Shown here: piece after piece, positions 1-34,874 of the stretch
Position numbering within the stretch: position 1 is the stretch's first letter
Layout: each line of letters begins with the position of its first letter
Assembly (NCBI GenBank): GCA_024280935.1
Contig: JAJRPE010000068.1
Location: forward strand, 1 to 34,874
Source of the DNA: Candidatus Hydrogenedentota bacterium
Lineage (GTDB): Bacteria; Hydrogenedentota; Hydrogenedentia; Hydrogenedentales; JAEUWI01
DNA length: 34,874 nucleotides
Direction of reading: 5' to 3'
The notes under the pieces: generated by a model
What the model saw: the letters and a program-made list of their open reading frames with translations, nothing else
The model's database searches: none
Told to the model about the DNA's origin: nothing
Position numbers and translations under genes: made by a program

Positions 1-1086
1 AATGTATCGCAGGTATGCCCGTCTCCCCTTCACCGAGCGCAAGGCCTGCCACGCGCTATATTCCGCCAAGCCCGACACAAGCCACTCGCCTGCCTCGGGC
101 CGTGAACTGAACCAGCGGCCTGATACCGTATCTCCCCACCAGTTTCTGGCCACATGCCTGGCCACATCAACAAAGAGTTCATCGGTCTCCGAAATACCCG
201 CAGGTCCGGCAAAAATTAGTGGGCCACCGGCGTGGGCGGAATTGTGAATCTGATCACTTATCACAAGATTCAATTGCTCAAAATTGTCTGGGCCCAACCG
301 GGCGCTAAGATAATTATGCGCATCGCCCAACGCCGAAAGATAGACCTCCGCCTCTTTCTTGTCCAAGGATTTTCCAAAGACATTGCAGCGGGTGCTCCCC
401 TGAACCCGTGAGTGCCTTTTGTACCTTCCCAGCGCAAGCCCTGCCGCAAGAATGGGACGAACTTCTTCCCACTGCACCGTCCGCCTGCCCTCGTGGACCT
501 TATTCTCCTTGAGTTCCCCGCTCCACGCGACATCCATGGCCTCGGGAACGGTCACGGTGGCGGAGAAAGCCCCGAAACTCTTCAGGTCAACTGGGTACCA
601 GAACTGCAACTTGTCGAGAAGAATCTCGTCGGCTTCCAGGACCAACGTAGACCCGTTGGCCGCAACGGGCCACCCCTGATAGGCAATCTGGAGGGAGCAG
701 GCCGTTGTTTCGGGTGGAAGGGCTATCCGAATCCGCTCACGATAGCGTCTTATGTGAACCCGTTCCCCATTGCACGTGACCGTCTTTATGTCCAGCCCGG
801 GATTGAGCAAGAGAAAGACTTCTCCACCGTCTCCGCCCGGACTGCGCACCGCAACTGTCGCTTCCCCGGAGAGATATCGACGTTCTGGCGACACATCGAG
901 TCGCACCGCCGTCGCGGCTATCACTTGGGATTCCAGATGAGCGTCCATCTGCTGCCACGACAAGGTGAAAGACCACGGTCCGTAGCCACCGCCTCGCATC
1001 ACTCGAAAGGTGCCATACCCGAAAACCGCTGTGAGCGTCAGGACTAGCATCGCAAAAAGGGCTATGGTGCGGCGGCGGAATGCCAT
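1..1086 (-). CDS. Membrane-anchored M1-peptidase-like protein, catalytically dead, partial
   Basis: The gene starts at the ATG at 1084-1086 and runs off the left edge without a stop, giving 362 visible residues. Residues 7-24 are a hydrophobic segment after MAFRRR, so it is probably an N-terminal membrane anchor with the rest outside the cytoplasm. Residues ~50-220 look like the beta-sandwich N-domain of M1 aminopeptidases, and ~245-362 match the start of the catalytic domain. The zinc signature HExxH..WWGD is recognisable as RHVARNWWGD (310-319), but both His ligands are Arg and the catalytic Glu is His. The downstream NEG(F/L)A motif is VSGLA (337-341), so the Glu ligand is Ser. The GxMEN region is also unrecognisable (SAHAGG, 283-288). 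The fold assignment is inferred from motif spacing; loss of the ligands is read directly. It is probably a binding or structural protein rather than a peptidase. Confidence 0.7.
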   Translation of the reverse strand, partial: MAFRRRTIALFAMLVLTLTAVFGYGTFRVMRGGGYGPWSFTLSWQQMDAHLESQVIAATAVRLDVSPERRYLSGEATVAVRSPGGDGGEVFLLLNPGLDIKTVTCNGERVHIRRYRERIRIALPPETTACSLQIAYQGWPVAANGSTLVLEADEILLDKLQFWYPVDLKSFGAFSATVTVPEAMDVAWSGELKENKVHEGRRTVQWEEVRPILAAGLALGRYKRHSRVQGSTRCNVFGKSLDKKEAEVYLSALGDAHNYLSARLGPDNFEQLNLVISDQIHNSAHAGGPLIFAGPAGISETDELFVDVARHVARNWWGDTVSGRWFSSRPEAGEWLVSGLAEYSAWQALRSVKGRRAYLRYI

Positions 1087-1132
1087 TATTGCCTTACCCC
1101 GCGAAAAACGCTATTAAAACAAGAAAGCGTCG

Positions 1133-1216
1133 CGTCATTCCCACGCACGTGGGAATCCAGAACGCGGCAGGAGAACATTGCAACACCACTGGATCCCCGC
1201 GTTCGCGGGAATGACG
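1133..1216. repeat. Dispersed REP-like palindrome, copy 1
   Basis: An ~84-bp imperfect palindrome beginning CGTCATTCCCACG and ending CGCGGGAATGACG. Each arm holds its own small hairpin (CCCACGcacGTGGG and CCCGCGttcGCGGG), and the arms share an inner CCAG / CTGG pair. It lies between the M1-like gene and the convergent-side Gfo/Idh gene. A near-identical copy is at 2560-2642 and an inverted copy at 30695-30779. Confidence 0.85.
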
Positions 1217-1243
1217 GTTTCGGGTTGTCGCCGAAGCTCACCA

Positions 1244-2509
1244 TCAGATGGGCCGGTTGTAAATCTTCTTGTGTCCCCCATAGGGGTCGAAGACCGTAAT
1301 GCCTTCTTCATTGAAGACGGCGGTCACGGGCGCGCCTTTTCCGGCTTCAATGTAGGTCTGATTCAATTGAACAACCGCACGGGCGGCATGGACAATCAAC
1401 ACGGACAGGCGGGCTTCATCCGCATTGGGGTAGCCCGACTTCACCTCGTCCAGGGACTTGCCCAAAAACTTCATTTCGGCCACTTTTTCGATGCACACGA
1501 TGAGACTGTCCACGCCATAGCCCACGTAGGCCGAAGTGCCGTCACCACGCTTTACATCGCGGGTCATGTGGGTATTTTTGGTCTGGACGCCCTCTTCGGT
1601 CGTGCAGAAGCGCAGCCCCCGGTATTGGCTGTCCGACTCCACCATGCCGTGCGTGCCGCAAAGCTGGCTCTCTTGATTTACGGGTGCCTCGAACTTATCG
1701 GGCACAATCCAATTGTTGATAAAGTCGATGCTCATGCCGTTATCAAACTGGACTTTGACCTGCACCGCGTCGAAGGCATCAAGATTGTGCTCCTTCCGCA
1801 GTTTCTTCTTCTGTCCCACCGCATGGAGCGAGACCGGCTTGACCCCAAAGTTGGCGATGAATAAATCAGTCCAATGGCAACCCACGTAGCTGAAGGGGTC
1901 GCTCTTCTCCGCCCAACTCTTGAATACCTCGGTGGAAACTTCCAGCGGCTCTTCCAGCACAGCGCGGCCATAAAGGGGTTCACCAATGCGCTCCGCGATA
2001 TTGTCGCGGATGCAAAGGTGATCGGGATCATAGCGCTTGTGCATATCCACCCCCACCAGCAGGCCCGCTTTCCGGGCTGCCTCGATAATGGTATCCGCCT
2101 CTTCGGCATCGAGGGTCATGGGCTTCTCGGTAATTACATGGACACCCCGTTCGATGGCCGCAAGTATGGGTTCGGCATGAAGATGGTCCGGCGTGGCCAC
2201 CGCGAGAATATCCAAATCCGGGTGTGCATTGAGCATATCGATCCACGGAGTGTCGCCGTAATACGTGGCGAAATCCATGCCCAGCTTACCGTAAGCTTCC
2301 AATTGGCGAGCGCACGACCCCGGCGTGTGCGTGGCCAGGGCGACAAAATCAATCTCGATATCGCCCAACGCACGGGCCATGTTGTCCAGCCCAACGCGCC
2401 CGAGCCAGGGCAACAGCCCGTTCTGTTCCAGTTGAAGGTAGGTGCGCAGATGAACATCCCCGCCGAACATGCCCGCGCCAACCAATCCAAGTTTCAGTGT
2501 TTTGCTCAT
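1244..2509 (-). CDS. Gfo/Idh/MocA family oxidoreductase (421 aa)
   Basis: This is a NAD(P)-dependent oxidoreductase of the Gfo/Idh/MocA family, which typically oxidises or reduces sugars and inositols. The N-terminal Rossmann fold has the nucleotide-binding motif GLVGAGMFGG (8-17). The family signature EKP is at 128-130 (VITEKPMTLDAEEA) and is followed by the C-terminal alpha/beta substrate domain. No signal peptide is visible, so it should be cytoplasmic, unlike many exported members of this family in related lineages. The ATG at 2507-2509 is preceded by AAGG, six bases upstream. It is transcribed alone; its upstream region holds REP copy 2 and a LacI-operator-like motif. The substrate cannot be told from sequence. 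Confidence 0.9.
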   Translation of the reverse strand: MSKTLKLGLVGAGMFGGDVHLRTYLQLEQNGLLPWLGRVGLDNMARALGDIEIDFVALATHTPGSCARQLEAYGKLGMDFATYYGDTPWIDMLNAHPDLDILAVATPDHLHAEPILAAIERGVHVITEKPMTLDAEEADTIIEAARKAGLLVGVDMHKRYDPDHLCIRDNIAERIGEPLYGRAVLEEPLEVSTEVFKSWAEKSDPFSYVGCHWTDLFIANFGVKPVSLHAVGQKKKLRKEHNLDAFDAVQVKVQFDNGMSIDFINNWIVPDKFEAPVNQESQLCGTHGMVESDSQYRGLRFCTTEEGVQTKNTHMTRDVKRGDGTSAYVGYGVDSLIVCIEKVAEMKFLGKSLDEVKSGYPNADEARLSVLIVHAARAVVQLNQTYIEAGKGAPVTAVFNEEGITVFDPYGGHKKIYNRPI

Positions 2510-2559
2510 TTAGTGCCTTAATCTGTAAAAACCACTACAAAAAAAACGAGATAAGCCCA

Positions 2560-2642
2560 CGTCATTCCCACGAAAGTGGGAATCCAGAACGCGGCAGAGC
2601 ACATTGTAACACCACTGGATCCCCGCGTTCGCGGGGATGACG
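2560..2642. repeat. Dispersed REP-like palindrome, copy 2
   Basis: An 83-bp element very similar to the one at 1133-1216: CGTCATTCCCACGaaaGTGGGAATCCAG on the left and CTGGATCCCCGCGttcGCGGGGATGACG on the right, with the same inner sequence AGAACGCGGCAG. It has the same orientation as copy 1, and together the two copies bracket the Gfo/Idh gene. Confidence 0.85.
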
Positions 2643-2667
2643 GTCTTGGGTTATGGCCCAGCCACTT

Positions 2668-2834
2668 CAGTTAATCGTAAACGTTCACAGGGCCAACAAC
2701 GCTCCCCTCCCTGGAGGGGCTGGGGGGCAATTATCACCCACGCGCTCCAACCCACCCCTAACCCCTCCAAGGAGGGGAAGAAAAGGCGTTGGCTCCGCCA
2801 ACAAGAAACATGGCGTGAACGCTTACAGTTAATC
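2668..2834. repeat. Nested inverted-repeat element abutting the prolyl isomerase stop codon
   Basis: The outer arms are CAGTTAATCGTAAACGTTCAC (2668-2688) and GTGAACGCTTACAGTTAATC (2815-2834). The core arm pair GTAAACGTTCAC / GTGAACGCTTAC is inverted, while the CAGTTAATC part is direct. Inside are a second pair of arms rich in C and G: CTCCCCTCCCTGGAGGGG (2702-2719) and ACCCCTCCAAGGAGGGGAA (2761-2779). The element ends exactly one base before the TAG of the next gene. With copy 2 of the REP-like repeat it fills the whole 325-bp space between the flanking genes. Confidence 0.6.
2781..2802 (-). terminator. Possible rho-independent terminator after the prolyl isomerase gene
   Basis: Read on the minus strand, a GTTGGC-GGA-GCCAAC hairpin is followed by GCCTTTTCTT, about 30 bases after the stop. 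The stem is short and the T-run is interrupted, so the call is moderate. Confidence 0.45.
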
Positions 2835-3857
2835 CTACTGTTCCTGCGTAGCAGCAGGAACATTCGGCATCGGTGCCAATTCCACCATTTCCACGCGAAT
2901 TATTTTCTGCGCCCCGGCTACAATTTCGGCAATTGCTACCTTTCGCTTCTGATCGATGATTTGTTTTTCGAGGCGTTTCGAGACTTTTTCCAGCGGAATG
3001 GTGCCCGGTTTGTTCTCCTTCAGCACCGTAATTACGTACCAGCCCATGACACTTCGAATGGGCTTCGAGACCTCCCCCACATCGAGTTCATCCATGGCGC
3101 GTTCCAGTTCGGGATAGAAGCTGCCCAATTTCATTTCCTGGAGCAACCCACCGCCAGGTGCGGTGTTGGGATCCTCAGAAACCTCTTTGGCCACCGCTTC
3201 AAAGGATTGATCGCCCGTGTCCAGACGCTTCTTGACCGCCTTGGCGCGCTCTTCCGCCGCGAGCCAATCGGCATCCGATCCACCCTTGGCCCGCAACAGT
3301 ATCACGGCAATATCGCGGGTATCGGTGGTCCGTGTCATTTTCCCCTGTGTCTTCAAGAGTTCGTAATACTCACGAATCTTCTCTTCCGATGCCGACAAAT
3401 CACCGGTCTTCTTATCAACGAAGGCCTTTACCCGAAGACGAGACCGCACATTGTCCCGCAACTCCGCTTCGGTAATTTTCAAGGCATCAAGGTATCCCTG
3501 GTACGCTTCCTCCGAATCCAATAGGCTCTTCCGCGACGCAAATTCCGCCTCCAACTCCTCATCGGTCACGACCGTGCCAGCGTTTCGGGCAGCAATGCTG
3601 AGAATCCGATTATCAATAAGCTCATTCATCAGCGCCCGTCGCATACGCAAATCAGGCTTGATGTCTTTTCCCGTCGCGGATTTAATCTGTCCAAGCCTAA
3701 ATTGGAGATCCCGGGCAAATTGTCCCGCCGTGATTTCCTCGTCCCCCACCCGGGCAATGACCTGGGTGGCCTGTTCGTCGGTCAGTCCCTGAGCAATTGC
3801 CAGGAAGGGAGTAAAAAGCATAATGCCTGCGCTAAGACACTGCAATAGCTTCGTCAT
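2835..3857 (-). CDS. SurA/PrsA-like peptidyl-prolyl cis-trans isomerase (340 aa)
   Basis: A parvulin-type foldase for proteins crossing the cell envelope. The N-terminus MTKLLQCLSAGIMLFTPFLAIAQG is a Sec signal peptide with likely cleavage after AIAQ or AQG. Residues ~30-150 are a helical SurA_N-like region, and ~165-285 form a PpiC rotamase domain, with the pattern DIAVILLRAKGG, the long helix, SEDPNTAPGGGLLQE and RSVMGWYVITVLKE. The ATG at 3855-3857 was chosen because it has AAGGAAT upstream and starts the signal peptide; a 35-residue upstream extension in the same frame lacks any signal character. The C-terminal tail ends in PAATQEQ. It could assist outer-membrane or secreted proteins; the exact family branch (SurA versus PrsA) is undecided. 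Confidence 0.88.
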   Translation of the reverse strand: MTKLLQCLSAGIMLFTPFLAIAQGLTDEQATQVIARVGDEEITAGQFARDLQFRLGQIKSATGKDIKPDLRMRRALMNELIDNRILSIAARNAGTVVTDEELEAEFASRKSLLDSEEAYQGYLDALKITEAELRDNVRSRLRVKAFVDKKTGDLSASEEKIREYYELLKTQGKMTRTTDTRDIAVILLRAKGGSDADWLAAEERAKAVKKRLDTGDQSFEAVAKEVSEDPNTAPGGGLLQEMKLGSFYPELERAMDELDVGEVSKPIRSVMGWYVITVLKENKPGTIPLEKVSKRLEKQIIDQKRKVAIAEIVAGAQKIIRVEMVELAPMPNVPAATQEQ

Positions 3858-3945
3858 TGGGTTATTCCTTTGTTGTTTCGCGCCGCCCTTTTCCCGGCGA
3901 CACGTGAAGCACCGGCGGCCTATCTGCCGCGAAGGCCCGGTGCAG

Positions 3946-3978
3946 AACACCCACCATAGCAAAGGCTTGGTGGGTGTT
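3946..3978. terminator. 11-bp perfect inverted repeat, possible terminator
   Basis: AACACCCACCA (3946-3956) and TGGTGGGTGTT (3968-3978) are perfect inverted arms with an 11-base loop, lying ~40 bases past the stop of the oxidoreductase at 4019. No T-run follows on either strand, so it may be a factor-dependent terminator, a protein site or an mRNA-stabilising hairpin. Confidence 0.4.
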
Positions 3979-4018
3979 ACGAATCCAAAATTCTAAAACG
4001 GCACGACAAGTGCGATTA

Positions 4019-5068
4019 CTACGAAAGTTTAACCACTTTTCCGGTCTTGGCCGACTTGTAGATGGCCTCGATCAGCGCGACCGACAGGCGGCCTTCCCGT
4101 CCCAAAATCGCAGGTTGCACACCTTTTTGGATCGCCTTGGTGAAATCGGCAATCTGGCGGCGATGGCCCTCAATCTTCAGGCTGGCAAGGGGATCGGAAG
4201 CCCCGGAACCCAAGGCGGATTCGCCCGACATGGCCTCCTCAATCTTCTTGTCGACGGCGCGCTTCTTCTTGAATTCCCACGACACAATCTTGCCGTCTTC
4301 CATGGCCGCGCTGCCTTCGGTACCATGAATTTCGACACGGGCCGGATGGCCGGGCCAGATGGCGGTACTGCCCTCAATAACGCCCTGCGCCCCGCTCTCA
4401 AACTCGAGAATGGCCGTGCCGAGATCTTCGACCTCCAGGCCTTCGTGGGCAACCAGCGCGGTGCGCGCAAAAACCGATTTCACGGGTCCCATGAACCACT
4501 GGAGCAGATCGATGTAGTGGATGCCCTGATTCATCAAGGCACCGCCGCCGTCGAATTTCCACGTGCCGCGCCAGGCACCGCTGTCGTAATATTCTTGGGA
4601 GCGATACCACTTAATGTAGGCATCCCCCATCACGATCTTGCCAAAACGACCCTGCTCAATGGCCTTGCGAATCTGCTCGGCGCCTTCGGCAAAACGGCTC
4701 TGAAAAATGCAACCCAAGTTAACACCCGCTGAATCCGTTGCCTTGATAATCTTGTCGATGCGCTTGGTGGTGACATCAAGGGGCTTTTCGGAGAGAATGT
4801 GCTTGCCCGCCTTGGCGCAATCTATCGCAATCTCTGCACGGAGCCCACTTGGAACGCAAAGAGAAATCGCGTGAATATCGTCCCGCTTGAGCATCTCTTT
4901 ATAGTCGTCGAAAGCATCTGCCCCGTACTCATTAGCAAGTTTTTTCGCCGTTTCCAAACGCACATCAGCCACCCCCACCAGCTTCGCGCCCCGCACTTCT
5001 GCGATACTCGCGGCATGAATCGGGCCAATGTTTCCGCACCCGATAATTCCGTATCCTACCGTAGCCAT
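4019..5068 (-). CDS. Gfo/Idh/MocA family oxidoreductase (349 aa)
   Basis: A second member of the family, of ordinary length for an inositol- or glucose-fructose-oxidoreductase-like enzyme. The Rossmann motif is GIIGCGNIGPIHA (7-19), the signature EKPLDVT is at 94-100, and the C-terminal domain carries the family run YYDSGAWRGTWKFDGGGALMNQGIHYIDLLQWFMG with its GG..M.QG.H..D substrate-site pattern. No signal peptide is present. The ATG at 5066-5068 has GGAAGG seven bases upstream. It shares only family-level similarity with the product of 1244-2509, so the two are not a recent duplication. Both genes have a TGTAAGCGTTCAC-like motif 135-170 bp upstream. The substrate is unknown. Confidence 0.93.
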   Translation of the reverse strand: MATVGYGIIGCGNIGPIHAASIAEVRGAKLVGVADVRLETAKKLANEYGADAFDDYKEMLKRDDIHAISLCVPSGLRAEIAIDCAKAGKHILSEKPLDVTTKRIDKIIKATDSAGVNLGCIFQSRFAEGAEQIRKAIEQGRFGKIVMGDAYIKWYRSQEYYDSGAWRGTWKFDGGGALMNQGIHYIDLLQWFMGPVKSVFARTALVAHEGLEVEDLGTAILEFESGAQGVIEGSTAIWPGHPARVEIHGTEGSAAMEDGKIVSWEFKKKRAVDKKIEEAMSGESALGSGASDPLASLKIEGHRRQIADFTKAIQKGVQPAILGREGRLSVALIEAIYKSAKTGKVVKLS

Positions 5069-5204
5069 AATATATCCTTCCGTCGGTTAAGGGCAAAGTA
5101 TAGCATAGGGAAGAATCAGAGTTGGAGCAGTATTCCCCTCTCTTGGGAAACCAGTCAATACTCGAACTCTTAGGCCCTTTGGAGTCTGCTATCAACAAAA
5201 AAAC

Positions 5205-5217
5205 TGTAAGCGTTCAC
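5205..5217. promoter_or_regulatory. LacI-operator-like motif upstream of the oxidoreductase gene
   Basis: TGTAAGCGTTCAC resembles the near-palindromic operators of LacI/GalR regulators (consensus type TGTAANCGNTTACA). It lies 137 bp upstream of the oxidoreductase start. Related motifs are at 2676-2689 and 2815-2827. The match also continues into a shared GGGCCA flank, so it may instead be the end of a repeated element. Confidence 0.35.
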
Positions 5218-5286
5218 GGGCCACTTGAGGTGCCACGGACAAGGGGTGATAGCCCTTGCCCGTGCTTGGAAAACATGCCCAAGAGG

Positions 5287-5317
5287 AAAAAAAACGGCAA
5301 GGGTGGCACCCCTGCCG
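5287..5317 (-). terminator. Rho-independent terminator of hemE-lipoprotein operon
   Basis: On the minus strand CGGCAGGGGTG / CACCCTTGCCG form a strong GC-rich stem with a very small loop, immediately followed by eight T. It lies ~37 bases after the lipoprotein stop codon and is the best terminator in this half of the window. Confidence 0.8.
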
Positions 5318-5354
5318 GTCTCCTTGGATGCCGGTCTCCTTGGATACAGTAGAC

Positions 5355-5579
5355 TCACCGCAACGGTTTCGTCACAACCTTCGTCGTCTTTTTCACAGCC
5401 TTCCCGGTCCCCTTCACAACCCCCTTCGTCACGCCCGCCACAGCACGGGGCGCTGCACACCCACTGAACACAAAGGCTCCGCATAAACTCAACGCAATAC
5501 CCAGCATCCATTCACGTCGCATCATCCATTCACGTCGCATCATCCATTCACGTCGCATCATCCATTCACGTCGCATCAT
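5355..5579 (-). CDS. Small lipoprotein with tandem-repeat N-terminus (74 aa or shorter)
   Basis: A small secreted lipoprotein of unknown function. The hydrophobic segment MLGIALSLCGAFVFSGC ends in a lipobox (F-S-G-C), and the mature part, about 35 residues, is rich in Lys, Val and Thr (KGTGKAVKKTTKVVTKPL). Upstream of this the reading frame contains four perfect copies of MMRREW made by an 18-bp tandem repeat, each supplying ATG-ATG. The first ATG (5577-5579) has AGGAGCG about seven bases upstream, so translation probably begins there, giving an unusually long charged n-region; the last copy alone would give a normal signal peptide of a 56-residue precursor. The gene lies 11 bases after hemE and ends before a strong terminator, so the two form an operon. 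Small basic lipoproteins of this kind have no assigned role that I recognise. Confidence 0.7.
   Translation of the reverse strand: MMRREWMMRREWMMRREWMMRREWMLGIALSLCGAFVFSGCAAPRAVAGVTKGVVKGTGKAVKKTTKVVTKPLR
5508..5579. repeat. Four perfect 18-bp tandem repeats
   Basis: The unit CCATTCACGTCGCATCAT is repeated four times without a mismatch (5508-5525, 5526-5543, 5544-5561, 5562-5579). Being a multiple of three, it keeps the lipoprotein frame open in every copy number and encodes MMRREW on the minus strand. Confidence 0.97.
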
Positions 5580-5590
5580 CTGCCGCGCTC

Positions 5591-6634
5591 CTATCCTTCG
5601 TCGGCCCGTATCGCCTTCACCTGCTCCACCAATCCGGTGACCCGCTCGAAGGGTGTCTCCCGCAGCAAGCCGTGACTCAGGTTAAAGATATGACCGCGAT
5701 GTTCGCCCGCCGCCACGCAGTCCACAACGGCCTCCGCGATGGCCGCCTCGTCGCCATAGGCCAGCAAGCGATTGTCCAAATTACCCTGAAAAACCCGGTC
5801 GGGACCCAGTTGGGCGCGGGCGTCGCGCAAATGAATGGTCGAGGGCAAACTGATAACATCCGCGCCCGCCGCATCGAGGTCTTCAAGGGAATTCCACTCG
5901 CGCGCAAAGTTAATGGTCTTCACCACGCCCTTCAACGCCGAAAAAATCCGCTGCTGGTAAGGCAGGGCAAACTCACGGTATTGTTCTGGACTCAGCAAAA
6001 AAGCGGCCGATTCGAAAAGCTGTACCGCAGCCACACCACAAGCGGCCTGGTATTTGAGATAGTCGATGCACATATCCGTAATGCGGTCCAGCAATCCATG
6101 CAGGGCTTTGGGATGGGCCTCCAGAAAGGCCATGGATTTGTCGGCGCTGGTTCCAAAGCTCTTCCCCTCCAGGATAAAGACGGCGAGGGTCAAGGGGGAA
6201 CCCGCGAAGCCCAGCACAGGCAGCGCGCCTTGAAGCTGTGCGAAAACCCGCTCAAAGGTCTCGCGCACAAAGGGCAATTCCTGCGCCACATCATAGGTGT
6301 GCAGCGCCTCAATCGCCTCCAGCGAATCACAGGGTGCCTTCAGTTTGGGACCTGGCGCAAAGATGAATTCCGCACCCATGGGGGCCAGCGGCGTGAGGAT
6401 GTCCTGAAAATAGATCAGGGCATCCACCCCGAAACGCTGGGGCAACAAGGTGATCTCCGTAGAATGCTCCGGGTGCCGAAAGAGGTCTTCCAGCGGAAGA
6501 TTCAGCTTCTCTTTCAACGCCAGATACTGGGGATCGGTCCGCCCGGCTTGGCGCATCATCCAAACGGGCGTATAGGGCGTTTTCTCACCCCGAAGGGCCT
6601 TCAAAATCGTATCATTCTTTACTGCCTGATTCAT
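5591..6634 (-). CDS. hemE: Uroporphyrinogen decarboxylase
   Basis: HemE removes four carboxylates from uroporphyrinogen III to make coproporphyrinogen III in heme synthesis; it is a cytoplasmic TIM-barrel enzyme. The signature PVWMMRQAGRTDPQY (residues 23-37) has both conserved Arg of the RQAGR motif (R28, R32). D78 in IYFQDIL matches the catalytic Asp, and the C-terminal HIFNLSHGLLRETPFERV carries the conserved His. The third-position variation TDPQY for the usual YLPEY is a small departure. The 347-residue length matches the family. I chose the ATG at 6632-6634, which aligns with usual N-termini (MNQAVKNDTILKALRGE); a TTG ten codons upstream is possible. No other heme gene is in the window. 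Confidence 0.95.
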   Translation of the reverse strand: MNQAVKNDTILKALRGEKTPYTPVWMMRQAGRTDPQYLALKEKLNLPLEDLFRHPEHSTEITLLPQRFGVDALIYFQDILTPLAPMGAEFIFAPGPKLKAPCDSLEAIEALHTYDVAQELPFVRETFERVFAQLQGALPVLGFAGSPLTLAVFILEGKSFGTSADKSMAFLEAHPKALHGLLDRITDMCIDYLKYQAACGVAAVQLFESAAFLLSPEQYREFALPYQQRIFSALKGVVKTINFAREWNSLEDLDAAGADVISLPSTIHLRDARAQLGPDRVFQGNLDNRLLAYGDEAAIAEAVVDCVAAGEHRGHIFNLSHGLLRETPFERVTGLVEQVKAIRADEG

Positions 6635-6757
6635 TCGCGCTTTCGTCTGCGTTGTTTGGGCCAACTAATGCTCACGGAAATATCCTGTCCCCGCAAGGAT
6701 ACCTTGAAGAGCGGGGAAATGTATAGGCCTGCTTCCCTGATTTCTTCAGTCAGGCAC

Positions 6758-6788
6758 AAAAAAACTGCAACCACCGCAATGGTTACAG
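6758..6788 (-). terminator. Rho-independent terminator of tRNA-Pro
   Basis: On the minus strand CTGTAACCA and TGGTTGCAG form a 9-bp stem (one G-T pair) around TTGCGG, followed by seven T. It begins 17 bases after the tRNA CCA end. Confidence 0.8.
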
Positions 6789-6803
6789 CCAATCGAGCAA
6801 AAA

Positions 6804-6881
<78 letters not shown>

Positions 6882-6892
6882 ACCGAGCGGGA

Positions 6893-6921
6893 ATTTTAGC
6901 AAACCATTGCCCTTTACGCAA
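6893..6921 (-). promoter_or_regulatory. Promoter of tRNA-Pro
   Basis: On the minus strand TTGCGT (6916-6921) and TAAAAT (6893-6898) are separated by 17 bases, ending about 11 bases before the mature tRNA 5' end. It fits a sigma-70 type promoter with a very short leader. Confidence 0.75.
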
Positions 6922-6936
6922 GTTCGCGCCGTAAGC

Positions 6937-6965
6937 TGGAGACACAGCCTCGACCCTTGTATAAT
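6937..6965 (+). promoter_or_regulatory. Possible promoter of the SLC13 transporter gene
   Basis: A perfect TATAAT at 6960-6965 is preceded at 17 bases by TGGAGA, a weak -35. The gene starts 73 bases further on. Confidence 0.45.
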
Positions 6966-7038
6966 GATACCTTACACGTATGCATGCAATGGGGTTAAGA
7001 CACCAATCTGAGGCTGGCTCGGCGATGAGGAGAAAAAG

Positions 7039-8904
7039 TTGGCGTTGACCTGGGAAGGTTGGATAACCCTTGGTGTTATCCTGTCGGTATTTGTCGTGTT
7101 GGTGCGGAACTGGGCACCACCCGACATGGTCATGCTGTCGGCGGCAATTTTTCTGGGCGTGACGGGCGTGCTGGAGGTGGACCAGGTCTTCGCCGGGCTG
7201 GTGAATCCCGGTGTCCTGGCGATTGGCGCCCTCTTTATCGTCGCGGCAGCCATGCGGGAGACGGGGGTCATCGACATGCTCGGTGCCCGCTTGCTGGGTT
7301 CCGCACGAACGGAAGGGGCCGCGCTTATTCGCCTGGCGGTAACGGTGGTCCCCCTGTCCGCCTTTCTGAACAACACCCCCGTGGTGGCCATGCTCGTTCC
7401 CATGCTATCGAATTGGTCGCGAAAACACCGCGTAGCCCCCTCTAAACTCCTGATTCCCCTGTCCTATATGGCGATTCTTGGCGGCACCTGCACGCTCATC
7501 GGCACGAGCACGACCATTGTCGTGCGTGGATTGATGAAGGAGGCCGTCGCGGGCGAGGGCGGGGCCGCGCTGTCGCAGACCCTCTATCCCATCAGCATGT
7601 TTGAAATCAGCAAGCTCGGCGTACCCTTTGCTCTTATCGGGGTCGTTTATCTGCTGACCATCGGACGAAAACTCCTGCCCGAGCGCTGCGATATGTTGGA
7701 CCAGGGCGGGGAAGGCTCTCGGGACTACCTCATCGACATGCGCCTGGAACCGGAGTGCCGATTGGTCGGCGAGACGGTGGAAGGGGCGGGACTGCGTCAT
7801 TTGCAAGGCCTGTTTCTGGTTGAAATCGTCCGCGATGGCGCGTGCATTACTCCGGTGCGCCCGGATGAAATTCTTCATGCCGACGATGTCCTTACCTTTA
7901 CGGGGGTTCTCTCGACCATTGTAGACTTGGAGCGAATTCCCGGTCTCGTTCCCGTGGCCGATGGGGGTTATGAGGCCAGTGCGTCCCGCGCCCGCGGTAA
8001 AGCGCTGAGCGAAGCCGTAATCTCGGATCGATCCCCGGTCATCGGCAAGACCGTTCGAGATGCCGAGTTTCGCGCCCTCTACAACGCGGCCATTGTCGCG
8101 GTCCACCGTGGCGGTCAGCGCCTAAAGAACCGGGTTGGCGATATCGTTCTCCAATCCGGTGATACCCTGCTGCTCCAGGCAGATCCCCACTTCAAACGTG
8201 CCCACCGGCACAGCCCCGATTTTTTCCTGGTCGGCGGCGTGGAAGAGGCCCGCGCCGTTCGCACCGACAGAGCGCTTATATCGCTGGGGCTATTGGTGCT
8301 GCTCATTGGCCTCATGAGTTTTGGCGATAGCATCGGCAATGGCCTTGGCCGCGTCATCAATAGTGCCCTTGGCGCTGATATCCATATTGAGATTAGCGTG
8401 GCCTTGGCAGCCGCCTTGGTCGCGGTGCTCATGGTCGGCACCCGGTGCATTTCCCCGGCCATCGCACGGGAAGCCCTCGATCTTCGAACACTACTCACAA
8501 TCGGCGCAGCAATCGCTTTGGGCACGGCCCTTGACCAGACCGGGGCTGCGAAGAGCCTGGTCGCCCAACTGCCGATTGAATCGCCCTTTGTTATGCTGGC
8601 GGTCATCTATATCGTGACAAGCATACTCACGGAATGTGTAACGACCAAGGGTTCCGCCGTCATCATGTTTCACATTGGGCTTGCCACCGCAGCGCAACTT
8701 CAAGTCGATCCCCGTCCCTTCGTCATCGCCGTAATTTTCGCAGCGGCCGCAAGCTTTGTCACACCCTTGGGCTACCAGACCAACCTTATGGTTTACGGTC
8801 CCGGCGGGTATCGTTTCTCGGACTACCTGAAGACCGGTTTGCCCCTGAACTTTGTGCTGACGGCGCTGGCCATCGTGCTGATTCCAATTTTCTGGCCCTT
8901 CTAA
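7039..8904 (+). CDS. SLC13/DASS-type transporter with internal RCK_C (TrkA-C) domains
   Basis: A 621-residue polytopic membrane protein of the divalent-anion:sodium symporter group (SLC13/CitM-like); members of this architecture carry sulfate, dicarboxylates or similar anions. Hydrophobic segments fill residues 1-210 and 400-621. Residues ~225-390 are soluble and look like two RCK_C domains (DMRLEPECRLVGETVEG... and ISDRSPVIGKTVRDAEF...), which usually bind small ligands and regulate transport. The conserved loops NNTPVVAMLVPM and, in the second half, VTPLGYQTNLMVYGPGGY match the family's two inverted halves. It starts with TTG at 7039-7041 behind GATGAGGAG. It is monocistronic. The actual anion is not readable; sulfate uptake or phosphate would both fit. 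Confidence 0.9.
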   Translation: MALTWEGWITLGVILSVFVVLVRNWAPPDMVMLSAAIFLGVTGVLEVDQVFAGLVNPGVLAIGALFIVAAAMRETGVIDMLGARLLGSARTEGAALIRLAVTVVPLSAFLNNTPVVAMLVPMLSNWSRKHRVAPSKLLIPLSYMAILGGTCTLIGTSTTIVVRGLMKEAVAGEGGAALSQTLYPISMFEISKLGVPFALIGVVYLLTIGRKLLPERCDMLDQGGEGSRDYLIDMRLEPECRLVGETVEGAGLRHLQGLFLVEIVRDGACITPVRPDEILHADDVLTFTGVLSTIVDLERIPGLVPVADGGYEASASRARGKALSEAVISDRSPVIGKTVRDAEFRALYNAAIVAVHRGGQRLKNRVGDIVLQSGDTLLLQADPHFKRAHRHSPDFFLVGGVEEARAVRTDRALISLGLLVLLIGLMSFGDSIGNGLGRVINSALGADIHIEISVALAAALVAVLMVGTRCISPAIAREALDLRTLLTIGAAIALGTALDQTGAAKSLVAQLPIESPFVMLAVIYIVTSILTECVTTKGSAVIMFHIGLATAAQLQVDPRPFVIAVIFAAAASFVTPLGYQTNLMVYGPGGYRFSDYLKTGLPLNFVLTALAIVLIPIFWPF

Positions 8905-9000
8905 GTATAATTGTGAAGGGTCACGGACCATTACGGGTGTTGCGGGGAATGGGCTTACGAATCTGCACCCCTTCTCATTTGTAATAATTATGGTATAATT

Positions 9001-9269
9001 ATGACATACTTACGATTTGAGTGGGACCCGGCCAAAGCTAAAGCGAACCAGCAGAAACATGGTATTCACTTCGAAGAGGCGCAATGGGTCTTTGATGATG
9101 AATTCGCATTGCTACTTGCCGACCCGGACCACTCAGAATCGGAATGTGCCGCCAGAACAGGTTGCTCCTTGTTTGCCATGCCTATCGGCGGGAAGATACG
9201 TTGGTGCGAATTATCTCTGCCCGGAAAGCGACACGCACGGAACGGCGTGTCTATGAGGATAGACGATGA
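9001..9269 (+). pseudogene. brnT: BrnT-family toxin, frameshifted
   Basis: BrnT is the ribonuclease toxin of the BrnT/BrnA type II toxin-antitoxin system. The N-terminal half reads normally from the ATG at 9001: FEWDPAKAKANQQKHGI, FEEAQWVFDD and LADPDHSESE. After about position 9145 the family sequence continues only in the next frame: LLLVCHAYRREDTLVRIIS (from 9162) followed by ARKATRTERRVYEDRR and TGA at 9267-9269. Only 17 bases separate the two halves where intact members have roughly a dozen residues, so a deletion of about 20 bases seems to have removed the strand between them and shifted the frame. In the original frame translation runs on to 9282, yielding a 93-residue hybrid. The restored frame overlaps the brnA start as ATGA, the usual arrangement. 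No ribosome site is obvious; TATAAT lies directly before the start codon. Confidence 0.85.
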
Positions 9270-9478
9270 GAAGCGAATATGACTTTAGCAAGGCCGTGCG
9301 TAATCCTTATCCGCGCCATGCGAAGAAGCAAGTAACGCTTCGGCTGAATGAGGATGTCATTGCTTATTTCAAGGGAATGGCGGAAGAGTCGGGCGTGCCC
9401 TATCAGAATCTGATTAACTCCTACCTGTTGGACTGCAAGGAGTCGGGGAAAAAACTGGAAATGGTGTGGAAAGCCTGA
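9266..9478 (+). CDS. brnA: BrnA-family antitoxin
   Basis: A 70-residue antitoxin and probable autorepressor. The pattern YDFSKAVRNPY at the N-terminus contacts the toxin in the family, and KKQVTLRLNEDVIAYFKGMAEESGVPYQNLINSYLLDC is the ribbon-helix-helix DNA-binding part. The gene appears intact and complete. Its ATG at 9266-9268 overlaps the last codons of the restored brnT frame, and would be translationally coupled to it; with the toxin frameshifted, ribosomes in the hybrid frame end at 9282 instead, still close enough for reinitiation. Without a working toxin the gene is presumably a remnant or a stand-alone repressor. Confidence 0.9.
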   Translation: MRSEYDFSKAVRNPYPRHAKKQVTLRLNEDVIAYFKGMAEESGVPYQNLINSYLLDCKESGKKLEMVWKA

Positions 9479-9486
9479 AGGAGCCT

Positions 9487-9590
9487 CCGGGACGGACCCG
9501 CGCTCGTGACTTAGGTTTTGTGGGACCCCGTGCGGGCGAGACGTGATGCGTGGGTTGCGAGGTGTCCGTTGGTGCGCGGGCCTGTCCCGG
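9487..9590. repeat. ~104-bp inverted-repeat element, copy A
   Basis: Terminal arms CCGGGACGGACCCGCGC (9487-9503) and GCGCGGGCCTGTCCCGG (9574-9590) match as inverted repeats at 15 of 17 positions. A highly similar copy lies at 10486-10590 in the same orientation, and the two bracket the alpha/beta hydrolase gene. No coding sequence is inside. Confidence 0.85.
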
Positions 9591-9683
9591 TGTTTTTTGG
9601 GCCGAGCTTGTTTTTCTTAGAACCAGAGTGCCGAACCTTATTACGTTTCTACACCGGCTTTGCTATCTTGAGGGAGAGGTTGA

Positions 9684-10508
9684 TTGAGACCTATTTCACT
9701 GACAATCGTCATTTTCTGTTGCTGTTCGGTCTTGGTGGGCTGTGTAGGAAAGATTCAGCGACAGGTTATTTTTCCTGCTGAACGTGTGCTGGACAGGGAC
9801 CCCTCTCTTGCGGGATGGGCATTCGACACCGTGCGCGAGACGGTGGGTGAACACGAGACCTATGGATGGTTTGTTCCCGAAGGACACCCGCGTGGTGTCA
9901 TTCTCTTTTCTCACGGGAATGGAGGAAATCTCTCTGACCGGTTGGGAACCATCGCTTTTATGAAGGAACTTGGCTATTCCGTGCTTGCGTATGACTATGG
10001 GGGTTATGGGGAGAGTACCGGCAACTCTTCAGAGGAACGTTGTTACGCGGATATCCGGGCCATGTGGCATTACTTGGTCGAGAAACGGGGAATCGCGCCC
10101 GAGGATATCGTTTTGTGGGGACGTTCCCTCGGGGGCGGTCCGACCACCGATTTGGCGCGGGAGGTGACCTGTCGGGCAGTTATTTTGGAAAACGCCTTTC
10201 TTTCGACCGCAGATGTGGCACGAGAAAGCAAGGTTCTGCGTCCGTTGCGGGGATTGATTCGCCACCGATTTGACAACAAGTCCAAGATTGCAGAGATTAC
10301 GAGTCCGTTGCTCGTCATTCATAGCCCGGAGGATGAGGTTATTCCGTATGCCCATGGACTCGAACTCTACCAACGGGCAACACCGCCAAAGACTTTTCTG
10401 CAGATTCGTGGCGGGCACAATACGGGGCCCGCAGCCTCTGGTGCGGCCTACCGGAAGGGAATTGAAGCGTTTCTTCGCGGGACATCAGGGACGGACCCGC
10501 GCTCGTGA
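9684..10508 (+). CDS. Alpha/beta hydrolase lipoprotein (ABHD17/Bem46-like)
   Basis: A 274-residue serine hydrolase tethered to a membrane. The N-terminus MRPISLTIVIFCCCSVLVGC is a lipoprotein signal with Cys20 as the lipidation site. The fold elements are in order: oxyanion loop SHGNGGNLSDR, strand LAYDYGGYGESTG, nucleophile elbow GRSLGG with Ser148, acid HSPEDEVIP with Asp217, and GGHN with His245. This triad is that of ABHD13/17 and Bem46-type hydrolases, which act on acyl-thioesters or esters. The start is TTG at 9684 behind GGGAGAGG. The final residues GTDPRS and the TGA stop (10506-10508) are encoded by the left arm of repeat copy B, so the natural C-terminus was probably replaced when the element inserted. 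The substrate is unknown. Confidence 0.88.
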   Translation: MRPISLTIVIFCCCSVLVGCVGKIQRQVIFPAERVLDRDPSLAGWAFDTVRETVGEHETYGWFVPEGHPRGVILFSHGNGGNLSDRLGTIAFMKELGYSVLAYDYGGYGESTGNSSEERCYADIRAMWHYLVEKRGIAPEDIVLWGRSLGGGPTTDLAREVTCRAVILENAFLSTADVARESKVLRPLRGLIRHRFDNKSKIAEITSPLLVIHSPEDEVIPYAHGLELYQRATPPKTFLQIRGGHNTGPAASGAAYRKGIEAFLRGTSGTDPRS

Positions 10509-10590
10509 CTTAGGTCTTGCATGGCCCCCGTGTGGGCGAGCCGTGCTGCGTGGGTAAGGAGGCGGTCGTTGGTGCGCGGGCCTGTCGCGG
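10486..10590. repeat. ~104-bp inverted-repeat element, copy B, overlapping a gene end
   Basis: It begins CAGGGACGGACCCGCGC, ends GCGCGGGCCTGTCGCGG, and is closely similar to copy A at 9487-9590 along its whole length (for example CGCTCGTGACTTAGGT and CGTTGGTGCGCGGGCCTGTC are shared). The first 23 bases provide the last codons and stop of the upstream hydrolase. Confidence 0.85.
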
Positions 10591-10752
10591 TAGACTTTGG
10601 GTGCTTCGCGTTTTTGTCAGACCAACGCCTCGCACGCTGCGCCACCGGGACATGCCGCCGCGTGGTAGCGCGAGGTGCTTCTCGTAGCGCTAATCACGGG
10701 CCACGGAGGGATACCACCACCCATCGTGCCCAGCGGCGGTACGTCCCTGAAT

Positions 10753-12057
10753 TCAGTCCGCCTCCCGTTTCACACACGCCACGATCAACTCCGCACCGGC
10801 GATCCAGGCGTGGTCAACCGGGTCTATTCCCCGCAATTCCAACGCCGCTTTCAGGCTATCAAAGCGGTATTGCGTGATGTGTTCCCGGGTGTAGGGATTG
10901 GGAACGATCCAGTTATAGGCCCGCTCGATGAGCCGCCATTGCCAGCGCCCGTAGTCGGGCGTACCCAGCACCAGGCGGCCTCCGGGTTTCAGCACGCGGT
11001 GCAGTTCATCCAACAGGGCCGCGCCGTCCTCGGGGATGTGCTCAAGCACCTGCGAACAAACGATGGTGGCGACGCTTTCGTCGCCCAGGGGAAGCTGTGT
11101 TCCGTCGCCCTGGATGAGGGGGTGCCCGCAACGCAGCACGAAACGAAGTTTCTCGCCATTGAGATCCAGGGCGATAGCGCCCTCGGGGTACTGCGTCAGT
11201 ATTTGAGAACTGCCGCAGCCCACATCGACCATGGGCCGTGTCGTGCCCGCAAAGCGCAGCAGATGGTGGATGCGCTGCCGGTGCCACCACCGTTGCAGGG
11301 GAATACGGCTTTCACAGGCCCGCCAGTCGTAGTCGGGAAAGGAGCACGCATTGCGAATGCGCCACATCTGATAAAAAAGGCGGCAATAGTCGATGCCGAA
11401 GTGGATGATTCGTGCGTTGGATTGGCCTTCTTCGCGGGGTTCGTAATGGAAGGGAACCTCCGCCACATGACCGCCCCGCCTCATAATCTTGAGCAACAGT
11501 TCAACCAGAAACACGAAGGACGTGAAGCGAATCTCCAGTCCGTCAAAGACCCGGCGATTGTAGAGTCGAAAACCACTGGTCAGGTCGAGGACTGTCAGCG
11601 AGAGGCCGAAGCGGAAGAAGGCGTTGAGGACCTTGCTGAGCAGGAGACGGAAGAAGGGCTGGTCGGCATCCCCACCCGCCACATAGCGCGATGCGATGAC
11701 CAGGTCGCCCTGATCACGTGCGGCCCAGAGATCCTGGATGAAGCGCGTGGGATGGGACAAATCCGCATCCATGGTAATAATGTAGTTGCCATGGGCCGCT
11801 TGAGCGCCGGTCAAAATAGCGTGCCCATAGCCCCGCCCCTTTTCCCGGAGATATCGCGCACCGTGGGACGCTACAATGTCCGGCGTTCCATCCGCCGAGG
11901 CCGCATCCACCACGAGGATTTCGGAATGGATCGGGAGTCCACCCAATGCCGTCTGAAGGGCAGGGAGCAGCAGGTTTAGATTGGCCCCCTCGTTCTTACT
12001 GGGGATGACCACCGTCAGATCGATGGTGGGGCGCTTGTGAGGTGTTTGCATGGTCAT
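10753..12057 (-). CDS. Family 2 glycosyltransferase fused to a class I SAM methyltransferase
   Basis: A two-domain protein of 434 residues. Residues ~12-235 are a GT2 enzyme of the polyprenol-phosphate (dolichol-phosphate mannosyltransferase) type: LTVVIPSKNEGANL, EILVVDAASADGT, metal-binding ITMDADLSHP (DxD), and the SGFRLYNRR motif. Residues ~275-434 are a methyltransferase: MVDVGCGSSQIL (SAM motif I), LPLGDESVATIVCSQVLEHIPED and LHRVLKPGGRLVLGTPDYG. No membrane segments follow the GT2 part, so it should sit at the inner face of the membrane. ATGs at 12057 and 12051 are both possible; neither has a clear ribosome site. It follows the small membrane protein gene by 30 bases and is probably co-transcribed. 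It may make and methylate a lipid-linked sugar; that is inference. Confidence 0.9.
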   Translation of the reverse strand: MTMQTPHKRPTIDLTVVIPSKNEGANLNLLLPALQTALGGLPIHSEILVVDAASADGTPDIVASHGARYLREKGRGYGHAILTGAQAAHGNYIITMDADLSHPTRFIQDLWAARDQGDLVIASRYVAGGDADQPFFRLLLSKVLNAFFRFGLSLTVLDLTSGFRLYNRRVFDGLEIRFTSFVFLVELLLKIMRRGGHVAEVPFHYEPREEGQSNARIIHFGIDYCRLFYQMWRIRNACSFPDYDWRACESRIPLQRWWHRQRIHHLLRFAGTTRPMVDVGCGSSQILTQYPEGAIALDLNGEKLRFVLRCGHPLIQGDGTQLPLGDESVATIVCSQVLEHIPEDGAALLDELHRVLKPGGRLVLGTPDYGRWQWRLIERAYNWIVPNPYTREHITQYRFDSLKAALELRGIDPVDHAWIAGAELIVACVKREAD

Positions 12058-12087
12058 AGAGAAGGGGTTCTGGCGGGGAGCCCGGTG

Positions 12088-12294
12088 TCAATCCCCCGAC
12101 TGCTCCTGCCCGGTGTCTTGCGAGGTGCTGTCTTCCCCTGTTTTTCCAGAAAAATAGGCCTTGATCTGCTGCCAGTAGCCCTTTATCACCAACAGGCCAC
12201 CCAGTATTCCCCCGATAAGGCCCTGAAAAATAATCGCCTCCATGCCACCAAATATGTAGGCAGACTGAGGGGTTCTCGCTCTATGTCGTTTCAT
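12088..12294 (-). CDS. Small single-pass membrane protein (68 aa)
   Basis: A hypothetical protein with a basic N-terminus (MKRHRARTPQ), a Gly-rich hydrophobic segment at about residues 20-40 (IIFQGLIGGILGGLLVIKGYW), a short basic amphipathic run QQIKAYFSGK and an acidic, Ser/Gln-rich tail. The ATG at 12292-12294 was chosen for AGGAAG five bases upstream; internal Met at 12243 is the alternative. It lies directly before the GT2-methyltransferase gene on the same strand. Small membrane partners of this size are often next to glycosyltransferases, but I recognise no named family. Confidence 0.65.
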   Translation of the reverse strand: MKRHRARTPQSAYIFGGMEAIIFQGLIGGILGGLLVIKGYWQQIKAYFSGKTGEDSTSQDTGQEQSGD

Positions 12295-12404
12295 TGCACT
12301 TCCTGATCCAAATGTTTTTCGTAAGCGACCAAGGCTCGCCTGGTGATGAAACACCCGTTCGATGTATCGGAGTTCCTTCCAGTTTACTTTAGCGCCCTGC
12401 TACT

Positions 12405-14822
12405 CTATTCGACGATGAACCCGTGATACAAGCCGAGGTAATAGGCCAGCAGAAAAGGCGAGCCTTCGTCCAGCCACTTTCCGCCACCACCCAGGTCATC
12501 GTAGCGCCAGGTGTCCTCACTGAAGGTCAGGGCGTTGCGCTCGTCGATGGGTATCACGTAGCCGTCGACGCGGTAGCCATGGCCCTTGGCTTTTCCCGGC
12601 TCCCGGGTGTGCTCACCCAGAGGAATGAGATCGATACGGTGGCTGTTCTTTATTGGCCAGATAACCAGGTCCATGGGGAAACGTTTGAGCGTATCGACAC
12701 TGTCCCCAAGCCAATCACCCGTGGGAGAGAGGTCCGTCACGCCCCACTGGGTCGTCATGCCTTGCCCCTCACAGAGGGCCGCATAGACGAAGTTGAAGAA
12801 GGGATTGCGCTCCGGCTTCACAATCTGCCAGTAATAGAAGATGGCGTTCTGAAACATGCGCAGCACCCGTGGATCCTTTTCATAGCGGATCAGGCTGTAG
12901 AAGTTCATGAAGGACATTTTGTCATCAAATTGAACGTGAGACCCCGGTCCCGCCTGGAGTTTGGGCATAACCATGCCGTTGATTCCGTAGTGGTGGGTGT
13001 CCACCAGATCCATGAAAACATCGCGGTACTTCTGCTCGCCGGTTATGTGATACGTCACGTTGAGGTAGGTCAGGAGGCTCAACGAATTCAGGCCCCGCTC
13101 CGTCCACCAGTTCGGGTCGCCATTGAGGGATTCGGGGCTGAAGTTGGCCCAGCGGGTCGGCTTGCCGTCATGGTCCACCAGTCGGAAATTGTGTTCGATG
13201 AGGTGGTCCATCACCCGTGCCGCCACCTCGCGAACCCGTGCCTTTTCGGCCTCGGTCTCCGCCACGTGGTCGTAATAGAGACCATAGAGTAAAAAGTGAC
13301 CATCGAGTTCATCCGAACTGGCATCCGTTTTCCAGTACCATTTTCCGTCGCCGCTTGTGGGCCAACGGGGGTCCAAAATCTTCCAGAGGGCATCACCCTG
13401 TTGCTTTTTTCGGTCGTGTTCGACGTTGTCCCGTTCGTTGGGATTCCATCCGTCGGTAGGCAGGATACAACGGGCAATAAAACCCGGCGGGGCAGGGTTG
13501 GAACCCGACTGGGTCACTTCGCTGAGAAAGGCCAGGGCCTCGAAAATAGCCGTGGCCCGTTCCTTCGCTTTGGGGTCGCCCGTCGCCCCATAGGCCAGGC
13601 ACTCCGCCGCGCCATAAAGTCCTGAATATTGGCCGTCGTTGTCCGTGTCGTGCTGGGTCCACTTGGATTTGTCGCCCGCCGTCTCCAAGCTCACCCCGGC
13701 CACATAGCCAAAGGATGTCCGGCGATGGTAACGGTCGATCTCGGATTCGTAGAAGGCCGCTTTTTTCGCGAAGGTTGTCGGCTGGAAATAGATGTGGCTG
13801 ACGCCGCCCGCGGTCGCAATCCAGGCACCGCCTTTCGTTGCCGCGATATCGCGCACATCGTCATTCGGGAGCCACCGTTTGCCCGCGCGGTAGGCCCAAT
13901 GCTCGCCGTCGAAGTGGATAGCGCCCTTCGTCGTACCCAGCCAAAGCAGCCCGTCCGGGGCGATGTCCATCGACGTAAAGTCATTGTAGGGCAGACCGTC
14001 AGCGCCTGAAAACAATGTCCATTCTCCATCGGCGGCCTGGCGTGCCACGCCCTGGGGCGCGGCGATGAACAGGATGTCGTCTTCAGTTACCATTACGCGC
14101 TGCGCATTGATCAGGGTCCAGCCTCTGTCATTCTGCTCAGGTAGGATGCGCCGCCACCCTGCTCTTCGAAACACTTTCTCCACCTCAGAAGGGGGGCCGG
14201 AAAAATCGATGGCACGCTGGCGCATCTGATAGGCACCCGACGACGTAGCGACAATCGTGTGGCCTTTCTTGTTGACGGCGACGCTGGATACGTTTACGAT
14301 TTCTTCCAAGACTTCGTCAAGAACCTTGAAGGGCCGAAAGGCGCCTTTCTCGACGAAGAGTAACCCCTGGCTGGTACAGACAAGCAGTTGCGGTGCGGTT
14401 GCCTGAGGGGACACTGCGGTATCGACTATGAGAGAAGTCGCAGGTGCCGGAAGTGCCTCCACCAAGAGACTGAACTTTCCTGCCTTCAAGCTATTGATCT
14501 GATTTCCGGCGGCAACGTACAACGTGTCGCCAACGGCGAGTAGCGCGTGAACAGGATTCGCTGGCATGCCCTCTACAGGCACCCACCCTTCACCCGCCCA
14601 TTTCGCGAGTCCGGCGGCAGTACCCGCGTACACATCGCCGCTTTCGGTCACCACGATGGCGCGCACATCGTCCGAAGGCAGCCCGTCCGCCGTGGTATAG
14701 GCCGTGCGCAGCTCTTGGGAATAGGTACTGACCTTCAGGTTTTTCGGGCTAATCTGCGGTGCGCCGTGAACTGCGAGAGTGAGAAAAAACGAGAGAGAGA
14801 ACAGCAATCCTTTTTTATACAT
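12405..14822 (-). CDS. Exported beta-propeller plus alpha/alpha-toroid fusion protein (805 aa)
   Basis: A large secreted or periplasmic protein. MYKKGLLFSLSFFLTLAVHGAP is a Sec signal peptide. Residues ~30-355 contain repeated propeller blades of the two-component-regulator type, visible as recurring LPSDDVRAIVV, DGLPYNDFTSMDIAPDGLLWLGTTKGAIHFDG and WLPNDDVRDIAATKGGAWIATAGGVSH. Residues ~370-805 look like an (alpha/alpha)6 barrel of glycoside-hydrolase or lyase type (TDNDGQYSGLYGAAECLAYGATGDPKAKERA, DELDGHFLLYGLYYD, WTERGLNSLSLLTYLNVTYHITGEQKYRD). No transmembrane segment or histidine kinase follows the propeller, which is where such propellers usually occur. A carbohydrate-active role is inferred from fold only; catalytic residues are not assignable. 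It ends before a small membrane protein and GT2 gene on the same strand, 110 bases away. Confidence 0.8.
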   Translation of the reverse strand: MYKKGLLFSLSFFLTLAVHGAPQISPKNLKVSTYSQELRTAYTTADGLPSDDVRAIVVTESGDVYAGTAAGLAKWAGEGWVPVEGMPANPVHALLAVGDTLYVAAGNQINSLKAGKFSLLVEALPAPATSLIVDTAVSPQATAPQLLVCTSQGLLFVEKGAFRPFKVLDEVLEEIVNVSSVAVNKKGHTIVATSSGAYQMRQRAIDFSGPPSEVEKVFRRAGWRRILPEQNDRGWTLINAQRVMVTEDDILFIAAPQGVARQAADGEWTLFSGADGLPYNDFTSMDIAPDGLLWLGTTKGAIHFDGEHWAYRAGKRWLPNDDVRDIAATKGGAWIATAGGVSHIYFQPTTFAKKAAFYESEIDRYHRRTSFGYVAGVSLETAGDKSKWTQHDTDNDGQYSGLYGAAECLAYGATGDPKAKERATAIFEALAFLSEVTQSGSNPAPPGFIARCILPTDGWNPNERDNVEHDRKKQQGDALWKILDPRWPTSGDGKWYWKTDASSDELDGHFLLYGLYYDHVAETEAEKARVREVAARVMDHLIEHNFRLVDHDGKPTRWANFSPESLNGDPNWWTERGLNSLSLLTYLNVTYHITGEQKYRDVFMDLVDTHHYGINGMVMPKLQAGPGSHVQFDDKMSFMNFYSLIRYEKDPRVLRMFQNAIFYYWQIVKPERNPFFNFVYAALCEGQGMTTQWGVTDLSPTGDWLGDSVDTLKRFPMDLVIWPIKNSHRIDLIPLGEHTREPGKAKGHGYRVDGYVIPIDERNALTFSEDTWRYDDLGGGGKWLDEGSPFLLAYYLGLYHGFIVE

Positions 14823-15046
14823 GGATGAATTCCTACATTGGCAACCGTTGATCGAAAACAGCCCTCATGCCGGGTCCGACCACTATAGCGACTGCGCAAG
14901 GACAGATACAATGGAAACATCTGAATTCAGCGCCTGAAGTGGCAGGGTCACAACCACTTTATGGTCCTTGCATTCCGCCGCCTGAGAATTTGGCCATTGC
15001 CAACCTATTGCGGTAGAGTGTTTGAATCAACCCAATGGAGCACCCC

Positions 15047-16021
15047 ATGGCACAGAACGATACCTCAATCACCCGCCGCCAGTTTGGCGCGCTGACCACA
15101 CTCGCCGCGCTTAGCGCCACCAGCACATCCCATGCCGCGCCGGAAGGTCCGAAAATCACCAAGCTGGGCACCATCGATGTTGACTTGGTGGAGACAACGC
15201 CCGTGGTCTTTAATGGCAAGGTTTATCGCTACGAATACGTGCGGGAGAAATACAAGCCCAACACGACGGGCGATTCCTATTCGCGCTTTGTCGACCACGA
15301 AACGGGCGAAGCCACCCCCGCCTTCGCCCAGGGATATCATCTGGGCAGCGCGGCGGTGGACGGCGACCTGGCTATCGTAACCGCCGTCGATATCTGGGAC
15401 GGGGAAAAGGTCGATATCTTTGTCTCCCGCGACCTGAAGACCTGGGAATCCTGGAACGCCCTCAACCTGCCGGGCTATGGCATGTTCAACACGTCGTTGT
15501 GCCGCGACCCCGAGGGGTATGTGCTCATGTTTGAGGTGGGCAAGCCCAAGGAGGTGGCGGGCAACCGATTCACGGCGCGCTTCGCACGGTCGAAGGATCT
15601 CAAGACCTGGACCCTGACCGCGCCCGAGTGTGTCTATGCGAAGAACCGCTACACGGCCCCCCACTGCCTCCGCTATGTAGACGGCTACTATTATGACTTT
15701 TATTTGGAATCCATGAAAGGCGGCTATGCCCAGAGTGTGGTGCGCTCTAAGGACTTGATTGAATGGGAACAGACCCCGATTCATCCCTTCCTCATGTGGG
15801 GGGATGAAGACAAAAGAATCGCCAACCCAAAACTGACGGAAGAACAGCGAAAGCATATCGCCGCATCGGAGAACCGAAACAACTCCGACTTTGACTATTG
15901 CGAGTTTGAGGGCAAGCTCATCATCAACTATTCCTGGGGCAACCAGCGAGGACTGGAGTTCCTGGCCGAGGCGCGATACGACGGCACGGAGAAAAAATTT
16001 TTGGCGGCACTGTTTCCGTGA
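15047..16021 (+). CDS. Tat-exported five-blade beta-propeller protein, glycosidase-like (324 aa)
   Basis: A secreted protein whose N-terminus, MAQNDTSITRRQFGALTTLAALSATSTSHAA, has a twin-arginine motif (TRRQFGAL) and a cleavage site near SHAA. The body shows the repeating pattern of GH43/GH32/GH68-like five-blade propellers: VDIFVSRDLKTWESW, FARSKDLKTWTLTAPE, RYVDGYYYDFYLES and VVRSKDLIEWEQ. The FA..SKDLKTW signature is typical of family members that act on, or bind, glycans. The start was set at the second ATG (15047-15049), with GGAG six bases upstream; the first ATG (15035) lacks a ribosome site. The convergent sulfatase at 16629-18065 is also Tat-dependent. Catalytic acids were not identified. 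Confidence 0.82.
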   Translation: MAQNDTSITRRQFGALTTLAALSATSTSHAAPEGPKITKLGTIDVDLVETTPVVFNGKVYRYEYVREKYKPNTTGDSYSRFVDHETGEATPAFAQGYHLGSAAVDGDLAIVTAVDIWDGEKVDIFVSRDLKTWESWNALNLPGYGMFNTSLCRDPEGYVLMFEVGKPKEVAGNRFTARFARSKDLKTWTLTAPECVYAKNRYTAPHCLRYVDGYYYDFYLESMKGGYAQSVVRSKDLIEWEQTPIHPFLMWGDEDKRIANPKLTEEQRKHIAASENRNNSDFDYCEFEGKLIINYSWGNQRGLEFLAEARYDGTEKKFLAALFP

Positions 16022-16122
16022 GGGACTGCCACGCACAGGTGCCTCGGTTGGTGAAAAACCAATATGGCCAGCACGGTGACTCACCTTGGTCACGACAACG
16101 TTAACGTGCGGGGCTGTCCCGT
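16022..16122. repeat. ~100-bp inverted-repeat element next to a stop codon
   Basis: The arms GGGACTGCCACGCAC (starting 16023) and GTGCGGGGCTGTCCC (ending 16120) are inverted matches at 12 of 15 positions. The ends resemble those of the 104-bp element at 9487 and 10486. The left end begins one base after the TGA of the propeller gene, the same placement as copy B. Confidence 0.6.
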
Positions 16123-16179
16123 CGTTTGAGATTGCAGCGCGAGGTCATTCGGTTTGCGCCGTGCCAAAATTCACCGTAA

Positions 16180-16390
16180 GTAGCTTAGCCGTTCCGGCTG
16201 AGACAAAGCACGCTCGGCTTGCCATTCATGCCATGGAATGAAAGCTCCGAGACTTGATGACCTGTGCGCGTTTCGCCACCACAACCAATAACACGCCCGA
16301 ATCCGGGCGGCTATTCCATGGCATTGGGCGTGCTGTGAAATGCATCGCTTCCTCTGTCTGTCGAGTAGGCGGAGGGCTTCCAAGCTGTAG
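16180..16390. repeat. Diverged copy of the 216-bp palindromic element
   Basis: The left end GTAGCTTAGCCGTTCCGGCTGAGACAAAG matches the arm of the element at 20408-20623 with a few changes, and the inner CCATGGAATG (16230-16239) / ATTCCATGGC (16313-16322) pair is conserved. The right outer arm is degraded. Confidence 0.7.
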
Positions 16391-16628
16391 GACGAGGTTT
16401 GTTTTCTCTGTTTGCCGCCTGCTTTCTCGGCAGTGCCGCACTATTTAATCCATGCTCAGTTGACCCTCCGCCCCTCTCAGAACCGTGCTTGCATTCACCG
16501 CTGAATATATGGAGTTATAGAATAGCGCCAGGACGCTACGTGTTCTTGCGCCGAAGTGAAAAGAACCCGTGGGTGGATACTGGCTTGTGTGCGAAGCTCA
16601 CATTAGTCCCTGGGCACATCTCAAACCC
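16391..16628. other. Intergenic stretch with a possible group II intron remnant
   Basis: No gene is supported here. On the minus strand positions ~16460-16500 read GGTGAATGCAAGCACGGTTC and then TGAGAGGGGCGGAGGGTCAA, which resembles the conserved CAAGCACGGTTCTGAGAGGGG stretch seen inside bacterial group II introns. No reverse transcriptase frame, domain V or intron ends are visible, so any intron would be a short relic. Confidence 0.3.
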
Positions 16629-18065
16629 TTACTTCTCAAAGATTGGATACCCATTACGCGTGACCTCTTCCAAGGCCCCTTGATACCAATCCATGTGAAG
16701 GTGCTCCAATTCGCGCACCTTGTCTGGGAAATCCCTGGCAAGATTCTTCTTTTCGCCGATGTCTTCGGCCAGGTTCACGAGAAAGAGCTGGTCCTCTTCA
16801 GCGAAGGGTTCCTTCCGGGTGGGATCGACGGGCAGCCCCAGCAGTTTCCAGTCGCCTTTACGGACCGCCCAGCCCTTGCCGTCCGTCTCCCCCATCTGCC
16901 AGTGCAGTACGTCGTGGGGGGACGGTGCGTCGGGATTCCGAATAACATCTACGAGGCTTTTCCCGTCGATGTCATCGTTCACAAGGGGTACATCGCAGAG
17001 TTCGGCAAGGGTCGCCATCCAGTCGCAGGCATGGGCGATCTGGTTGCGGGTTTCGCCCTGCGGAATATGGCCCGGCCAACGGATCATGGCGGGTACGCGA
17101 ATCCCGCCCTCAAAGAGGCTCTTTTTTGCACCGCGATAGGGTCCGGCGCTGCCACCGCCCCCATGGGCATTTTTGGACACATCGTGTCCCTGATCCGACT
17201 GGAAGATAAGGATGGTATCTTCACGCAGACCCAGGCGATCAACGGTGGCGACGAGTTGGCCGATTCGCTCGTCTTGCGAAGAAACAAAGGCCGCGTAAAG
17301 ATCGCGGGGATAAGGGGTGCCCTGTTTCTGATAGTACGCGATCCATTTGGCATCGCCCTGAACCGGATAGTGGGGAGAGTTCATGGCAAAGTACATGAAA
17401 AAGGGATGGTCCCCCTGCGATTCCATGAAGCGTTCCGCTTCCTCCACCATGAGGTCGGGGAAGTAGCGCCCGTCTTCATACACCTCCTTTCCATCGCGGT
17501 GCAGGTCATGAAAATTGGGTCCGTAGGAATAAAAGGAATGGGAGTAGTTGTCGATGCACCCGCCCATGTGTCCAAAGGAATGGTCAAAGCCCTGGGCGTT
17601 GGGCATGGTTTCGGTCGAATAGCCGAGATGCCACTTGCCGATGTGGGCCGTTCTATACTCGGCCTCTTTCATCATCTCGGCGATGGTCACTAGCTTGGTA
17701 GACATGCCCGCGTTACCCCGCAGGGAGGGGCCGTTTCCGAGCATGCCCGTGCGCAGGGGGTAGCGTCCCGTTAGCAGCCCGGCGCGGGACGGAGAGCATA
17801 CGGAGGAGGGGGCATAGAACTGGGTAAAGCGTATGCCTTCGTCGCACAGGGCATCCATATGGGGCGTCAGGAGATCCGTGGCCCCATAGCGGTTTATGTC
17901 GACAGCACCCTGGTCGTCCGTGTAGATGAGAATGACGTTGGGACGGCGTTTCTTTACTGCGCCGATGGCTTTGCCGGGCAAAGCGAGGGTAACGGCAAGT
18001 GACGCAGCCGAAAGCTGTAAAAAACGTCGTCGTGAAAATTTCGTGTTTGTCTCATTATAGGTCAC
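16629..18065 (-). CDS. Tat-exported arylsulfatase-family sulfatase (478 aa)
   Basis: A type I sulfatase hydrolysing sulfate esters, probably on glycans, outside the cytoplasm. The N-terminus has SRRRFLQLSAASLAVTLALPGKAIGA, a twin-arginine signal. VILIYTDDQG (45-53) supplies the first metal ligands (D50, D51). The active-site signature CSPSRAGLLTGRY places the formylglycine precursor at Cys90. IFQSDQGHD gives the later metal ligands, and the GPYRGAKKSLFEGGIRVPAMIRWPG block is typical of N-acetylgalactosamine-6-sulfatase/arylsulfatase A relatives. The GTG at 18063-18065 was chosen because AAGGAG lies ten bases upstream and the Tat motif then sits at residue 11; 37 extra upstream codons fall within a GTGGAC repeat and look non-coding. 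A maturase for Cys-to-formylglycine conversion is not in the window. Confidence 0.92.
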   Translation of the reverse strand: MTYNETNTKFSRRRFLQLSAASLAVTLALPGKAIGAVKKRRPNVILIYTDDQGAVDINRYGATDLLTPHMDALCDEGIRFTQFYAPSSVCSPSRAGLLTGRYPLRTGMLGNGPSLRGNAGMSTKLVTIAEMMKEAEYRTAHIGKWHLGYSTETMPNAQGFDHSFGHMGGCIDNYSHSFYSYGPNFHDLHRDGKEVYEDGRYFPDLMVEEAERFMESQGDHPFFMYFAMNSPHYPVQGDAKWIAYYQKQGTPYPRDLYAAFVSSQDERIGQLVATVDRLGLREDTILIFQSDQGHDVSKNAHGGGGSAGPYRGAKKSLFEGGIRVPAMIRWPGHIPQGETRNQIAHACDWMATLAELCDVPLVNDDIDGKSLVDVIRNPDAPSPHDVLHWQMGETDGKGWAVRKGDWKLLGLPVDPTRKEPFAEEDQLFLVNLAEDIGEKKNLARDFPDKVRELEHLHMDWYQGALEEVTRNGYPIFEK

Positions 18066-18103
18066 GGATAGAAGTCTCCTTGGGTGGATGCAACGCTGTT
18101 GTG

Positions 18104-18164
18104 GACAACGTGGACCTGTTCGAGGAGGTGTACAGTCCACCGGGTCCACCATGTCCACAGGACC
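18104..18164. repeat. GTGGAC/GTCCAC inverted-repeat cluster
   Basis: Two GTGGAC hexamers on the left (TTGTGGACAACGTGGACCTG, 18108-18127 region) face three GTCCAC hexamers on the right (AGTCCACCGGGTCCACCATG then TCCACAGGACC). The arms can fold into an imperfect hairpin just upstream of the sulfatase start, within its leader. Confidence 0.6.
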
Positions 18165-18280
18165 TCCAAGAGTCAACGCATACTGGACGACGTTATCGTA
18201 GCATAGGCATCTCGCCTGTGTTTTATTTAAGACTCATGGCGTTGCTTGAAGGGGTGCTCCACAATCACCCTGTTCCCCGT

Positions 18281-18309
18281 TTGCCTCCCGTCTCCGATTT
18301 CGCTACTAT
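18281..18309 (+). promoter_or_regulatory. Promoter of the small two-gene unit
   Basis: TTGCCT (18281-18286) and TACTAT (18304-18309) are separated by exactly 17 bases, ending 60 bases before the start of the first small gene. No other gene in this orientation could use it. Confidence 0.6.
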
Positions 18310-18369
18310 CAACGATCTATTGTGTCTATAGCTTGGCAGCAGCATGAACAAAAAGGAGAATGTCGAACC

Positions 18370-18540
18370 ATGTCTACAAAGTGGAAAGTGGGCGATTTGT
18401 CCAAGATCAAGAAAATGGGTGATGCAGCGAAGGGCAAGAAGGCCAATGGCGCATTGAAAGCACTGAAAAAGTCCGCAGGTGGCGCAAAAAAGTCTGCTGG
18501 GGCCTTGGCTGGCATAGCCAAGGACGAACCGGGCGCGTAG
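18370..18540 (+). CDS. Small basic Lys/Ala/Gly-rich protein (56 aa)
   Basis: I do not recognise this protein. It starts MSTKWKVGDLSKIKKMGDAAKG and continues with alternating Lys, Ala and Gly (ALKALKKSAGGAKKSAGALAG), ending in an acidic DEPGA. It has no signal peptide or Cys. AAGGAG lies ~12 bases upstream of the ATG. The Lys-Ala repetition recalls histone-H1-like or amphipathic cationic peptides, but this is composition only. It is followed after 57 bases by a helical protein gene with its own ribosome site, and both lie downstream of one promoter, so they are probably co-expressed. Confidence 0.65.
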   Translation: MSTKWKVGDLSKIKKMGDAAKGKKANGALKALKKSAGGAKKSAGALAGIAKDEPGA

Positions 18541-18597
18541 CCCTTCGGTAACTGGGTATCTACGTCAACGTGCAGACCAACTACGGAGCAGGGAAAC

Positions 18598-19098
18598 ATG
18601 GCAAAAAAACTAAACGAAATATCAAAGGCCTTCGCGACGATTCAGAAGAAGGTCGACGGAGTTACCGACGACTGCATCAAGTTAAACACGAATTTCTGGC
18701 AGCACTGTGGGATGCTGTTCGAAGGTGTTGATGCGATCAACGAGCGCATCGTGGAACTCAAAAGCAAGGGCGGAACGGGCAACACCGTCGGGGACTTTGC
18801 GGACGACAAGGATGTGAAAGCGTTCTTGAAAGGCGTGGAGGATTGCAAGACTTTCTGTAAAAAAGAAAGTGATCAGTACTACGCCGAGTTTGCAAAACTG
18901 AAGACCTATGTTTCCGATTTGGAAAAACTCGCTAAGGATACCGACGCGATCGTCAAGGCGCGTAAGTTCAAAGTGTCGAAATCCAAAGGAGCGCTTAAAG
19001 ATGTTGCTGCCGCGATCAAAAAATTCGCGGTGGAAGTCCAGAAAGTCATTGATTACGAACCCGGCCCCCATCCGAGCAGTTATGGAGCGTTTAAGTAA
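18598..19098 (+). CDS. Unrecognised helical protein (166 aa)
   Basis: No family is recognised. The product is Lys- and Asp-rich and appears almost entirely alpha-helical, with regularly spaced hydrophobics (FATIQKKVDGVTDDCIKL, LFEGVDAINERIVELKSK, FAKLKTYVSDLEKLAKDTDAIVKA, AAAIKKFAVEVQKVIDYE). Four Cys occur (TDDC, QHC, EDCKTFC). It has neither signal peptide nor membrane segment. The ATG has AGGG four bases upstream. It is the second gene of a two-gene unit after the 56-residue basic protein; a stable GC hairpin follows. Its codon use seems a little richer in A than its neighbours. Confidence 0.75.
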   Translation: MAKKLNEISKAFATIQKKVDGVTDDCIKLNTNFWQHCGMLFEGVDAINERIVELKSKGGTGNTVGDFADDKDVKAFLKGVEDCKTFCKKESDQYYAEFAKLKTYVSDLEKLAKDTDAIVKARKFKVSKSKGALKDVAAAIKKFAVEVQKVIDYEPGPHPSSYGAFK

Positions 19099-19136
19099 CG
19101 GCGATTCCACCCAATACATGAACCGACAACACGCAC

Positions 19137-19172
19137 GGGGCCGAGCTTGATATACATTGTCTGCTCGGCCCC
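19137..19172 (+). terminator. Hairpin after the helical-protein gene
   Basis: GGGGCCGAGC (19137-19146) and GCTCGGCCCC (19163-19172) are perfect 10-bp arms with a 16-base loop, 39 bases after the stop. No T-run follows, so termination is likely but unproven. Confidence 0.5.
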
Positions 19173-19274
19173 GCTTCCGCCTTGGGCGCAATAGATGGCA
19201 GCCCCCGAAATCTTGAACTCATTGCCATTTTCTGATTAGATGCCCTTTCAGCTATCCATCGGAAGAGGAGAGAT

Positions 19275-20390
19275 ATGATGCGACTATTATCGACCACACT
19301 TGCCCTTACAATGCTCACGGCCTTAGCGGCCAACGCAGAAACCTGGAACGTCTACGTGGGCACCTACACCAGTGGCGAGAGTGAGGGTATCTACCGCTTC
19401 GCATTCGATGACGAAAGCGGCGAGGCCAGTCCGGCAGAATTGGCTGTGGCGACGGACAACCCCTCCTTTCTTGCCGGGCATCCAAGCCAGCCCGTGGTCT
19501 ATGCGACCGCCCGTCTTGGTGACAATCATGCCGTATCCGCCTTCCAAATAGACAAGGCAAGCGGCAAACTTGTGCCCCTGAACCACCAGCCCGCCGGGGG
19601 GAAGGGGCCCTGCCATGTCGCGGTCACGACGGACGGCAAGTTCGCGGCGGTGGCCAATTATGGCGACGGCACGGTATCGGTCTACCCGGTTGCTGCCGGT
19701 GGAACGCTCGGTGAAGCGTGCGCTTTTTTTCAACACACCGGGACCGGCGCTGATCCCAAACGCCAGACCGCGCCCCACGCCCATTCGGTGAATTTCGATG
19801 CCACGGGGCAATACCTCGTGGTGGCGGACCTGGGTATCGACAAACTCATGATCTATAAGCGCGACGGCGGGACTTTCGTGCCCAACGATCCGCCTTTCGC
19901 TTCCGTTCCCCCCGGAGGCGGTCCGCGCCATTTTGCCTTCCACCCGTCCGGAAATTACGCCTACGCCGTGAACGAAATGGGCAACACCGTAACGGCTTTC
20001 ACGTGGAATGTTAAGACGGGCACCTTGATGCCCATCCACACCGTGACCACCCTGCCCGAGGGCTACGCCGACGTGACCCACACCGCCGACATCGAGGTTC
20101 ATCCCTCCGGCAAGTTTGTCTACGCCTCCAATCGCGGGCACGACAGCATCGCCGTTTTCAGCGTGGACCAGACCACCGGCAAGCTTACACCCAAGGGCCA
20201 GACCAAGAGTGGCGGCGTACGTCCCCGGAACTTTTCCCAATCGCCCAACGGAAAATTCCTCCTCGCTGCCCACCAGGACACCCACGACATATTTGTGTTT
20301 GCCATCGACCAGCAGACGGGCGCTCTCACCCCAACCGGTGCCAAAGTCGAAGTATCCACACCGGTGTGCCTGGTCTTTGCGAAGCCGTGA
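19275..20390 (+). CDS. Exported lactonase-family (6-phosphogluconolactonase-like) seven-blade propeller
   Basis: A 371-residue member of the Lactonase family (Pgl of E. coli type). The N-terminus MMRLLSTTLALTMLTALAANAE is a Sec signal, so unlike cytoplasmic Pgl this form is exported. The first blade begins WNVYVGTYTSGESEGIYRFAFD, and the conserved PCHVAVTTDGKFAAVANYGDGTVSVYPV and GGGPRHFAFHPSGNYAYAVNEMGNTVTAF are typical. RPRNFSQSPNGKFLLAAHQDTHDIFVFAID closes the family pattern. Exported members are common in polysaccharide degraders and may hydrolyse sugar lactones outside the cytoplasm. The ATG at 19275 follows GGAAGAGGAGAG. It stands alone, between a small hairpin and a palindromic element. 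Confidence 0.9.
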   Translation: MMRLLSTTLALTMLTALAANAETWNVYVGTYTSGESEGIYRFAFDDESGEASPAELAVATDNPSFLAGHPSQPVVYATARLGDNHAVSAFQIDKASGKLVPLNHQPAGGKGPCHVAVTTDGKFAAVANYGDGTVSVYPVAAGGTLGEACAFFQHTGTGADPKRQTAPHAHSVNFDATGQYLVVADLGIDKLMIYKRDGGTFVPNDPPFASVPPGGGPRHFAFHPSGNYAYAVNEMGNTVTAFTWNVKTGTLMPIHTVTTLPEGYADVTHTADIEVHPSGKFVYASNRGHDSIAVFSVDQTTGKLTPKGQTKSGGVRPRNFSQSPNGKFLLAAHQDTHDIFVFAIDQQTGALTPTGAKVEVSTPVCLVFAKP

Positions 20391-20407
20391 TCTAGGCAAA
20401 TTGCGCT

Positions 20408-20623
20408 AACGTAGCTTAGGCTTCCAGCCTGAGACAAAGGAATCGGTGTTGTTCAACGGGTGATTGCGCCATGGAATGGCCGTCCGAATTCGGCACAGCT
20501 GCGATGTGTCGCAGTGACCGCGAACAGGCACCTTGGAATCAAAGGACCTGGCATTCCATGGCACGAGGCACCTCTTGACAAGCAGTGTACACCTTGTCTC
20601 AGGCTGGAAGCCTAAGCTACGTT
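20408..20623. mobile_element. 216-bp MITE-like element with near-perfect 32-bp terminal inverted repeats
   Basis: The left arm AACGTAGCTTAGGCTTCCAG... (20408-20440) and the right arm ending ...GCCTAAGCTACGTT (20592-20623) are inverted copies differing only by one T. A second inner pair, GCCATGGAATGG and GGCATTCCATGGC (20467-20481 and 20550-20562), gives a two-level palindrome. No frame of note lies inside. It sits between the lactonase and the SDR gene. A degraded relative is at 16180-16390. Confidence 0.85.
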
Positions 20624-20697
20624 CGCGGCCTTTCTCACCCACAATCTCCCCTATCAAAGCGAATTCACTACTCGTTCACGACAAAGGATCGACCAAC

Positions 20698-21702
20698 ATG
20701 ACGATTTTAGTAACCGGCGGTGGTGGTTTTCTCGGTGGGGCGATTATCGACCAACTCCTGGCCCGAGGCGAGTCCGTGCGCAGCATATCGCGCGGTGCCT
20801 ATCCGGCGTTGGAAGCCAAGGGTGTGGAGTGCTTTCAAGGCGACCTGGCCGATAAAGACGCAGTGCTGAAAGCCACGGAGGGCTGCGACATGGTCTACCA
20901 CGTAGCGGCCAAGGCAGGTGTCTGGGGCCGTTATGACTCCTTTTTTCAGGCCAACGTCGCGGGTACGCGCAACGTCATCGAAGCCTGTAAGACCCACGGC
21001 ATCAAGGTTCTGGTGTACACGAGCAGCCCCAGCGTAACCTTCGCTGGAGAAGACGAAAACGGCGTGGACGAATCCATCCCCTACGCCACGGAATTCTTGT
21101 GCAACTACCCCAAAACCAAGGCCCAGGCGGAATACGAGGTATTGGGGGCGAACTGCGATGCCCTGGCCACGGTGGCGCTTCGCCCCCACCTGATTTGGGG
21201 TCCCGGCGACAACCACCTCGTGCCGCGCATCATCACGCGGGCCAGGGCGGGCAAATTGAAACTGGTCGGTAGCGGCGACAACAAGGTCGATGCCACCTAC
21301 ATCGACAATGCTGCGTCCGCCCACCTCGCTGCCGCCGACGAACTCTGCAACGGCAAGTCCTGCGCGGGCAAGGCCTACTTCATCTCCAACGATGAGCCCA
21401 TCGCCATGCGCAATCTTCTGAATCAAATACTTGCCGCAGCCAGCCTCCCCCCCATCACAAAGTCCGTTCCACCGGGTGTTGCCTATGGCGTGGGCGCGCT
21501 GATGGAGGGGACATACACGCTTCTGGGGAAATCCGAGGAACCCATGATGACCCGCTTCATCGCCCGGCAACTGTCCACGACCCACTGGTACAATATCGAC
21601 GCGGCCAAGCGGGATTTCGGCTACGAAGCAAAGGTACCCATGGAGGAAGGCATGAAGCGCCTGGAAACGTGGCTCTCCAAAGATGATGGGCGTGAAAAGT
21701 GA
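20698..21702 (+). CDS. NAD-dependent epimerase/3-beta-hydroxysteroid-dehydrogenase-like SDR (334 aa)
   Basis: An extended short-chain dehydrogenase. The cofactor motif TGGGGFLGG is at residues 6-14, the acidic FQGDLAD stretch at 46-52, and the catalytic pair is YPKTK with Tyr137 and Lys141. VYTSSPSVTFAGEDENG and LRPHLIWGPGDNHLVPRII are characteristic of the 3-beta-HSD/isomerase and NSDHL-like branch, which reduces or oxidises hydroxyl groups on sterol- or hopanoid-like lipids or sugars. The ATG at 20698-20700 was chosen, with AAAGGATC nine bases upstream; the open frame extends upstream into the MITE-like element, which is not coding. No lipid-synthesis gene accompanies it, so the substrate is open. 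Confidence 0.88.
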   Translation: MTILVTGGGGFLGGAIIDQLLARGESVRSISRGAYPALEAKGVECFQGDLADKDAVLKATEGCDMVYHVAAKAGVWGRYDSFFQANVAGTRNVIEACKTHGIKVLVYTSSPSVTFAGEDENGVDESIPYATEFLCNYPKTKAQAEYEVLGANCDALATVALRPHLIWGPGDNHLVPRIITRARAGKLKLVGSGDNKVDATYIDNAASAHLAAADELCNGKSCAGKAYFISNDEPIAMRNLLNQILAAASLPPITKSVPPGVAYGVGALMEGTYTLLGKSEEPMMTRFIARQLSTTHWYNIDAAKRDFGYEAKVPMEEGMKRLETWLSKDDGREK

Positions 21703-21845
21703 GCTTCGACACAATTCTGACCGTGAAGCGACCCTTCAAGGCATCTATCCAGCCCAACATATCCACGGAGAAAACGTTCCTAAACCTGCTTCAAGGACGT
21801 GGGGTCAAATTTATCCAGAAACGGGTATTTCGCGTACAATTCCAG

Positions 21846-21851
21846 TATAAT
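21846..21851 (+). promoter_or_regulatory. Possible -10 box for the response-regulator gene
   Basis: A perfect TATAAT occurs 140 bases before the response regulator start, but no acceptable -35 is seen at 16-18 bases, so the call is weak. The rest of 21703-21990 holds no gene or repeat I can support. Confidence 0.3.
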
Positions 21852-21990
21852 GAGTGAGAATTGGCGTGTGTCTGGCCTACTGGGAAGCCGCTCGCAGAAC
21901 AGGACGACGAAATACATGGAGCAGAGGGAACGATACAATAAAACTATGGGCGGTTATCGAATTAATAGCGGTCGGTAGGAAGGTAAGGGC

Positions 21991-22893
21991 ATGGCCAAAA
22001 TACTTGTTGTTGACGATGATACGAGAATCACAGAATTCCTGTGTGACCAATTGGTTGCTAAGGGGCATTCATGCACCTTAGCGACCAAGGGAGAGTCCGC
22101 ACTGGACAGCGTGAACAAAAATTCGGTGGACCTGCTAATCCTTGATGTCATGCTGCCCGATGTATCGGGATTCGAGGTCTGCCGCCGGATCCGCGCCAAC
22201 ACCGAACACTATACGCTGCCCATTCTGTTTCTCTCCTCGATGAATTCCGCCGAAGAAATCAGTCACGGGCTGGCTCAGGGTGCCGACGACTACGTAACCA
22301 AACCCTTCGATACGAGCAGCTTGCTGGCTCGTATCGAAAACCTGCTGACGACCCATATCGATGCTCCCCTGAAAGATGAACTCACGGGGCTGCCAACGGC
22401 GAAAAGTATCAAACTGGAAATTCAAAAGGCCATCAACAATCGCACCGGGTTTGTCATCGGTTACATCGAATTGATGGGCACTAAAGAGTTTTCCCAAGGC
22501 ACGAGTCACAATGCTCAAGCCAAGGCACTGCGCCATTTTGGACGTTGCCTGCACATATGCGCCCGCGAGGTGCAGCCACCCCTCTTCTCCATCGGGCACA
22601 TGGGGGGCGGGCATTTTGTCTTCATCATTTCTCCTGAAAAAGCGAAGAGCTACAGTGATCGCGTAAGCTATGTGTGGGAACGCCACCTTCCAAAATTCTT
22701 AGAGTCGGTCGGAAAAGCGGCCCAGGTTAAAACCTGGACCGCCAACATGGCGTTGGAATACCTCATGTGCGTTACGAAGCGAGAAGAAGAAAGCGCGGCC
22801 AGTGCCCGAGACCTCTTCGAGATCCTCTCCCACCTTCGTGACAAGGCCTCTGCGACGGGCCAGTCCGGCTTGTTTCAGGATCGACGATTATAA
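21991..22893 (+). CDS. Response regulator with degenerate GGDEF domain (300 aa)
   Basis: Residues 1-120 form a receiver domain: acidic pocket D8-D10, phosphoacceptor Asp52 in LLILDVMLPD, Ser at 82-83 and Lys104 in YVTKPFD. Residues ~125-290 follow the diguanylate-cyclase layout: the linker DELTGLPT (129-136) and FSIGHMGGGHFVFII at 199-213. The catalytic GGDEF is GGGHF, so the metal-binding Asp and the Glu are gone, and no cyclase activity is expected. The ATG at 21991 is preceded by GGAAGGTAAGG. No histidine kinase lies nearby, so it is an orphan regulator. It may bind a nucleotide or act as a protein scaffold. Confidence 0.85.
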   Translation: MAKILVVDDDTRITEFLCDQLVAKGHSCTLATKGESALDSVNKNSVDLLILDVMLPDVSGFEVCRRIRANTEHYTLPILFLSSMNSAEEISHGLAQGADDYVTKPFDTSSLLARIENLLTTHIDAPLKDELTGLPTAKSIKLEIQKAINNRTGFVIGYIELMGTKEFSQGTSHNAQAKALRHFGRCLHICAREVQPPLFSIGHMGGGHFVFIISPEKAKSYSDRVSYVWERHLPKFLESVGKAAQVKTWTANMALEYLMCVTKREEESAASARDLFEILSHLRDKASATGQSGLFQDRRL

Positions 22894-23097
22894 GCATCGT
22901 ATTTCGACCGGGCACATCCGAAATATTGCATTTCACCCCCTGAACCCCCTATGATCGCCCTTCCGGTTTTGGCTCCTTCCTGATGCAGCATCCCTGTCGG
23001 GCTGTGCATTCCCGTCCTGAGATCACCCCTCAGTATGCATGAGACGCCGACTTGGAAGAAGCTGTACACAAACAACCCCCCTTTCGGAGAGGCCGCT

Positions 23098-24399
23098 ATG
23101 AGACGCAGTATTGTTCACGAGGGCGCCGGCAACCTGAGTTACGAGATTCGTGAAATCGTAGCCGTCGCTCGTGAAATTCGCGCCCTGGGCCGTGAAATAA
23201 TCTGGGAAAACATTGGTGATCCCATTGAAAAGGGCGAGGCACTGTCCCCGTGGATTAAGGAGATACTTCAAGAGCTTCTCGAAGTACCCGCCAGCTATGG
23301 GTACTGCGATTCTGCGGGAGTCATTGAGACCCGTGATTTTCTGGCCGGTCAGGTAAACGAGCGGAGCGGCGGCGTGCAGATTACGCCGGACGACCTCCTT
23401 TTCTTCAACGGCATCGGCGATGCCGTCGCCCGTGTCTACGGGTTTCTAAAGCGCGAAGCACGCATCCTGGGGCCTTCGCCGGCCTACAGCACCCATTCTT
23501 CGGCGGAGGCGGCCCACTCGGGTTACAGCCACCTTACCTACGAGTTGGATCCCCTCAATGGCTGGATGCCCGATGTGAAAGACATCCGGTTGAAGGTGAA
23601 ATACAACGACTCCATCGCGGGCATTCTGATCCTGACACCAGACAACCCGACGGGTGCCGTGTACCCAAGGGAAATCCTCGATGAAATCGTGAAGATCGCG
23701 CAGGAGTTCGACCTCTTCATCATTACCGATGAAATCTATGCCCATATAGTCTATGAGGGCTACCCCCGACTGCACACCAGCCAGTGGATCCAGGATGTCC
23801 CCGCCATCGCCATGCGCGGAATAAGCAAGGAGTATCCCTGGCCTGGCTCCCGCTGTGGTTGGCTGGAAGTATTAAACCGCGGTCGCGATGCCAACTTCTC
23901 CACCTACGTCGAAAGTCTGCTTGCCGCAAAACGTCTCGAAGTCTGTTCCACGACCCTGCCGCAAATGTCTATTCCACGCGTATTCGGGGATGAACGCTAC
24001 CCGGCGCACCTGGCTACCCGGGCCGCCATGTTCAGCGAAAGAGCAGATAAAGCCTGCGCCGCCTTTGATGGCTGTGAATACGTGATTGCCAACAAACCAG
24101 GCGGTGCCTTCTACTACACCGTCATGTTCAAGGGCGGCATCCTCAACGATCACCAGAGCCTGGAGATCGACGACCCGCGAATCAAAACACGGATAGAAGA
24201 ACTCGTTCAGGGTGTCTCGCCCGACAAGCGTTTTGTATATTATCTCATGGGCGCAACGGGCATCGTCGTCGTTCCCTTGACAGGGTTCCAATGCAACCAT
24301 GCTGGATTCCGCTTTACGCTTCTTGAAAGCAACCAGAAAAAACGAAGCTACATCTTCCAAACGATCCGCGCCGCTATTGATACCTATTGCGGACAGTAG
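23098..24399 (+). CDS. Class I/II aminotransferase, AlaA-like (433 aa)
   Basis: A PLP-dependent fold-type I aminotransferase. NPTGA (183-187, after PD) and DEIY (211-214) place the ring-binding residues, the PLP Lys is K244 in GISKEYPWPGSR, and Arg252 is the substrate carboxylate site. The stretch ASYGYCDSAGVIETRDFLAG and the NPTGAVYPREILDEIVKIAQ block resemble AlaA/YfbQ alanine transaminases, though the enzyme is somewhat longer and has an insert near residues 365-405 (GILNDHQSLEIDDPRIKTRIEELVQGVSPDKR). The ATG at 23098 is preceded by GGAGAGG at five bases; an ATG 21 codons upstream lacks a ribosome site. It is monocistronic; the amino donor is inferred only. Confidence 0.9.
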   Translation: MRRSIVHEGAGNLSYEIREIVAVAREIRALGREIIWENIGDPIEKGEALSPWIKEILQELLEVPASYGYCDSAGVIETRDFLAGQVNERSGGVQITPDDLLFFNGIGDAVARVYGFLKREARILGPSPAYSTHSSAEAAHSGYSHLTYELDPLNGWMPDVKDIRLKVKYNDSIAGILILTPDNPTGAVYPREILDEIVKIAQEFDLFIITDEIYAHIVYEGYPRLHTSQWIQDVPAIAMRGISKEYPWPGSRCGWLEVLNRGRDANFSTYVESLLAAKRLEVCSTTLPQMSIPRVFGDERYPAHLATRAAMFSERADKACAAFDGCEYVIANKPGGAFYYTVMFKGGILNDHQSLEIDDPRIKTRIEELVQGVSPDKRFVYYLMGATGIVVVPLTGFQCNHAGFRFTLLESNQKKRSYIFQTIRAAIDTYCGQ

Positions 24400-24602
24400 T
24401 CTCCGTCCCGTTAATAGTGCCACCGCGAAAACCGGACAAACAAACGAATGCGAAGACGGCCCCTCGGATCCCAACTCAATGCTTGACTACGGCCCAGACA
24501 CATTTGTCCAGCGCCAATAAGACCGATGGCGAGGGCAATACGAATGACCATCGAGGCCGCCCACCTCGATCATCAACCGCGCACTAACTTCGGAGGACTT
24601 GG

Positions 24603-24845
24603 CTACTGCTCCGATTTGGTCCCAGCAGCCTTCACCAGAATCGCCTGTGGTCCTTTCGTACCATCCTTCAACTGGTATTCTACATCCTCACCTTGTCGCA
24701 ACGTTCGAAATCCGTCCATCTCAATGGCAGTGTGATGCACGAAAACATCGCTCTCTTCCTCCCGAGCGATGAAACCATAGCCCTTTTGGTCACTAAACCA
24801 TTTCACTTTTCCAGACTTCAGTGTAGAGGCTTCTGTGTCAGACAC
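24603..24845 (-). CDS. Cold-shock domain protein (80 aa)
   Basis: A single-domain RNA/DNA-binding protein of the CspA family, acting as an RNA chaperone. KVKWFSDQKGYGFIA (13-27) contains the RNP1 motif and DVFVHHTAI (33-41) the RNP2 motif; the C-terminal GPQAILVK closes the barrel. I chose the GTG at 24843-24845 because a strong GGGAGGAGG ends just upstream and the alternative longer starts would add a non-homologous N-terminal tail. A ten-residue N-terminal extension (MSDTEASTLK) precedes the domain. A good promoter lies ~100 bases upstream, leaving a leader of about 90 bases. Confidence 0.93.
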   Translation of the reverse strand: MSDTEASTLKSGKVKWFSDQKGYGFIAREEESDVFVHHTAIEMDGFRTLRQGEDVEYQLKDGTKGPQAILVKAAGTKSEQ

Positions 24846-24939
24846 GACCTCCTCCCTTCCTGTTACTCCTTTGGTAAGCATCACGAGCGATTCCCTGGAA
24901 AAGCCCAGACACATACTGCTTAACTATTCCGCAAACTCA

Positions 24940-24969
24940 AGAATAAACAGAGAATGCGGAATCTGTCAA
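24940..24969 (-). promoter_or_regulatory. Promoter of the cold-shock gene
   Basis: On the minus strand TTGACA (24964-24969) and TATTCT (24940-24945) are separated by 18 bases. The predicted leader of about 90 nt is AT-rich, as for many cold-shock genes. Confidence 0.65.
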
Positions 24970-25221
24970 TAGAAATAGTTATGATGTTCTAAAACAAGAC
25001 AACGATACGCGACAAAAATCAATTAATACTATTATACCTCTAACAGAAACCCGAAAAACCTCTCCCCGCGCATCGTTGTGCGATCACACCCCGTTAGCAG
25101 ACGCGGATAAACGCGGCGCAGCATCGTCACGCTGCACAATCAGGTGCGCAATCAGGTTGCACACAGATTTCAGAGACCGTATACTTCCGTACTCGATAAC
25201 GCAACGCCAAGGAGGGATGTC
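24970..25221. other. AT-rich intergenic stretch
   Basis: Between the divergent cold-shock promoter and the epimerase start. Positions ~24970-25060 are distinctly AT-rich (for example CAATTAATACTATTATACC) and may carry promoter elements for either gene; the remainder shows no gene or repeat I can support. The AGGAGG at 25209-25214 is the ribosome site of the next gene. Confidence 0.4.
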
Positions 25222-26181
25222 ATGCGGGTATTGGTAACGGGTGGGGCTGGCTTCATTGGCTCTCATCTATGTGACGCACTCGTCAAACGGGGCGACCACG
25301 TATTTGTCTTGGATGACCTGAGCACAGGGCGCTTCGAGAATATTGAACACCTCGACACGCTCACCTGTGTTATTGACACAACGATGAATCAGGAAATCGT
25401 GCGAGATCTGGTCCGCGATGTGGATGTGGTCTACCATCTGGCGGCCACGGTGGGCGTACAACTGGTAATAGAGCGGCCTGTTCACACCATCGTGAATAAT
25501 ATTCGCGGCACCGAGGTCGTCTTGGAGGAAGCCTGTCGGTACCGCCGTAAGCTCCTCCTTACCTCCACCAGCGAGGTATATGGCAAGGGGACGCGGGAAA
25601 TCTTCAACGAAAACGATGACCGCGTACTTGGCCCTACGCACCGACGCCGGTGGGCCTACGCCGCATCAAAGGCCATTGATGAATTCCTCGCGCTGGCTTA
25701 CTGGCACGAAAAGCGACACCCCGTTGTGATAGCACGTCTGTTTAATACCGTGGGACCACGCCAAACCGGGCGCTATGGCATGGTCATCCCCAACCTGGTG
25801 GGCCAAGCCCTGGATGGGCACCCCCTGACAGTCTTTGGGGACGGAAAGCAGTCACGCTGCTTCACCTACGTCGGCGATGTGGTGCCCGCGCTCATTCAAC
25901 TCATGGATCGAAGCGAGGTAAACGGGGAAGTCTATAACATCGGCAGCAACCACAGCGTCACGATCAAGCAATTGGCCCAACAGATTATCAGCCAGAGCGG
26001 TAGCAGCGCTAAGATTCGCTACATCCCCTATGACGAAGCGTACGGACCGGGCTTTGAAGACATGCAGCACCGTGCGCCGTGCCTGGAAAAAATAGGAAAA
26101 GCTATCGGATACATCCCGAGAACGAGCCTGGAAGAAATTCTGGATTCCGTCATCAACGAGTTCCAAGAGAAGTCTACTTAA
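25222..26181 (+). CDS. NAD-dependent sugar-nucleotide epimerase/dehydratase (319 aa)
   Basis: An extended SDR of the GalE / UDP-glucuronate decarboxylase kind. MRVLVTGGAGFIGSHL contains the TGxxGxxG motif; the catalytic residues are Ser in LTSTSEVYG and Tyr146/Lys150 in YAASK. ARLFNTVGPRQTGRYGMVIP followed by LTVFGDGKQSRCFTYVGDVV is the typical sugar-nucleotide site. It probably makes a nucleotide sugar for surface polysaccharide. The ATG at 25222 lies seven bases after AGGAGG. The stop codon ends at 26181 and the convergent lipoprotein gene's stop begins at 26182, with no gap. Which epimerase reaction it performs is not decidable. Confidence 0.9.
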   Translation: MRVLVTGGAGFIGSHLCDALVKRGDHVFVLDDLSTGRFENIEHLDTLTCVIDTTMNQEIVRDLVRDVDVVYHLAATVGVQLVIERPVHTIVNNIRGTEVVLEEACRYRRKLLLTSTSEVYGKGTREIFNENDDRVLGPTHRRRWAYAASKAIDEFLALAYWHEKRHPVVIARLFNTVGPRQTGRYGMVIPNLVGQALDGHPLTVFGDGKQSRCFTYVGDVVPALIQLMDRSEVNGEVYNIGSNHSVTIKQLAQQIISQSGSSAKIRYIPYDEAYGPGFEDMQHRAPCLEKIGKAIGYIPRTSLEEILDSVINEFQEKST

Positions 26182-27936
26182 TCAACGGTTTAACCGGGGG
26201 TCGTCTTTAACATATTCCGAATCCAAGCGTATCCATGCTTTGTTCACATCGAGAGAACCCGTCGCAAGGAGATCCGCGCCGATATCCGCAGCATAAATCG
26301 GACTGGACAAGGCCAGCACATCAACGGGACCAAAGCCCTTGCCGGGGTTGTCAGGCTGCCGGATAACCCGAACTCGGTAGACACTTTGATAGTCCGTTGT
26401 CTGTACTATGGCAAAGGCAAATTGGTCCGATTCGATCAGCTTCGTGACTTCGGGGTGTCCATCACGAAGAATCTGAACTTTGGCGCCCTTTGCGTGATGA
26501 ATCGTGGTATGAAAGGCCACTTCTATTCGCAACGGAACGACCCCGCCCACTCCGACATCCATTGAGCCGTCATTGAGGGCATCCGCGTGGAAATCCAGTT
26601 CTACACCACCCAAGTGACTACTGACGAACGTCTTTCCCATGCGCAGCCCATGGAGTATGCCCGCAGCGGATTTGTTTGGTGCCTTGACCCACGTGACCGG
26701 TTGCCCCATGGGGACCTTGGGGCTGTCGACCATTCCCCCGGCTATAACGCTGCAGATAGCGCCGCGCACCAATTCATAGTCCCAAAAAAGTGCGGCCTGA
26801 TCATTGGCGGATACGCCGAGATCCTTGCGCTTCGCGGCAGCGGCGGCGGCAGCGGTCTTGTCCGATACGGCGGTTGCCGCAGCGATGGATCGAACGAGCT
26901 TTCCGGTTCCAGGCGCACGAATCTTCACATCCTCTGGAAGGTCCGTCAAGTGCAAGGGCGCGGGTTCTCGCCACGGACCATTCCACACTTGGATCGCATT
27001 AACATAGCTGAGGCCCCACTTCCAGGGCGCGGCGGAAAAACAGGGGTGAGCAATGGCAAACACACCGCCCTGGCTCTGAATGCGAGCGCACTCCGCCTGG
27101 GCCGCCTCCCGAGTCGAGGGTGGATCCGGCATGGTCGCCGGCCCATAGACAAGCCCGATACCCTGCTCCATTGTGCCCCAGGCCATGGCCGGTATGAGCA
27201 CCACGCTATCAGAGCGAAAATCAGGGTCATTGCACGCATCCATCGTGTTAAGATCCGTGATCGCCAAAAAGTCGAGTCCGGCCTTTTCCGCCCGCGCTAT
27301 TAACTCCGCAACGCTTTCCTGCCCACCACCATAGGTGCTGACGGCATGAAGCTCCCCCCGGTACCAACGCTCCTCATCCCTGAATACGCGTGGATCAAAG
27401 AGCACGGGGCGACGACCGGGAATGCTGGTGGCATCTTCAGGATTGGTTCCGGCAAAGAGTTCAACCCTGTCGATGGCTAAATCGTGGTCCTGATCGTAGT
27501 CGTGCAGACTCAGTTTTCCGCTGGCTCCTTCGAGTAAATTTACCCGTATCTCTGCGGTATCCCCCTCGGTCACCCGCAATTCGAGGGCGTGAACCATCAC
27601 AGGAACCTTCGTGTCGTAGACGTAAACATAGGCGTAGTAATCACCCACACCGGGGTGAATCGTCTGGGTTCCTGAAGGAATCTCGAAGTACGTCTTCTGA
27701 AAATCATCTACCGCCTGCAACTCCACACGGGCAGGAAGGCTTCGACCGGTCACATCCGAGACATCAACATCCACCGAACCAATAACGGAAGGTGCCACAT
27801 CCCTGGCTTTTTCCATTGAATGATTGCTCCGATCTTGACTATCGGATGGCATGGCCTGGTCACTCTTATCGCTGGTGGGCGTGGTAGCACATCCCACCAT
27901 AAGAAAAAGCAATGCACCGTAGATTCCGACTCGCAT
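26182..27936 (-). CDS. Lipoprotein with calcium-repeat and degenerate PHP domain (584 aa)
   Basis: A surface or periplasmic lipoprotein: MRVGIYGALLFLMVGC ends in a lipobox with Cys16, followed by a Ser/Asp-rich linker. Residues ~52-138 look like a carboxypeptidase-regulatory-type beta domain. DYDQDHDLAIDRVELFAGTNPED (146-168) resembles a thrombospondin type-3 calcium repeat. Residues ~191-430 have the plan of a PHP metal-dependent phosphoesterase (GELHAVSTYGGG, AEKAGLDFLAITDLNT, GGVFAIAHP). The metal ligands are mostly missing: HxH is HAV (197-199), TDHN is TDLN (227-230) and the last GSDAH motif reads GGMVDSP. The final ~130 residues are a beta-rich domain. GGGAG lies just before the ATG. 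Non-catalytic binding is more likely than hydrolysis. Confidence 0.82.
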   Translation of the reverse strand: MRVGIYGALLFLMVGCATTPTSDKSDQAMPSDSQDRSNHSMEKARDVAPSVIGSVDVDVSDVTGRSLPARVELQAVDDFQKTYFEIPSGTQTIHPGVGDYYAYVYVYDTKVPVMVHALELRVTEGDTAEIRVNLLEGASGKLSLHDYDQDHDLAIDRVELFAGTNPEDATSIPGRRPVLFDPRVFRDEERWYRGELHAVSTYGGGQESVAELIARAEKAGLDFLAITDLNTMDACNDPDFRSDSVVLIPAMAWGTMEQGIGLVYGPATMPDPPSTREAAQAECARIQSQGGVFAIAHPCFSAAPWKWGLSYVNAIQVWNGPWREPAPLHLTDLPEDVKIRAPGTGKLVRSIAAATAVSDKTAAAAAAAKRKDLGVSANDQAALFWDYELVRGAICSVIAGGMVDSPKVPMGQPVTWVKAPNKSAAGILHGLRMGKTFVSSHLGGVELDFHADALNDGSMDVGVGGVVPLRIEVAFHTTIHHAKGAKVQILRDGHPEVTKLIESDQFAFAIVQTTDYQSVYRVRVIRQPDNPGKGFGPVDVLALSSPIYAADIGADLLATGSLDVNKAWIRLDSEYVKDDPRLNR

Positions 27937-28440
27937 TCCATGCTCCCATCTTTGTTCAATGTCTCAAAATGACTCTTGCCGCCCCCGGCGGCCTCCCGGC
28001 GATTGGTCAACGTGCCGCACGGCAAGTCTTGGGAGAATCGCCCCCATACGCACCAACTCCACAGCCGTCTATAACACGATTATACCGATCAACCCACAAA
28101 AACAACAACGAGAGAAAAGCCCGCCACATCGAACAGCATCCTGCCCGCCGGGTGAAGGACTGTACACCGCTATCGCGGCATCCCTCCAAGTCCCACAGAC
28201 ACTATTTGCAGCGTGAATGTCCGCTTCTCGTCAACGCTTTACGGGCAAAACTTCGTTTCCTATTCACCGGCAGCCCGTTGCAAAAGGCGCGTGAAGGCGA
28301 GAATGAGACCTCGAAGCCATTCAGAATCGGTGCTGGTGACGAAAATGTACAAATTTCTGCCACACACCTTAACCCTATATATAGCAATAAGTTAATTAAT
28401 ATTATCGACATACTATCGACAGAAATTTAACACATAACTC
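27937..28440. other. Intergenic stretch without supported genes
   Basis: About 500 bases between the PHP-like lipoprotein and the recombinase-domain gene. A frame of 172 codons crosses it but shows no family resemblance and no ribosome site. GC falls sharply near 28370-28440, where the repeats ATTATCGACATACTATCGACAG and AT-rich flanks form what may be an upstream element for the next promoter. Confidence 0.5.
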
Positions 28441-28469
28441 TTGACATAGTCGTTGTATTCGTGTACACT
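28441..28469 (+). promoter_or_regulatory. Strong promoter of the recombinase-domain gene
   Basis: TTGACA (28441-28446) and TACACT (28464-28469) are spaced by exactly 17 bases, with AT-rich sequence upstream. Transcription from here would give a leader of about 180 nt, which contains a CGTCACC / GGTGACG hairpin (28589-28612) before the start codon. Confidence 0.75.
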
Positions 28470-28656
28470 GAGGATGTAATACTTGGGATATGAACAGTCT
28501 AAACTGCGGTACCGCCGAATAACTCGGCACCTTGCGCAACGCATTGTCGGTTGAGCACAGCAACACTGGTTTCATATATTTTTATCTTTCAACGTCACCT
28601 TTGTGGTCGGTGACGATGCCAGCGCAAGGCAACACTCATTTGGAGGTGCGAATCCT

Positions 28657-29178
28657 ATGAGTATCGAAACTCTTGGAACAGAAGTCGAAGTTAGTGATGG
28701 CCCAGGGCGTTTGACCCACGGGGCCAAGGTGAAGCGAGGCCAGTTGACCTCGGTTCAACAAGGACGCTACGGAACGGGTCCAGCCCCCTATGGATACCGG
28801 CGCGGCATCGAAGGGGAAAAGCCTTTGGTAGTCGATGATCGGGAAGCGGAGGTCGTGCGAATGATCTTCCGTGAGTATCTTGTCACCCGGAGCACGGGGA
28901 AGGTGGTCAATTACCTTCACAGCAAGGACATTTTTACCCGGAAAGGCAATAAGTGGTCGCGTCAAGCGATTGCGATCATCCTTTCCAATCGGACCTACCG
29001 AGGTCGAGTCAGCTATGGCGACTTGGAAACAGAAGGTCTGCACGAATCTATCATTGAACCAGCGCTGTTCTATAAGGCAAATGCCTTGAAAGAGCGGAAG
29101 CGCCGCCAGTCCAAAGTTCAATTACCCCTGTCGGCTGCGCCCAAGAAGCCCGGCAATTTTCGTTGGGTTGCGCCCTGA
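28657..29178 (+). CDS. Stand-alone serine-recombinase C-terminal ('Recombinase') domain protein (173 aa)
   Basis: The product matches the DNA-binding Recombinase domain of large serine recombinases: APYGYRRGIEGEKPLVVDDREAEVVRMIFREY (43-74) and the following helix-turn-helix region WSRQAIAIILSNRTYRGRVSYGD (100-122). The catalytic resolvase domain with its Ser nucleophile is absent, as is the usual zinc ribbon and coiled coil; instead 26 residues of its own precede the domain and the tail is basic (KERKRRQSK). It looks complete: strong promoter, GGAGG ten bases upstream of the ATG at 28657, and a terminator 25 bases after the stop. It might be a regulator derived from a recombinase, or a truncated remnant that kept its signals. 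Confidence 0.85.
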   Translation: MSIETLGTEVEVSDGPGRLTHGAKVKRGQLTSVQQGRYGTGPAPYGYRRGIEGEKPLVVDDREAEVVRMIFREYLVTRSTGKVVNYLHSKDIFTRKGNKWSRQAIAIILSNRTYRGRVSYGDLETEGLHESIIEPALFYKANALKERKRRQSKVQLPLSAAPKKPGNFRWVAP

Positions 29179-29202
29179 TAGACCGTAATACTCTGGAGCA
29201 AT

Positions 29203-29243
29203 AAAAACGCCGCAGGAACCAATCGGTTTCTGCGGCGTTTTTT
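29203..29243. terminator. Bidirectional rho-independent terminator
   Basis: CGCCGCAG and CTGCGGCG form a perfect 8-bp stem, extended inside by AACC / GGTT, and flanked by A and T runs on both sides (AAAAA before, TTTTTT after). It ends the recombinase-domain gene on the plus strand and tatB on the minus strand. Confidence 0.9.
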
Positions 29244-29258
29244 ATCCGATGGAAGCCC

Positions 29259-29864
29259 CTACGTCCAGGCATCTGGCTCGGTGGGATCATCCATGGATTC
29301 AATTCGGTCATCCTCGGGTACTTCAAGATCGGACTCTGCCGGCACCTCCTTCTGCTCCTCCTCCTCCTCCTCGTCAGAAGACTCCAGGGCTTCCTCGCCA
29401 GCATCTTCGCCTTGCTCCTGCTCCTCACCATAGCTCACCGTGTCATCAGGATAGGCCCCCTTGTCCGCCCCATACTCGCCCTCCTCCCCCTCCTGCCAGC
29501 CATAGGGGTCTTCGCCGTAGGTCTCCGCGTCGGCCACCGCCATGATTTTCTGGTCTTCTTCATTAACGGAAGGGTTTTTCGGCTCGGAGGATTCCGTCTC
29601 AGAGTCCTCCCCCGTCAGGGAGTCAATGTATTTCTCTGGATCAATGCGTGAAAGAGCGTTGAGTTCTTTCTTGAGTGGATTCAACTCGCCCTTGAGCGGG
29701 TTCAGCTCCTTCGTAACCTCCGATTTCATTTCGTCCACATAGCCCCGAAGATCACGTACCGTCTTAATGACCATCTTCGCAAATTCAGGGAACTTTTCAG
29801 GACCGATCACGACAAGGGCGATACCGCCTATCAAAACAATTTCACCAAAACCCATACCAAACAT
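29259..29864 (-). CDS. tatB: TatA/B-family Sec-independent translocase subunit
   Basis: A 201-residue Tat component. MFGMGFGEIVLIGGIALVVIGPEKFPEFAKMVIKTVRDLRGYV is the hallmark single transmembrane segment, hinge (GPEKFPEF) and amphipathic helix. It is followed by a short repetition (ELNPLKGELNPLKKELNAL) and then a long, very acidic tail with Glu runs (DEEEEEEQKE). The tail makes it longer than most TatB. TatA and TatB are hard to separate by sequence; the MFGMGFGE start and the presence of only one copy beside tatC favour TatB or a bifunctional form. It starts 12 bases after the tatC stop on the same strand. Confidence 0.85.
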   Translation of the reverse strand: MFGMGFGEIVLIGGIALVVIGPEKFPEFAKMVIKTVRDLRGYVDEMKSEVTKELNPLKGELNPLKKELNALSRIDPEKYIDSLTGEDSETESSEPKNPSVNEEDQKIMAVADAETYGEDPYGWQEGEEGEYGADKGAYPDDTVSYGEEQEQGEDAGEEALESSDEEEEEEQKEVPAESDLEVPEDDRIESMDDPTEPDAWT

Positions 29865-29876
29865 GGTAAAAACTCC

Positions 29877-30644
29877 CTATTCACCTTCTTCTTTTTCCGC
29901 ATCCCTGCGCCGTACCACCAAATAGGATGCCCAAATACTTGCTTCAAAAAGCCCGTAGAGCGGGATGAGCATCAAGGTCATCGTGATGGGGTCGGGGGGT
30001 GTCAGCATGGCCGAACCCACAGCCAAGCCGACGATAGTAATTTTTCGGTATTGCTTCAAGGTCTCCGGTGTAATTACGCCCAAGTAGACCAGGATCAATA
30101 CCACCATGGGGAACTGAAACGCAATGCCAAAGGCAATTAGCGCCTTTACAATCACAGAGATGGTCTCGCCCACGCGAAGTTGCTGGTCAACAAAATCCGG
30201 CAGAAAATCCGCCACGTAAACCATAATGAAGGGCAGCACGCCGAAATAAGCCAGCATGGTCCCCGCAAATGCGAGCAGAAAACAACCGATCAGGAGAAAC
30301 TGCGCCGCACGTTTCTCTCGCGGGTGAAGACCGGGAAATATAAAGGAGCAGAGCTGATAGATAATCACAGGAAAGGCCAGACACATACCGCCATAGCCAG
30401 CAACTTTGATCTTAAAGAAAAAGTACTCCAAGGGGCCCAAGACCACCCAGGGAGTCTCCGTACCCTCTGCCTGAAGAACCTGAAGAGGCCGTGCTAAAAC
30501 CTCGAATATTTGGTTCGAGAAGATGTAGCAAAGCACAGCCCCTGCCACCACCGCAATTCCCGAGCGAATCAGCCGGATGCGCAACTCACCCAAGTGCTCG
30601 GTAAAACTCATTCGCGATTCGTCCTCGGTGACTTCATCTGACAC
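29877..30644 (-). CDS. tatC: Sec-independent protein translocase TatC
   Basis: The six-helix receptor of the twin-arginine export pathway, at the cytoplasmic membrane. MSFTEHLGELRIRLIRSG is the conserved N-terminus, and LARPLQVL, SFIFPGLHPREKRAAQFL and GIAFQFPMVVLILVYLGVITPETLKQYRK are family landmarks; GSAMLTPPDPITMTLMLIPLYGLFEASI closes the protein. I set the start at the GTG 30642-30644, with AGAGGAAC six bases upstream; a TTG seven codons earlier also exists. It precedes tatB, the reverse of the usual tatA/B-tatC order. Two visible Tat substrates, the sulfatase and the propeller protein at 15047, lie in the same window. Confidence 0.95.
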   Translation of the reverse strand: MSDEVTEDESRMSFTEHLGELRIRLIRSGIAVVAGAVLCYIFSNQIFEVLARPLQVLQAEGTETPWVVLGPLEYFFFKIKVAGYGGMCLAFPVIIYQLCSFIFPGLHPREKRAAQFLLIGCFLLAFAGTMLAYFGVLPFIMVYVADFLPDFVDQQLRVGETISVIVKALIAFGIAFQFPMVVLILVYLGVITPETLKQYRKITIVGLAVGSAMLTPPDPITMTLMLIPLYGLFEASIWASYLVVRRRDAEKEEGE

Positions 30645-30694
30645 TGCGTGTTCCTCTGTTCGCAACCGTTTTCTGCCTGGGCGCGAAAGCGACC

Positions 30695-30779
30695 CGTCAT
30701 CCCCGCGAACGCGGGGATCCAGGTATTGTTGTGAGCAGTCCCGGCCGCGTTCTGGATTCCCACGTGCGTGGGAATAACA
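30695..30779. repeat. Dispersed REP-like palindrome, inverted copy 3
   Basis: CGTCATCCCCGCGaacGCGGGGATCCAG on the left and CTGGATTCCCACGtgcGTGGGAATAACAG on the right give the reverse orientation of the elements at 1133 and 2560. Its inner sequence also holds CGCGTTCTGG. It sits in the leader of tatC. Confidence 0.8.
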
Positions 30780-30923
30780 GCGCAGAATGCCCTTGGTCGT
30801 GAAGGGCTACCTTTATTCCTACTAGACAAGCGGGGGAGGCCCAACAAAAAAAGGGTGCCTTTGCAGACACCCGAATAGTAGCATTTACGTACCGCTCATC
30901 GCACGATCAAGGAAAGGTTTTCT

Positions 30924-31277
30924 CTAGAATGCGCTGCCCGTTGTATTCGGGGCATCCTCAGGTTGCCGCTCCCCAACCGAAGGCGGCGTGGCTGTGGGAT
31001 CCGCCTTCTCCACCCACTCCTTCAGGGCCTTGCCCGGCTTAAAAATAGGAATGCGCTTCTCCGCAATGGGCACCGAATCCCCCGTCCTCGGATTACGCCC
31101 CAAGCGTGCGTCGCGCACCTTCACCTCGAAGACCCCAAAATTGCGAATCTCCAAGCGGTCCCCCGAAGACAAGGCCTCGGTTATCGTGTCCAAGGTAGTC
31201 TGCACCACATCAGACACTTCGTTTTGAGTGAAGCCCAACTGCTCCGCTACGCTAATCACCAATTCACGCTTGGTCAC
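30924..31277 (-). CDS. HU/IHF-family DNA-bending protein (117 aa)
   Basis: A small nucleoid protein: MTKRELVISVAEQLGFTQNEVSDVVQTTLDTITEAL and RLEIRNFGVFEVKVRDARLGRNPRTGDSVPIAEKRIPIFKPGKALKEWV cover the complete fold, with the beta-arm around GRNPRTG. It has a 25-residue C-terminal tail (DPTATPPSVGERQPEDAPNT) not seen in E. coli HU or IHF. GTG at 31275-31277 follows AAGGGACGCAG. It could work as a homodimer or pair with another copy elsewhere. The gene lies between the membrane protein and tatC on the same strand. Confidence 0.92.
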   Translation of the reverse strand: MTKRELVISVAEQLGFTQNEVSDVVQTTLDTITEALSSGDRLEIRNFGVFEVKVRDARLGRNPRTGDSVPIAEKRIPIFKPGKALKEWVEKADPTATPPSVGERQPEDAPNTTGSAF

Positions 31278-31325
31278 CTGCGTCCCTTTCGTCGTATCCG
31301 CAGGTTGCGGATAGCCTGGCCCACC

Positions 31326-31898
31326 TTAGAATCCCAGAGGTTTTCGCCACGCGTCGGCCATCCCGCCGGGATTAATTATAATGAAGGCAACAATCGCGGC
31401 GAGTATCCCAAAGAGAATGATTATCGTCTTTGTATTCTTACTCATACCACCACCACCAGCGGCGGCCAAGGCATCGCCCGTGGGCGCAAGAAAAATCTTC
31501 TCGCCTGCTTCTGCCCGGGCACGCTTGTCATCCACGACACCCAGCGTCTCGTTAATCGCAATAAAGGCACGGTGCCATTCCGTTTGAAGTTTCTTTACCG
31601 CCACTTCGGACTGGGAATAGATCGCTTCCAAGCTGGTTGCGCCCGCCACGATGTGCATGGTGTTGTTGTCGAGATTGTAGTCGTCGGCAAGGGCATCCAT
31701 GAGTACCTTGTGGGTACGGGCCAGCTTGCTTTTTATCTTCAAAAATTGCGTTTCGAGCTCGGCTTTATTGATGCCCGGCTCTGGATAGCGCGTCAGAATC
31801 TGGTTGAACAACATCCAGTCATTCATAAATTCGCGGCACAACTCTACACGACGGACCAAAATGTCCAAGACTTTTTGCTGTTTTTTGCTCAGGGCCAT
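31326..31898 (-). CDS. Helical protein with C-terminal membrane anchor (190 aa)
   Basis: Function unknown. The first ~130 residues are charged and helical (KKQQKVLDILVRRVELCREFM, KIKSKLARTHKVLMDALADDYN, SEVAVKKLQTEWHRAFIAINETLG). A Gly-rich linker (ALAAAGGGG) leads to TKTIIILFGILAAIVAFIII, a single transmembrane segment near the C-terminus, so the bulk probably faces the cytoplasm as a tail-anchored protein. The ATG at 31896-31898 lacks a strong ribosome site; a GTG 11 codons earlier is the alternative start. A well-formed promoter and a palindromic operator-like site lie upstream. Confidence 0.72.
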   Translation of the reverse strand: MALSKKQQKVLDILVRRVELCREFMNDWMLFNQILTRYPEPGINKAELETQFLKIKSKLARTHKVLMDALADDYNLDNNTMHIVAGATSLEAIYSQSEVAVKKLQTEWHRAFIAINETLGVVDDKRARAEAGEKIFLAPTGDALAAAGGGGMSKNTKTIIILFGILAAIVAFIIINPGGMADAWRKPLGF

Positions 31899-32001
31899 TG
31901 TTTCTAACCACTCCGCGTTAATTGTCCCCACTCAGTATCGCCTAATTTAGCACATGGGTAGGACAAAGTCAACCGGCACAATTTGAACTAAGTCCACAGA
32001 T

Positions 32002-32015
32002 TGTAACCGCTTACA
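32002..32015. promoter_or_regulatory. Palindromic operator-like site TGTAACCGCTTACA
   Basis: A perfect 5+5 inverted repeat (TGTAA-CCGC-TTACA) of LacI/GalR-operator appearance, placed about 15-28 bases downstream of the predicted transcription start of the tail-anchored protein gene, where binding would block transcription. Confidence 0.45.
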
Positions 32016-32035
32016 GATACCGTACACTGGCAGTA

Positions 32036-32064
32036 ATTATAGCTGCAAAACCGTAAAAACACAA
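32036..32064 (-). promoter_or_regulatory. Promoter of the tail-anchored protein gene
   Basis: On the minus strand TTGTGT (32059-32064) and a perfect TATAAT (32036-32041) are separated by 17 bases. The predicted start is near 32029, giving a leader of about 130 nt. Confidence 0.7.
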
Positions 32065-32083
32065 ATTCATCGTGCAACCTTTC

Positions 32084-32656
32084 TCACGCGTTACCCAAAT
32101 CCAAAAAATTTCGGATTATCTGTTTCCCACATCCGGTGAGAATGCTCTCTGGATGAAACTGCAAGCCCCAGACAGGGTGTGTCCGATGGGCCACCGCCAT
32201 GATTTCTCCGGCCTCCGTCTCGGCAATGATCTCCAGAACATCGGGGCAGGATTCTCGCTCGATAATCAGGGAATGGTATCGAGTCGCCTCAAAAGGTGAA
32301 TCGATCTCCGAAAAAAGGGGATGCCCCGTATGGCTCATGGCGCTGACTTTGCCGTGCATAATCCGATCCGCACGCACAATGGCACCGCCATAGGCCGCGC
32401 CAATACTCTGATGTCCGAGACAGACGCCCAGAATGGGAAAACGACTCCCCAGCGTCTGAATCAATTCTACAGAAATACCGGCCTCGTTGGGGGTACACGG
32501 ACCCGGCGACACCACGATATGATCAGGATTCAATGCCGCGACACCCGCCACGTCGATGGCATCGTTGCGAAAAATTTGGATGTCCGCCACCTGTTCGCCA
32601 AAGTACTGGACCAGATTGTAGGTAAAGGAATCGTAGTTGTCGATGATGACGATCAT
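32084..32656 (-). CDS. trpG: Anthranilate synthase component II (glutamine amidotransferase)
   Basis: Supplies ammonia from glutamine to TrpE. MIVIIDNYDSFTYNLVQYF is the family N-terminus. The class I triad is visible: Cys79 in GVCLGHQSIGAAYGG, and His168 and Glu170 in GLQFHPESIL. The 190-residue length is normal. The ATG overlaps the trpE stop by four bases (ATGA), so it is translationally coupled. The same family can also serve PabB in folate synthesis; pairing with the adjacent gene favours the tryptophan role. Confidence 0.93.
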   Translation of the reverse strand: MIVIIDNYDSFTYNLVQYFGEQVADIQIFRNDAIDVAGVAALNPDHIVVSPGPCTPNEAGISVELIQTLGSRFPILGVCLGHQSIGAAYGGAIVRADRIMHGKVSAMSHTGHPLFSEIDSPFEATRYHSLIIERESCPDVLEIIAETEAGEIMAVAHRTHPVWGLQFHPESILTGCGKQIIRNFLDLGNA

Positions 32657-34140
32657 GTTTCCAGTCCTTTTTCCGCAAACTCTACGGCACGAAAGAGGGC
32701 CTTGGCCTTGTTCTGTGTTTCTTCGTACTCTCGGTCTGGATCGCTGTCGTACACGATGCCCGCACCCGCCTGGCAGTACGCCACGTCATCCTTCACGACC
32801 ATCGTCCGAATAAGAATACAGGTATCCATGTTACCATCGAAACTGATATATCCACAGCCCCCGGAGTACGGACCCCGCCGCTCCGTCTCCAATTCATCGA
32901 TGATTTCCATGGCCCGAATCTTGGGTGCCCCGCTGACCGTGCCCATGGGAAAAGTGGCTTCCAGAGCATCATAGGCATCAAAGTCCTCGCGCATCTCCCC
33001 CTCCACCTCGCTCACGATGTGCATAACATGGGAATAACGCTCGATAACCATGCGCTTACCCGGAACGGGTGCCACGGTCCCCGGCTTGCTGATACGACCG
33101 ATGTCGTTGCGCCCCAAATCGAGCAACATGACATGCTCGGCGATCTCCTTTTCATCCGCCAGGAGATCGACTTCATAGGCCTTATCCTCTTCACGAGTCT
33201 TGCCACGGGGTCGGGTGCCGGCAATAGGCCGAACCATGGCCCTGCCATCTTTCACGCGGGTCATGACCTCGGGACTGGAACCTACCAGGGAAAACTCAGG
33301 AAACTGCATGAGCACCATATAGGGGGAAGGATTAATAGAGCGGAGCGCCCGGTAGAGCGTGATCGGGGCGGCTGTCACGGGGCGCTTGAATCGCTGGGAG
33401 AGCACCACCTGGAAGATATCCCCGGCGCAGATATACTCTTTTGCGCGCCGTACGATGTCACAAAAGGCCTCACGACTAAAATTGGATTCGATGTCCGTGG
33501 GCAAATCGCTGGCCTCGGGACGCACCCCAACGTCGTCAAGGGAGCGCTTCAGTTGCGCTTCAAGCGCGGCGATCTTCTCCATCCCTTCCGCATACGCGGC
33601 ATCGGGGTCGCCCTCCACATGAACATTGGCGACAATCTTGATGCGATTGTTGGCGTGGTCAAACAGCAACATCGTATCCGTAATTACGAAGTATAAATCA
33701 GGCAAGTTGAGTGTGTCGGGGTTTTCATCGGGCAAGGTCTCAAAGAACCGCACCTGATCGTAGGAAAGATAGCCTACCGCGCCACCATGAAACTCCGGCA
33801 AGCCAGCCACTTCGACGGGTTGATAGGCGGCCATGATGCTGCGAAGTTCGTGGAGCGGTTTTTCTACGGTGTAGGTCGTATCTTCGCCGCCCCGGGTCAA
33901 CGTCACGTCTTTGCCCTTTGCACGAAAAATAACCGAGGGATTGGCGCCAATAAACGAATACTGGCCCAGCGACCCTGCTTGCTCGACACTCTCAAACAAA
34001 AACGCGTGAGACTGGCCACAGGCAATCTTCATATAGGCAGACACGGGTGTCTCAAGGTCGGCCAGGATTTCCCGGTACATGGGAACCAATGCGCCGGGTG
34101 TCGCTACCTCCCGAAATTCGTTCAGTGATGGATGGAGCAT
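32653..34140 (-). CDS. trpE: Anthranilate synthase component I
   Basis: Converts chorismate and ammonia to anthranilate, the first step of tryptophan synthesis. Residues ~20-190 are the N-terminal domain with FESVEQAGSLGQYSFIGANP, the region of Trp feedback inhibition. The chorismate-binding domain (~225-490) has FQVVLSQRFKRP, SPEVMTRVKDGRAMVRPIAGTRPRG, LLDLGRNDIGRIS, GTVSGAPKIRAMEIIDELE and YSGGCGYISFDGNMDTCILIR. The length (495) fits TrpE rather than shorter PabB. It follows hisI by 35 bases and overlaps trpG. Confidence 0.94.
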   Translation of the reverse strand: MLHPSLNEFREVATPGALVPMYREILADLETPVSAYMKIACGQSHAFLFESVEQAGSLGQYSFIGANPSVIFRAKGKDVTLTRGGEDTTYTVEKPLHELRSIMAAYQPVEVAGLPEFHGGAVGYLSYDQVRFFETLPDENPDTLNLPDLYFVITDTMLLFDHANNRIKIVANVHVEGDPDAAYAEGMEKIAALEAQLKRSLDDVGVRPEASDLPTDIESNFSREAFCDIVRRAKEYICAGDIFQVVLSQRFKRPVTAAPITLYRALRSINPSPYMVLMQFPEFSLVGSSPEVMTRVKDGRAMVRPIAGTRPRGKTREEDKAYEVDLLADEKEIAEHVMLLDLGRNDIGRISKPGTVAPVPGKRMVIERYSHVMHIVSEVEGEMREDFDAYDALEATFPMGTVSGAPKIRAMEIIDELETERRGPYSGGCGYISFDGNMDTCILIRTMVVKDDVAYCQAGAGIVYDSDPDREYEETQNKAKALFRAVEFAEKGLET

Positions 34141-34175
34141 GATATGTTCCCTTTTATACTACAACGAGCGGGGCG

Positions 34176-34541
34176 CTACTCGGCAGCGACACCATCACCG
34201 GCGAGGGTGAGCGATTCGTCGTCGTTGACAAGCCGGTAGAAGCACGTGGTTTCGTTGGTGTGGCAGGTCGGGCCAACCGGGTCGCACTGAAGCACAAGGG
34301 CATCACCGTCGCAGTCGATGCGAATTTCTTTCACGTGCAGTATATTTCCAGAGCTTTCGCCTTTGAGCCAAAGCGTCTGGCGGGAACGGGACCAGAAACA
34401 GGCTTTTTTCTCCTTGAGCGTGATGCCCAGAGACTCCCGGTTCATATAGCCCACCATGAGCACCTGCCCCGTTTCGTGGTGTTGAATCACGGCGCAAATC
34501 AGGCCGTCAGCATCATATTTGAGCAGGTCGTCAAGAATCAT
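34176..34541 (-). CDS. hisI: Phosphoribosyl-AMP cyclohydrolase
   Basis: Opens the purine ring of phosphoribosyl-AMP, the third step of histidine synthesis. WSRSRQTLWLKGESSGN (50-66) and DCDGDAL (76-82, D76, D78 and D80 metal ligands) are the signature; GPTCHTNETTCFY supplies the zinc Cys93 and Cys100. Its 121 residues match the single-domain form, without the HisE pyrophosphohydrolase part. The ATG at 34539-34541 has GAAGGAG upstream. It opens an operon with trpE-trpG, mixing histidine and tryptophan pathways, which share phosphoribosyl-pyrophosphate-dependent chemistry; no other his gene is in the window. Confidence 0.95.
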   Translation of the reverse strand: MILDDLLKYDADGLICAVIQHHETGQVLMVGYMNRESLGITLKEKKACFWSRSRQTLWLKGESSGNILHVKEIRIDCDGDALVLQCDPVGPTCHTNETTCFYRLVNDDESLTLAGDGVAAE

Positions 34542-34619
34542 TCGTCATACTCCTTCATACACAGTAAAAAAAGGCTGGACTCAATCGTATCTACGCCACG
34601 CTATGCGTACTGCGGGCAC

Positions 34620-34657
34620 AAAAAGTTCACGGGGCAGTCCAGGGACTGACGCGCCCC
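34620..34657 (-). terminator. GC hairpin with T-run upstream of hisI: terminator or attenuator
   Basis: On the minus strand GGGG-(bulge)-CAGTCC pairs with GGACTG-CCCC, and CTTTTTG follows shortly after. It is ~80-115 bases before the hisI start, so it may end a gene beyond the right edge or act as an attenuator of the hisI-trpE-trpG operon. Confidence 0.4.
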
Positions 34658-34671
34658 GAATAACGTGAATC

Positions 34672-34729
34672 ATTCTTGCTCACACAGAATTTCAAGCACT
34701 CTCCTGGCTCAACGGCAGACACGTTGACG
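34672..34729. other. Intergenic stretch, nothing recognised
   Basis: Short non-coding sequence between the hairpin and the inverted-repeat element below; no gene or motif I can support. Confidence 0.4.
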
Positions 34730-34800
34730 GGCGTGGCTGTCCTGTCGTTAACGGAAGAGGCGCCGCTTTATTCGCCAAAAAAACAGGACAGCCACGGACC
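34730..34800. repeat. Inverted-repeat element with perfect 13-bp inner arms
   Basis: GGGCGTGGCTGTCCTGTCGTT and AACAGGACAGCCACGGACC contain the perfect pair GTGGCTGTCCTGT / ACAGGACAGCCAC. The GTCC/GGAC core is like that of the 104-bp element at 9487. The 74 bases to the right edge hold only a short CACCTCC/GGAGGTG hairpin (34849-34868). Confidence 0.7.
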
Positions 34801-34874
34801 TCTAAGTAATCTTGTTTTCGTGAGAATTAATTTATAAAACCACGCGCCACCTCCATACCGGAGGTGACTGGTCC

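Follow-up and report, generated by a model that had tools for sequence, protein, structure and literature searches.

A stand-alone Recombinase-domain gene without catalytic domain, conserved across Hydrogenedentota and probably encoding a DNA-binding protein

Large serine recombinases dimerise through their catalytic domain and recognise the outer part of their site with the zinc ribbon. The inner part of the att half-site is contacted by helix alpha-E, the linker, which tracks the minor groove, and the Recombinase domain (PMC3783163). Large serine recombinases such as the LI/A118 integrase (4kis), YokA/SPbeta, phiC31 and CcrA/B share domain and fold, as well as the linker GxYGTGPAPYGY and the signature W..QAI..IL.N..Y.G, with the protein described here, which, unlike them, has no catalytic domain, zinc ribbon or coiled coil and is encoded by a chromosomal single-copy core gene outside any mobile element. 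Short two-domain serine recombinases devoid of the zinc ribbon, namely an ORF of 271 aa in genome G327 (L087), a protein of 267 aa from the B. subtilis plasmid pNIB353_5 and a Planctomycetota ORF (L053), are among the best outside matches of the Recombinase domain (L053 42%, pNIB353_5 38%) and likewise end soon after it, but they keep the resolvase domain. Eukaryotes offer well-known cases in which transposon or recombinase DNA-binding domains were recruited as regulators, among them the ALOG proteins, the published precedent retrieved here. In these regulators of land plants, a recombinase DNA-binding domain was recruited without catalysis in a whole lineage; they differ from the present case in being eukaryotic and derived from tyrosine recombinases of retroposons (PMC3537659). 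Going by its Pfam description, the recombinase-like helix-turn-helix family HTH_62 (PF20552) is also related; because only three of 36 members of the stand-alone family matched it (best E 0.031), the window protein not being among them, the family is not filed under this entry. Literature searches returned no earlier description in Hydrogenedentota and no phylum-wide, near-frozen bacterial case originating from a serine recombinase.

The gene is located in a stretch of 34,874 nucleotides (the window) from a contig of a 6.76 Mb Candidatus Hydrogenedentota assembly, the relatives of which are Hydrogenedentota MAGs. An initial sequence-only reading had described it as a complete gene for only the C-terminal part of a serine recombinase, with a Recombinase domain and no catalytic resolvase domain. 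The coding features are as follows:

28657-29178, + strand: gene for the stand-alone Recombinase-domain protein of 173 aa, deduced from the PF07508 match, the family alignment and the AlphaFold2 model (mean pLDDT 80.5)
28717-28797, + strand: end of alpha-E and linker GRYGTGPAPYGY, residues 21-47, deduced from invariant columns in the alignment of 36 sequences; role taken from PMC3783163
28837-28989, + strand: predicted helix-turn-helix, residues 61-111, with modelled helices at residues 61-77, 80-89 and 102-110

The ORF extends from an ATG at 28657 to a TGA at 29176-29178 and is preceded within a few bases by the Shine-Dalgarno sequence GGAGGTG, in agreement with the ribosome site recognized earlier; start and Shine-Dalgarno context are retained at loci L011, L005 and L006. 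The domain content was likewise borne out, since PF07508 (Recombinase) was the sole Pfam match of the protein (residues 62-147, E 2.1e-17, 63.7 bits vs a curated cut-off of 21.1) and was matched by all 36 family members, while the Pfam search gave no match to the resolvase catalytic domain with its nucleophilic serine (PF00239). Neither a zinc beta-ribbon nor a coiled coil was matched in Pfam, and the protein stops shortly past the Recombinase domain. The protein comprises more than the Recombinase domain alone: its residues 21-47 match the stretch in which, in large serine recombinases, helix alpha-E ends and the minor-groove linker follows.

In the AlphaFold2 model, pLDDT values exceeded 90 across most of residues 60-110, and the top solved structures retrieved with Foldseek were large serine recombinases, with the DNA-bound LI integrase 4kis ranking first (E 7e-8). 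More than 50 alignment columns between H21 and A141 were invariant among the 36 aligned sequences, including W100, S101, R102, Q103 and A104, and the segments matching, by sequence correspondence, the DNA-contacting linker and the recognition helix (residues 21-47 and helix 102-110) were among the most conserved. Judged by these features, the window protein is probably a sequence-specific DNA-binding protein. As it has neither the dimerising catalytic domain nor the zinc ribbon, the protein most likely occupies a short asymmetric site as a monomer.

The same stand-alone domain, for which a search in relatives had been suggested, was present there rather than absent throughout. Screening of about 85,000 species genomes yielded 42 loci of close relatives (69-94% identity) and more distant matches at a Planctomycetota locus (42%) and a Ruminococcaceae locus (39%). 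The ORFs of the close relatives mostly comprise 150-190 aa from a plausible start and are thus too short for a catalytic domain. Within the phylum, 59 of 68 genomes matched; after leaving out G029 and G045, in which only ordinary large recombinases match, the stand-alone protein was counted in 57/68 genomes, usually as a single copy, and in 35 of the 38 good-quality genomes (completeness of 90% or more, contamination of 5% or less). It was not found in the good-quality genomes G021, G038 and G045, and a second copy in G039 adjoins an assembly gap. Nothing comparable was detected in 318 genomes outside the phylum, where the best match (E 1.6e-24) was a frame of 296 aa representing a full short recombinase. 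The locus is not associated with mobile elements: its chromosomal neighbours are conserved phylum-wide, phages and plasmids contained no close homologue (identities did not exceed about 38%, and most matches were annotated recombinases or integrases), and the viral contigs searched gave no match at all.

At loci also carrying conserved neighbours, the core of the protein was 74-96% identical to that of the window and more conserved than HU (66-87%), TrpE/TrpG (mostly 72-86%) and TatC (40-64%) of the same loci. Core dN/dS values between species ranged from 0.004 to 0.05 (non-saturated, non-identical pairs). Together with the invariant columns, these values indicate that the DNA-binding segments deduced from the alignment are intact and under purifying selection. 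Across loci, a PHP-like gene lies upstream on the opposite strand (24 loci), a GntR gene also recurs (23), and TatA/TatC (15) or an isochorismatase-like gene follow downstream; this conservation of neighbours indicates that the gene has been passed on vertically and has kept its position on the chromosome. In the 23 relatives, the GntR-family gene sits between the PHP-like gene and the stand-alone gene, and tblastn gave no GntR trace in the corresponding gap of the window (27940-28440). Two further window genes on the - strand, an HU/IHF gene (30924-31277) and an uncharacterised gene of 201 aa without Pfam match (31326-31931), have relatives downstream of TatA/TatC at other loci of the phylum.

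In a domain tree including outgroups, a single origin of the stand-alone form was favoured but not proven, the support being weak (70/80). As a separate observation, the Planctomycetota ORF L053 (1526-2464), the Recombinase domain of which is 42% identical, has a resolvase domain in which the DRLxR motif seems to be incomplete; this domain may be degenerate, and the ORF is a possible intermediate.

The near-consensus promoter noted upstream of the gene was recovered, and it is overlapped by a further candidate element:

28441-28469, + strand: sigma-70-type promoter TTGACA-17-TACACT, 10/12 matches, near-consensus at 44/45 orthologous loci
28434-28449, + strand: operator-like element over the -35 box, AACTCTTGACAT in the window, deduced from position counts in 37-38 orthologous promoters

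At 44 of the 45 orthologous loci, a -35 box of the TTGACA type was followed by a -10 hexamer after 16-18 and nearly always 17 nt (the exception, L026, has no good -10), a count that is somewhat optimistic, as the best-scoring site upstream of each gene was taken. Around the -35 box, the phylum consensus in the 37-38 orthologous promoters reads AA(C/T)(T/A)nTTGACATtt. The string AACTnTTGACAT was present in 18/38 orthologous promoters vs 0/123 other strong promoters, and a T directly 3' of TTGACA in 87% vs 14%, where the 123 controls all stem from one family and the orthologous promoters span the phylum. Genome-wide pattern searches located exact WAACTNTTGACATT 38 times over 68 genomes: 16 occurrences were assigned to the stand-alone gene by matching contigs and positions, and the other 22 compare with about 21 expected by chance. 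Hence, the element flanking the -35 box is private to the promoter of the stand-alone gene, which fits autoregulation but does not point to a regulon. Parts of the phylum carry a degenerate version or none at all, as seen at L041, L046, L048 and L050. A shared regulon based on the promoter or leader motif was rejected, as the genes downstream of other matches are not shared.

The explanation preferred here, with somewhat better than even confidence, is that a recombinase part was domesticated and inherited vertically as a DNA-binding protein with sequence specificity, which acts as a monomer, represses its own promoter and regulates further genes. A Hydrogenedentota ancestor would have taken over from a serine recombinase only the half that binds DNA, i.e., the alpha-E end, the minor-groove linker and the helix-turn-helix of the Recombinase domain, leaving out the zinc ribbon and the domain for catalysis and dimerisation; the genome comparison shows that this half has been kept on the chromosome as a core gene in single copy. 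Going by the fold and the missing dimer parts, the protein would bind a short asymmetric site as a monomer; its sites would include the conserved element over its own -35 box, leading to repression of its own transcription, and further genes would be regulated via looser or other sites. The sequence-only reading had proposed a recombinase-derived DNA-binding regulator: derivation and DNA binding are well supported by the fold, the invariant DNA-contact segments, the single-copy vertical conservation and purifying selection, and the term 'regulator' is a best guess from the promoter element. Several points count against the preferred explanation. The strict element exceeds chance at the gene's own promoter alone and could belong to another regulator or reflect a tuned promoter; three good-quality genomes do not have the gene; some clades have only a degenerate element or none; and the control promoters represent a single family. 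A bolder version, in which the recombinase DNA-binding half would serve as global regulator or chromosome-organiser of the entire phylum and constitute a new core class with no member elsewhere, is advanced only tentatively. If true, the preferred explanation would provide a case of a mobile-element enzyme turned core cellular gene. The protein would moreover represent a natural binder built on the Recombinase domain that helps to understand how integrases recognise their sites, and the gene a marker gene for Hydrogenedentota.

Other functions were weighed against the same data. A nucleoid-associated protein, i.e., an abundant, basic, architectural protein coating or bending DNA with low sequence specificity, would agree with the pI of about 10, the small size, the strong promoter and a single-copy phylum core gene more conserved than HU. 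However, its codon adaptation of 0.649 is among the lowest of the window, compared with 0.67-0.78 for ribosomal proteins, and the invariant residues of the predicted recognition helix suggest a specific site, so that this function is considered unlikely. Still less probable is a factor devoted to a single site of the chromosome (origin, terminus or partition) rather than a transcription regulator: very strong constraint on a protein whose promoter element gave no sign of a regulon would suit such a factor, but a limited search yielded no such site, and the element itself points to transcription.

The sequence-only reading had also raised an anti-recombination factor. Such an anti-recombination or immunity factor would occupy att-like sites and block incoming serine recombinases. 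A recombinase DNA-binding half without catalysis, as well as the full-length recombinases in some relatives, are compatible with this idea. However, a search for a cognate full-length recombinase, suggested in the same reading, found none in the own genome, which contains one small resolvase and no other PF07508 protein. Resolvase domains occur in only 25/68 genomes of the phylum, and among the 35 good-quality carriers, 20 are entirely devoid of a serine-recombinase catalytic domain (count from two genome surveys); accordingly, the protein works without a catalytic partner and cannot serve as protection from a resident recombinase. Furthermore, the near-frozen sequence is unlike an arms race, and the full-length recombinases resident in a sister species show identities of only about 30-35%. 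Based on co-occurrence, both a partner of a resident resolvase and an anti-recombinase were rejected, the latter being regarded as highly improbable. Decayed resolvase codons next to the gene, named earlier as a sign of plain truncation, were not found: resolvase-domain queries, which did recover known recombinases, gave only chance-level matches in the flanks of stand-alone copies (1.5 kb on the upstream side, about 2 kb on the downstream side). A truncated pseudogene or mobile-element remnant, suggested by the absent catalytic and zinc-ribbon domains, is therefore dismissed with near certainty, given also the phylum-wide conservation, the low dN/dS of about 0.01-0.05, the similar length and the same promoter type.

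The transcribed regions outside the coding sequence contain the following features:

28476-28656, + strand: 5' leader of about 180 nt from the predicted start site, beginning with the recurrent CTTGGG at 28482-28487
28514-28528, + strand: leader hairpin GCCGA-ATAAC-TCGGC, recurring with changed sequence in other species of the genus
about 29203-29242, no strand assigned: Rho-independent terminator stem-loop with T-run, AAAAACGCCGCAGgAACC / GGTTtCTGCGGCGTTTTT, read directly from the sequence

Leader, hairpin and terminator, all claimed at the outset, were thus located again. Several leader hairpins recur within the genus with changed sequence, one of them placing the ribosome site in its loop, and a longer fold predicted in the window leader reached z = -2.0. 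No significant difference in folding z-score was seen between 42 leaders and the controls (p = 0.11), and Rfam returned no match for the leader at the family gathering score. A leader RNA conserved phylum-wide was rejected on both null results, the hairpins being a genus-level feature only. The CTTGGG motif near the predicted transcript start recurs across distant Hydrogenedentota.

The terminator stem-loop was not listed by a simple automatic scan, we think because its T-run pairs with an A-run. It is probably bidirectional, serving the convergent tatA gene too. Elsewhere in the window, an ORF at 9001-9282 matched the BrnT toxin domain in its first half, over residues 8-48 alone (E 7e-12), whereas its second half diverges from this family, which suggests a frameshifted BrnT.
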